39,521 nucleotides of DNA, from the IMG/VR virus record IMGVR_UViG_3300046740_000756, positions 1 to 39,521 of that record; one strand, 5' to 3'. Made by a program: the position numbers and the translations under genes. The notes beneath the pieces are model-generated. The model made no database searches. It saw only the letters and a program-made list of their open reading frames with translations, and was not told where the DNA came from. Below, one piece after another: positions 1-39,521 of the stretch. The stretch's first letter is position 1; each line of letters starts with the position of its first letter. This stretch comes from a virus.

Positions 1-153
1 CCCGAGATTCCCGCGGAGGTCACGAAATCGTGTAATTAGGCGTAACCTGGGATAATTCCGTCGAAATCGCGGGCGATTCGCGGATCTGCTTCCAGGCCCG
101 GCTACGGCTTGGTTTGGCCGCGTTTGGCTGCTGTTTGGTCCGGTAGGGTAGGC
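1..153 (+). promoter_or_regulatory. Late operon control region
   Basis: This gene-free stretch precedes the small terminase gene. It holds a GATAAT -10-like hexamer at 51-56 with no good -35. An interrupted inverted repeat (CACGA-AA-TCGTG, 21-32) sits about where a -35 would be. A second inverted element with CGAAATCG and CGATTCG arms lies near 62-80. The segment TTAGGCGTA at 36-44 resembles half of the operator at 29469-29486. A weak -35 with a nearby palindrome suggests a promoter that needs an activator or the phage sigma-like protein encoded at 38994. This is inference from position and pattern only. Confidence 0.4.
140..153 (+). promoter_or_regulatory. Start-adjacent box, copy 1 (CCGGTAGGGTAGGC)
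   Basis: This 14-bp box directly abuts the GTG start at 154. The same box occurs at 8580, 10911, 14996 and 18901, each time abutting an ATG or GTG. It fixes the start of the small terminase gene at 154 instead of the earlier in-frame codon at 109. AGGG lies six bases before the start, so it may act as a Shine-Dalgarno site, but conservation over 14 bp is more than a ribosome site needs. Confidence 0.7.
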
Positions 154-894
154 GTGCCTCTGCCTCGTCCCGTCGTGCCTCTGCCCAGCTACCGGGGCAC
201 GTTCGCCCCCTGGCCGGTGCCGGCCGAGCTGGTGCCTGGCGACCGAAAGCCCCCGACTGGATGCATCGCCACCAGCGAGGGCGCCTTGATGCTCGCTGGC
301 CGGCCAGAACTGCGGGTCACCGTGGCCAAGCTCGTGGGGGTGAAGAACGCCCAGCTGGTGACGATGTGGGTGAGCGGCAAGCGCTACCCTGCCGACGACT
401 GCCAAGAGGCGATGGCCGTCAAGCTGGGGATCCCGGTGGCGGCCTGGAAGGTCTGGAGGCCCTCGGCAGAGGCTCGGGTGGCACCTGCTCCTGCAGCTCC
501 GCCCCCTCCGGCCTCGTCCCCGGGCCTGGTCCAGGTGCCCCGAGGCCGCCGGCACCCCCCACCGGAAGCACCTCCCCCCGACCAGGCGGAGGAGGTGCAG
601 CCGCCGACGGTGGGCACGGCGGCGGAGCAGGCCCAGGCCGTGGCCGACTGGCTGGCCCAGGCTGGGCGCACCCCCGACGAGATCGCTCAGGGCCGGGCGA
701 GGATCACGGCGCTGAAGTGCGTAGCCGAGCTCACCGGGGCGCGGGTGGCCGCCTCCAAGGCCGACCTGCACAAGCACCCCGACTGGGCCCCCTTTGTGGA
801 GGATCTGATCGAGGCCTTCTCGCCGATCCCGGGGGCGCTCGAGGCGCTGCTGGCGCTGCTGGACCGGCTGGCCGAGTCGAAGGCGGCGGCGTGA
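154..894 (+). CDS. Terminase small subunit-like protein
   Basis: The 246-residue product probably binds phage DNA and starts packaging with the large terminase encoded immediately downstream. Residues about 35-85 look like a HTH of the Cro/YdaS type, with the pattern of a DNA-contacting helix followed by SGKRYP and then LGIPVAAW. A Pro/Ala-rich linker follows, then a helical C-terminal domain from about residue 145 that ends in Leu/Ala-rich helices and may form the oligomer. The GTG start is chosen because the conserved 14-bp box abuts it. The stop overlaps the next start as GTGA. The assignment rests mainly on position; there is no unmistakable small-terminase motif. Confidence 0.65.
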   Translation: MPLPRPVVPLPSYRGTFAPWPVPAELVPGDRKPPTGCIATSEGALMLAGRPELRVTVAKLVGVKNAQLVTMWVSGKRYPADDCQEAMAVKLGIPVAAWKVWRPSAEARVAPAPAAPPPPASSPGLVQVPRGRRHPPPEAPPPDQAEEVQPPTVGTAAEQAQAVADWLAQAGRTPDEIAQGRARITALKCVAELTGARVAASKADLHKHPDWAPFVEDLIEAFSPIPGALEALLALLDRLAESKAAA

Positions 895-2516
895 GCCTGG
901 ACGGCGCCCGCGCGGCGCTCCGCACCCGGGTGCGGCAGGAGCTGGCGAAGAAGAGCCGCCGGGCGTTCCCCTGCCCATCCTTCGAGACCGACCCGATCGC
1001 CTTCTGCCGGGACGTGCTGCGCTTCGATCCCTGGGACCTGCAGGCCGAATGGATCCGGGCGCTGGTGCCCGAGTCGGCGGCGGTCTCGGTGGCCAGCGGC
1101 CACAAGACCGGCAAGAGCTCCGGCGCCGCGGGGGCGTGCCTCTGGTACTGGGGCACCCGCCGCCGGGCCCGCGTCGTGCTGATGGCGCCGAAGATCGAGC
1201 ACATCGAGATCGTGCTCTGGCCCGAGATCCGGCGGATGTACCTCGCGGCCGGCCGGTGCGCCGCGTGCCTGGTGAAGCTCGCCGACAAGGAGGCGAAGCA
1301 CCCGCCTCCCTGCGATCGCTGCTCTCCGCTTGGCGATCCAAGCTGGATCGGGGTCGACCCCACGAAGGGCCTGCGGGCGCCCGATGGCCGCGAGATCTTC
1401 GCGTACACCAGCCGGAAGGCCGACGCGATCGGCGGCATCTCGGGGCCTGAAATGCTCTTCGTCTTCGACGAGGCCTCGGGCATCGATGATCAGGTCTGGG
1501 AGGCGATGAAGGGGAACGAGGCGGGCGGCGCGCGAAAGCTCCTCCTCGGGAACCCGCTGCGAACCCGGGGAGAGTTCTTCGAGTCGCACCATCGGGCCAA
1601 GCGCTTCTATTCCTACGTCGCCCGCATCTCGAGCGAGGACACCCCGAACGCGCGTAGCGGCGAGAAGCTGATCCCCGGCTTGGCCGAGCGGCCCTGGTGT
1701 GAGAAGCGCGCGGAGGAGTGGGGCAAAGACTCGGTCCTCTATGCGGTCCGCGTGAAGGGCGAGTTCCCAAGCGTCGAGGAGGGGCAGCTAGTGAGCTTTG
1801 GGCAGCTCGAGGCCGCTGAGCGCCGATGGGAGGGCTCGCCGGCGGTGGGGCGGCTGCAGCTCGGCGTTGACGTCGCCTTCACCAGCGACGACGCGGCGAT
1901 CGCGGCACGCCGCGGCGCCAAGATCTTCGAGGTGGTCCGCCTGAACGGGCTCGACGAGGAGGACTTGGCCGAGCGCGTCGTCGGGATCGCCAGGGCGCAC
2001 GCGCGCGAACGGGACAGCGCGAAGCCGATCGTCCTCTACGACTCCAACGGCCCCGGCGCCCGGCTCGGGAAGGCGCTGCGCGCGTACAGCGACGAGATCG
2101 AGATCAAGCCGATCAACGGCACCTGGCGGCCGACGCGCCCCCGGGAGTATCACCAGCTGCGCGACGAGATCGCCGACAACTTCGCGAAGTGGTTGAAGGC
2201 CGACGGGGCGATCCCCTCGGATGGGAAGCTCGAGGGGGAGATCGACGCGATGAGGGTCTTTGACGCCGGCGCCGGCCGCCGCCGCACCCTCTCCAACGAG
2301 GAGACCAAGAAGCTCCTGAAGCGCTCGCCGGACAGCCGCAACGCCTGCGAGCTCGCGGTCTGGGAACCATGGTCGGTACAGTCCACGGAGGCGCAACCGC
2401 CTCCGGTGCGCGAGGAAACGGGCGATCCGTTCGTCGCGGGCTCGATTGACCCCTACGTGGGGATCAGCCCGTACGGCGTGGGGATCAGCCCGTACGGAGG
2501 AGGCAGCGGCTCATGA
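891..2516 (+). CDS. terL: Terminase large subunit
   Basis: This 541-residue packaging motor pumps DNA into the prohead and cuts it. The ATPase half has a Walker A variant, SGHKTGKSS (about residues 69-77), a Walker B strand MLFVFDEAS (about 188-196) and a coupling motif LLLGNP (about 217-222). The nuclease half shows GVDVAFTSDD (Asp near 327), IVLYDSNG (near 384) and an acidic DAMRVFD (near 451), fitting an RNase H-like fold. Oddly, four cysteines (123, 126, 141, 144; CxxC-x14-CxxC) lie between Walker A and B, like an inserted zinc knuckle. The C-terminal tail has a short duplicated peptide. It starts with GTG in a GTGA overlap and ends in an ATGA overlap with the portal gene. Confidence 0.93.
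   Translation: MSLDGARAALRTRVRQELAKKSRRAFPCPSFETDPIAFCRDVLRFDPWDLQAEWIRALVPESAAVSVASGHKTGKSSGAAGACLWYWGTRRRARVVLMAPKIEHIEIVLWPEIRRMYLAAGRCAACLVKLADKEAKHPPPCDRCSPLGDPSWIGVDPTKGLRAPDGREIFAYTSRKADAIGGISGPEMLFVFDEASGIDDQVWEAMKGNEAGGARKLLLGNPLRTRGEFFESHHRAKRFYSYVARISSEDTPNARSGEKLIPGLAERPWCEKRAEEWGKDSVLYAVRVKGEFPSVEEGQLVSFGQLEAAERRWEGSPAVGRLQLGVDVAFTSDDAAIAARRGAKIFEVVRLNGLDEEDLAERVVGIARAHARERDSAKPIVLYDSNGPGARLGKALRAYSDEIEIKPINGTWRPTRPREYHQLRDEIADNFAKWLKADGAIPSDGKLEGEIDAMRVFDAGAGRRRTLSNEETKKLLKRSPDSRNACELAVWEPWSVQSTEAQPPPVREETGDPFVAGSIDPYVGISPYGVGISPYGGGSGS
2457..2498 (+). repeat. 21-bp tandem repeat in terminase tail
   Basis: Two direct copies of a 21-bp unit (2457-2477 and 2478-2498) differ only in the last base. 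They encode VGISPYG twice at the very C-terminus of the large terminase, just before the portal start. The period is a multiple of three, so it may be a simple coding duplication. Confidence 0.85.
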
Positions 2517-3961
2517 GGTGGCAAGCGGGCCTAGCGGCTCTTCTCGGTGCCGTGGCGGCGCAGCTCGAGCCGAGCGGCGCGCCATCCAACGACGCGAGCG
2601 CCCGCGCGGCTTCGGGCCCGTTCGGTGAGACGGTCCGGGATCCGGACGAGAAGCTCGAGGAGGAGCTTCGGCAGATCCGCAAGCAGTTCGGGGGGCAGCT
2701 GGCGCCGCCGCCGATCACCGTCACCCGCTGGCACCTGGCGGACCTGGAGACGGCGCAGCATGAGGCCGACGTGGGGAACCTCCAGCGGCCCGCGCAGCTT
2801 GCGCGCTGGATCCGGCGCGACGGCGTGCTGTCGGGCGTGCTGTCGACGTGCACCGGCGGCCTGGTGCGCCTGCCCAAGAGATTCAGCGGCGATCCGAAGA
2901 TGGTGTCGCGCCTCCGGGGGCGAGGCGCGGGACGACGGCGCGGGCTCTTCGATCTGATGTTCCCGAGCACCGAGCTGGCGCTGCTGGCGGCCGACGGGCG
3001 TCTCCTCGGTGTCGGCGTGGCCGAGATGGTCCCGATCGAGGGCGCCGACTACAAGGTGATGCGCCGGCTGGAGCCGGAATACCTGCGCTACAGGTGGAAC
3101 GAGGATCGCTGGTATTACGCCTCGCTCGCGGGGCTCCTTCCGATCACCCCGGGCGATGGCCGGTGGATCCTGCACCTGCCGGGCGGCTCCACGTCGCCAT
3201 GGAACAACGGGCTTTGGATGGCCCTCGGGCGAGCGGTGATCGCGAAGGAGCACGCCTTCCTTCACCGGGAAAACTACAGCGGCAAGCTGGCGAACCCGGC
3301 GCGCGTGGCCGTCTCCCCCCAGGGGGCGAGCGAGGATCACGCCCAAGCTTGGTTCCAGAAGGTGATGGCCTGGGGCATCAACACCGTCTTCGGGATGAAG
3401 CCGGGCTACGATGTCAAGCTGGTCGAGAGCAACGGCCGCGGCTACGACATCTTCGCCGACACGATCGCGACGTCCAACCAGGAAATCATCATCGCGCTGG
3501 GTTCGAGCCCGATGCTGGTCGACGGCGGCACTGGGTTTGCTAACGCGGACGTACACAAGTCGATCCGGGCTGACGTGATCAAGGAGATCGCCGACGGCCT
3601 GGCGCACACCATCAACACGCAGGGAATCCCGCCCGACGTGAACGAGCAGGAAGGCGCCGAGGCGCTCGACGTGGCGCCCATGGTCGAGTGGGACGTGACG
3701 CCGCCCAAGGACTTGAAGGCGGAGGCCGAGAGCTTGAGCGCCGCCGCCAAGGCGGTGGAGGACTGGGATCGCGTGCTCAAGGCCCGCGGCAAGACGCTCG
3801 ACGACACCATGATCGAGACCCGCTTCGGCGTGCCCATCGCGGGCGACGAGGACGGCGACGGCAACCCCGATGACGAAGAGGCTCCTCGTTCCGGTGAGGT
3901 GCTGGTCTCGGACAAGGGCGACGACGAGGCCGCCGGTACGGTGGAGGACGAGGCAGCATGA
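2513..3961 (+). CDS. Portal protein, Mu gp29-like
   Basis: The 482-residue portal would form the ring through which DNA enters and leaves the head. Residues about 65-120 have the pattern of the DUF935/Mu gp29 family: a TVTRWHLADLE block, a short helix, then RRDGVLSGVLSTCTGGLVRLP. The central part carries the aromatic-rich wing and stem region. The extreme C-terminus (from about 435) is acidic, which is usual for portal tails. It lies between the large terminase (ATGA overlap) and the prohead protease (ATGA overlap), which is canonical order. No separate MuF-like minor head protein follows, unlike in Mu. Confidence 0.85.
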   Translation: MRWQAGLAALLGAVAAQLEPSGAPSNDASARAASGPFGETVRDPDEKLEEELRQIRKQFGGQLAPPPITVTRWHLADLETAQHEADVGNLQRPAQLARWIRRDGVLSGVLSTCTGGLVRLPKRFSGDPKMVSRLRGRGAGRRRGLFDLMFPSTELALLAADGRLLGVGVAEMVPIEGADYKVMRRLEPEYLRYRWNEDRWYYASLAGLLPITPGDGRWILHLPGGSTSPWNNGLWMALGRAVIAKEHAFLHRENYSGKLANPARVAVSPQGASEDHAQAWFQKVMAWGINTVFGMKPGYDVKLVESNGRGYDIFADTIATSNQEIIIALGSSPMLVDGGTGFANADVHKSIRADVIKEIADGLAHTINTQGIPPDVNEQEGAEALDVAPMVEWDVTPPKDLKAEAESLSAAAKAVEDWDRVLKARGKTLDDTMIETRFGVPIAGDEDGDGNPDDEEAPRSGEVLVSDKGDDEAAGTVEDEAA

Positions 3962-5151
3962 GGACCACCACCAAGAAGCCCCCGGCGCCGTGCATCCGCT
4001 CGGCGATGGTCCGCGCGATCGACGAGGGGGAGCGGCGGATCTCGGCGGTCGCCTCCACCGAGGCACTCGACGCGCACAACACGATCCTGCGGTGCAACTG
4101 GGATCTCCAGCGCTTCACCGCAAATCCGGTGCTGCTCTGGATGCACAATGACCAGGTGCTCCCGGTGGGGCGCTGCGAAAACGTGCGCGTCGAGGGCAAA
4201 GAGCTGCTCTTCGACGCCGTCTTCGATGACGTGGCACCGCTCGATAACCAGGTCTGGGAGAAGTACAGGCGCGGCACCATGCGCGGCTTCTCCGTGCGGT
4301 TCAACCCGCTCGAGTGGCGCAACGTGGAGCAGAACGGGCGCGATGTGGTTGAGTACACCCGGAGCGAGCTGCTCGAAATCAGCTGTGCCCCGGTGCCGTC
4401 AAATGCAGAGGCCCTCCGGCGATCGGTGGGCGGAGGGAAGAGAAGCATGAAGCGCAGCGATCTGATGAAGTCGCTCCGAGACATGGCCGAAGGCGATGGC
4501 TCGGACGAGGAGAAGAAGGCCGCCGGGGAGATGTACAAGGCCATGGGCGGCGACGAGGCCTGCAAGGCCGCGGAGGAGTCCGAGGCCAAGGCAGCCGAGG
4601 GCGAGGACAAGCCCAAGGACGACGACGCGCCGCCGCCGTCGACCAAGAAGCCCGAGGAGCAGAAGGCGGCCCCGGCCCGCCGCGCGCCCGTGGTCGAGGT
4701 GGTGAAGCCCTCCGGCGGCGCCGTCGACCTCGCGGTCCGTGTGGCCGAGCTCGAGGCCGTCGAGCAGCGGCGCGCCGTCGGGGCGCTCGTCGAGGCCCAC
4801 AAGGACCGCTTCACCCCGGCCACGCGCTCCTGGGCGCTGGCCGAGTCGCTCGAGGTGGTCGAGCGCTACCTGAAGCGGGCCCCGAAGGTGGACGCCCGCG
4901 CCCCCCAGCTCGCCCCCCAGACCCGCGGCGCGGGCCAGGGCGAAGGGGGCCAGGGCTCCGCGCTCATGCCCGTCGGCGACGACGCGAAGCTCGACAAGAT
5001 CCTGGGCATCTCGCGCGCCCCCGGAAAGCTCGGGTGGGCGGGCTACGACCCGGACGCCGGCGTCATGCGGTTCAACGCGGCGGGTCCGGCGGAGCTCCGG
5101 GCGATCCGCGCCGCCAACAACGGGCGCGTGGCGCTCACGAAGGAGAGCTGA
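3958..5151 (+). CDS. Prohead protease fused to a scaffold-like tail
   Basis: This 397-residue protein should mature the prohead. Residues 1-160 match the HK97/U35 serine protease layout: the catalytic His lies in WMHND (His63), the nucleophile in MRGFSVRF (Ser112), and the family's LLEISCAPVPSNA block follows near 138-150. Residues about 165-300 are highly charged and rich in Lys/Glu/Ala, and about 245-290 are helical. This is what a cleavable internal scaffold would look like, and no separate scaffold gene is present. The C-terminus (from about 325) looks globular. Combining this protease class with a Mu-type capsid is mosaic. The start overlaps the portal stop as ATGA. Confidence 0.88.
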   Translation: MRTTTKKPPAPCIRSAMVRAIDEGERRISAVASTEALDAHNTILRCNWDLQRFTANPVLLWMHNDQVLPVGRCENVRVEGKELLFDAVFDDVAPLDNQVWEKYRRGTMRGFSVRFNPLEWRNVEQNGRDVVEYTRSELLEISCAPVPSNAEALRRSVGGGKRSMKRSDLMKSLRDMAEGDGSDEEKKAAGEMYKAMGGDEACKAAEESEAKAAEGEDKPKDDDAPPPSTKKPEEQKAAPARRAPVVEVVKPSGGAVDLAVRVAELEAVEQRRAVGALVEAHKDRFTPATRSWALAESLEVVERYLKRAPKVDARAPQLAPQTRGAGQGEGGQGSALMPVGDDAKLDKILGISRAPGKLGWAGYDPDAGVMRFNAAGPAELRAIRAANNGRVALTKES

Positions 5152-5154
5152 TCC

Positions 5155-6084
5155 ATGGGCGCGACTACCAAGATCCGGCCGCAGAGCCGGAGGTCGGTAC
5201 ATTCGATCGATCTGCCGATGAAGGCCGCCACCAAGATCCTCGGCGGCACCCAGACCTGCACCGACGCGAACGGGCTGGCCGTGCCCGCGACGAACACCGG
5301 CGGACTCACCGCCTGGGGGCCGGCGCAGGGCACGGCCGACAACACGGACGGGGGCACCGCCGCGATCAAGGTCAACGTGCGCCTGGCGGAGGCGATCGAG
5401 GTGACCCTCTGGGACAACGACACCGGCACGCCGCTCACGCGCGCCGACGTCGGGCACCAGGCGCACATGCTCGACAACCAGACGCTCACCGGGGATGCCA
5501 CGGTCGGCAGCCCTGGCCCGATCGTCTACGAGGTCACGACCGAGGGCGTCTGGGCGTACTGCGCGTCGGCGCGCGGCGAGGACGCGGCCAACATCCCGAT
5601 CGACGACGTGGCCGGCATCTACACCGCCACCGACGTGGAGGGAGCCCTCGCCGAGGTGAAGGTGCTCGCGGACGCCGGCATGCCGGTGCTCAAGAAGACC
5701 GTCACCGTCGGCCAGGCTGATCTGACCGCCGCCGTCAACGGCCTGGCGCAAGCGATCAACATCGGCACCGCTCTCCCGTCGAACGCGCGGATCGTCGGCG
5801 TCGACATGCGCAGCTACACCCCCTTCACCGGCGGTGGTGCCTCGGCGGTGGCGCTCGACGTCGGCACGTCGGGCGACGTCGACGCGCTGGTGGATGGCGC
5901 CGATGCCCTCGCGGCTGCGGTCGACGGCGGCCCCGCCACGATGCCCCCCGGCGTACGGCCGAACAAAACCTTCGCGTCCGGCGGCCAGCTGATCGCGACC
6001 TTCACGCCCGATGGTGGGGCGACCCTGCTCGCGCTCACCGCGGGCTCGATCGTGATCGACGTCCTTTACACCGTGCTCGCGTGA
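5155..6084 (+). CDS. Capsid decoration / head structural protein
   Basis: The 309-residue product appears to have two domains. The first (about 1-150) is rich in Thr, Asp and Gly, with beta-strand patterning typical of capsid decoration proteins. The second (about 180-309) matches a recurrent phage virion domain with the order KTVTVGQADL, ALPSNARIVGVDM, VALDVGTSGDVDAL and GSIVIDVLYTV, which is found on many head and fibre proteins. It lies between protease and major capsid, where decoration proteins are normally encoded. A GGAGAGCTGATCC leader supplies a ribosome site. It probably binds the outside of the capsid; the exact role is inferred from position and domain type. Confidence 0.72.
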   Translation: MGATTKIRPQSRRSVHSIDLPMKAATKILGGTQTCTDANGLAVPATNTGGLTAWGPAQGTADNTDGGTAAIKVNVRLAEAIEVTLWDNDTGTPLTRADVGHQAHMLDNQTLTGDATVGSPGPIVYEVTTEGVWAYCASARGEDAANIPIDDVAGIYTATDVEGALAEVKVLADAGMPVLKKTVTVGQADLTAAVNGLAQAINIGTALPSNARIVGVDMRSYTPFTGGGASAVALDVGTSGDVDALVDGADALAAAVDGGPATMPPGVRPNKTFASGGQLIATFTPDGGATLLALTAGSIVIDVLYTVLA

Positions 6085-6091
6085 GGAAGCC

Positions 6092-7054
6092 ATGCTCTGG
6101 ACCATCAACCACGTACTGAATACCGAGGCCCGCCTGCAGAAGCTGGCGGCGGACGCCTACAAGCTCGCCGCCGAGAACGTCTGGTGGGACATGATCATGT
6201 CCCAGCGGCCCGGCGACGGCGCCAAGCAGGAGATCGAGTGGCTCCTGACTACCGCGGACATCTACCGCCTCAACAGCAAGGGCGACGGGATCCGCTTCGA
6301 CGACCTGGTGACGCAGGCACACTCCGTCACGCACGAGGACTTCGGTACGGGCCTCAACATCACCCGCAACCAGTGGGAGGATGACGCCTTCGGCTTCGCT
6401 GGCGACTGGGCGCGCCAGATCGGCTCCCGGATGTCGCTCGACCCGCAGTACGAGGCCATCAACATGATCCTGAACGGGGAGACCCAGAACGGTTACGACG
6501 GCCAGCCGTTCTACAGCATCGAGCACCCGGTGAACCCGTACAAGGACTCCGTCGGGACCTACGACACGCTGATCACGGACGTGGTCCAGCTCGACAGCTC
6601 GCTGGGCTCGGCGGATCCGGATCTCACCGCGGCGAACCTGGTGCTCGGCGTCGCCTACATCAAGACGATCAAGATGCCGAACGGGCGCAACCGGAACCTG
6701 CGCCCGAAGATCCTGCGCGTGGCGCCGGCCCTCGAGAAGACGGCGCTGGAGCTGACCAGCGCGGCCTTCATCGGCGCGACCGAGAACGTGATCCGGAAGT
6801 ACCAGCTCGAGGTGCTCGTGGTGAACGAGCTCGCCGACGAGCCGCAGAGCTGGTATCTCGACTGCGTGGTGGGCGAGACGCCGGATCTCCTGCCCTTCGT
6901 GCGCTTCGAGCGTCGCTCCTACGAGATGACCTCGTTCAACGGCATGACCCAGGCCGAGCTCGCGCGGCGCAACGAGCTCGAGTGGCAGCTCCGAGGCCGC
7001 TACGGCTACATGTACGGGCACCCGTACCAGTCCTACAAGTTCAAGAAGTCCTGA
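6092..7054 (+). CDS. Major capsid protein, Mu gpT-like
   Basis: The 320-residue protein should build the icosahedral shell. It carries Mu gpT hallmarks: an N-terminal helical arm, the SVTHEDFGTGLNITRNQWEDD stretch (residues about 76-96), the DPQYEAINMILNG helix, and the YDGQPFYSIEHP segment (about 137-148) that is near-diagnostic of this family. There is no long N-terminal scaffold, consistent with the scaffold-like tail on the protease. GAGGAAGCC precedes the ATG. A strong hairpin follows the gene, perhaps limiting read-through so that capsid mRNA is the most abundant. Confidence 0.9.
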   Translation: MLWTINHVLNTEARLQKLAADAYKLAAENVWWDMIMSQRPGDGAKQEIEWLLTTADIYRLNSKGDGIRFDDLVTQAHSVTHEDFGTGLNITRNQWEDDAFGFAGDWARQIGSRMSLDPQYEAINMILNGETQNGYDGQPFYSIEHPVNPYKDSVGTYDTLITDVVQLDSSLGSADPDLTAANLVLGVAYIKTIKMPNGRNRNLRPKILRVAPALEKTALELTSAAFIGATENVIRKYQLEVLVVNELADEPQSWYLDCVVGETPDLLPFVRFERRSYEMTSFNGMTQAELARRNELEWQLRGRYGYMYGHPYQSYKFKKS

Positions 7055-7097
7055 GCGGAGGCGCCGCTCTGGCGCTCCTCGTTCCGGCCTGATGGCC

Positions 7098-7139
7098 GCC
7101 CCAGCCCCGCCCGGCCGCGCCGGCGCGGGGCTTTGGGGC
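7098..7139 (+). terminator. Strong hairpin after the capsid gene
   Basis: GCCCCAGCCCCGC (7098-7110) pairs with GCGGGGC and TGGGGC (7125-7139) around a two-base bulge, giving 13 base pairs with a 14-base loop. There is no U-tract, and the next start codon lies two bases after the stem. It may be a partial terminator, a processing or stability element, or a structure that reduces translation of the next gene. Confidence 0.55.
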
Positions 7140-7140
7140 C

Positions 7141-7611
7141 ATGGCCGCCTACCTCACCGTCGCCCAGTTCAAGGTGCGGACCATCATGCTCGGCGAGCAC
7201 GTCGACGCGCTGGAGGCCCGCTATCCGGGCTTCCTCGACGCGAAGCTGGGCGAAGAGTCGGCCTGGCTGAATGCCCGCCTCTTCAAGCGCTACGCGGTGC
7301 CCTTCAAGGACCCGACCCCGGAGACCGTGCTCCGCTGGCTGGTGGCGATCGTCACCCTCTGGGCCTTCAAGAAACGCGGATTCGACGCCATCGCGCCCGA
7401 GGGCTTGCAGCTGCAGAAGGACAGCGACGACGCGCGCGCCGAGGCGAAGGAGGCGGCGGACTCGGTCGACGGCTTCTTCGACCTGCCGCCCCGGCAAGAC
7501 CTGGAAGGTGCCTCCGGCATCTCGCGCGGCGGTCCGCTCGGCTACTCGGAGCAGAGCCCGTACACCTTCGTGGACAAGCAGGCCGAGGCGCTCGAGGGCG
7601 GGAGCGGATGA
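7141..7611 (+). CDS. Head-tail connector, Mu gp36-like (DUF1320)
   Basis: The 156-residue protein fits the DUF1320 connector family: an N-terminal YLTVAQFKVR segment, then repeated helices with NARLFKRYAVPF and ETVLRWLVAIVTLWAF. In Mu-like phages such a protein links portal and tail. The C-terminal third is polar and ends in LGYSEQSPYTF before a loose tail. The ATG lies immediately after the GC-rich hairpin at 7098-7139. The stop overlaps the next start as ATGA. Confidence 0.75.
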   Translation: MAAYLTVAQFKVRTIMLGEHVDALEARYPGFLDAKLGEESAWLNARLFKRYAVPFKDPTPETVLRWLVAIVTLWAFKKRGFDAIAPEGLQLQKDSDDARAEAKEAADSVDGFFDLPPRQDLEGASGISRGGPLGYSEQSPYTFVDKQAEALEGGSG

Positions 7612-7979
7612 GCGACGGGGTCTCGGGCGACTTCGGCGAGCTCGACACCGCGATCGCGCGGCTCGATGCGCTGGCCTCCTACGACCGGATGGGCCAGGCG
7701 GCCACGTCGGCGCTTGAGTCGACGGTGCGCGCGCAGTGGGCCGCCGGCGTGGGGCCAGACGGCAAGGACTGGCGGCCCAACCGGGACGGCTCGGTCTCGC
7801 TCGCGCCGATCGCGGCGCGCGCTTCGTTCACCTGGAACGGGCAGGCCATCGTGATCACCATCGATGACAAGGCCGCTTACCACCGAGGGCTGCGCCCGAT
7901 GTTCCCGCGCACGGATGTGGTCCCCCCGATCTGGCGCAAGGTCATCGAGGGCGCCGCGAGAAAGCACGTTCAACCATGA
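7608..7979 (+). CDS. Tail completion / morphogenesis protein, gpG/S-like
   Basis: The 123-residue protein has an N-terminal helix pair followed by the block AAGVGPDGKDWRP and a small beta domain ending in PMFPRTDVVPPIW. This follows the general pattern of Mu gpG / P2 gpS virion morphogenesis proteins, where a G-x-PDG-x-x-W motif is characteristic. These proteins help join head and tail. The start overlaps the connector stop (ATGA) and the stop overlaps the next start (ATGA). The sequence match is moderate and position adds support. Confidence 0.6.
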   Translation: MSDGVSGDFGELDTAIARLDALASYDRMGQAATSALESTVRAQWAAGVGPDGKDWRPNRDGSVSLAPIAARASFTWNGQAIVITIDDKAAYHRGLRPMFPRTDVVPPIWRKVIEGAARKHVQP

Positions 7980-8572
7980 CCCTCCCCTTCCTGCTCGACG
8001 CTCTCTCGGACGCCATCAAGGCCGACTTTGCCGCCCGGTCGATCGTGGTTGATGAGGTGGAGATCGGCGAGTGGGAGTCCTTCCGGCACATGCCCGGCGC
8101 GCGCGTGGTGCTCGGCCTGGGCACCGGTGACGGCGTGGCCATCGGCGATCAGACGCACCATTACGCGCCCGGCGCGCTGATCGCCACCAGCGACACCACC
8201 GAGGCGCGGGCGGTGACGGCGCTCGAGCAGCGGGTGATCGTCTGGGTAACGGCGCCGCCGCCCACGTCGGCCGCCGGCGATCAGTGGCCGCGGCTCGCCC
8301 GCGGGGCAACGCGCGTGCTCCTCGGGCAGACCCTGGCGGCCCTCTTCCGGGCGCACGGCGGCCCGTTCCCCTGGGGCAACGTCCAGTGGCTGAACGAGGC
8401 GCGGGGCGATCGGCTCTATGGCTCGGCGGTGCGCTGCGAGGTGCGCTTCCTGGACCCCATCACGGACGACGATCTCGACGTGGCGACCGCCAGCGAGGTC
8501 GACGCCACGGTGGAGCTCGACCGCGACGGCACCACGATCGACGACGACACCAACAACGCGCCCGACGCATGA
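7976..8572 (+). CDS. Neck / tail-terminator-like protein
   Basis: The 198-residue protein sits in the slot between the gpG-like protein and the tail sheath, where Mu encodes gp37 and other myophages encode a tail terminator. It has an N-terminal helix (residues about 3-20), alternating strands, and a highly acidic C-terminus rich in Asp (about 155-198). No catalytic motif is visible. The role as neck or tail terminator is inferred from gene order. It starts in an ATGA overlap and ends 21 bases before the sheath gene. Confidence 0.5.
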   Translation: MTLPFLLDALSDAIKADFAARSIVVDEVEIGEWESFRHMPGARVVLGLGTGDGVAIGDQTHHYAPGALIATSDTTEARAVTALEQRVIVWVTAPPPTSAAGDQWPRLARGATRVLLGQTLAALFRAHGGPFPWGNVQWLNEARGDRLYGSAVRCEVRFLDPITDDDLDVATASEVDATVELDRDGTTIDDDTNNAPDA

Positions 8573-8579
8573 TCGCCGG

Positions 8580-8593
8580 CCGGTAGGGTAGGC
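8580..8593 (+). promoter_or_regulatory. Start-adjacent box, copy 2
   Basis: CCGGTAGGGTAGGC abuts the ATG of the tail sheath gene at 8594. The copy is identical to those at 140 and 10911 and is preceded by an extra GCCGG that is shared with copies 3 and 5. Confidence 0.75.
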
Positions 8594-10402
8594 ATGGCCG
8601 TTCCCTCTGCCTCCGTAACCGAGGTCCCTCGCGGGCCATCCCTTGCCCCTGGCGCGTCGTCGCGCGCGTGCGTGCACTTCGGGTGCTCGTCGAAGGGAGC
8701 CCTGAACACCCCCACCCCCTTCTCGCGCGTGAAGACGCTGACCGACACCTTCGGCACCGGCCCGGGGGTGAAGGCCGCGGCGTACATCAACAGCAAGACG
8801 GGCGCGGACGGGATCTTCATCCGGCTCGCGAAGACGACGGTCTCGGCGGTTACCAGCGCGGTCGATAAGACCCTGGTGGCCGGCACGGCGGTGCCCACGG
8901 TCTCGGGGACGCCGCTCGACGGCTACGACGTGCAGGTGGTGATCACCACCGCGGGGACCATCGGCACCTCGTTCTCGTACAAGTACAGCCTGGATGGGGG
9001 CGAGACCTTCACCGCGCCCATCTCTGCGGGCTCCTCGACGTCCCTCACCCTCACCGGCACCGGGCTCACCATCGGGCTCACGAGCACGCAGACCTTCGTG
9101 CTGGCCGACGTCTTCACCTTCTACACGCTCCCGGCGTCGGAGTCGGTGCAGCCCGTGACCACGACGCGGTCGGGAACGTCAACCTGCGTGGTGACCGTCA
9201 CCGGCACGCCGGAGGACACCTACGAGGCGCGCGTGGAGGTGCTCACGGGCGGCACCATCGCCGCAGCGGGGATCGTCTTCCGCTACAGCCTCGATGGCGG
9301 GCGCACCTTCAGCGGATCGATCGCGCTGGGAACGGCGGTCACCTACGCGCTGAAGGACGGGCCGATCTCCACCGAGGCGGCCGGGATCTCGCTGGCCTTC
9401 GCGGCGGGGACGCTCGAGGTGGGCGACTACGTCACCTTCACCACCACCGGGCCCGAGTGGCAGGCGAGCGACGCGGAGGCTGCGCTCGCGATCCTGCGCT
9501 CCGGCAACCTGTCGTGGAGCTTCCTCCATGGGGTGGGAACCCTCAGCTTCACCACCCTGGGGGCCCTGAGCACGGTGCTGGCGAGCTGGGCCACGAAGAC
9601 GAAGTTCTCGTGGCACCTGGGCAGCGTGCGCGACTGGGGCACCTACGAGCCCGAGACGGCCTGGATCGCGCGGCTCCTCACGGCGCGCGCCGGCTACGCG
9701 AGCACGCGATCGACGCCGGCGGCGGGCTACTCCCGCACGGTCTGCCCGATCACCGGCCGGCAGAACCGGCGCCCGGCCTCCTGGAACGCCGTGGCGCGGG
9801 CGATCCGCGTGCCCGTCCAGGTGGACATCGGCCAGCAGAGCGGCGCCAACGGGGGCGCGCTCGAGGCCGACGTGCTGCTGCACGACAGCGCCGGCCTACT
9901 GGTCGAGCACGACGCGAACGCGAATAGCGCGCTCTATGACGCCGGCTTCATCGTCCTGCGCTCCTTCGACGACCAGGCCGGGGTGTGGCTCGCGGGCGGG
10001 AACCTGATGGGGGCGGCGGACGATCTCCAGCGGCTCACCGATCGGCGCGTGCTCAACATCGTGAACGAGGTGACGCAGCGGGCGACCACGGCGCAGCTCC
10101 TCCAGAGCTTCCGGCGCTGGAAGGCCCCGGTTACGGCGCCCTACGTGGCCGGCGACATCTTCGAGCCCGACGCGGTGCGGATCGAGCGCTTCGTGGCCGC
10201 TGCGCTCAAGCAGCAGGTGGTGGCCCTGGGGATGGCGTCGGGCGTCGAAGTCACCCTGACCCGGACGCCGGTGTCGATCGGCGTGGGGCTCTGGAAGCTG
10301 GTGCTCCGGGTGAAGGTGAACGGCCTCGCGTACATCGGCCAGTTCACCTCGGAGGTGGGCTTCATCGACCCGGCGCTCGACAAGATCCTGAACGCGGCTT
10401 GA
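8594..10402 (+). CDS. Contractile tail sheath protein
   Basis: The 602-residue protein would form the outer, contracting tail tube. The N-terminus (1-95) and the C-terminal half (about 290-602) follow the sheath plan, including a late segment with RIERFVAAALKQQV and a final core strand set ending in FTSEVGFIDPALDKIL that would join the contractile mesh. Between them lie two tandem copies of a beta domain (about 97-178 and 198-285). Each carries GTP-x-D-x-Y and an Asp-box-like YSLDGG-x-TF motif. These insertions probably decorate the sheath surface. A tail tube gene follows immediately, as in other contractile phages. Confidence 0.88.
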   Translation: MAVPSASVTEVPRGPSLAPGASSRACVHFGCSSKGALNTPTPFSRVKTLTDTFGTGPGVKAAAYINSKTGADGIFIRLAKTTVSAVTSAVDKTLVAGTAVPTVSGTPLDGYDVQVVITTAGTIGTSFSYKYSLDGGETFTAPISAGSSTSLTLTGTGLTIGLTSTQTFVLADVFTFYTLPASESVQPVTTTRSGTSTCVVTVTGTPEDTYEARVEVLTGGTIAAAGIVFRYSLDGGRTFSGSIALGTAVTYALKDGPISTEAAGISLAFAAGTLEVGDYVTFTTTGPEWQASDAEAALAILRSGNLSWSFLHGVGTLSFTTLGALSTVLASWATKTKFSWHLGSVRDWGTYEPETAWIARLLTARAGYASTRSTPAAGYSRTVCPITGRQNRRPASWNAVARAIRVPVQVDIGQQSGANGGALEADVLLHDSAGLLVEHDANANSALYDAGFIVLRSFDDQAGVWLAGGNLMGAADDLQRLTDRRVLNIVNEVTQRATTAQLLQSFRRWKAPVTAPYVAGDIFEPDAVRIERFVAAALKQQVVALGMASGVEVTLTRTPVSIGVGLWKLVLRVKVNGLAYIGQFTSEVGFIDPALDKILNAA

Positions 10403-10414
10403 TAGGGAAAGACC

Positions 10415-10903
10415 ATGGCGATCTTCGGCATCAACCAGAACCGATGGGCCCTCACCTCGGGGCACTTCTCGGCCTACGGGATCCGCATCTACGGCCTTCA
10501 GTCCCTCGCGCCGTCCGAAGAGGTGAAGGTCGAGACCTCGTACGGCAGCGGCTCGATCGGGGTCGGGCGCGTGCAGGGCCAGCACAGCGCCAGCGCTACG
10601 CTCGAGGTGCTCCTGGCCGAGTATGACCAGCTGATCAAGGCGCTGGGCGGAAACTTCGTGGGAAAGCCCTTCGACGTGGTGGGAACCTTCCTGGAGGTGA
10701 GCGGGGACGGGATCTTCACGGTCGGGATTCCCCAGGGGGTGATCAGCAAGACCGAGATGAAGGCGAGCAACGACGGCAAAGCGATCGTCCAGGCGCTCAC
10801 GCTCCACGTCGTGGAGCCGATCGACTGGAACGGCGTCAAGCTCATCGAGCAGGATCTCTCGAGCTTCGACGCCACGGGCTTCGGCCTGACCATCACCACC
10901 TGA
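10415..10903 (+). CDS. Tail tube protein
   Basis: The 162-residue protein is encoded directly after the sheath and has the size and all-beta pattern of a tail tube subunit. Its central part, with VKVETSYGSGSIGVGRVQGQHSASATLE, resembles the strand-rich tube core, and a VVEPIDWNG segment sits near the C-terminus. It would stack as rings inside the sheath. A GGGAAAGACC leader gives a ribosome site. The assignment is by gene order, size and fold pattern. Confidence 0.75.
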   Translation: MAIFGINQNRWALTSGHFSAYGIRIYGLQSLAPSEEVKVETSYGSGSIGVGRVQGQHSASATLEVLLAEYDQLIKALGGNFVGKPFDVVGTFLEVSGDGIFTVGIPQGVISKTEMKASNDGKAIVQALTLHVVEPIDWNGVKLIEQDLSSFDATGFGLTITT

Positions 10904-10910
10904 GCGCCGG

Positions 10911-10924
10911 CCGGTAGGGTAGGC
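10911..10924 (+). promoter_or_regulatory. Start-adjacent box, copy 3
   Basis: CCGGTAGGGTAGGC abuts the ATG at 10925. It begins eight bases after the tail tube stop and shares the preceding GCGCCGG with copy 5. Confidence 0.75.
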
Positions 10925-11503
10925 ATGCCCGATCCGATCACCGAGCCGACTTTCGCCGATGGCGAATGGCTCTTCCCTGACACCTGGTCCCCTGCGGACC
11001 GTGCCGCCTTCGTCGAGGCCGACGAGCAGGAGCAGGCCGAGCGCGCGCGTCTCCAGGGCGTGCAGGAGCAGATCCGCGAGGAGGCGACCTCCCCGGCGAC
11101 GCTGATCGCCGCGAAGCGTGAGGCCACCCGGGCGGCGCTGGAGGAACGCCAGGCCCTCGAGACCGAGCGCGCCGAGGACGCCATCTTCGCGAAGCTCGCC
11201 GCGGAGTACGGTGGCAAGGACCGCGTGTTCCGCCTCCACCTCGGCCGCGGTGGCCGGTCGATCATGCTGCGCCCCCAGACGGAGGCGGAGCTCGACGCGG
11301 TCGACGCCCGCGCGAGCAAGCTCTCCTCCGACATCGATCGCGGGAAGGTGATGCTCGAGGGGATCCGCGCGACCGTGAAGCACCCGCCGCGGGCCGAGTT
11401 CGACAAGATCGTGGGCGACTACCCGGGGATCTGGAAGCCGCTCATCGACGGGCGCGACAAGCTGATCAAGGGGGTGGCGGAGGAGCAGCGGGGAAAAGAG
11501 TAG
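10925..11503 (+). CDS. Tail assembly chaperone, short (G-type) product
   Basis: The 192-residue product is mostly helical and charged and is encoded between the tail tube and the tape measure. This is the standard place for the chaperone that coats the tape measure during tail assembly. Residues about 27-75 are predicted coiled coil rich in Glu, Gln and Ala. The middle contains a small strand region, VFRLHLGRGGRSIMLRP. The reading frame ends just after a textbook -1 slippery heptamer, so a longer frameshift product is expected. This is the zero-frame form. Confidence 0.85.
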   Translation: MPDPITEPTFADGEWLFPDTWSPADRAAFVEADEQEQAERARLQGVQEQIREEATSPATLIAAKREATRAALEERQALETERAEDAIFAKLAAEYGGKDRVFRLHLGRGGRSIMLRPQTEAELDAVDARASKLSSDIDRGKVMLEGIRATVKHPPRAEFDKIVGDYPGIWKPLIDGRDKLIKGVAEEQRGKE

Positions 11504-11673
11504 GCCTCGCCGACGACGCGCGAGGCAAGCCCTACGAGACCGCGGCGCTCCTCGCGCGCCTGCTCCCGGCCGCGCTGCGGCATGACGATCGCGCGGTGGC
11601 TGCGCTGGTGCTGATCGCCGAATCCCTGATCGCGCTCTCGTCCCCTGCCGCTGCACCCTCTCCGCCGAGGTAG
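10925..11673 (+). CDS. Tail assembly chaperone, -1 frameshift (GT-type) product
   Basis: A -1 shift on G-GGA-AAA (11491-11497) continues translation through a second open frame from 11497 to the TAG at 11671-11673. It adds 58 residues and gives a 249-residue fusion. The extension has no start codon or ribosome site of its own and ends just before the tape measure start at 11677. Such paired products are a conserved feature of long-tailed phages, in which the extension binds the tape measure. The coordinates describe the joined product; one base (11497) is read twice. Confidence 0.82.
11491..11526 (+). promoter_or_regulatory. Programmed -1 frameshift site with hairpin
   Basis: The heptamer GGGAAAA (11491-11497) is in the correct X-XXY-YYZ phase. 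Six bases further on, GCCTCGC (11504-11510) pairs perfectly with GCGAGGC (11520-11526) around a nine-base loop. The zero-frame stop TAG (11501-11503) lies between heptamer and hairpin. Slippery site, short spacer and stem together form a standard frameshift stimulator. Confidence 0.85.
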
Positions 11674-11676
11674 CCC

Positions 11677-13311
11677 GTGGACTTCACCATCAACCTCGAC
11701 ACCGCCGGCGCCTCCGCCAACGCCAAAACGGCGGCGGTGGACCTGCGCGCCTATCGGAGTGAGCTGGTGTTGACCAGCGACGAGCTTGGCAAGCTCGCCC
11801 GCGCGCGCACGAAGGCAGCGACGGAGAGCTACCAGAGCTTCGCGAAGACGGACCAGGGGAAGGAGCTGCGGGCCTTCCAGCTCCAGCAGGCCCAGATCAG
11901 CAAGGGGCTCGCGAAGGCCCCCAACACCAAGGGCCGCGGCGACTACCTCAAGGACACGAACGCCGATGTGAACCGGCGCTACATGGAGGACACGAAGAAG
12001 GCCGAGGACGCCGCCAAGGAGTCGGCCAAGAAGAGGGCCAAGTCGAACGAGGACGCCGCCGCTCGAGCGCGGGGCGCGTGGAGCACGGCGCTCGGCTTCG
12101 CTGGCGCAGCGGCGGGCGTTGCGGGGGTGGCCAGCCTCGCGGGCATGGCGATCGGCTACAAGGGCATGGCCCGGCTCCAGGCGCTCTCGTACCGCGCGAG
12201 CCTGGACCTGCGCGGGCTCTTCCGTGGGGTGGACGCCTCGCCCCTGCTCCGCGCCGTGACCAAGCTCGAGAGCAACCTGAAGACGAACACCGTCACCGGC
12301 GCGGCGCTGTCGGGGCTCCTCACCAGGGGGTTCAACGGCTTCTTCTCGCTGCTGGAGAAGGCCGAGCCGTATGTTACGGCCTTCGGCCAAGGGATGCTCC
12401 TCGCCGGCCTGTACGCCGAGAACGGCATCCTGCGCGCGCGCCTGGCGCTGGCTCCGTACATGGGGGCGATCCTGGGGGTGGTGTCGTCGACTACGCTGTT
12501 GAAGACGGCGGCGGTCGGCGGTGGCCTCGCGATCGCGGTGGCCGCGGGCTATGCGGCGGCTGCTGCGGCGCCGTTCCTCGCGCTGGCCGGCGCGGTGGGG
12601 GCGGTGGCCGCGGCGCTCGAGCAGGCCTCGAAGCTCGCGAAGGAGTGGGACGAGTCGAGCTCCAGCCAGATCTGGGCGAAGTTCAAGCAGGACATCGGCG
12701 TCACCAGCTCGGAGGACGCCGAGAAGGCCATCCTGGCCAAGGCCCAGGCCAACGCGGCGAAAAATGCCCCACGCCCCGGGCCGGCGGCGGGCCCTGCCCT
12801 GGCCGCCGCTGGTGCTGCCCCTGGCCCGGCGCTGGCGGCCGGCGCGTCCACTGGCAAGGCGCTTGCCGCGGGCGTGGTGGTGGGCATGCAGGCGGGCACC
12901 CCCGACGTGAAGGCGGCCGGCGCCGCCCTGGCCGCCGCGGCCGACGCGGGGGTGAAGGAGAAGGCGGAGATCCACAGCCCCTCCCGGCTCTTCAAGCGGC
13001 GCGCGGGCCAGATGGGCGAGGGCGCCGAGGAGGGGTTCGCGGCGGCGGCCCCTGGCGTCCAGGAAGCCGCGGCGCGCGCCCTGGTGCCCGGCGGTCCCTC
13101 GGGGGGCGGCGGCGCGCCGGTGGGCGGCTCCAGCGCCGGCGGTGGGCTCTCGGTGCTGGTGACGATCGGGCAGGTCGTCTTCCCGAACGTGCGCGGCGGC
13201 CGGCCCGAGGACATCCGGGGGGCGTTCGAGGGCGCGGCCCCTTGGCTGGCAGACCTGATCATGCACCAGATCGCGGGCGCGCGCGGCGTGCCGACGGGGG
13301 CCACCGGATGA
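11677..13311 (+). CDS. Tape measure protein
   Basis: The 544-residue protein sets tail length. It has a helical charged N-terminal half (residues about 15-130), Ala/Gly-rich hydrophobic segments (about 137-160 and 275-315), low-complexity Ala/Pro stretches (about 365-400) and the segment EIHSPSRLFKRRAGQMGEG (about 428-446), a hallmark of many tape measures. At 544 residues it is short, which predicts a short tail. It follows the frameshifting chaperone directly, as expected. The GTG start at 11677 is preceded by GAGGTAGCCC. The stop overlaps the next start as ATGA. Confidence 0.88.
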   Translation: MDFTINLDTAGASANAKTAAVDLRAYRSELVLTSDELGKLARARTKAATESYQSFAKTDQGKELRAFQLQQAQISKGLAKAPNTKGRGDYLKDTNADVNRRYMEDTKKAEDAAKESAKKRAKSNEDAAARARGAWSTALGFAGAAAGVAGVASLAGMAIGYKGMARLQALSYRASLDLRGLFRGVDASPLLRAVTKLESNLKTNTVTGAALSGLLTRGFNGFFSLLEKAEPYVTAFGQGMLLAGLYAENGILRARLALAPYMGAILGVVSSTTLLKTAAVGGGLAIAVAAGYAAAAAAPFLALAGAVGAVAAALEQASKLAKEWDESSSSQIWAKFKQDIGVTSSEDAEKAILAKAQANAAKNAPRPGPAAGPALAAAGAAPGPALAAGASTGKALAAGVVVGMQAGTPDVKAAGAALAAAADAGVKEKAEIHSPSRLFKRRAGQMGEGAEEGFAAAAPGVQEAAARALVPGGPSGGGGAPVGGSSAGGGLSVLVTIGQVVFPNVRGGRPEDIRGAFEGAAPWLADLIMHQIAGARGVPTGATG

Positions 13312-13856
13312 CCACGCCGATCGACATCCCCAGCGCCGACAACTTCTTCACGCTCGATCGGGTGCGCTCGCCGGGCATCGCCAAAATCAAGGGCGGCGGG
13401 TTCCGCGAGGAGGAGTGGGCGGAGCAGCAGACCCCCGGGGAGACCGGGAGCAACAATATCTTCCGCTTCGAGAAGGTCGCCACCATCACCTACGAGCTGG
13501 AAGTGTGGCTGCCGGCGCACTTCACGACGCTCGACGCGCTGATCGCCAACCTGAACGCCGGCAAGGCCAAGCGTCCGCCGCAGGCCTATCGCTACCTCGA
13601 CATGCGGGTGGCCCACAACGGGATCAAGTCCGTGGCCTTCGGCTCGCTGGGGCCGCGCATGCAGCCTCAGCCCGGCGTGCAGCGGTGGACCTACGAGCTC
13701 AAGTTGGTGGAACGCAAACCCCGCGCGCCCTTCGGCGGGCCGGTGAAGGCGCCCCAGTCGGACATCGAGAAGGCGATCGCGCAGGTCTCGAACGAGAACG
13801 CCCAGCTCGCGAAGGCGCTCGACAGCCTGAACGCCGCGAAGGCGGTGGGGAAGTAG
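13308..13856 (+). CDS. Tail/baseplate structural protein
   Basis: The 182-residue protein follows the tape measure, where contractile phages encode a tube-initiator or hub-associated protein. Strands at residues about 50-65 (TITYELEVWLPAHF) and 110-130 (QRWTYELKLVERKP) suggest a tube-like beta domain. The last 35 residues form a helix. No enzymatic motif is seen. It starts in an ATGA overlap and the next gene begins right after its stop. The function is assigned by position only. Confidence 0.6.
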   Translation: MTTPIDIPSADNFFTLDRVRSPGIAKIKGGGFREEEWAEQQTPGETGSNNIFRFEKVATITYELEVWLPAHFTTLDALIANLNAGKAKRPPQAYRYLDMRVAHNGIKSVAFGSLGPRMQPQPGVQRWTYELKLVERKPRAPFGGPVKAPQSDIEKAIAQVSNENAQLAKALDSLNAAKAVGK

Positions 13857-14990
13857 ATGGCCTACACGCTCGCCGGGCTCGACCTGCGGCGCGCCGAGGG
13901 GAACGTCCCCCGCTACGGGATCCCGGTCGCCAGCGCCTGGTTGACGGACGAGGCCGCCCTGGTGGCCGGCGCCCGCGCCTCGCTGGTGGTCGGGGATCTC
14001 ACCATGAAGGGCACGCTCCGGCGCGGCGGCACCTTCGCGGGCTCCACGGAGTGGATCCTGGACGGCGGCGCCGGCGGCTGGTCAAAGAACGTGGCCGCGC
14101 GGCACCACCGGAGCGACGGCGGGATCATGCTCAGCCAGGTGGCCGCCGATCTCGCGGCCGAGGTGGGCGAGCAGGTGGTGCTCGAGCCGGGCGTCGATCG
14201 CAGCCTGGGCTACGCCTGGACGCGGATCGCCGGGCTGGCCTCGGAGGCGCTGGACGCGCTTGGGGTGCCCTGGTGGGTGGAGGTCGACGGGGTTACGCAC
14301 CTCGGGACGCGGCCGGTGCTCCCGGTGCCGTCGACCGTGGCCTTCCAGGTGGCCGACTACTCCCCGCGCTTCCGGCGCGCGCAGCTGGTCTCCCCGGGCG
14401 ACACCTTCGCGGCCTTCCTCCCGGGGGCGACGTGGAGCGCCCCGGGGATCGACCCCTTCACCGTGACCTCGTTCCGGCTCTCGGTGGACCGCTCCAGCGC
14501 GTCGCTCGATGTGCTGGAGGTGCTGGAGGCCTCGGAGCTCTTCGAGCGCCTGGTGGCCCGCTCGGCGCGCTACTACGGGCGCTTCGCCTACCGCGTGGCC
14601 GACATCGCCGGCGGGCGCCCCTCGCTCCAGGCGGTCGACGCGGCGCCCGGCCTGCCCGACCAGCTCTACCTCGACCAGGTGCACGGGCTCCCGGGGGCGA
14701 GCTCCACCCTGGCGCCCGGCAACGTGGTGCTGGTGGGCTTCCGCGGGGGCAGCCCGGCGGCGCCGTATGTGACCGGCTACGTGTCGGGGACGCCGGCGCA
14801 GGTGCTCCTCGACGCCGCGACGCTGATCCGGCTGGGCGGCTCGGGGGCGCAGTTCGCGGCGCGCGCCGATCTGGTGGCCACCGAGCTCGGCAAGATCGTC
14901 ACCTCGATCGACTCCCTGATCCTCGCGGCCGGCGGCGGCACGGCCTACGTCCCCGGGAGCGTCGCCGCGACAAAGGTCAAGGTGGAGTAG
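13857..14990 (+). CDS. Baseplate hub protein with spike-like OB domain
   Basis: The 377-residue protein probably forms the baseplate hub. The first two thirds are mixed alpha/beta, like gpD/gp27-type hubs. The segment LAPGNVVLVGFRGGSPAAPYVTGYVSG (about residues 282-308, here cited as a whole feature) has the pattern of the gpV/gp5 OB fold that starts a membrane-piercing spike. The final 45 residues contain a helix and a short strand. No lysozyme domain is present. Hub and spike may therefore be one fused protein. It is followed by gpW- and J-like genes. Confidence 0.65.
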   Translation: MAYTLAGLDLRRAEGNVPRYGIPVASAWLTDEAALVAGARASLVVGDLTMKGTLRRGGTFAGSTEWILDGGAGGWSKNVAARHHRSDGGIMLSQVAADLAAEVGEQVVLEPGVDRSLGYAWTRIAGLASEALDALGVPWWVEVDGVTHLGTRPVLPVPSTVAFQVADYSPRFRRAQLVSPGDTFAAFLPGATWSAPGIDPFTVTSFRLSVDRSSASLDVLEVLEASELFERLVARSARYYGRFAYRVADIAGGRPSLQAVDAAPGLPDQLYLDQVHGLPGASSTLAPGNVVLVGFRGGSPAAPYVTGYVSGTPAQVLLDAATLIRLGGSGAQFAARADLVATELGKIVTSIDSLILAAGGGTAYVPGSVAATKVKVE

Positions 14991-14995
14991 CCGGG

Positions 14996-15009
14996 CCGGT
15001 AGGGTGGCC
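14996..15009 (+). promoter_or_regulatory. Start-adjacent box, copy 4 (CCGGTAGGGTGGCC)
   Basis: This variant of the box abuts the GTG at 15010. TAGGC is replaced by GGCC in this copy and in copy 5. It begins six bases after the hub gene's TAG stop. Confidence 0.72.
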
Positions 15010-15408
15010 GTGGGCATCTTCGGGATCGCAGTCGACGCCGCCGATCCGTTCTTTGGGACGACGGCGGCTGACGAGGTGATCCTCTGGCAGGCGGTCTTGA
15101 TGCGCCTGGGCACCCGGCGCGGCACGCTGCCCAGTTCGCCCGATTACGGGCTCCTGCTGACCGACTACCTCTTGGCGCCGCTCGATGCGACGGCGCTGGC
15201 CTCGATCCCGGAGGAGGTGAAGGCGGAGCTTGAGAAGGACCCGCGCTTTGCCCGCGTTGTGGTGACGGCCACGGCGGGCACCACCGCGAACGGGCTGAAG
15301 ACGCTCACCCTGGTGATCGCCATCACGCCCAGCACCGGCCCCACCTTTGAGCGCGTCCTCTCGGCCACCTCGGCGGGCTTCGTCGACCTCATCCTGAAGG
15401 ACACCTGA
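15010..15408 (+). CDS. Baseplate wedge protein, gpW/gp25-like
   Basis: The 132-residue protein matches the gpW/gp25 baseplate family: VILWQAVLMRLGTRRGTLP (residues about 24-42), then SSPDYGL, then a helix EVKAELEKDPRF and paired strands. In T4 gp25 and P2 gpW this protein connects sheath and baseplate. The GTG at 15010 is chosen because the 14-bp box abuts it; an alternative GTG lies two codons upstream inside the box. The J-like wedge gene follows four bases later. Confidence 0.82.
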   Translation: MGIFGIAVDAADPFFGTTAADEVILWQAVLMRLGTRRGTLPSSPDYGLLLTDYLLAPLDATALASIPEEVKAELEKDPRFARVVVTATAGTTANGLKTLTLVIAITPSTGPTFERVLSATSAGFVDLILKDT

Positions 15409-15412
15409 TCCC

Positions 15413-16648
15413 ATGGCGCTCGCTGTCACGGACCTGATCAAGGACCTCGACCGGAAAGAGGTCTCGGCGGACATGCTCGCCGGGCTCGCCGCGGTCGGGA
15501 TCACCGACTTTGCCGAGGGCAGCCCGGTGCTGGTGGTGATCGACATCTTCGCCGACCAGTTCGTGAAAAAATGGAACGGGGTGGTTGCCCCCTGGATCCG
15601 CTCCAAATACCTCGACTACGCCGCGGGCGATTGGCTCTCGCTGCGCGCCTGGACCGACTGGAACCGCTACCGCAATAGCAAGACCTTCGCCAGCGGCGCC
15701 GTCACGCTGGAGAACCGCGGGGCCGGCTTCTACACCATCATCGCCGGGGATGTGCGGGTGAAGAACGGCGCGGACAAGACCTTCACGAACACCAGCGGCG
15801 GCACGCTCTCCCCGTGGATCGGCTCAGGGCCGTATCCCACCCTCGAGCTTGCCTTCCGCGCGGACGAGGCGGGGAGCGCCAGCAATACGCCGGTGGGCGG
15901 GATCCTGGCGGTCCCGACGGTGGGATTTGCCAACGTCTTCACGCAGAGCAACACGGCCGCGCTGCGCGCCTCGGACGACGAGCTCGACGACGCGCTGAAG
16001 GAGCGCCTCCGGGTGGCCACCGGACCGACGTCGCCCGGCGGCCCGCGCGCGGCCATCACCTCGCTGGCGCTCGACGTGCACCTCGACGACGCGAATACGC
16101 CGCTCTTGCCTGGGGACGTGGGCTACGACGCAGCCTCGGCCACGGCGATCTCGCGCGTGCAGATCGTGGAGCCCGGCGGCGCCGCGGTGCAGGTCTACCT
16201 GGCCAGCGCGGCCGGCGCGGCGGCCGGCGACGACGTCACCGAGGGGACCGACGTCTGGGCGGCAAACGCGGTGATCCAGGTGTTCGCCACGGCGGCGGGG
16301 ATCACGGTCACGGTGGCGCCCGCCGTCGAGGTGTCGGTGGACTATACGGCCACGGCCTACGTCGACCGCGCGGCCCACGTTACCGCCGACGAGGCGGCCC
16401 TGGCGTCGGGCAACGCCGTCGCGGCCTACTTCGAGACGCTGCGGATCGGCGGCCTGCGGACCACCGCGGGATCGCCGCAGGGCTACGTGTTCAAGGAGGC
16501 GCTCGACGCCGCCGCGACCGTGAAGAGCGCGGGGATCTTCAAGGTGACCTCCACGGTGAACGGCGGCTCGGGGGATGCCGCGCTCGACGCCGGCGAGGTG
16601 GCCACCTACCAGATCACGCTGAACACAGTGCTGGTGACGCAGGGGTGA
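15413..16648 (+). CDS. Baseplate J-like protein
   Basis: The 411-residue protein has the architecture of baseplate J / Mu gp47: a helical N-terminus (1-75), a strand-rich block with FASGAVTLENRGAGFYTIIAG and VKNGADKTFTNTSGG (about 90-130), the helical segment DELDDALKERLRVATGPTSPGGPR (about 188-211, given as a location) with the family's conserved R-x(n)-GG-x-R pattern, and terminal strands. It forms the baseplate wedge together with the preceding gpW-like protein. Confidence 0.85.
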   Translation: MALAVTDLIKDLDRKEVSADMLAGLAAVGITDFAEGSPVLVVIDIFADQFVKKWNGVVAPWIRSKYLDYAAGDWLSLRAWTDWNRYRNSKTFASGAVTLENRGAGFYTIIAGDVRVKNGADKTFTNTSGGTLSPWIGSGPYPTLELAFRADEAGSASNTPVGGILAVPTVGFANVFTQSNTAALRASDDELDDALKERLRVATGPTSPGGPRAAITSLALDVHLDDANTPLLPGDVGYDAASATAISRVQIVEPGGAAVQVYLASAAGAAAGDDVTEGTDVWAANAVIQVFATAAGITVTVAPAVEVSVDYTATAYVDRAAHVTADEAALASGNAVAAYFETLRIGGLRTTAGSPQGYVFKEALDAAATVKSAGIFKVTSTVNGGSGDAALDAGEVATYQITLNTVLVTQG

Positions 16649-16652
16649 TGCG

Positions 16653-17585
16653 ATGGCCCTGACGCAGTACCTCGATCAGATCGTCCCCGGCTGGATGAAG
16701 CGCGACCCCTTCGCGCACTGGTTCAGCTTCGTCTACGTGGCCGCGGCGGGGATCGACGCCTTCGTGGCCATGGTCGACGACGCCGCGCGCGCCGACATGC
16801 CCGGCGAGGTGGATGAGGTCGGGAGCGACGGCCAGGACTTCACGAGCTTCGACGCGCTGCCCCTGATCGGGCGGGATCGGCGCATCGTGCAGGGCTTCAC
16901 GGAGAGTCCCTTCAGCTACGCCGCGGCCCTGCGGCGCTGGCGCGACTCCCACCGGCGCGCGGGGACGGCGCGGGAGCTCCTCGAGCAGCTCGCCCGCATC
17001 CTCTCGCCGGACCCGCCCCGGCTGCGCATCGTGACGGCCGGCGGCGTCTGGTACACGCGGGAGACCGACGGCACCTTCCTGCTCCAGAACACCACCGGTA
17101 CCGGGCTGCAGATCTCGGCCGCGGGCGTCTGGACCACCGACACCAGCACGGCGATCGCCTGGGACTGGGACTCGCTCACGGTGCCCGCGAACCTGGGCAA
17201 GGGCGACATGGGCCGGATCTGGGTGGTGATCTACTGCCCCTGCAACCCGCCCTACCTCGCTGGGGACGAGGGCGCCTGGGGCGACGAGCAGAGCGAGTAC
17301 GGCGACGATGACGGGGACGCCGTCGAGGGCTGCAGCTCCACCGCGCCCCACGTCGAGCTCTTGCGGGGCATCGGCCAGGACTGGCGCGCCGCGGGGATCA
17401 AGCTCTCGCACTTCATCCTCGCGTTCGATCCCGACAGCTTCGACCCCACCGACCTCTCGCCGGCTGCCGGCACGATGCCCGATGGCTACTGGGGCCACCA
17501 CGGCAAGGTGGTGGCCGGCGTGCTCGTCCCCGCCCGGCTCGGGACGGCGCGCTACGTGCGCGGGACGGCCGGCGTCGCTTACTGA
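16653..17585 (+). CDS. Baseplate/tail protein I-like (Mu gp48 position)
   Basis: The 310-residue protein is encoded after the J-like wedge, where P2 gpI and Mu gp48 lie. The N-terminus (LTQYLDQIVPGWMKRDP) and the segment FSYAAALRRWRDSHRRAGTARELLEQLARIL (about 87-117) are consistent with that family. The C-terminal half is rich in Trp, Asp and Gly and has several paired cysteines (CPCNPP near 194, GCSST near 228), unusual for this role. It probably connects baseplate to fibres. Confidence 0.65.
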   Translation: MALTQYLDQIVPGWMKRDPFAHWFSFVYVAAAGIDAFVAMVDDAARADMPGEVDEVGSDGQDFTSFDALPLIGRDRRIVQGFTESPFSYAAALRRWRDSHRRAGTARELLEQLARILSPDPPRLRIVTAGGVWYTRETDGTFLLQNTTGTGLQISAAGVWTTDTSTAIAWDWDSLTVPANLGKGDMGRIWVVIYCPCNPPYLAGDEGAWGDEQSEYGDDDGDAVEGCSSTAPHVELLRGIGQDWRAAGIKLSHFILAFDPDSFDPTDLSPAAGTMPDGYWGHHGKVVAGVLVPARLGTARYVRGTAGVAY

Positions 17586-17596
17586 CAGGAGATCCC

Positions 17597-18502
17597 ATGG
17601 CTCACACCTACGCAGGCCTCGACCCGTTCACCCCACCCTCGTACACCTCGGGCAAGGGCCGCTTCATCTCGGGCACGGCCACCGACGACGGCGACAAGCG
17701 TACCGCGGCCCTGGCGATGATCCTGGCCCAGGCCTGCATGGACAGCCTCCAGTGGGTCGCCTGGAGGACGATCAATATCATCGAGGGCGGCAGCTATTCC
17801 AATGCGACGCTGACCTTCTCCGGTGGCTGGGTCTTTCAGGGCACCACCACGATCAACAGTGGCGGCGTGCTGGCGATCGCCAGCACCGGCGGCGCGACCA
17901 TGGCCGCCGGTTCCAGTTTCGTCATCACCTCGGACAGCGGGCACCACACCGGGATCACCGTCACCGGCACCGGCGGCTTCCTCACCGCGCCGGAGGGCAA
18001 CTTCACGGTGGACAACATCAGCACCGCCAACGTTGGCGCGCTGAACGTCGGCTCGACGGTGCGCACGGGCGTGGAGAGCCCGAACGGGACCGGCGCCTAC
18101 CGCAACGAGCGGATCGGGGTGCTCAGCATCTCCGACCCCGGCGCCGGCTACCTGTGGATCGACACCACCGGGCTATCGACCACGACCATCAACGCCACGC
18201 AGGCGGACACCTGGCTGATCGGGGTGCTGGACGGGGCCCTCGCGCTGACGATCTCGAACAGCGCGACGAAGCACAAGTTTGTGGTCATGTCGGAGGCGCC
18301 GCTGGCCCAGGCCTACGACGTGACCATCAAGAGCGCATCCACCACGCAGATCGGCAAGCTCCTCCAAGGTGGCTCCACATATCCCACCTCGGCGGCAATT
18401 CATTTCCAGTTCAGTGGCAACGGCAACGGCCCCCTCGTGACGATGATCTATCCGGGAATGAACGCCAGCGGCCCTCTGGCCTTGGCCCTCGGTGGCCCCT
18501 AG
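17597..18502 (+). CDS. Tail fibre-like structural protein
   Basis: The 301-residue protein has a helical N-terminus (about 35-60) that could attach to the baseplate. It is followed by repeating short strands rich in Thr, Gly, Ser and Asn (NATLTFSGGWVF, TTTINSGGVLAI, GATMAAGSSFVI, TGITVTGTGGFL), the pattern of a parallel beta-helix fibre. The C-terminal 120 residues are less repetitive and may bind the receptor. CAGGAGATCCC precedes the ATG. The stop shares the palindrome CTAG with the stop of the opposing gene at 18499. Confidence 0.7.
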   Translation: MAHTYAGLDPFTPPSYTSGKGRFISGTATDDGDKRTAALAMILAQACMDSLQWVAWRTINIIEGGSYSNATLTFSGGWVFQGTTTINSGGVLAIASTGGATMAAGSSFVITSDSGHHTGITVTGTGGFLTAPEGNFTVDNISTANVGALNVGSTVRTGVESPNGTGAYRNERIGVLSISDPGAGYLWIDTTGLSTTTINATQADTWLIGVLDGALALTISNSATKHKFVVMSEAPLAQAYDVTIKSASTTQIGKLLQGGSTYPTSAAIHFQFSGNGNGPLVTMIYPGMNASGPLALALGGP

Positions 18503-18819
18503 TTCGGCAGAATGAAGGTGACGGTGGTGCCAGTGCCAGCGCAGGGGACCTTTACGGATCCGTCCTGAATTTCAGCGGGTGCTTGCACCGAGATCATCTT
18601 GCCGGCGCTGTCGGTCGTATTCCGGAGCGCCGACACGCGCCCCAGTTCTTCTCGCGTCTTCCCGGGGTAGGCGTGCGTGGCGTAGCCGTCCCCTCCGCAT
18701 TTCTCGGTCGCCACCTCGTCCCCCGCGTGCGCGAGCGTGCAGCCCGCCCCGAGCGCCCCCGCTGCCCATCCGCCGCCGGCCGCGACGGCGGCCAATACAA
18801 GAGCCTGTAGCTTCTTCAT
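18499..18819 (-). CDS. Exported small protein of unknown function (moron-like)
   Basis: The 106-residue product starts MKKLQALVLAAVAAGG, a clear signal peptide, with a likely cleavage at AHA (about residues 29-31); a less perfect lipobox-like Cys lies at residue 27. The mature part has a few cysteines and ends in strands (GTTVTFILPN). It is the only minus-strand gene inside the plus-strand virion operon. It sits between two fibre genes and ends on the same CTAG as its neighbour. That makes it a candidate moron expressed in the lysogen. No family is recognised. The start at 18819 is chosen for the signal peptide; an upstream ATG at 18855 is in frame. Confidence 0.65.
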   Translation of the reverse strand: MKKLQALVLAAVAAGGGWAAGALGAGCTLAHAGDEVATEKCGGDGYATHAYPGKTREELGRVSALRNTTDSAGKMISVQAPAEIQDGSVKVPCAGTGTTVTFILPN

Positions 18820-18900
18820 GGTCGACAAGGATCGGGCTGCCGGCCGCGGCGTCAATCGGGCGCGTTCGTTCAGCGCGGGGCGCGCCCGACCTCGCGCCGG

Positions 18901-18914
18901 CCGGTAGGGTGGCC
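18901..18914 (+). promoter_or_regulatory. Start-adjacent box, copy 5
   Basis: CCGGTAGGGTGGCC abuts the GTG at 18915. It restarts plus-strand translation after the reversed moron-like gene and is identical to copy 4. Confidence 0.75.
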
Positions 18915-19475
18915 GTGGCCTCCCTGTTGACCAAGATCCACGGCATCTACCTGGTGCTGCTGGACGCCGTCGCCTTCCCGGAGCGGCCCGCGGTCAACTT
19001 CAGCGGCGGCGGCATCACGGTGGTGGACAACCCGGCGAAGAACCGGACCGACATCACCCTCCCCGACGCGGCCCAGGCGGTGGCGGCCATCGTGCCCCTG
19101 CCGGAATTGCTCTCGGCGATCAGCGGATACAGCCGGATCAGCATTCTCTATGCGGCGCCCCACGACAGCGCGGTGAAGGTCAACCGGATCGATCTGCTCT
19201 CGGGGCCGGGGCTCGTCTCCAGCGACACCAACTTCGCGATCGCCGAGATCTCCGACTCAGACGAGGGCGGCACCGCCGGCAGCACGCTTGCCAATTTTGC
19301 GACGCTCGGCATCGGCGGCGGCGGCACGGGCGACTGGGGCGCGAACAAGCTCGTGTGGTCCTGGGTGCCCACTGACGGCTACACGCTGGCCGCCGGGCAC
19401 ATGCTGCGCGTGAGCTGGTCCACCGAAGGGACCGGCGCCGACATCTTCGGCGGAAGCGCCTGGCGGATCTCGTAG
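18915..19475 (+). CDS. Virion surface / tail fibre-associated protein
   Basis: The 186-residue protein is beta-rich. It has a segment VNFSGGGITVVDNPAKNRTDITLPD (about 27-51) of the type found before fibre domains in many phages. The C-terminal part (about 85-186), with ILYAAPHDSAVKVNRIDLL and VSWSTEGTGADIFGG, looks like a compact jelly-roll-like tip domain. The start is set by box copy 5. It is followed by another fibre-like gene with a GGAGGAGAAG ribosome site. No exact family is assigned. Confidence 0.6.
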   Translation: MASLLTKIHGIYLVLLDAVAFPERPAVNFSGGGITVVDNPAKNRTDITLPDAAQAVAAIVPLPELLSAISGYSRISILYAAPHDSAVKVNRIDLLSGPGLVSSDTNFAIAEISDSDEGGTAGSTLANFATLGIGGGGTGDWGANKLVWSWVPTDGYTLAAGHMLRVSWSTEGTGADIFGGSAWRIS

Positions 19476-19490
19476 GAGGAGAAGCGAACC

Positions 19491-20117
19491 ATGGTCCCGA
19501 GCTACGAAATCACCCCGACGCCGGCCACCGGCCAGAAGATGCGAGCTCCGGCGTGCGACGACGACGGCAACACCAAGGTCAACGTGGTCGTCGGCGAGCT
19601 CATGCTCGACCCGACGAATCTCGCGACGAGCGCGAAGCAGGACACCCAGACCACCGCGCTCGGCCTGCTCGCGAAAGAGACCGGGGGTAACCTCGCGACG
19701 CTCGTGACGTCGCTCGCTGCGCTGGTCACGGCGAACCACGTCGACCTCGCGGCGATCCTGGCCAAGATCATCGCGGCCCCCGCTACCGAGGCGAAGCAAG
19801 ACGACGGCAACGCCTCGCTGGCGGAGATCGACACCGCCGTTCTCGACATCGACAACACCACGGCGTCGCTCCTGGCCGCGCTCAAGCCGCCCACGACGTT
19901 CATCCCGATCGACTATGGCGCCGGAAACCAGGTCATCTCGGACGTAAACGGCTCCCCCATGCGCGGCTTCAACATCACCACCGCGGGGATCCTCAAGCTC
20001 GACTGTGCGGGCGTGACCAACCAGCCCTACTACGTGACGCTCGGGATCAACTGGCTCGCGGGTGTGACGAAAATCTACCAGTCCGGATCGGCGGCCGCCG
20101 GGTCCGTGGTGGGCTGA
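19491..20117 (+). CDS. Fibre-like protein with coiled-coil centre
   Basis: The 208-residue protein has an N-terminal beta segment, then long heptad-like stretches (residues about 40-130) containing NLATSAKQDTQTTALGLLAK and ATEAKQDDGNASLAEIDTAV. Such S-AKQD repeats are frequent in trimeric phage fibre shafts. A C-terminal beta domain (about 135-208) would form the tip. GTAGGAGGAGAAG gives a strong ribosome site. The stop overlaps the lipoprotein start as TGATG. Confidence 0.6.
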   Translation: MVPSYEITPTPATGQKMRAPACDDDGNTKVNVVVGELMLDPTNLATSAKQDTQTTALGLLAKETGGNLATLVTSLAALVTANHVDLAAILAKIIAAPATEAKQDDGNASLAEIDTAVLDIDNTTASLLAALKPPTTFIPIDYGAGNQVISDVNGSPMRGFNITTAGILKLDCAGVTNQPYYVTLGINWLAGVTKIYQSGSAAAGSVVG

Positions 20118-20467
20118 TGCGCGGCGTTCTGCTCCTCACGCTCGTCGCCGGCTGCGGGCCCGCGGTCATCCTCGGGCCGCGCGAGGGCGGCGATGGCGCC
20201 GGCGGCAGCTCCTCCACATCGAGCGCGAGCAGGTCCAGCGCTGCAAGCTCGACGGCTGCCGCTGGCGGGGCTGGCGGCCAGGGCCTGCCCGATGCCGGCG
20301 CGTGCTCCGACGCGGCGCCCGTCTGCACGCCCTGGGGCTGCTGCGAGGCGGGGGACACCCTCTGCTACGGCGCCTGCTGCGAGAGCCCCGGCCACAACTG
20401 CGCCGGCGACCCCGAGCATGGGCGCTGCTGCCCCTGCGATCACGTTTGCACGCCGATCGGAGGATGA
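20117..20467 (+). CDS. Cys-rich lipoprotein
   Basis: The 116-residue product begins MRGVLLLTLVAGC, with a lipobox (LVAGC, lipid on Cys13). A Gly/Ser/Thr/Ala linker (about 22-55) is followed by a compact domain with ten cysteines (about 63-112). Cys13 would be lipidated and anchored in the membrane, with the Cys-rich domain held by disulfides in the periplasm or on the surface. Linkers like this are typical of myxobacterial lipoproteins, which hints at the host. It could be a lysogenic-conversion or exclusion protein, or an outer spanin-like protein. No family is recognised. Confidence 0.65.
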   Translation: MRGVLLLTLVAGCGPAVILGPREGGDGAGGSSSTSSASRSSAASSTAAAGGAGGQGLPDAGACSDAAPVCTPWGCCEAGDTLCYGACCESPGHNCAGDPEHGRCCPCDHVCTPIGG

Positions 20468-20474
20468 GGATCCC

Positions 20475-20702
20475 ATGATGCGCTCGCTTGCCCCGCTCTT
20501 CGCCTTCTCGCTGGTGCTCTCCTGCGGCTCCACCGGCACCAAGCTGTCCGCCCCACCGGGCGGGGATGGCGGCGCGTCGAGCTCCACGGCCAGCAGCTCG
20601 ACCGGCGCCGGCGGCGCGGGCGGCTGCTCGACCGGGAGCGTCCCGAACCTGTCGACCGACGCGGGCGCGCAGCTGGCCTGCCCCCCGGACGCCGGCCCCT
20701 GA
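20475..20702 (+). CDS. Small lipoprotein
   Basis: The 75-residue product has a signal peptide and lipobox (SLVLSC, Cys17), then a Ser/Thr/Gly/Ala linker very like that of the preceding lipoprotein (GGDGGASSSTASSSTGAGG). It ends in a short tail with two more cysteines. The two genes look like a related pair. A GAGGATCCC leader precedes the start; the second ATG (20478) is also possible. It is too short to carry a catalytic domain. An outer-membrane spanin subunit is one possibility, but no inner-membrane partner lies next to it on the same strand. Confidence 0.6.
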   Translation: MMRSLAPLFAFSLVLSCGSTGTKLSAPPGGDGGASSSTASSSTGAGGAGGCSTGSVPNLSTDAGAQLACPPDAGP

Positions 20703-20703
20703 C

Positions 20704-21048
20704 GTGTCCGGCCAGCTCGCCGCTCTGCGCTCCGATCTCGCCGGCGTCGCCGCCCGCGTGGACGCGCTCGAGGGGGCGCTCACCCTGGCGTTGCAGGTCT
20801 GGGAGACCTTCCGCGCCGAGGCGGCGGAGCGCTGGGAGGTCATCGAGGAGCGGCTGCGCACGCTGCGCGAGGACGTGGACGACCTGCGCCCGCGAGGAGA
20901 CGTCGACCTGCCCAGCCCCCCGCGCGGCTTCGAGGCCTTTTCCCATCGGCTGGGGGTGCAGGAGGCCTTCGCGGCGGAGCTCGCGAGCCGACTGCGGGCG
21001 GTCGAGCTGGCGCTGCGCGGACCGGGCAGCGCGGCGCCCCGGCGGTGA
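20704..21048 (+). CDS. Coiled-coil protein, unknown
   Basis: The 114-residue product is almost wholly helical, with heptads over residues about 3-65 and a second helix at 80-105 after a Pro-rich break. The GTG start lies one base after the preceding stop. It is the last gene of the plus-strand virion block and converges with the minus-strand block. Their stops are immediately adjacent (21046-21048 and 21049-21051). There is no signal peptide or membrane segment. The function is unknown. Confidence 0.55.
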   Translation: MSGQLAALRSDLAGVAARVDALEGALTLALQVWETFRAEAAERWEVIEERLRTLREDVDDLRPRGDVDLPSPPRGFEAFSHRLGVQEAFAAELASRLRAVELALRGPGSAAPRR

Positions 21049-21435
21049 TCAGCTCGTCGGGCCCTTCGGCTGGCGCGGGCTGATGCGGGTGAGCCTTGGC
21101 AGCCCCAGCGGGCTCATGTCGGGCGCCGGTGGTAGCAGGGCCGCGCGCTGCGGCGTGGCCAGCACGTCCACCGGCAGGGTCGAGGTGGTCCTCTCGGGCA
21201 CCATCGGCAGATCGGCTCCGGCGTCGGGCCAGGTGTCGCGGGCGCTCAGGCGCAGGATGCGCGCGTCCGGCCCTGGGATCGTCACCTCGATCGGCACGGG
21301 CGGCGGGAGCCACCCTCTTGCGAGCAGCGCACGGCGGGCCCAGGCGGCGCCCAGGGCTACGCCCACCAGCAGCGCGGTGAAGGCGGCGACGGCGGCCCAC
21401 AGGTAGATCAGCGGGCTGGACGGGCAAGAATCCAT
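21049..21435 (-). CDS. Single-pass membrane protein, unknown
   Basis: The 128-residue product has one N-terminal membrane helix (residues about 9-32, LIYLWAAVAAFTALLVGVAL) followed by Arg residues and a Pro-rich soluble domain. A strong ribosome site, CAGGAG, precedes the ATG. The stop lies right against the stop of the opposing gene. It overlaps the end of the multi-pass membrane gene by 28 bases. An N-terminal anchor plus extramembrane domain would suit an inner-membrane spanin or a holin partner, but the soluble part lacks a clear coiled coil. Confidence 0.6.
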   Translation of the reverse strand: MDSCPSSPLIYLWAAVAAFTALLVGVALGAAWARRALLARGWLPPPVPIEVTIPGPDARILRLSARDTWPDAGADLPMVPERTTSTLPVDVLATPQRAALLPPAPDMSPLGLPRLTRISPRQPKGPTS

Positions 21436-22046
21436 AGCTCTACTCCTGAGACAGCGATCCACGTAACAGCGCTCCCGAGCCGGACCACCGGCCACAGGTA
21501 GGCGAGACCGAGGTGGCGAGCGGCCAGCGTCGCCGCCGCGTCGGCCACGGTGGAGATCGCGATCACCAGCGCCACCAGCTGGCTGGCGCGGACCGCGGGC
21601 CGGCGCACCGCGAACGAGAGCGCGGCGCCGGCCTGGACGAGCGCGCACAGGGCGAACCCGGCGGCGGCGCCGGCCTCGTAGGGCTGGCCATGGAGCACCG
21701 GGTAGGCCGCGGCGCTCGCCGCCGCGCCAGCTGCGACGGCGCCAAGGGCTGGCCAGGGGGAGCCCAGCGGCCCCGAGTGGCGCCCCAGCGTGCGCCACAC
21801 CGCCCAGGTCTCGGCCGCGTACCAGCTCGCGAGCAGCGCCGCGTCGAGCCCCCAGGCGGCCAGCGGCAAGCCGTGGCGGGGGCGCGCCGGGCTCGCGAGC
21901 AGCGCCGCGGCGCCGGTGCGGGCGAGGTCCGCGGCGAGCATCCACGCCAGCGCCCGACCGAGCGGCTGGTGCTCGGGGCGCTGGCGGCCGAGCGCGAGGC
22001 CGGCGCCGGCGGCGATCGCCAGGGGGAGGCGGACCAGGACGTTCAT
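21408..22046 (-). CDS. Multi-pass membrane protein, unknown
   Basis: The 212-residue product is very hydrophobic, with about six to seven likely membrane helices (for example near residues 3-20, 60-80, 100-115, 128-150 and 160-185). No transporter or enzyme motif is recognised. Its place beside another membrane gene at the end of the virion half is compatible with a holin-like role, but holins are usually smaller. It could equally be a superinfection-exclusion or conversion protein. Its start overlaps the preceding gene's stop as ATGA. Confidence 0.6.
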   Translation of the reverse strand: MNVLVRLPLAIAAGAGLALGRQRPEHQPLGRALAWMLAADLARTGAAALLASPARPRHGLPLAAWGLDAALLASWYAAETWAVWRTLGRHSGPLGSPWPALGAVAAGAAASAAAYPVLHGQPYEAGAAAGFALCALVQAGAALSFAVRRPAVRASQLVALVIAISTVADAAATLAARHLGLAYLWPVVRLGSAVTWIAVSGVELWILARPAR

Positions 22047-22504
22047 TCCGGCTGGGGCGGCTCGTAGGGGCCGGCCGTCGCCTCGGCGGCGATGGCAGCG
22101 GCGGCCACCTCCCACCGGCGGCGGGTCTCGGCCCCGTGGGGCAGCATCCCGAGGTCTTCCCAGGTGGGCATGGGGCGCCCGTCGAAGGTCTTCCAGCCGG
22201 CCGCGGCGCCGTACGCCTCGTAGCCGATCTGGGCGCGCCGCACCCTCGCCCCCGGGTCGGGCTGGGGACCACCGGGCCCCACGTCGCGCGCGGCGGTGAC
22301 CTCGAAGGGCAGCCCAAGCACCGGCGCGGTCCTGGTCTGGATCGTGGCCGCGCGCAGCTGGGCCTCAGGCACGGGCGACACGCTCATCCCAATGGCGCCC
22401 GATGCGGTGATTTCGTGCACCCTCAAGCAGGCAGGGCAGCGGACGACCCCCGGGAGGCCAGGGTCAGGGAGGGCGGTACCGCAGCTGGTGCAGGTGTTCT
22501 TCAT
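22043..22504 (-). CDS. Zinc-ribbon protein, unknown
   Basis: The 153-residue product begins with a four-Cys zinc ribbon (Cys5, 8, 23, 26), followed by a polar region. A C-terminal helical segment contains MPTWEDLGMLP and RRRWEVAAAAI, a small motif (W-E-x-L ... W) recurring in phage proteins of unknown role. Its leader, GGGGTAGGTTGAAGGCC, partly resembles the 14-bp late box. It lies in the minus-strand block between a membrane protein gene and a cytoplasmic protein gene. Confidence 0.6.
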   Translation of the reverse strand: MKNTCTSCGTALPDPGLPGVVRCPACLRVHEITASGAIGMSVSPVPEAQLRAATIQTRTAPVLGLPFEVTAARDVGPGGPQPDPGARVRRAQIGYEAYGAAAGWKTFDGRPMPTWEDLGMLPHGAETRRRWEVAAAAIAAEATAGPYEPPQPE

Positions 22505-22509
22505 GGCCT

Positions 22510-22935
22510 TCAACCTACCCCGTCCCGGGCCGCTCGGCGCTCCCGCTTCCGCTGCTCCTCGACGGCGCGATCGAAGTCCCACGGGTTCCCGCGGTCCTCC
22601 GGCGGCGTCCAGTCCCCTTCCTGTACCGCCTCCCCAGCCGGGTCCGCCGGCTCCCAGCCGTTGGCGCGTAGGTACTCCTCCAGCGCCGGCACCACGATCG
22701 CGGCGTAGCCCTTCGCGTCGGGCGGCGCGCCGGTGGACATGCGCAGGAGCGCCGCGCCCATGTAGCCCGCCACCGGCGTGCGGAGGTAGACGCTTTTCTG
22801 CTCCTGCGGGAGGTCGCCACGCGCGACCATCACCAGCACGAGCGGCTTGCCGCCCCAGGTCTCGGCACCGATGGCCGCCCACCCTGCGCGCTCCCCCGTC
22901 ATCTCGTCGATCCCGGCGTATTTCCTGTCGCTCAT
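22510..22935 (-). CDS. Hypothetical cytoplasmic protein
   Basis: The 141-residue product has an N-terminal alpha/beta region (strand GKPLVLVMVARGDLP, about 29-43), a middle helix set and a charged C-terminal helix rich in Arg and Glu. No family is recognised. Its leader reads GGTAGGTTAGGTC directly before ATG, a degenerate form of the plus-strand 14-bp box. Confidence 0.55.
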   Translation of the reverse strand: MSDRKYAGIDEMTGERAGWAAIGAETWGGKPLVLVMVARGDLPQEQKSVYLRTPVAGYMGAALLRMSTGAPPDAKGYAAIVVPALEEYLRANGWEPADPAGEAVQEGDWTPPEDRGNPWDFDRAVEEQRKRERRAARDGVG

Positions 22936-22948
22936 GACCTAACCTACC
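22936..22948 (-). promoter_or_regulatory. Degenerate start-adjacent box on the minus strand
   Basis: GGTAGGTTAGGTC abuts the ATG at 22935. Compared with GGTAGGGTAGGC it has one substitution and one inserted T. If it is related, the box is not restricted to the virion operon. Confidence 0.4.
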
Positions 22949-23276
22949 TCGCCCCGGGCTGCGGTGTCCCGCCCCCTCCACCCTCGCCATCGGCCGCCGG
23001 GGGCTGCTCCTCAGACAGCTCCTTCGCGCACTGGTCGGAGCACGCCGTGAACTTCTCGGTGGTCCACGGCTTGTCCTGCCCGTGCATGCAGTGGTCCTCG
23101 CAGGAGTCCTGCGTCATGCAGCCGGCCGGCGCGCGGCTCATGGCCAGCAGCGCCACCCCCAGGAGGATGGCGAACCAGCTCGGCCGCCCGCGGCGCGGTG
23201 GCGGCGGCGTGGCCGGCGGAGCACGGAAGGGCGGCACGGGGCGGGTGGACGATAGACGGATGACGGTGGTCGACAT
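22944..23276 (-). CDS. Membrane-anchored twin-CX3C protein
   Basis: The 110-residue product has a Pro/Arg-rich cytoplasmic N-terminus, one membrane segment (about 34-47, WFAILLGVALLAMS), then a Cys at 53 and the pattern SCEDHC ... ACSDQC (two CX3C motifs about 16 residues apart). This is the layout of a disulfide-stapled helical hairpin exposed outside the membrane. A Gly/Pro tail follows. TGGAGG supplies the ribosome site. The function is unknown. Confidence 0.6.
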   Translation of the reverse strand: MSTTVIRLSSTRPVPPFRAPPATPPPPRRGRPSWFAILLGVALLAMSRAPAGCMTQDSCEDHCMHGQDKPWTTEKFTACSDQCAKELSEEQPPAADGEGGGGGTPQPGAR

Positions 23277-23346
23277 GATGGGCCTCCAGCGCCGCAAGCC
23301 CGCGCCTCCACCGGAGGGCGAGCAGCGGCGCGCGGTGGGCTGGGCT

Positions 23347-23628
23347 CTAGAACGGGATGTCGTCGTCGAGCGTTGCGCGCCAGGCCGCCAGCTTCCGACA
23401 CTCGGCCGCGTAGTAGGCGGCGTTCTCTGCCTCCAGCCTCCGCTCCGGGGCGCGCCGGCGCCGCCGGTGACGGCGGCCACCTCGCCCGGTCGCGGTCGCC
23501 GGACACCCGCCCCACTGCACCGCGCGCAGGTGGTGCGGCCAGTCGCGCCAGGGCACGCTCCACCACCGCCGATCGCGCGCCGCCGCCCGGAGCGCCCGAC
23601 GCTTCGCTGCCTTCGTCTCGGCCATCAT
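23347..23628 (-). CDS. Small basic protein with SSB-like C-terminal tip
   Basis: The 93-residue product is strongly basic in its first 60 residues (clusters of Arg and Lys), then has a helix and ends exactly in DDDIPF, the acidic tip by which bacterial SSB recruits repair and replication proteins. It has no OB fold, so it is not an SSB. It may bind nucleic acid with its basic part and present the tip to host SSB partners. A GGGAGCAGG leader precedes two consecutive ATGs; either may be used. It is the first gene of the minus-strand block. Confidence 0.6.
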   Translation of the reverse strand: MMAETKAAKRRALRAAARDRRWWSVPWRDWPHHLRAVQWGGCPATATGRGGRRHRRRRRAPERRLEAENAAYYAAECRKLAAWRATLDDDIPF

Positions 23629-23675
23629 CCTGCTCCCTCGGGCCCAACGGGGCCCGCCATCGTGTCCAACCTCGC

Positions 23676-23702
23676 GAAAACCCTCAGGAGTGAGGGGGTT
23701 TC
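23676..23702 (-). terminator. Intrinsic terminator at the attP edge
   Basis: Read on the minus strand, CCCTCA-CTCC-TGAGGG is flanked by AAA and TTTT, giving a GC-rich stem, a four-base loop and a U-tract. It lies at the end of the int/recT operon and touches the att core, so it would stop leftward transcription in the circular form. Confidence 0.7.
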
Positions 23703-23744
23703 GTAAACCGTAGGTCTCGAGTTCAAGTCTCGAAGGTGGCTCCA
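23697..23744 (+). other. attP core: 3' half of tRNA-Thr(CGT)
   Basis: The segment contains an anticodon loop TTCGTAA (23700-23706, anticodon CGT), its 3' stem, a five-base variable loop, a perfect T-arm (TCGAG-TTCAAGT-CTCGA, 23717-23733), a 3' acceptor strand AGGTGGC, discriminator T and CCA. The 5' half of the tRNA is absent, and the expected GCCACCT acceptor strand is not found at the right distance. The 5' anticodon stem no longer pairs fully. Such a fragment next to an integrase gene is a classic attP that restores the host tRNA on integration. Confidence 0.87.
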
Positions 23745-23760
23745 GGCTTCAAATCAAGCC
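23745..23760. other. Short hairpin after tRNA fragment
   Basis: GGCTT (23745-23749) pairs with AAGCC (23756-23760) around six bases. It directly follows the CCA and overlaps the stop of the minus-strand gene. It would end up just downstream of the rebuilt host tRNA in a lysogen. Its function is unknown. Confidence 0.4.
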
Positions 23761-24317
23761 TTCCTCGCTCCTCCGGGAGCCTCCCCCCTCGCGGGGGCCG
23801 TGGCCCGGGCGGGGACCAAGGGGGCCTGTTCCTCGGTCTCCTCCAGGTCGGTCGGCTCCTCGGGCGCCTCGAAGCGCAGCTGTACCGCCACCCGAACCGG
23901 CTCCACGGCGATCCGCCGCTGCGCGCGCTCCGCCTCTGCCGCCTCCCGCTGCTCCTTGCACGCGCGCCCGTAGTCGGCGGCCTCGCGGTCGACGATCGCC
24001 TGGAAGGCTTCCGGGCTCACCCACACCCGCGGGTGATGGGCCAGCGCCTGGGCCACTCGCTGATCGGCCGGCGCCGTCCCGTACATCGCCCACGCCCAGC
24101 CCTGCTCGATCTGCTCCCGGTGCCAGAGCCCCTCGCGGTCGAGCACCCGGCGCACCTGCTCCAGCACGCCCCCCGTCCACCGGCGATAGGCCGGCGTCCC
24201 CGGCTGGGGCGTCCCGCCCTTGCATGGGCCGCAGCGCTTGCCCATGGCGGCCCCGCAGGTGGGGCACTTCGGGCGGCCGGGCGGCGGGAGGGAGAACTGG
24301 AGCTGCATCGCCTTCAT
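23754..24317 (-). CDS. Zinc-finger protein of the int operon
   Basis: The 187-residue product has an N-terminal CPTCGAAMGKRC-x2-C zinc knuckle (Cys18, 21, 29, 32) of the type common in small phage proteins. A helical middle (about 45-130) and an acidic C-terminal part follow. It is the last gene of the leftward operon and abuts attP, so it is co-transcribed with the integrase (ATGA overlap with the gene upstream). It could be an accessory DNA-binding protein in recombination, but no family fixes its role. Confidence 0.6.
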   Translation of the reverse strand: MKAMQLQFSLPPPGRPKCPTCGAAMGKRCGPCKGGTPQPGTPAYRRWTGGVLEQVRRVLDREGLWHREQIEQGWAWAMYGTAPADQRVAQALAHHPRVWVSPEAFQAIVDREAADYGRACKEQREAAEAERAQRRIAVEPVRVAVQLRFEAPEEPTDLEETEEQAPLVPARATAPARGEAPGGARKA

Positions 24318-24532
24318 GACGCCCGGCGCCGGATGGCGGCGACGCGCTCCCGATTGTCGGCCAGGCACCCCGCGCAGCACGACCGGCCCGGGACGACAGG
24401 ATCCCCGCACAGGCAATTACCTCGCGCCTTCGCTTCTGCGCGGGCGCGGATTACGTTGGCGGCGCAACGTGAGATGCAGCGTTGGCAGCATCGTCTCCCG
24501 GGCTTTGATGGGCGTCCGCAAAAGCACTTCAT
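24314..24532 (-). CDS. Duplicated Cys-motif mini-protein
   Basis: This 72-residue product contains two copies of the same metal-binding pattern, CxCG-x-P-x3-PGR-x-CC-x2-C, at Cys3/5/15/16/19 and Cys40/42/52/53/56, separated by an Arg-rich helix. The identical spacing shows an internal duplication. It should bind two zinc ions and probably nucleic acid. Its start overlaps the integrase stop (ATGA) and its stop overlaps the next gene's start (ATGA). It may be a recombination directionality or regulatory factor, by position only. Confidence 0.65.
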   Translation of the reverse strand: MKCFCGRPSKPGRRCCQRCISRCAANVIRARAEAKARGNCLCGDPVVPGRSCCAGCLADNRERVAAIRRRAS

Positions 24533-25674
24533 GAGGCCACCCCCTTCCGCGTCCTCGCCGGCTCCGGCTTCCCACCGTCGATCGCCTGGAGCACCCCGAA
24601 GCGTCCACCGCGCTCGGTCTCCTCGGCGGCCCGCCGGACGGCGCTGTCGGCCAGGTGGGCGTAGCGCTCGGTCACTGTGATGGAGCTGTGCCCCAGCAGC
24701 CCGCGCACCTCCTCCAGGCTCCACCGGCGGCCCCACAACCCCGAGACCAGGCTGGCGGCGCAGGTGTGGCGGAAGCTGTGCCAGGTGACCGGGACCTCAC
24801 CCGCGCCGCGCGCGATGCCAGCGGCCGCGAGGTAGGCGGGGAGGGGATCGACCGGCCTCGGCGTGCCCTTGCCGCCGCCGGGGAGCTCGGGGCGCTCGGT
24901 CCTATGCAAGTGCTTGCCGGGCTGGCGCCGCGCGCCCGTGGGGCCCGGGAAGACCAGCTTGTGCGGGTTGCTCTTGCAGTAGGCCGGCAGGAGCGCGAGC
25001 CAGGTCCGGAGCGCCTCCAGCACCAGGCCGAAGAGCGGGACGCGGCGGATCTTGCTCTTCGCCCCCCGGGTGTTCTTCGGGCCCCTGGTGGCCGAGCCGC
25101 GCCGGATGGTGATCTCGGGGTGGCGCCCTTCCAGCCGCACGTCGTCCAGCCGCAGGTTGAACATCTCGCCTTCGCGGATGCCGGTGCCGATCGCGAAGCC
25201 CATCCACAGCCGATCGCGCGACGGGATCGCCTCGCAGGCCTGGAAGATGGCGCGGACGAGGTTCAACGCGTTCTGCACCGACTGCCTCGCGAGGCGCTCG
25301 CCCCGGTGGCGCCCCGCTCGAGCGCGCTTCCGGTCGACGATGGCGAGCCAGTCCCGCACGTCGCGCCGGCGCACCGCGGCCAGGGGCAGGGCGGCCAGCG
25401 CAGTGCCCTCCACGTGGGCATGCCAGATCGAGCGGCCGACCTCGGCGTACCCCTCGCGCTCCCGGCGCTCGAGGACGTGCGCCCCCCAGGCGGCCACGGT
25501 GAGCGCGCGGCTCATGTCGGGCGTGTACGCCGTGCGCGCGTGCTCCAGCGCCGCCGCCGCGGCCTCCGGCGTGGGGTGGACCCCAAGGGAGACCCGGCCC
25601 GCCGGCGTGCGCAGGCGCGCCCGGTGGCCCTTGCCGTGCGGGCTGACGTTCCCGGTGCCTCTCGCGCGTGTCAT
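24529..25674 (-). CDS. int: Tyrosine integrase
   Basis: The 381-residue site-specific recombinase should join attP to a host tRNA-Thr gene. It has an AP2-like N-terminal arm-binding region (about 10-55), a SAM-like core-binding domain (about 57-145) and a catalytic domain with Arg167 (GTGIREGE), a basic strand with Lys near 206-208, His299 and Arg302 (WHSFRHT), His329 (LLGH) and the nucleophile Tyr338 (TERYAH). The linker between core-binding and catalytic domains seems shortened: NLVRAIFQ runs straight into ACEAIPSRDRLW, where relatives usually have about 30 more residues. All catalytic residues are present. The gene is in one operon with recT. Confidence 0.93.
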   Translation of the reverse strand: MTRARGTGNVSPHGKGHRARLRTPAGRVSLGVHPTPEAAAAALEHARTAYTPDMSRALTVAAWGAHVLERREREGYAEVGRSIWHAHVEGTALAALPLAAVRRRDVRDWLAIVDRKRARAGRHRGERLARQSVQNALNLVRAIFQACEAIPSRDRLWMGFAIGTGIREGEMFNLRLDDVRLEGRHPEITIRRGSATRGPKNTRGAKSKIRRVPLFGLVLEALRTWLALLPAYCKSNPHKLVFPGPTGARRQPGKHLHRTERPELPGGGKGTPRPVDPLPAYLAAAGIARGAGEVPVTWHSFRHTCAASLVSGLWGRRWSLEEVRGLLGHSSITVTERYAHLADSAVRRAAEETERGGRFGVLQAIDGGKPEPARTRKGVAS

Positions 25675-25677
25675 GGG

Positions 25678-25902
25678 CTACTCGTTCTCCGCGCGGCGGC
25701 GCCCGAGGCCAGCGCTCGCGAGGAGCTGGCGGCCGAGGTCTGCATCCCCGTCGCCCGGCGCGAGCAGCGCGCCTGCGCCCCGCACCCGCCGCAGCTTGGG
25801 GGGCTCCTCCTCCAGCGCCAGCTCGGCGGCGGCTTCCTCCAGCAGGTGCGCCTCCTCGGCGCGCAACGCGGCCAGGGCCTTCAACAGGCGGGCGAGCTTC
25901 AC
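25678..25902 (-). CDS. Small helical protein upstream of int
   Basis: The 74-residue product has an N-terminal amphipathic helix rich in Leu, Ala and Glu (1-33) and a C-terminal basic segment with DADLGRQLLASAGLGRRR. The size and position just before the integrase gene would suit an excisionase, but no MerR-like HTH is evident. The GTG start overlaps the upstream stop (GTGA), and the stop is three bases from the int ATG. Confidence 0.5.
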   Translation of the reverse strand: MKLARLLKALAALRAEEAHLLEEAAAELALEEEPPKLRRVRGAGALLAPGDGDADLGRQLLASAGLGRRRAENE

Positions 25903-26147
25903 GGCGTCTCCTCGGCGGCCAGGGCGTCGAGCGCCTGGAGCGCCTCCAGCTCCTCAGCGGACCGCGCCCGGTGGCGGGTGTGGTCCCGCAGCGACCGCGC
26001 CACGCTGGCAGCGCTGGCGCCGGCGGGCACGATGGCCCCCGCGAGCCCCGGCCAGCCGGCGGCGGTGAGCAGGTCGGCCACGCGGGCGAGGGCGCGCCGC
26101 TGCTCCAGCGCCACGCGCTCCTCGACGGTGAGCTCCAGCGTGGTCAC
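25899..26147 (-). CDS. Small hypothetical protein
   Basis: The 82-residue, mostly helical product starts VTTLELTVEERVALEQRR and has a Gly/Ala-rich centre and an acidic C-terminal helix. It starts with GTG in a GTGA overlap and ends in another GTGA overlap. No family is recognised. It is co-transcribed with recT and int. Confidence 0.5.
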   Translation of the reverse strand: MTTLELTVEERVALEQRRALARVADLLTAAGWPGLAGAIVPAGASAASVARSLRDHTRHRARSAEELEALQALDALAAEETP

Positions 26148-26332
26148 GGCCGGTTCTCCGCTGCCCCTGCGGGCGCCTGCTCGGCGTTCCAGGCGGCCTC
26201 GTCCTCCTCGATGCCCAGCAGGATCTCCGCGCACGTCGCGGCGTCCTCGGCGCTGTGCTCCTCGAGCGGCTGCGCGCAGCCGTTGCAGCGCCCCAGGAAG
26301 GCCAGGTGCTCCTCGACGGGATCGGCGGCCAC
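26144..26332 (-). CDS. Small CxxC protein
   Basis: The 62-residue acidic product has a CNGC motif (Cys16, Cys19) and a third Cys at 34. The GTG start is preceded by GAGGTAGGCC, which overlaps the recT stop and again resembles the GGTAGG element. It probably binds a metal weakly or not at all. The function is unknown. Confidence 0.5.
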   Translation of the reverse strand: MAADPVEEHLAFLGRCNGCAQPLEEHSAEDAATCAEILLGIEEDEAAWNAEQAPAGAAENRP

Positions 26333-26335
26333 GGC

Positions 26336-27184
26336 CTACCTCTTCCCCTGGTCGATCTCGCGGGCGATGGCGTCGTCGGTCAGCTCCTCGGCCACCTCGA
26401 TCGGCGCCTCCGCGGGCGCGTTGCCGCGGGTCTTGACCGCCGCCCAGATTTCCTCGGGGATCTCGTACTTCCCCTCCTCGTTCTCCCGCAGCGCGGCGGC
26501 GAGCAGGGCCGAGCGGGGCACGTACTCCAGGACCCGCTTCAAGACCGTCTTGCGGCACATGCCCTCGAAGTTCGTCTCCCACGGACCGCCGGTCGCCTTG
26601 CTGAAGGAGCGGTAGTAGTCGAGGTCCTCGCGCGTGAGCACCTCCCGGATCGTCCCCTCGGTGGTCGTCTCGATCACCGAGTAGGCATGAGTGATCGGCG
26701 CGTCGCGTCGAGCCTCGGTGGCCTTGCGGTGGCGAATGAACGGCTTGTCCCCCAGCTCGTACTCGAACATGTCCGGCTCGAACACGCTGCACGCCACGAT
26801 CGACTTGACGAAGCCCGAGCGGTACGCGAGCGCGATCAGCCCGCGGGGGCCGACGATGAGCGAGGCGTTGCCCTTGTAGGGCACGGCGTAGGCCTGGTCC
26901 CCCAGCTCCAGCCCGAGGTGCAGGCAGGACAGGGCGACGGCGGCGATCGAGTCCGGCGAGGCCTCCACCTTGCGCGAGACGGCGAGCGCCATCGAGCAGG
27001 CCCTGGTCACCATCGTGTCGCCGTCCTCGGGGAAGAGCCCGGCGAGGGTCTCGCGCTGCGACTGGAAGATCCGCCGGATCCTGTCGTCGGCCTCGGCGCG
27101 CGGGCTGCGCTGCGCTGGCGCAGCGGGCGGCACCTGGGGGCGCTGGGGTTGCGTGGTCGGTCTGCCGTTCCTGGTCGTTTCCAT
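26336..27184 (-). CDS. recT: RecT-family single-strand annealing protein
   Basis: The 282-residue protein should anneal complementary DNA strands in phage recombination. After a disordered Pro/Gln-rich start (1-32), the RecT domain shows LSCLHLGLELG, QAYAVPYKGNASLIVGPRGLIALAYRSG (about 103-130, given as a location) and the later KATGGPW ... MCRKTVLKRVLEYVP block, all diagnostic. A strong AGGAGGAGG ribosome site precedes the ATG. No exonuclease partner (RecE or YqaJ type) is evident nearby. It is transcribed with the integrase from the operator-bearing promoter near 28020. Confidence 0.92.
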   Translation of the reverse strand: METTRNGRPTTQPQRPQVPPAAPAQRSPRAEADDRIRRIFQSQRETLAGLFPEDGDTMVTRACSMALAVSRKVEASPDSIAAVALSCLHLGLELGDQAYAVPYKGNASLIVGPRGLIALAYRSGFVKSIVACSVFEPDMFEYELGDKPFIRHRKATEARRDAPITHAYSVIETTTEGTIREVLTREDLDYYRSFSKATGGPWETNFEGMCRKTVLKRVLEYVPRSALLAAALRENEEGKYEIPEEIWAAVKTRGNAPAEAPIEVAEELTDDAIAREIDQGKR

Positions 27185-27186
27185 GG

Positions 27187-27600
27187 CTAAGCTCCTCCTC
27201 CTGAAACCATCCTTTTCGCTTCGTCCAGCGCCTCGCGCCGCTCGCTGCTGTCCGCCTCCGGGTCCGTCGCCATCCGCGCTAGCTGCCTCAGCGACATCCG
27301 CCGCACCTCGCGCGGCACGCCATCGCGGTCCGCGCAGATCAGCCCCTCCACCTCGCGGCCCAGGGTGGTGATCGCCCGCCCGTGCTTGTCGCCGATGCAC
27401 CCCTGATCCACCAGCGAGCGGATCGCGCTGCCCAGGCTCGACGCCACCACCGCGATCCCGTCGTCGGCCGCGCGCACCAGCAGCACGCGCGCGACGGGGC
27501 CGAGCTTCTCCAGCGCCCGCTCGGCGCGGCCCATGCCCTCGATGCGCCGGCTGTACTGCGACGGAGCCCGGCTCGACCTGTAGAGCGGGCTGTCCGTCAC
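27187..27600 (-). CDS. Hypothetical protein upstream of recT
   Basis: The 137-residue product is helical, with a segment VARVLLVRAADDGIAVVASSLGSAIRSLVDQG (about 36-67, as location) that may hold a degenerate HTH. A conserved-looking C-terminal helix with ERREALDEAKRM follows. The GTG start overlaps the previous stop (GTGA). There is no known family; a role with RecT is suggested only by operon order. Confidence 0.5.
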   Translation of the reverse strand: MTDSPLYRSSRAPSQYSRRIEGMGRAERALEKLGPVARVLLVRAADDGIAVVASSLGSAIRSLVDQGCIGDKHGRAITTLGREVEGLICADRDGVPREVRRMSLRQLARMATDPEADSSERREALDEAKRMVSGGGA

Positions 27601-27998
27601 GCGCGCACCTCGGCTTCCTGCAACGCGAGCGGCTGCGCGGCGCAGTAGTGCTCCCAGTGCTCCACCACCTCCGCCCGGGTGTGGCGGTGCGCCTCCAGGT
27701 AGTACGGCTCGCTGCCCCCGGTGAAGCACACCAGCACCCGCATGCTTTCGACGCGCAGCCAGGCGCGCAGCTTGCCGGCGGCGAGCCCATCCACCAGCGG
27801 CGCGGCGTGGGCCAGGGCATCGCCCAAGGCGCGACTAAGGGCGCCGAGCGCGTCGTCGATCTCCTCCTCCCACGAGATGGCCTCGACATCCGGCGATCGC
27901 GGCGCGCCGCTTACCGCGCGGTGTCGCACGCTGCGCAGGTGGGCCGCGGCCAGGGCCAGCGCGGCGTACGGGTCGACCGGGGCGGGGGCGTTGTCCAT
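27597..27998 (-). CDS. First gene of the leftward operon, unknown
   Basis: The 133-residue product starts MDNAPAPVDPYAALALAAAHL. It has a long helical centre and a C-terminal strand-helix part with MRVLVCFTGGSEPYYLEAHRHTRAEVVEHWEHY (about 86-118, as location). There is no Shine-Dalgarno site: the ATG lies six bases after the predicted -10, so the transcript should be leaderless. A TTG two codons upstream is an alternative start but lies even closer to the -10. The function is unknown. Confidence 0.55.
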   Translation of the reverse strand: MDNAPAPVDPYAALALAAAHLRSVRHRAVSGAPRSPDVEAISWEEEIDDALGALSRALGDALAHAAPLVDGLAAGKLRAWLRVESMRVLVCFTGGSEPYYLEAHRHTRAEVVEHWEHYCAAQPLALQEAEVRA

Positions 27999-28004
27999 GC
28001 CCAA

Positions 28005-28033
28005 CGTCTACAACCGTACGCGTAGAAAGTCAA
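28005..28033 (-). promoter_or_regulatory. Leftward promoter of the int/recT operon (leaderless)
   Basis: On the minus strand TTGACT is followed by 17 bases and then TAGACG, then six bases to the ATG at 27998. The predicted start point is the ATG itself. The layout closely matches the Cro-side promoter at 29119-29147, with operator O1 filling the spacer. Confidence 0.65.
28008..28025. promoter_or_regulatory. Operator O1
   Basis: CTAC-AACCGTACGC-GTAG. It shares 13 of 18 positions with the reverse complement of O2 and 13 of 18 with the reverse complement of O3. It lies between the -35 and -10 of the leftward promoter. Confidence 0.65.
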
Positions 28034-28040
28034 GCGACAA

Positions 28041-28472
28041 TCACGCGCGAAGACGTAGCTGCGCGCAAACGTCGAGAATCAGGGCCCGGGGCGCGTGCCG
28101 CTGGCTCCACACCAGGTAAGCGGCCCCCCGGCTGCGCTCCGAACGAGGCAGCGCCACCTCGAGGGCCAGCAGATCGCGGTCGGCCTCCGAGTGCGCCACG
28201 CCACGCCGGAACAGATAGGCCGCGGTCAGCTCGCGGTGGATCTCCCAGCCTTGCTCGCGCGCGTCTGTTTTCCAGGAGTACACCAGCAGGTCGGCCGTGC
28301 TCCGCTCCTCGGCCCGCGCTCGCACCGCGAGCCGCATCCCCAGACGCAGCGCCAGGAAGCGCGGGTCAGCGAACGGCGGAAACTGGGCTTCCGCGCGCAG
28401 GTTTTCGGCAAGTCGCACGCGGGCGGCGTCCCCTAGGATCGTCCGCCTTCCGTCCAGGATGATGTTCCCCAC
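28041..28472 (-). CDS. ImmA/IrrE-like protein lacking the metal-binding histidines
   Basis: The 143-residue product has the layout of ImmA/IrrE proteins, which inactivate phage or ICE repressors by cutting them. In place of HExxH it has RELTA (residues 80-84), followed by HSEAD (94-98) and LEVALPR (104-110), the usual downstream Glu/Asp and Pro blocks. Both zinc-binding His are therefore missing while the Glu remains, so it is probably not an active protease. It follows the repressor gene on the same strand, like immA behind immR. The GTG start at 28472 is the best in-frame choice but lacks a strong ribosome site. Confidence 0.6.
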   Translation of the reverse strand: MGNIILDGRRTILGDAARVRLAENLRAEAQFPPFADPRFLALRLGMRLAVRARAEERSTADLLVYSWKTDAREQGWEIHRELTAAYLFRRGVAHSEADRDLLALEVALPRSERSRGAAYLVWSQRHAPRALILDVCAQLRLRA

Positions 28473-28525
28473 GATGCGCAGGGTGGCTGCTCTTCGCCAT
28501 CCTGCGCAAGGTCGAGAAGTTGACG

Positions 28526-29155
28526 CTAGGACCGTTTCTGTCCGCGCAGGACGCTGGCCGGTCTGATTTTGCTTGCGCGCTCGCCGACTTCCCTCTCGAG
28601 GTCCCTCGCGTCGTTCTCGGTGGTCGCGGCGATGCGGGCCTCGAGCGGAGCCCACCGTTTCCAGAAATCTGCCAACTCGATCACGAGCTGCGCCTCGGCG
28701 CGCGTCACCTGCACCGTCACCGGCCACATCCCCACGGCTTGCACGGCGAACCGCGGCGCCAGGCGCTCCTCGATCACTGACTGCGCCGCATCATCCCATC
28801 CCGGCAGATCCGAGTAGGAGCGTGGCCGCGGGGCGCCAGCCAGCAGTTCCTCGTAGGTCTGCCCGGAGAGCTTCGCGACGGCGTGCGCGACTTTCACGCC
28901 GATCGACCCCTCCCCCAGGGCGCTCGAGACCGTCTGCTGCGTCACGCCGAGAAGCCGCGCTAGTTCGGTCTGCGGCTGGTGCTTCTGGTCGAGCAAGCGC
29001 AGCGCCGCGCGCACACGATCCCGCTCCACCGGCTTGAGGGACTTCGCGCTGACCGACACCTCTTCGAGGCTAGGAGGAGCGGCTACGTCTCCGACTGTAT
29101 CGGCCTCGACGGGAGGGCTTGACAGTCTACTTTTACGCTTGTATACGTTCTGCAT
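28526..29155 (-). CDS. HTH repressor (CI-like role)
   Basis: The product, up to 209 residues, has a HTH of the Cro/CI type at about 45-105, with recognition segment GVTQQTVSSAL, and a C-terminal domain (about 115-200) unlike the S24/LexA peptidase. RecA-driven self-cleavage is therefore not expected. It is divergent from a Cro-like gene with an almost identical recognition helix, and an ImmA-like gene follows. These features fit the lysogeny repressor. The start is uncertain: the ATG at 29155 overlaps the opposing ATG and its first 12 codons lie in the opposing promoter, so an internal GTG near residue 33 is possible. Confidence 0.75.
   Translation of the reverse strand: MQNVYKRKSRLSSPPVEADTVGDVAAPPSLEEVSVSAKSLKPVERDRVRAALRLLDQKHQPQTELARLLGVTQQTVSSALGEGSIGVKVAHAVAKLSGQTYEELLAGAPRPRSYSDLPGWDDAAQSVIEERLAPRFAVQAVGMWPVTVQVTRAEAQLVIELADFWKRWAPLEARIAATTENDARDLEREVGERASKIRPASVLRGQKRS
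29119..29147 (+). promoter_or_regulatory. Cro-side promoter (leaderless)
   Basis: TTGACA (29119-29124), a 17-base spacer and TATACG (29142-29147) are followed by six bases and the ATG at 29154. Transcription would begin at the ATG. It contains operator O2 and matches the leftward promoter at 28005-28033 in layout and sequence. Confidence 0.75.
29127..29144. promoter_or_regulatory. Operator O2
   Basis: CTAC-TTTTACGCTT-GTAT. It lies between -35 and -10 of the Cro-side promoter and overlaps the 5' end of the longest repressor frame. Bound repressor would block the promoter directly. Confidence 0.65.
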
Positions 29156-29453
29156 GGCGGACGCTCAGACTCTGATGGCGAGGGAAGCCCTCCGGGGGTG
29201 GTTCAGGACCTCGGGCGCTTCACAGGCCGCGCTTGCCGAGGCTCTGGGCGTCACCCAGCAGACGATCTCGTCGCTCCTGAAAGACAGGGCGCCGAGCGAA
29301 GAGCTGTCGAAGGTGATCGAGGCGGCCACGGGGATCTCGTGGAAGGGGTGGTTCACCGCCGAGGAAATGGAGGCGCGCGCAACCCGGATCGCCCGGGCGC
29401 GAGAGCTGCGCGCCTCGCTCCGGCGATCCGGCCGACCGCGCCTGTCCCCCTGA
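29154..29453 (+). CDS. Cro-like HTH protein
   Basis: The 99-residue product has a HTH at about 17-60 with recognition segment GVTQQTISSLL, one or two residues different from the repressor's GVTQQTVSSAL. A Trp-rich turn (GISWKGWF) and an Arg-rich C-terminal helix follow. It is divergent from the repressor, with the two ATGs overlapping in CATG. It lacks a ribosome site, consistent with a leaderless mRNA. It should compete for the same operators and favour lytic growth. Confidence 0.8.
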   Translation: MADAQTLMAREALRGWFRTSGASQAALAEALGVTQQTISSLLKDRAPSEELSKVIEAATGISWKGWFTAEEMEARATRIARARELRASLRRSGRPRLSP

Positions 29454-29468
29454 CGGGTGCGAAGTGTT

Positions 29469-29486
29469 CTACGCGTTTAGGCGTAG
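29469..29486. promoter_or_regulatory. Operator O3
   Basis: CTACGC-GTTTAG-GCGTAG, a perfect 6-bp inverted repeat. It has the same CTAC-N10-GTAG frame as O1. It lies just after the Cro-like gene and before the rightward early genes. On the minus strand it could overlap a promoter (TTGCGG, 16 bases, TAGAAC) running back toward the repressor gene. Confidence 0.68.
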
Positions 29487-29518
29487 TCCGCAAGGGGTGA
29501 TTTTCGTTCAGGTGTCGA

Positions 29519-29537
29519 CGAAATTCCGACGATTTCG
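29519..29537. promoter_or_regulatory. Inverted repeat before the early operon
   Basis: CGAAAT and ATTTCG arms flank a seven-base centre. The motif CGAAATC also recurs in the control region at the window start. It may be a second regulator site. The rightward promoter itself is not clear to me. Confidence 0.4.
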
Positions 29538-29552
29538 CAGGAACGGAAGGGC

Positions 29553-29774
29553 ATGGCGATGGAGCAGGTGAAGGGCGACGCGGTGGCGGTGACGCCGGAC
29601 GACGAGCACACCGCGCGGAGTCTGCTGGGCTACTCCACGCCGCAGCACATGGCGGGCTCGCTGCTGGCGACGTTCAGCGCCCTGCGCGACCGCGATCCCA
29701 CGGCCGGCGAGCGCGCTGCCCTGGACACCTTCCTGCGGGCCGTGGGCGCCATCGTCGCCATGGGTGGCGCGTGA
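29553..29774 (+). CDS. Small early protein, unknown
   Basis: The 73-residue product begins MAMEQVKGDAVAVTPDDEHT and is mostly helical, with a hydrophobic C-terminal helix (FLRAVGAIVAMGGA). GGAACGGAAGGG supplies a ribosome site; the ATG at 29559 is an alternative. It is the first gene of the rightward early block and lies after operator O3. The function is unknown. Confidence 0.55.
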   Translation: MAMEQVKGDAVAVTPDDEHTARSLLGYSTPQHMAGSLLATFSALRDRDPTAGERAALDTFLRAVGAIVAMGGA

Positions 29775-29920
29775 AGGCGCGGCTCCTGCTGGGCATGCTG
29801 GCGCGCCTGCGGCAGCTCTACGGCGAGCGGCAGGCGGCCCAGCTGCTGGCGATGCAGCTGCGCGGCTTCACGCGCCGCTGCGACGTGGTGCACCTCGAGA
29901 TGACGGGGGCGCGGTCGTGA
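29771..29920 (+). CDS. Very small basic protein
   Basis: This 49-residue frame starts with GTG in a GTGA overlap and ends in another GTGA overlap, so it fits the coupled chain of genes exactly. The product (VKARLLLGMLARLRQLYGER...) is a basic amphipathic helix. No family is known. Support comes from the coupling at both ends and from the lack of another gene in the interval. Confidence 0.45.
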   Translation: MKARLLLGMLARLRQLYGERQAAQLLAMQLRGFTRRCDVVHLEMTGARS

Positions 29921-30234
29921 GCGCCGAGCAAGAAGCGGCGGTCCGGCTCACGCCTGCGCGGGTGCGCCTCGCGGCGGACATCATCGCCAAGACCGAGGAC
30001 TATCGCGGCGGCTGCAACGGGTGCGACGACTGCCCCTGGCCCGACTACTTCACCACCGCCGAGCGGCGGACGCTCATCGTCGACTACCACACCTGGAACG
30101 GCGACCCGGAGGAGGCGACCGAGTCCAACATCCGGCACGCCGTGAAGTACGGCCTCGGGTGGGGCTCGCTGTTCGGCTACCTGACGGAGGCGCTGCTGAA
30201 GGTGGCCGGCGAAACCACCGGGGCCCGCTCTTGA
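29917..30234 (+). CDS. Three-Cys early protein, unknown
   Basis: The 105-residue product has a short Cys cluster, GGCNGCDDCPWPDYF (Cys33, 36, 39), between helices, and a C-terminal part with aromatic residues (GWGSLFGYL). It may bind a metal with a further ligand such as a His (YHTWNG). GTG start in a GTGA overlap; the stop overlaps the next start as TTGA. Confidence 0.5.
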   Translation: MSAEQEAAVRLTPARVRLAADIIAKTEDYRGGCNGCDDCPWPDYFTTAERRTLIVDYHTWNGDPEEATESNIRHAVKYGLGWGSLFGYLTEALLKVAGETTGARS

Positions 30235-30443
30235 GCCGCCGCGACCCCGAGGATCGGCTGCTCGACGAGCTGCTGGACGCGCCCGCGGACGATCCGCTGC
30301 GCCTCGAGCTGGAAGCGGACCACGCGCGCCGGCTGCCCGCGGTCGACGCCGGCACCATGTGCCCGATCCTGTTCGTGCTGCACATCGGCTGCGGAGCGCA
30401 GGCCATCGGGGTGACCGAGGTCGGCCACCGGGGGAAGCCGTGA
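30231..30443 (+). CDS. Small acidic protein, unknown
   Basis: The 70-residue product starts at a TTG overlapping the previous stop (TTGA). Its first 35 residues are acidic and Leu-rich (DRLLDELLDAPADDP). The second half has strands and two cysteines. It ends in a GTGA overlap. Support is mainly from gene coupling. Confidence 0.4.
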   Translation: MSRRDPEDRLLDELLDAPADDPLRLELEADHARRLPAVDAGTMCPILFVLHIGCGAQAIGVTEVGHRGKP

Positions 30444-30655
30444 ACCTCGAAGCCTCCATCGCCCGCCTGCTGCCGCCCTCGGCTCGCGTCCGGCTGCGCC
30501 TCGTGGCCGACAACCTCCGCGAGCTGGTGGAGCGCCGACGCGCCGACTGCGCGCGCCTCTCCCGCTGCGAGATCGAGTGGATCGAGGTGCACGGCTCCGA
30601 GCAGGCTCGCTGCCCCCAGGGCTGCGCCTCCTTCCGCCCGCGGAGGGCAGCGTGA
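30440..30655 (+). CDS. Small Arg-rich protein, unknown
   Basis: The 71-residue product is helical and basic (PPSARVRLRLVADNLRELVERRR), with four cysteines in the C-terminal half, two of them in CPQGC. GTG start in a GTGA overlap; the stop overlaps the resolvase start as TGATG. A small zinc-binding DNA-associated protein is possible. Confidence 0.45.
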   Translation: MNLEASIARLLPPSARVRLRLVADNLRELVERRRADCARLSRCEIEWIEVHGSEQARCPQGCASFRPRRAA

Positions 30656-31092
30656 TGCCCCGCCGCCGCGCCCCAGTCGTCACCCGCGCCAGCGAGGCGC
30701 CCCGCGCCCATGAGGCAGCGCTGCCCCCGCGGGACGCCCTGGTGCTGGAGGCGCCGATCCTCACCGTCTCCGAGGCCAACAAGCGCGGCCACTGGGCCAA
30801 GGGCGCCAGGCGCGCGAAGAGCCAGCGCGACGTCGTCAAGCTCCTCCTCGTCTCGAAGCTCGGCCGCGCCCCCGCGCCGCCGCTCGAGGTCCGCCTGGTC
30901 CGCATCGCGCCGCGCCGGCTCGACGGCGACAACCTCCAGCGCGCCTTGAAGGCCATCCGCGACGGCGTCGCCGACTGGCTGGGGGTGGACGACGGCGACC
31001 CGCGCCTGACCTGGCTCTACGACCAGGGGGCCGGCGCGCCCAAGTACTACGGCGTGCGCGTGGAACTGCGCGCCTCTGCGAGGTCAACGTGA
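30655..31092 (+). CDS. RusA-like Holliday junction resolvase
   Basis: The 145-residue product resembles RusA-type endonucleases, which cut four-way junctions during phage recombination. It shows SEANKRGHWAKGARRAKSQR (about 39-58), then RLDGDNLQRALKAIRDGVADWLGVDDGD (about 88-115, as location) with the family's acidic residues Asp90, Asp92 and Asp112/113, and a C-terminal strand GVRVELR. The N-terminus is longer than in E. coli RusA. It starts in a TGATG overlap. With RecT it forms the recombination toolkit. Confidence 0.82.
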   Translation: MPRRRAPVVTRASEAPRAHEAALPPRDALVLEAPILTVSEANKRGHWAKGARRAKSQRDVVKLLLVSKLGRAPAPPLEVRLVRIAPRRLDGDNLQRALKAIRDGVADWLGVDDGDPRLTWLYDQGAGAPKYYGVRVELRASARST

Positions 31093-31391
31093 GCATGGAC
31101 GACCCCAAGGTGACGCCGGCCCCTGCTGCGTGGCGTCTGCGTAAGGCATACGAGGAGGCCTCCTTGGCGCGCCGCGCGGCGCATGAGGATCTCCGCAGGC
31201 GCGCCGATGAACTTGCGGCAGCGCTGGAATCCGTAGCCAAGCACAGGGAGATCCTCGCGATTCTCAAGGCCGAAGCGGGGCGGCTCCTCGCGGAAGAAGA
31301 CGCCGCCGCCGAGGCCTGCATCGCCGCCGAGGCCGCGGAGCGCGCCCTCATGCGGGCCCGGCTTCTCGAAGAGATCGGGGGGGCATCGTGA
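31089..31391 (+). CDS. Coiled-coil early protein
   Basis: The 100-residue product is nearly all helix (residues about 12-97), rich in Ala, Glu, Arg and Leu with heptad spacing. It starts with GTG in a GTGA overlap (an in-frame ATG lies two codons later) and ends in a GTGA overlap. No family is recognised. Confidence 0.5.
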   Translation: MSMDDPKVTPAPAAWRLRKAYEEASLARRAAHEDLRRRADELAAALESVAKHREILAILKAEAGRLLAEEDAAAEACIAAEAAERALMRARLLEEIGGAS

Positions 31392-31696
31392 GTGACTGGC
31401 AGCACCTCACCCTGGCCGACACCCGCGCCGACGCCGGCTGCACGCCCTGCGACAGCTGCGACGCCGGCCAGCCCTGCACCGCGCACCACGCTGCGCCCGT
31501 GGGCGATCTGTGCTGGCCGACGACGCTGGAGGACTGGGACGACATCGGCTACCCCGTCACCACGCCCGCCCGCACCTACCACGACGGGCGCCCCGTCGAG
31601 AGCCTCGCGCCGCGCCGCCGCCGCCCCGAGCGCAGGCGGCCACGCCCCGCGCAGCCGTCCGCCCAGCTGGCGCTCGCGTCCCGGGGGATCGCTTGA
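31388..31696 (+). CDS. Cys-rich early protein with basic tail
   Basis: The 102-residue product has five cysteines (18, 21, 24, 30, 42) and a His pair at 33-34, a plausible zinc site. An aromatic acidic middle (TLEDWDDIGYP) and an Arg/Pro-rich basic tail follow. GTG start in a GTGA overlap; the stop overlaps the next start as TTGA. The function is unknown. Confidence 0.5.
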   Translation: MSDWQHLTLADTRADAGCTPCDSCDAGQPCTAHHAAPVGDLCWPTTLEDWDDIGYPVTTPARTYHDGRPVESLAPRRRRPERRRPRPAQPSAQLALASRGIA

Positions 31697-32211
31697 GCCA
31701 TCCGAACCTCTTCGACGCGCCCGGCGCCGTCCGATCGGATGCGGTGATCTCCCCCTGCGGGCGCTACCGCTACACGCTCACCCGACGCTGGGGCGAGGGC
31801 GCGCCCCTGCTCTTCGTCATGCTGAACCCCAGCACGGCGGACGCCTCGGTCGACGATCCGACCATCCGCCGCTGCCTGGGTTTCGCCCGGCGCGAGGGCT
31901 TCCAGGCGCTCGAGGTGGTCAACCTCTTCGCCTTCCGGGCCACGGATCCGGCAGAGCTTGTCACCGCCGTCTGCCCGATCGGTCCCGACAACACGCGGCA
32001 CCTGATCGAGGCGCGTAGACGTGCGGGGCTGGTCGTCGCCGCATGGGGTGCGTTCGTGCCGCGCGCCTACCGCGATCGTCCACAGGACGTGATCAACGTC
32101 CTCGCGTGCGGCCTGCTCTGCCTCGGGATGACGGCGAAGGGAGAGCCCCGGCACCCGCTCTTCGTGCGCGGCGATGCCCCGCTGGTCCCTTTCGTCGCGA
32201 GGCCCTCGTGA
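31693..32211 (+). CDS. DUF1643 family protein
   Basis: The 172-residue product clearly matches DUF1643: CGRYRYTLTRRW, then LLFVMLNPSTADASVDDPTIRRC (about 40-62, as location), LEVVNLFAFRATDP and a late VAAWGA strand. The family is common in phages and plasmids and its biochemical role is not established. The TTG start overlaps the previous stop (TTGA). The stop is followed by the convergent helical gene of cassette A. Confidence 0.85.
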   Translation: MSHPNLFDAPGAVRSDAVISPCGRYRYTLTRRWGEGAPLLFVMLNPSTADASVDDPTIRRCLGFARREGFQALEVVNLFAFRATDPAELVTAVCPIGPDNTRHLIEARRRAGLVVAAWGAFVPRAYRDRPQDVINVLACGLLCLGMTAKGEPRHPLFVRGDAPLVPFVARPS

Positions 32212-32213
32212 TC

Positions 32214-32534
32214 CTACCCCGCCGCCAGCTCCTCGACGGCGTGCTCCGCCTCGCGCAGGCGCAGCATCACGTCGACCGCGCCATGCACGATGTCCGCCCG
32301 CGCCCCCTCGCGGGTGTGCAGCGGGTCGGGGTTGGTCTGGTCGATCGCCACCGTCAACAGGTCTTCCAGGTGCCGCCGCGCCTCCGCCAAGGCGTCCAGC
32401 GCCTCGGAGCGCATCGCCAGCCGCGCGATGGCGCTGGGGCGCGCAGGCGGCTCCCCGGGCCTCAAGGTGGACGGCGGGTCGCTGGACGCAGGGGTGCCTT
32501 TCCCGCGCGCGGCGGGCTCGCTTACTCTAGGCAT
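32214..32534 (-). CDS. Cassette A helical protein
   Basis: The 106-residue product has a disordered Pro/Ser/Gly-rich start and a long helical C-terminal half. About a third of the aligned positions in that half match the cassette B protein at 33966-34292: EALDALAEARRHLEDLL against EALDRLADARRQLDDLL, and LREAEHAVEEL against VRQAEHSIEAG. AAGGAG gives a good ribosome site. It is divergent from the RHH gene at 32629. It probably dimerises or binds the RHH protein. The function is unknown. Confidence 0.65.
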   Translation of the reverse strand: MPRVSEPAARGKGTPASSDPPSTLRPGEPPARPSAIARLAMRSEALDALAEARRHLEDLLTVAIDQTNPDPLHTREGARADIVHGAVDVMLRLREAEHAVEELAAG

Positions 32535-32628
32535 GGCGGTCTCCTTGGTGGAGGTCGTGCGCAGGGCCCGCGGGCAGAATCGACCGCGCCCCACACTTTC
32601 TGTCTACAACAACTCAAGTGCGCGTGCT
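32535..32628. promoter_or_regulatory. Cassette A divergent control region
   Basis: The 94-bp gap between the helical and RHH genes shares with cassette B (97 bp) a block of CACTTT, a GT(C/G)TAC and an identical GCGCGTGCTATG at the RHH start. No Shine-Dalgarno precedes that ATG. It is a likely operator for the RHH protein. Confidence 0.55.
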
Positions 32629-32832
32629 ATGACCAAATCGAAGACGGGCGCGAAAATGGGACGCCCGAAGGGGAGCGCGGAGGATCTCGGGAAGCCGTTT
32701 TCCGCCCGTCTCCCGGTCGCCCTCGCGGCGGCAGTGGACGAGGCAGCGGAAGAGGAAGGGATCGGGCGCGGCGAGATGCTGCGCGAGATCGTGCGGGACT
32801 GGTACGCCCGCAGGATGAAAGCGAAGCGGTAG
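32629..32832 (+). CDS. Cassette A RHH regulator
   Basis: The 67-residue product has a basic arm KTGAKMGRPKG, one beta strand (PFSARLP, about 23-29) and two helices (AAVDEAAEEEGIGRGEMLREIVRDWY), the ribbon-helix-helix fold of MetJ/Arc/CopG. Dimers of such proteins bind DNA with the paired strands. It is paralogous to the protein at 34390-34596, including the arm GAKMGRP. It should repress the shared divergent region. The start is set by the GCGCGTGCTATG block conserved with cassette B. Confidence 0.75.
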   Translation: MTKSKTGAKMGRPKGSAEDLGKPFSARLPVALAAAVDEAAEEEGIGRGEMLREIVRDWYARRMKAKR

Positions 32833-32838
32833 CCCGGG

Positions 32839-32866
32839 GCACCTCGCCCCGGCTGGGGAGAGGTGC
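32839..32866 (+). promoter_or_regulatory. Cassette A leader hairpin hiding a ribosome site
   Basis: GCACCTC (32839-32845) pairs with GAGGTGC (32860-32866), which contains the Shine-Dalgarno of the TTG gene at 32870. Inside, CCCC (32847-32850) pairs with GGGG (32855-32858) around GGCT. The 14-base internal segment and the three-base gap to TTG are the same in cassette B. A competing CCGGGGC/GCCCCGG stem could free the site. Confidence 0.65.
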
Positions 32867-32869
32867 ATC

Positions 32870-33247
32870 TTGAGCGAAGCGAACGGGAACGGCATCGCGA
32901 GCGCGGTGGAGGTGGTGCGCGGGCTGGTGGAGGAGCGCGATCGTCTTGCCGCGCGCGTGGCCGAGATCGACACCACCCTGAGTACCCTGCGCGGCGCGCT
33001 CGGCTCCCCAGCGCGGACGGTGGCGAGCGGCGACCTCCACCCCGACAGGATTCCGGCTCGGGTGATGGCGCTGATGGCGGACGGGCAGGAGCGCAGCCCG
33101 GGCGACGTGGCGGCGGCGCTCGGGATCGGGTGCCTTCCGGCTGGCGTGGCGATGCGCCGACTGATGCTGAAGGGGCGACTCTCCCACCCGCGGCGCGCCG
33201 TCTATGCGAGCGTCGCGAAGCCGGCGGCGGGAGCGCTCGACTCATGA
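32870..33247 (+). CDS. Coiled-coil plus winged-helix-like protein
   Basis: The 125-residue product has an N-terminal coiled coil (about 10-45) and a C-terminal domain resembling a winged helix (RIPARVMALMADGQERSPGDVAAAL, then MRRLMLKGRLSHPRRAVYAS). This suggests a small DNA-binding regulator. The TTG start is preceded by GGGGAGAGGTG, which is locked in the leader hairpin. The stop overlaps the next start as ATGA. Confidence 0.6.
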   Translation: MSEANGNGIASAVEVVRGLVEERDRLAARVAEIDTTLSTLRGALGSPARTVASGDLHPDRIPARVMALMADGQERSPGDVAAALGIGCLPAGVAMRRLMLKGRLSHPRRAVYASVAKPAAGALDS

Positions 33248-33576
33248 GGGCCGCCATCCTCGAAGGCCTCCTCACCCGCTACCGCGGCCCGCTGCGCGCC
33301 GTGGGCGACGTGGTGCGGGGGTACATCGCCGCCGCGTCCCTGCGCACCGTGGTGGAGGGCTACCTCGCGCAGCAGCGCCTGGACGTCTACCCGCTCGATC
33401 AGCTGTTCGTGACGCTGGACCTGCTGGGCGCGGACCTGGCTCAGCCCGGGGCGCTGGGCCTCGGCGCGCGCCTGGCGTGCTCCACCTACGAGCTGGTGCA
33501 GCTGCGGCACCGGGCGCAGGACCGCCGCGCGGAGTCGTGCGGCGTGGAGCTCGGCGGCAACGGGGCGGAGGCGTAG
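33244..33576 (+). CDS. Hypothetical early protein
   Basis: The 110-residue product is predominantly helical (LEGLLTRYRGPLRAVGDVVRGY at the start), with a Leu-rich centre and a charged C-terminus. ATG start in an ATGA overlap. No family is recognised. Confidence 0.5.
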   Translation: MRAAILEGLLTRYRGPLRAVGDVVRGYIAAASLRTVVEGYLAQQRLDVYPLDQLFVTLDLLGADLAQPGALGLGARLACSTYELVQLRHRAQDRRAESCGVELGGNGAEA

Positions 33577-33579
33577 CCC

Positions 33580-33960
33580 GTGGGCACCCTGTCCCCCATG
33601 CCGCCCCTGTCCGCGCTGGAACTGCGCGCCGTGCAGGACGCGGTCACCTACGCCGAGGGCTACATCCTCGGCGCGGGCGGGGCGCTGCCTGGCCCCGCGT
33701 CGGCGCTGTCGTCGCTGCCCCTGTGCCCCTGCGAGCGCATGGCCCCGCCGGGCTACGCGGCGCGCCCGGGGCGGTGGACGAGCTGGACGGCGCACCGGGA
33801 CGCCGAGGCGGTCGACCCCTGCCTGGAGCCCGCGCGCCGGGTGCAGGGCACCACGGACCGCCTGCGCTGCCTCGCTGGGCACGAGTACCGCGGGGTGGCC
33901 CTCGAGCTGGTGGACGCCGCTGGTGCTGAGGCGGCTGCGCGCCGCAGGGGGCTGCGGTGA
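33580..33960 (+). CDS. Hypothetical early protein with Cys residues
   Basis: The 126-residue product starts with GTG three bases after the previous stop (an ATG at 33598 is an alternative). It has helices at the start, a Pro/Gly-rich Cys-containing middle (LPLCPCERM) and a C-terminal segment LRCLAGHEYRGVALELVDAAG. No family is recognised. It converges with the cassette B helical gene. Confidence 0.45.
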   Translation: MGTLSPMPPLSALELRAVQDAVTYAEGYILGAGGALPGPASALSSLPLCPCERMAPPGYAARPGRWTSWTAHRDAEAVDPCLEPARRVQGTTDRLRCLAGHEYRGVALELVDAAGAEAAARRRGLR

Positions 33961-33965
33961 CCGCC

Positions 33966-34292
33966 CTACCGCTCCAGCCCAGCCTCGATGCTGTGCTCAG
34001 CCTGTCGCACCTGCTGCAGCAGCTCGACGGCACGCGCGCGCAGCCGCTCGTCCGCGCCCGTCGTGTCGAACATGGGCCGCTCGCTGACCGCGTCCAGCGC
34101 CACCTCCAGCAGATCGTCCAGCTGGCGCCGCGCATCGGCGAGCCTGTCCAGTGCTTCTTGGAGGCACGCCGCGACGCTGAACGCCGCGCGCGGGGGAACG
34201 CTGGGCGCGCCGGGCAGGATGGTCTCTCGCTCGCCGCGGGCGTCGGGCGGATCTCGGCGCTGCCCCGCGAGGGGGCTGATACGCTCGTTCAT
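33966..34292 (-). CDS. Cassette B helical protein
   Basis: The 108-residue product has a polar, Pro-rich start and a helical C-terminal half homologous to the cassette A protein at 32214-32534. The matches include ALD-x-LA-x-ARR-x-L-x-DLL, a central P and the final VRQAEH block. GAGGAG precedes the ATG. It is divergent from the RHH gene at 34390. The cassette copies keep gene order, gap length and downstream hairpin. Confidence 0.65.
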   Translation of the reverse strand: MNERISPLAGQRRDPPDARGERETILPGAPSVPPRAAFSVAACLQEALDRLADARRQLDDLLEVALDAVSERPMFDTTGADERLRARAVELLQQVRQAEHSIEAGLER

Positions 34293-34389
34293 GGCTCGAT
34301 CTCCTCGTCTGTAGGTGGTCGGGTCGGCGCCCTCAAGTCCTCAGCTTGGGGGCGCACTTTTGGTGTACCATATGTCCAAAGCGCGTGCT
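34293..34389. promoter_or_regulatory. Cassette B divergent control region
   Basis: The 97-bp gap matches that of cassette A near the RHH gene: GCACTTTTGGTGTAC, then the identical GCGCGTGCTATG. An ATG at 34372 is in frame but is not conserved in cassette A. Confidence 0.55.
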
Positions 34390-34596
34390 ATGAAGAAGAA
34401 GCCCGGGGCGAAAATGGGTCGTCCCCGGGGCAGGTCCTACCCGCACCTCATGACGACGCGGGTGGACGACGACTTGAAGGAGAAGATCGACGGCATCGCG
34501 GAGACCGAGGGCCTCGGTCCGAGCGAGGTGGTGCGCCTGCTCTTGGAGCTTGGCGTGGGCGCGTGGAAGCGCGCGGAGAAGAAGGAAGAGGAGTAG
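34390..34596 (+). CDS. Cassette B RHH regulator
   Basis: The 68-residue product has the arm KKPGAKMGRPRG, a strand (LMTTRVD, about 20-26) and two helices (LKEKIDGIAETEGLGPSEVVRLLLELG), the ribbon-helix-helix fold. It is paralogous to the cassette A regulator, and GCGAAAATGGG is identical at the DNA level in both. The start follows the conserved GCGCGTGCT block; an upstream start at 34372 would add six residues. It ends in a Lys/Glu-rich tail. Confidence 0.75.
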   Translation: MKKKPGAKMGRPRGRSYPHLMTTRVDDDLKEKIDGIAETEGLGPSEVVRLLLELGVGAWKRAEKKEEE

Positions 34597-34602
34597 CCGG
34601 GC

Positions 34603-34630
34603 GCGCCTCTGTGCTGCGGCGCGGAGGTGC
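34603..34630 (+). promoter_or_regulatory. Cassette B leader hairpin hiding a ribosome site
   Basis: GCGCCTC (34603-34609) pairs with GAGGTGC (34624-34630), including one G-U pair. Inside, GTGC (34611-34614) pairs with GCGC (34619-34622), also with one G-U. The geometry is the same as in cassette A although the inner sequence differs completely, so the structure itself appears conserved. The TTG start follows three bases later. Confidence 0.68.
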
Positions 34631-34633
34631 AGC

Positions 34634-34981
34634 TTGAAGCCCCACATTCACGCGAAGAACAGCGCCAAGAAGTACGGCGGCAAGCCCGCCGACTACCAGG
34701 CGATCCACGACGAGATCGACAGCAGCAAGTCGGCGCACGCGAGCATGCGTCACCGCGCCGTCTTTCACTCCGCGTTCGGGATCTACATCATCGAGCGGAT
34801 CTTCGGCACGACCATCACGAACAGCGACGGCAAGACGGTGAGCGTGCGCGACGTCGCCGAGGACCACGTGCTGGAGGATCTCGGCACCATCCCGAGCCTC
34901 GACCGCTGGCTCGACGCGATGGAGTTGCAGAAGTGGATGGGCGGGCCGACCCGCAAGCACAGGTTCGAGCGAATCGACTGA
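34634..34981 (+). CDS. Conserved phage protein (DUF6915-like)
   Basis: The 115-residue product has the opening KPHIHAKNSAKKYGGKPADY, the segment DSSKSAHASMRHRAVFHSAFGIYIIERIFG (about 35-64, as location) and NSDGKTVSVRDVAEDHVLEDLG. I recognise this as a family widespread in phages and bacteria, probably DUF6915, with no known activity. The several histidines could bind a metal. The TTG start follows the cassette B hairpin. Confidence 0.72.
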   Translation: MKPHIHAKNSAKKYGGKPADYQAIHDEIDSSKSAHASMRHRAVFHSAFGIYIIERIFGTTITNSDGKTVSVRDVAEDHVLEDLGTIPSLDRWLDAMELQKWMGGPTRKHRFERID

Positions 34982-34993
34982 CAGGAGAGGACC

Positions 34994-35452
34994 ATGACCG
35001 AGAAGAAGATCAACGCCCCCGAGTACACCGCCCTGGTCAAGAAGATGGAGGCCGCGCGCGCCGAGGTGAAGGAGGCCGGCAAGCGCGCCGTGAAGGCGCT
35101 CTTTGCCGCGTTCTTCGAGGGGCACCCCGATGTGACGGCGATCGGCTGGACGCAGTACACGCCGCACTTCAACGACGGCGAGGCGTGCGAGTTCAGCCTG
35201 TACGAGTTCTACATCTCCACCGCCACCGGCGTGAAGTGGAAGGACGTGGCGCACCTCTACAGCGACGGCGAGGAGGGAAAGCCGCCGATCTTCACCGACG
35301 AGTACGACACCAAGGACAAGAAGCTGAAGGCGGCGCGCGCCCTCGTCGAGCGCTCGGCGGACGAGGACATCTTCGAGGCGGCGTTCGGCGACCACGTCAT
35401 GGTGATCGCCACGCCCAAGGGCTTCCACGTCAGCGAGTACAGCCACGACTGA
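34994..35452 (+). CDS. Hypothetical early protein
   Basis: The 152-residue product has a helical N-terminus (about 8-45) and an alpha/beta body rich in aromatic and acidic residues (IGWTQYTPHFNDGEACEFSLYEFYIS), with a final strand pair. ACAGGAGAGGACC is a strong ribosome site. It resembles uncharacterised phage proteins but I cannot name the family. The stop overlaps the next start as TGATG. Confidence 0.6.
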   Translation: MTEKKINAPEYTALVKKMEAARAEVKEAGKRAVKALFAAFFEGHPDVTAIGWTQYTPHFNDGEACEFSLYEFYISTATGVKWKDVAHLYSDGEEGKPPIFTDEYDTKDKKLKAARALVERSADEDIFEAAFGDHVMVIATPKGFHVSEYSHD

Positions 35453-35670
35453 TGACGACGCCGCTCCTCGACGCCGACGTGATGACCATCTTGCGGGTGG
35501 TGGTGGCTGCGCGCTCGCCGCGGGCGCCTGCGCTGCCGCGGCGCTGCCAGCGGCTGGGGTGCGGCCACAAGCGCGACCGGCACGAGGGCGACGGCTGCCG
35601 GGGCGTGCCCCACGCGGTGACGGCCTGCGGGTGTACCGGGTTCGTGGTGAAGGCGAAGGAGGAGGCGTAG
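35452..35670 (+). CDS. Small Cys/His zinc-binding protein
   Basis: The 72-residue product has a cluster of Cys32, Cys37, His39, His44, Cys49, His54, Cys59 and Cys61 after a hydrophobic helix. It probably folds around one or two zinc ions. It starts in a TGATG overlap and ends directly before the HNH gene. Confidence 0.5.
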   Translation: MTTPLLDADVMTILRVVVAARSPRAPALPRRCQRLGCGHKRDRHEGDGCRGVPHAVTACGCTGFVVKAKEEA

Positions 35671-36459
35671 ATGGCGAAGGGCAAGAGGAAGGAGATCCCC
35701 AAGGGCGTCCGCTTCGAGGTGCTGAAGCGGGACAAGTTCACCTGCCAGTACTGCGGCGCGAAGGCTCCCGACGTGCTGCTGAACGTGGACCACGTCCACG
35801 CAGTGGCCAAGGGCGGAGGCAACGACCTCCTGAACCTCATCACCGCGTGCTGGCCGTGCAACGCGGGCAAGGGCGCCAAGCTGCTCTCGGACGACTCCGC
35901 CCTCACGAAGCAGCGGGCCCAGCTCGAGGAGCTCCAGGCGCGCCGCGAGCAACTCGATCTGTTGTTGCAGTGGAAGGAGAGCCTGATCGACACGCAGACC
36001 GAAGAGATCGAGCGCGTGTCCGCGTACTGGTCGAAGCTCAGTCAGGGGTGGACCCTGACCCCGCAGGGGCTCGACACCCTGCGGCAGATCGTCCGGAAGT
36101 ACGGGGCGGCGGAAGCGATCGCTGCCATCGACGCCGCCGTGCAGTACCTCGAGGTGGGGGCCGACGGGAAGGCGACGAAGGAGTCGGTGATCAAGGCCTG
36201 GGACTACTTCCCGCGCATCGCCCGCATGAAGAGCGTGCACGAGGAGAACCCGCACCTCAAAGACCTGTTCTACATCCGTGCGGTGGTGCGCAACCGCTGC
36301 TCCTACTTCGACGGCCGCAGGGCGCTCGACCTGCTCAAGAGGGCTCACGCGGCCGGCGCCGTCGTCCAGGACATGAAGGAGATCGCTTTCGGCGCGCACA
36401 ATTGGACCGAATGGAGCGGCGACATGGCCAAGCTGATCTCCGAGCTGGAGAAGGCCTGA
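35671..36459 (+). CDS. HNH endonuclease-domain protein
   Basis: The 262-residue product has an N-terminal HNH domain: zinc pairs CQYC (25, 28) and CWPC (60, 63), the catalytic DH (40-41), and Asn residues at 51 and 55. A coiled-coil-like linker (about 78-125) and a helical C-terminal domain (about 130-262) follow. The position before the replication initiator, and the long C-terminal domain, suggest a role in early DNA metabolism and not a free-standing homing enzyme. It could alternatively be a second initiation or recombination factor. Confidence 0.82.
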   Translation: MAKGKRKEIPKGVRFEVLKRDKFTCQYCGAKAPDVLLNVDHVHAVAKGGGNDLLNLITACWPCNAGKGAKLLSDDSALTKQRAQLEELQARREQLDLLLQWKESLIDTQTEEIERVSAYWSKLSQGWTLTPQGLDTLRQIVRKYGAAEAIAAIDAAVQYLEVGADGKATKESVIKAWDYFPRIARMKSVHEENPHLKDLFYIRAVVRNRCSYFDGRRALDLLKRAHAAGAVVQDMKEIAFGAHNWTEWSGDMAKLISELEKA

Positions 36460-36462
36460 CCC

Positions 36463-37698
36463 ATGTCTGCACCCCTGCTCTTTGCCCTGATGCACACCTT
36501 CGAGCGGGCCCGCGCCGCCGATCTGCCGGCTCACCACCGGCTGGTGCTCCTGGTGCTCGCCGACTTCGCCGACGACGCCGGGAAGGCCTGGCCCAGCGCG
36601 GCCAGCGTGGCGACCAGGACGGGGCAGAGCCGGAGCACCGTCGAGACCTGCCTGGCCGAGCTCGAGGCCGCTGGCTGGCTGGTGGGCGAGCGGCGGAAGG
36701 CGGGCGCTCGGAACCTGTCCACCGTGTACCTGGTGCACACCGAGGGTCGCCCCGTCGCCCGCGCCCGGACCAGCCGTCATACCCCGCGGGGCGGTGTATC
36801 GGATGCACCGCGGGGCAATGCACGCCCCGCACGCCATGCCCCGCACGCCATGCCGGGCGGCCCATATACCCCGCGGGGCGGTGAACCCCATACCCCGCGG
36901 GGCAGGGTGGATACCCCGCGGGGCGGTGAGGATCCGATCAGGGACCCTCTCAGGGTTGACCCTCCCAGGGAACCGACCAGCACACACACCGCGGGGGCGC
37001 GCGATGGACTTCCGGTGGGTGAGACTCCCACCCCAGCCGGCCCCGATGTCCAACCCGAGTTGTACACCCCGATCCAGGCATCGCCCGCCGCGACGCCAAG
37101 CCCGAGAAACCCGGAACCCCCGCGGCGCGCGCCGGTGCCCGCCGCCGTTCTCCTCGAGGTGGCGGCCAACGGTGTTGACGCCGTGAACGTTGCGAATCAA
37201 GGCAAACCGGAGCGCGACGTCAAGCCGGCGAACATGTCGCCGCCCAGCGCGGCCGCGCCGCCGCGCGCCGCCGAGGAGCCGCCGCAGCCGGTGGTGGAGC
37301 TGGATCCGCCCTGCGACCCGGTGACCTCGCAGGTGCTGGAGGCGCTCGGGAAGTCCCCCGAGATCGCCCGCGGCGGTGGGCGCCGACTGCTGCGCCTCGC
37401 CGAGGGGATCGCTGGCCTGCACATCTCGGTCAACAAGCCGGTGGAGCTGCTGATCCAGGGCATCGACGAGGCGGCGCTCCTGCTCGCCGTCGAGGAGGTG
37501 CCGCGCCCCTGGGATGGCCAGAACGGCGTGGCGAAGCTGGTCTCGAGCTACGCGAAGAACGCCAAGGCCCAGCGCGGGATCAACCTGTCCGGAGCACCAC
37601 CTCGAGGCCGCCCACCACCCCGGCAAGCCACATCGGTGCAGCCCGGCGCCGCCCCCGGCGAGCGCACCTGGAGCGAGAAGAGCGTGGAGGACTTCTGA
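36463..37698 (+). CDS. Replication initiator, lambda O-like
   Basis: The 411-residue product begins with a winged-helix domain (residues about 1-95) with HHRLVLLVLADFADDAGKAWPS, SVATRTGQSRSTVETCLAELEAAGWL and ARNLSTVYLV, the phage initiator / helix-turn-helix 36 type. The linker (about 105-260) is Pro/Arg/Gly-rich, and its DNA holds the iteron array. The C-terminal domain (about 280-375) is helical and would contact the helicase loader encoded next. The plan is that of lambda O, where the origin also lies inside the gene. Confidence 0.85.
   Translation: MSAPLLFALMHTFERARAADLPAHHRLVLLVLADFADDAGKAWPSAASVATRTGQSRSTVETCLAELEAAGWLVGERRKAGARNLSTVYLVHTEGRPVARARTSRHTPRGGVSDAPRGNARPARHAPHAMPGGPYTPRGGEPHTPRGRVDTPRGGEDPIRDPLRVDPPREPTSTHTAGARDGLPVGETPTPAGPDVQPELYTPIQASPAATPSPRNPEPPRRAPVPAAVLLEVAANGVDAVNVANQGKPERDVKPANMSPPSAAAPPRAAEEPPQPVVELDPPCDPVTSQVLEALGKSPEIARGGGRRLLRLAEGIAGLHISVNKPVELLIQGIDEAALLLAVEEVPRPWDGQNGVAKLVSSYAKNAKAQRGINLSGAPPRGRPPPRQATSVQPGAAPGERTWSEKSVEDF
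36779..36928. repeat. Iteron array, candidate replication origin
   Basis: An 18-bp unit, ATACCCCGCGGGGCGGTG, with the self-complementary core CCCCGCGGGG, occurs at 36779, 36866 and 36911, with a close copy at 36890 and a weaker one at 36803. Spacing is 21, 24 or 63 bp. The synonymous positions in ACC-CCG-CGG-GGC do not vary, so conservation is at the DNA level. Location inside an O-like gene supports an origin. Confidence 0.78.
36825..36852. repeat. Perfect 14-bp tandem repeat within the origin
   Basis: CCCCGCACGCCATG occurs twice head to tail (36825-36838, 36839-36852). Fourteen is not a multiple of three, so the two copies are read in different frames and cannot reflect a peptide repeat. 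Confidence 0.8.
36939..36978. repeat. CAGGG repeats flanking the iterons
   Basis: CAGGG followed by ACC occurs three times (starting at 36939, 36951 and 36966), and some copies form small inverted repeats with CCCT. This could be a second protein-binding array at the origin edge. No AT-rich unwinding element is obvious nearby. Confidence 0.5.
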
Positions 37699-37700
37699 CT

Positions 37701-38420
37701 ATGACGCCCCTGGCCGATGCGCTGAAGGACATGCTGCCCGAGGCGGGATCCTACGCCTGCGCCGGTCGCTGCGGCGCGCGGGTGGAGCTGCCTGGCATCT
37801 GCTCCGACTGCGCCGCCCGGCTGGACGCCGTCGAGCACGAGAAGCGCCTGCGGGCCTGGCTGCGCACCATCCCGCCCCTGTACCGGGACGTGACCTGGGA
37901 GACCTTGCCGCACCTGAAGCGCGACGACGGCACCCCGCGGGTAGCCCTGGCGAACCCCTCGTCGGAGCGGTGGCAGGCCCTGCGCTGGGAGAAGATCGAG
38001 CCGAGCCCGCGGGTGGTGCTGATCGGCCCGCCGGGCAACGGGAAGACCTCGGTCGCGGTGGCGCACCTGCGGGCGCGCTTCGACCGCCGGCCCGCCGACC
38101 GGGTGCGCTTCGTGGCCGCGGAAGACCTCGACAAGGTGGTGGAGCCGTCGCCGATGGCCCTCGCGCTGTCCGCCGAGGTGCTGGTGCTGGACGATCTGGG
38201 GGCCGACCTGCGGAGCGCCGAGGTCGGCTCGGGGCTGCTGGCCCAGCGGATGGAGTTCGCCGCGAAGGTGATCGCCCACCGCTTCGAGCACCGGCTGCCC
38301 CTGGTGGTCACCACGGGGCTCGACCGGGGACGCGTGGCCGCCCTGTACGGCGATCGCGTGGCCCGGCGGCTCTATGAGGGCGCCGCCGTCGTGCGCCTGG
38401 GGGGAGGGCCGGCGACGTGA
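37701..38420 (+). CDS. DnaC/IstB-like AAA+ helicase loader
   Basis: The 239-residue product has an N-terminal four-Cys zinc site (Cys20, 24, 34, 37), then an AAA+ domain: Walker A GPPGNGKTS (109-117), Walker B VLVLDDLG (160-167), sensor-1 TTG (204-206) and Arg residues near 219-223 suitable as an arginine finger. DnaC/DnaI-type loaders place the replicative helicase at the origin. It follows the initiator, as P follows O in lambda. No phage helicase or polymerase is encoded, so the host enzymes are presumably recruited. Confidence 0.87.
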   Translation: MTPLADALKDMLPEAGSYACAGRCGARVELPGICSDCAARLDAVEHEKRLRAWLRTIPPLYRDVTWETLPHLKRDDGTPRVALANPSSERWQALRWEKIEPSPRVVLIGPPGNGKTSVAVAHLRARFDRRPADRVRFVAAEDLDKVVEPSPMALALSAEVLVLDDLGADLRSAEVGSGLLAQRMEFAAKVIAHRFEHRLPLVVTTGLDRGRVAALYGDRVARRLYEGAAVVRLGGGPAT

Positions 38421-38824
38421 GCACCACAAAGACGATCACCGTGGACCTGGAAACGGGGCGCTCCCTGCGTGAGGCAATGGTGATGCGCAGCGGGGCCAAG
38501 CCGGTACCGCTTGAGATCCTGGCCGCCGGCCCTGGCTTGTGGCTGGTCGTCTCGGTCTGCCCGCGCATGCAACCTGGCAAGGTGGGAGCCGAGGTCTGCT
38601 GCGAGGTGCAGGTGCTGCGCTACGTGAAGCCGGTGGTCCACAAAGGCACGGCCGACTGCGGCGCGATCATCGGCGCCTGCCTCGACTGCTGCTGCACCTG
38701 CGGGCGCAGGATGGGCATCCGGACCCAGGGCTGCCTGTGCGACTACGACGGCGCGCCCGACCTGCGGACGGCGCAGGAGAAGCTCGACGCGCTGGTGGTG
38801 GAGCTGCCCCGGGAGGGCGCTTGA
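38417..38824 (+). CDS. Cys-rich protein, unknown
   Basis: The 135-residue product has a beta-rich N-terminal half (LWLVVSVCPRMQPG) and a Cys cluster at 81, 88, 91, 92, 93, 95, 106 and 108 that probably binds zinc. A C-terminal helix follows. GTG start in a GTGA overlap; the stop overlaps the next start as TTGA. No family is recognised. Confidence 0.55.
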   Translation: MSTTKTITVDLETGRSLREAMVMRSGAKPVPLEILAAGPGLWLVVSVCPRMQPGKVGAEVCCEVQVLRYVKPVVHKGTADCGAIIGACLDCCCTCGRRMGIRTQGCLCDYDGAPDLRTAQEKLDALVVELPREGA

Positions 38825-38997
38825 GCCAGGCCGCCGCCACCCGCCCCCGGGGCGTCCAGCTCGACCTGCTGGCGTGGCTGCCAGCACCAGCGCCTCCAGG
38901 TGGAGGGCCCTGGCAGCTGTGCGATGGCGACCCCGACGACCTGGGCACGATCGCGTGGCCCGAGGGGTTCCAGCCCGAGAGGGAGCCGAGGTGGTGA
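38821..38997 (+). CDS. Small Pro/Trp-rich protein
   Basis: This 58-residue frame starts at a TTG overlapping the previous stop (TTGA) and ends in a GTGA overlap with the sigma-like gene, so it fits the coupled chain. It is rich in Pro and Trp and has no recognisable domain. Support is mainly from context. Confidence 0.42.
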   Translation: MSQAAATRPRGVQLDLLAWLPAPAPPGGGPWQLCDGDPDDLGTIAWPEGFQPEREPRW

Positions 38998-39488
38998 TCG
39001 AGGAGCCGGCGGACCTGCCGGACGACGCCACCCCGCTGCCATGGCCGCGCCGCGCCGAGGACGGCACGCCCCTGGGGGTCGACCTGGCCAAGCATCACCG
39101 CGACGTGGCCCGCATCGTCGGCGCGAAGTTCAGGCCCGAGACGGTGGACCCGGACGATCTGGTGCAGGAGACCTGCCTGGCCATCCTGCGCAAGAACCGG
39201 CAGGCCTGCGCCTACGACCCGCGCCGCGCGAGCCTGGGCAAGTATGTCTACACCGTCGCGAGGAGCACGCTGGGCCACCTGCTGGAGCGCCAGCGCTCCC
39301 GGGCCTGGCTGGTGACCGAGGCCGAGCCGCCCGAGCTCGCCGACGAGCGCGACCCCCTGGCCGCCTTCGAGGTGGCCGACGAGATCGGCCTGACTGCGGC
39401 CCAGCTCGAGGCCAGCCTGGACCGCGAGGCAGAGCGCGCGGAGGCCGCTGCGCTCGCGCCCAAGGCGGTGCAGCTGGGGCTCTGGTAG
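38994..39488 (+). CDS. Sigma-70 region 2-like protein
   Basis: The 164-residue product contains a clear sigma region 2: VDPDDLVQETCLAILRKNRQ and YDPRRASLGKYVYTVARSTLGHLLERQRSR (about 50-103, as location), matching the core-binding and -10-binding helices of ECF-type factors. A region-4 HTH is not evident; the C-terminus is an Ala/Glu-rich helix. As the last early gene, just upstream of the late control region in a circular genome, it is a candidate activator of late transcription. GTG start in a GTGA overlap. Confidence 0.75.
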   Translation: MIEEPADLPDDATPLPWPRRAEDGTPLGVDLAKHHRDVARIVGAKFRPETVDPDDLVQETCLAILRKNRQACAYDPRRASLGKYVYTVARSTLGHLLERQRSRAWLVTEAEPPELADERDPLAAFEVADEIGLTAAQLEASLDREAERAEAAALAPKAVQLGLW

Positions 39489-39515
39489 ACCCTCGTCGCT
39501 AACAGTGTAGGGGGT
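39489..39515 (+). terminator. Possible weak terminator after the early operon
   Basis: ACCCTC (39489-39494) can pair with GGGGGT (39510-39515), including one G-U, followed by TTCCCT. The stem is short and the U-tract poor, so this is tentative. Confidence 0.3.
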
Positions 39516-39521
39516 TTCCCT

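Follow-up and report, generated by a model that had tools for sequence, protein, structure and literature searches.

Organization of the locus

The virus record IMGVR_UViG_3300046740_000756 is a temperate tailed phage of 39.5 kb and 71% GC, and the whole stretch of 39,521 nt that was analysed is referred to here as the window. Its rightward early region holds genes for DUF1643 and DUF6915 proteins, an HNH endonuclease, an O-like replication protein and a DnaC-like loader, and within this region, just upstream of the O-like and DnaC-like replication genes, sit two regulatory units (Table 1). The layout is common to both: a leftward gene for a helical protein, a control region, a rightward ribbon-helix-helix (RHH) regulator gene, a leader hairpin and a cargo gene with a TTG start. 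Every feature of this layout that had been given in a preliminary description of the DNA was present at the extent described.

Table 1. Coordinates of the two regulatory units and of neighbouring features in the window
Feature	Coordinates	Strand	Details
Integrase gene	24529-25674	-	
Divergent HTH regulator pair	near 29.1 kb		
Helical gene, copy 1 (P0001, 106 aa)	32214-32534	-	AAGGAG-type ribosome site before ATG; paralogue and frame test
Control region, copy 1 (94 bp)	32535-32628		AT-rich block 32591-32628; candidate dyad TGT-CT-ACA (weak, read from the sequence)
RHH gene, copy 1 (P0002, 67 aa)	32629-32832	+	RHH_1 35.7 bits, cut-off 20.5
Leader, copy 1	32830-32873	+	Runs from the RHH stop codon to the TTG of the cargo; 3' arm contains the Shine-Dalgarno GAGGTG
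Cargo 1a (125 aa)	32870-33247	+	TTG start; no family
Genes after cargo 1a	33244-33576, 33580-33960		
Helical gene, copy 2 (P0003, 108 aa)	33966-34292	-	Paralogue; two-helix hairpin model
Control region, copy 2 (97 bp)	34293-34389		AT-rich block 34352-34389; candidate dyad GGT-GT-ACC
RHH gene, copy 2 (P0004, 68 aa)	34390-34596	+	RelB 23.4 bits, cut-off 22.4; RHH_1 20.4, just under 20.5
Leader, copy 2	34594-34637	+	Of equal length to copy 1 and in its register; pairing covers both the Shine-Dalgarno and the TTG
Cargo 2a (DUF6915 protein)	34634-34981	+	TTG start
Gene after cargo 2a	34994-35452		Followed by HNH endonuclease and replication genes

Several features elsewhere in the phage were also observed. 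The divergent HTH regulators (28526-29453), which resemble a cI/Cro-type switch, are mutually paralogous (36% over 70 aa, with LGVTQQTISS in common). Within the O-like initiator gene (36463-37698) lie direct repeats of ~21 bp (36779-36929) built on TACCCCGCGGGGCGGTG with a palindromic core, CCCCGCGGGG; these are candidate origin iterons, and lambda O provides a precedent for origin iterons inside an initiator gene. Downstream of the Mu gpT-like major capsid gene, a very stable hairpin (7101-7141, -29 kcal/mol) abuts a gene at 7141 and is perhaps a terminator or processing site.

Homology and extent of the units

Direct comparison of the two regions gave one main DNA match, between 32213-32873 and 33965-34637 (59% identity, E 3e-28). 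This match of ~665 bp is bounded on one side by the stop codon of the helical gene and on the other by the TTG of the cargo gene, and the 60 bases outside each border are at the level of shuffled sequence (0.46 and 0.44). The helical gene, the RHH gene, the AT-rich block and the leader each exceeded all 100 shuffles, and the half of the control region adjoining the helical gene was unremarkable in this comparison. Identity between the copies was 70% for the leader, 68% for the AT-rich block, 56-60% for the genes and 44-46% for the flanks; the best-conserved parts of the unit are thus its two non-coding elements. Judged by sequence, the units are old, diverged copies of the same control unit, each heading a different gene set. 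The unit has been duplicated on this evidence, and its presence twice within one genome suggests that it may be mobile. No third cassette was found within the window. The earlier proposal of a duplicated two-gene unit that stands ahead of unrelated genes, equipped with a control region and a leader of its own, is supported, and the homology ends exactly at the unit borders.

The helical proteins

P0001 and P0003 share 37% identity over 100 aa (E 2e-16), in agreement with the paralogy at roughly a third identity reported previously. We examined their coding status with a frame test in which the null placed the same substitutions at random and in which the alignment was built on the helical and RHH frames and is thus slightly biased toward them: the leftward helical frame kept amino-acid similarity (z 5.5, 0/2000), with a highest z of 2.6 among the other five frames, and the RHH frame was also conserved (z 3.9 against the random-placement null). 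The view that both frames are coding therefore stands. Long rightward ORFs overlapping the units were attributed to GC content and rejected, the best score being that of the leftward frame. For the helical gene NG86 gave dN close to dS, a comparison in which dS is unreliable because of the high GC and the divergence. The preliminary description had also made a two-gene unit depend on conservation of the helical frame and on the RHH gene being accompanied by its partner; in a comparison of the two internal copies, both held.

In the model of the copy 2 protein (mean pLDDT 73) the first third is disordered and rich in proline, and a two-helix hairpin follows (helices 34-71 and 78-107). The helical portion of these proteins is acidic (net -5 to -6). 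Profile searches detected no RHH match in the helical proteins, and no Pfam, NCBIfam or PADLOC family was assigned to them. One explanation is that the helical gene has an independent, moron-like accessory function, for example in exclusion or host takeover, and shares no more than the RHH-controlled region with its neighbour. Past ~29.1 kb in the rightward early region, no leftward genes other than the two helical genes were recognised, each of the two has a good ribosome site (GGAG-type, ahead of ATG), and the helical model has no PDB or BFVD match at E <= 0.001, all of which would suit an independent role. However, the gene has stayed next to the RHH gene in each copy although the proteins have diverged by ~63%, and the pairing of an acidic helical domain with a basic-armed regulator is suggestive of an interaction. 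We consider an independent function possible, if on the unlikely side.

The RHH proteins and their control regions

Both regulators scored above a curated profile cut-off for RHH membership, P0002 through RHH_1 and P0004 through RelB, which accords with their earlier description as local regulators, and RHH_1 matches in the window are confined to these two places. The proteins are 38% identical over 53 aa (E 1e-8) and their GAKMGRP arms are exactly the same, confirming paralogues with identical arms. This basic arm may be of the AT-hook kind, as suggested by its GRP core. In the RHH model (mean pLDDT 75) helices occupy positions 27-40 and 44-67, and the strand expected at 20-25 is unresolved in this monomer model. 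There is no Shine-Dalgarno sequence before either RHH start.

RHH folds are also used in DNA-organising, partition and replication roles, and the two proteins could be accessories of the omega, ParG or MatP kind instead of operon repressors. MatP and CdbA are among their structural matches and the units lie just upstream of the replication genes, but no ParA-type partner was seen in the region examined and the control regions have no arrays of repeated sites. We regard such a role as improbable.

The AT-rich block of ~38 bp forms the RHH-proximal half of each control region and ranks, by AT content, in the top ~1% of 38-bp windows in this 71% GC genome. It contains GCGCGTGCTATG, which is exact at both RHH starts, as the preliminary description had it, and is found nowhere else in the window. 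Small dyads, TGT-CT-ACA in copy 1 and GGT-GT-ACC in copy 2, are in register between the copies and, with arms of 3 bp, are a weak candidate for a half-site pair and no more. No long operator dyad is common to the two control regions, and no sigma-70-like promoter consensus was found. A rightward-pointing, terminator-like hairpin (34327-34355) lies just before the AT-rich block of copy 2, with no clear counterpart in copy 1, and could protect the promoter of RHH2 against transcription reading through from upstream.

The leader hairpins

Both leaders are 44 nt long, align without gaps and have identical spacing from the RHH stop codon. The hairpins that had been described ahead of the TTG-start genes were recovered in both, with folding energies of -24.1 kcal/mol (z -2.1) for copy 1 and -30.6 kcal/mol (z -3.6) for copy 2. 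The two folds share 11 base pairs at equivalent positions, two compensatory changes among them, and 100% of the cells are paired; the pairing was lost when the 3' arm was slid; covariation, which here draws on two sequences only, did not go beyond shuffles (131/500). Among 31 phage gene starts checked, Shine-Dalgarno pairing of at least 0.9 was found at two, which are the two cargo starts (0.91 and 1.0); the start codon of leader 1 is partly paired (0.32). The 5' arm of the hairpin, which lies opposite the paired downstream Shine-Dalgarno sequence, starts 3-6 nt past the RHH stop codon, within reach of an upstream terminating ribosome. A covariance model located no third leader in the window (next best E ~0.14, antisense self-hits aside).

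This arrangement suggests a probable coupling of translation between the RHH gene and the first cargo gene behind it. Strong Shine-Dalgarno-sequestering hairpins can serve as switches or barriers as well as in coupling, and the leader might instead be a switch controlled by a protein or RNase, or a plain barrier to read-through translation. Folding with the Shine-Dalgarno sequence paired would also fit these, and a barrier would silence the cargo on a long early transcript. On the other hand, a hairpin that begins right at the RHH stop with the same spacing in both copies suits a terminating ribosome, and we find a switch or barrier doubtful.

Cargo genes and distribution

The claim that the cargo genes are unrelated also held, no homology being found between those behind the two units. 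Cargo 1a has no family match; inspected by eye, it appears to consist of a coiled-coil followed by a winged-helix-like segment (RIPARVMALMADGQERSPGDVAAALGI...). Because it looks like a DNA-binding protein, a second regulator may adjoin RHH1 downstream. In a viral contig of 195 kb (L010), a DUF6915 gene and a gene of the 34994-35452 type are also adjacent, in reverse order; the product of the latter gene in the window is matched by phrog_9564 and phrog_10375.

At the sensitivity of the tools used, homologues of the helical or RHH proteins were detected neither in IMG/VR (queried with the individual proteins and with an alignment of the RHH pair) nor in GenBank phages or plasmids (tblastn), and helical homologues were not detected in GTDB representative genomes (helical alignment only); those scans that used a single sequence reach close relatives only. 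Three weak phage matches at E >= 5 were set aside as chance. Searches for relatives of the phage itself returned a single 4-kb contig among viral contigs (replication and capsid genes), none in GTDB genomes (capsid alignment) and none among GenBank phages in near and distant DNA comparison. These searches did not tie the phage to a host.

DUF6915, by contrast with the proteins of the unit, is widespread, with 157 confirmed candidates in viral contigs. We sampled the neighbourhoods of 80 loci from viral contigs and checked 49 DUF6915 records. A helical homologue occurred in none of these 49 (with the window as positive control), and an RHH homologue in none of 50, comprising the 49 and the capsid-relative contig, in a search run without a positive control. 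RHH_1 genes were present in 8/49 DUF6915 records; in the three that were placed, ~1.6-1.8 kb separated them from the DUF6915 gene. These genes were dropped as relatives on account of this distance and of the missing GRP arm in the one that was read (L034). Because the helical gene is carried by 0/49 records, the unit is an addition ahead of a common phage gene and not a part of that gene.

RHH proteins are frequent as antitoxins, and the preliminary description had raised the possibility of a toxin-antitoxin-like pair, in which the RHH protein would be the antitoxin and the helical or coupled cargo protein the toxin. The analysis did not support this possibility. The RHH proteins have weak similarity to the RelB, VapB and MazE antitoxins, but the RelB/DinJ profile gave a score of 21, its cut-off being 45.65, and no toxin family was identified in the helical and cargo proteins with Pfam, PADLOC or NCBIfam. 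Moreover, the helical partner is divergent and not co-operonic, the cargo that follows one RHH gene is unrelated to that following the other, and DUF6915 occurs without a helical partner in the 49 other viral records. We therefore judge a toxin-antitoxin pair very improbable.

Proposed working of the units

Our preferred reading, to which we assign a probability of about 0.55, is that each unit serves as an immI-like head through which an accessory operon of the phage is regulated, in which the RHH protein would regulate its own expression and the cargo would be coupled to it. This builds on the homology of the units, their coding frames, the RHH fold class, the conserved block and the leader fold; what we infer beyond these is binding to DNA, regulation by the RHH protein of its own gene, the coupling, and whatever part the helical protein may play. 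An RHH dimer would bind the AT-rich block beside its own start through its strand pair and through the basic GAKMGRP arm in the minor groove, and would thereby set both the rightward promoter and that of the divergent helical gene. Autoregulation via this block is the simplest reading because the RHH gene is first in the operon and no other regulator is encoded closer to the two divergent promoters.

The RHH gene has no Shine-Dalgarno sequence, and its mRNA would probably have a short 5' untranslated region. A ribosome terminating on the RHH gene should open the hairpin, because the 5' arm falls within its footprint, and the opened hairpin would expose the ribosome site of the cargo, such that cargo output may follow RHH output from one promoter for both. 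The cargo would be silent on read-through early mRNA unless the RHH gene were translated. The acidic two-helix protein, encoded on the opposite strand and presumably co-regulated, may be an antagonist or a co-factor of the RHH protein, and the two diverged copies would drive two different gene sets. A broader interpretation is that the units represent a portable family of operon heads, consisting of an RHH gene, a divergent helical tuner and a coupling leader, which phages would insert into existing operons so as to place any cargo under separate control; we hold this extension to be rather unlikely.

If the working of the operon head inferred here is true, it would give a phage a compact, self-contained device for the separate control of unrelated genes within a single early operon, in which autoregulation of transcription is combined with coupling of translation. 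The diverged pair in one genome also constitutes a natural experiment on which parts have to be kept (the AT-rich block, the RHH arm and the leader pairing) and on whether the two regulators are insulated against one another.

Comparison with known systems

Each part of the unit is of a known kind. No instance of the whole combination, present in duplicate within a single early operon, came up in the collections and literature searched. The immI region of phage P22 has a divergent layout, with Arc and Mnt both being RHH proteins. Its genes mnt and arc control ant and lie within an operon yet are separately expressed, with little expression from the operon itself (PMC8022706). The units described here resemble immI in having divergent control genes and a small RHH gene heading a short operon inside a larger phage operon. 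They differ in that the divergent gene encodes a two-helix protein with no recognisable RHH, whereas Mnt is an RHH repressor; in that no antirepressor (Ant) lies downstream, the cargo being a protein of no family (1a) or a DUF6915 protein (2a); and in that there are two copies, with a Shine-Dalgarno hairpin linking the RHH gene to the cargo.

Among the MetJ/Arc/CopG superfamily of RHH proteins, which includes CopG, RelB and VapB, the likeness extends to the RHH_1 and RelB Pfam matches and to the two predicted helices after the expected strand position, but the proteins of the units have a basic GAKMGRP arm, no toxin partner and a divergent partner gene. For the leader, one parallel is the translational-coupling hairpin of the L11-L1 operon. 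A further one is the coat-replicase junction of MS2, in which translational coupling through a hairpin is established (PMC9894550). As in both of these systems, the downstream ribosome site is hidden in a hairpin beside an upstream translated region; here, unlike there, the hairpin belongs to a regulatory cassette of a DNA phage and stands in two homologous copies before unrelated genes.
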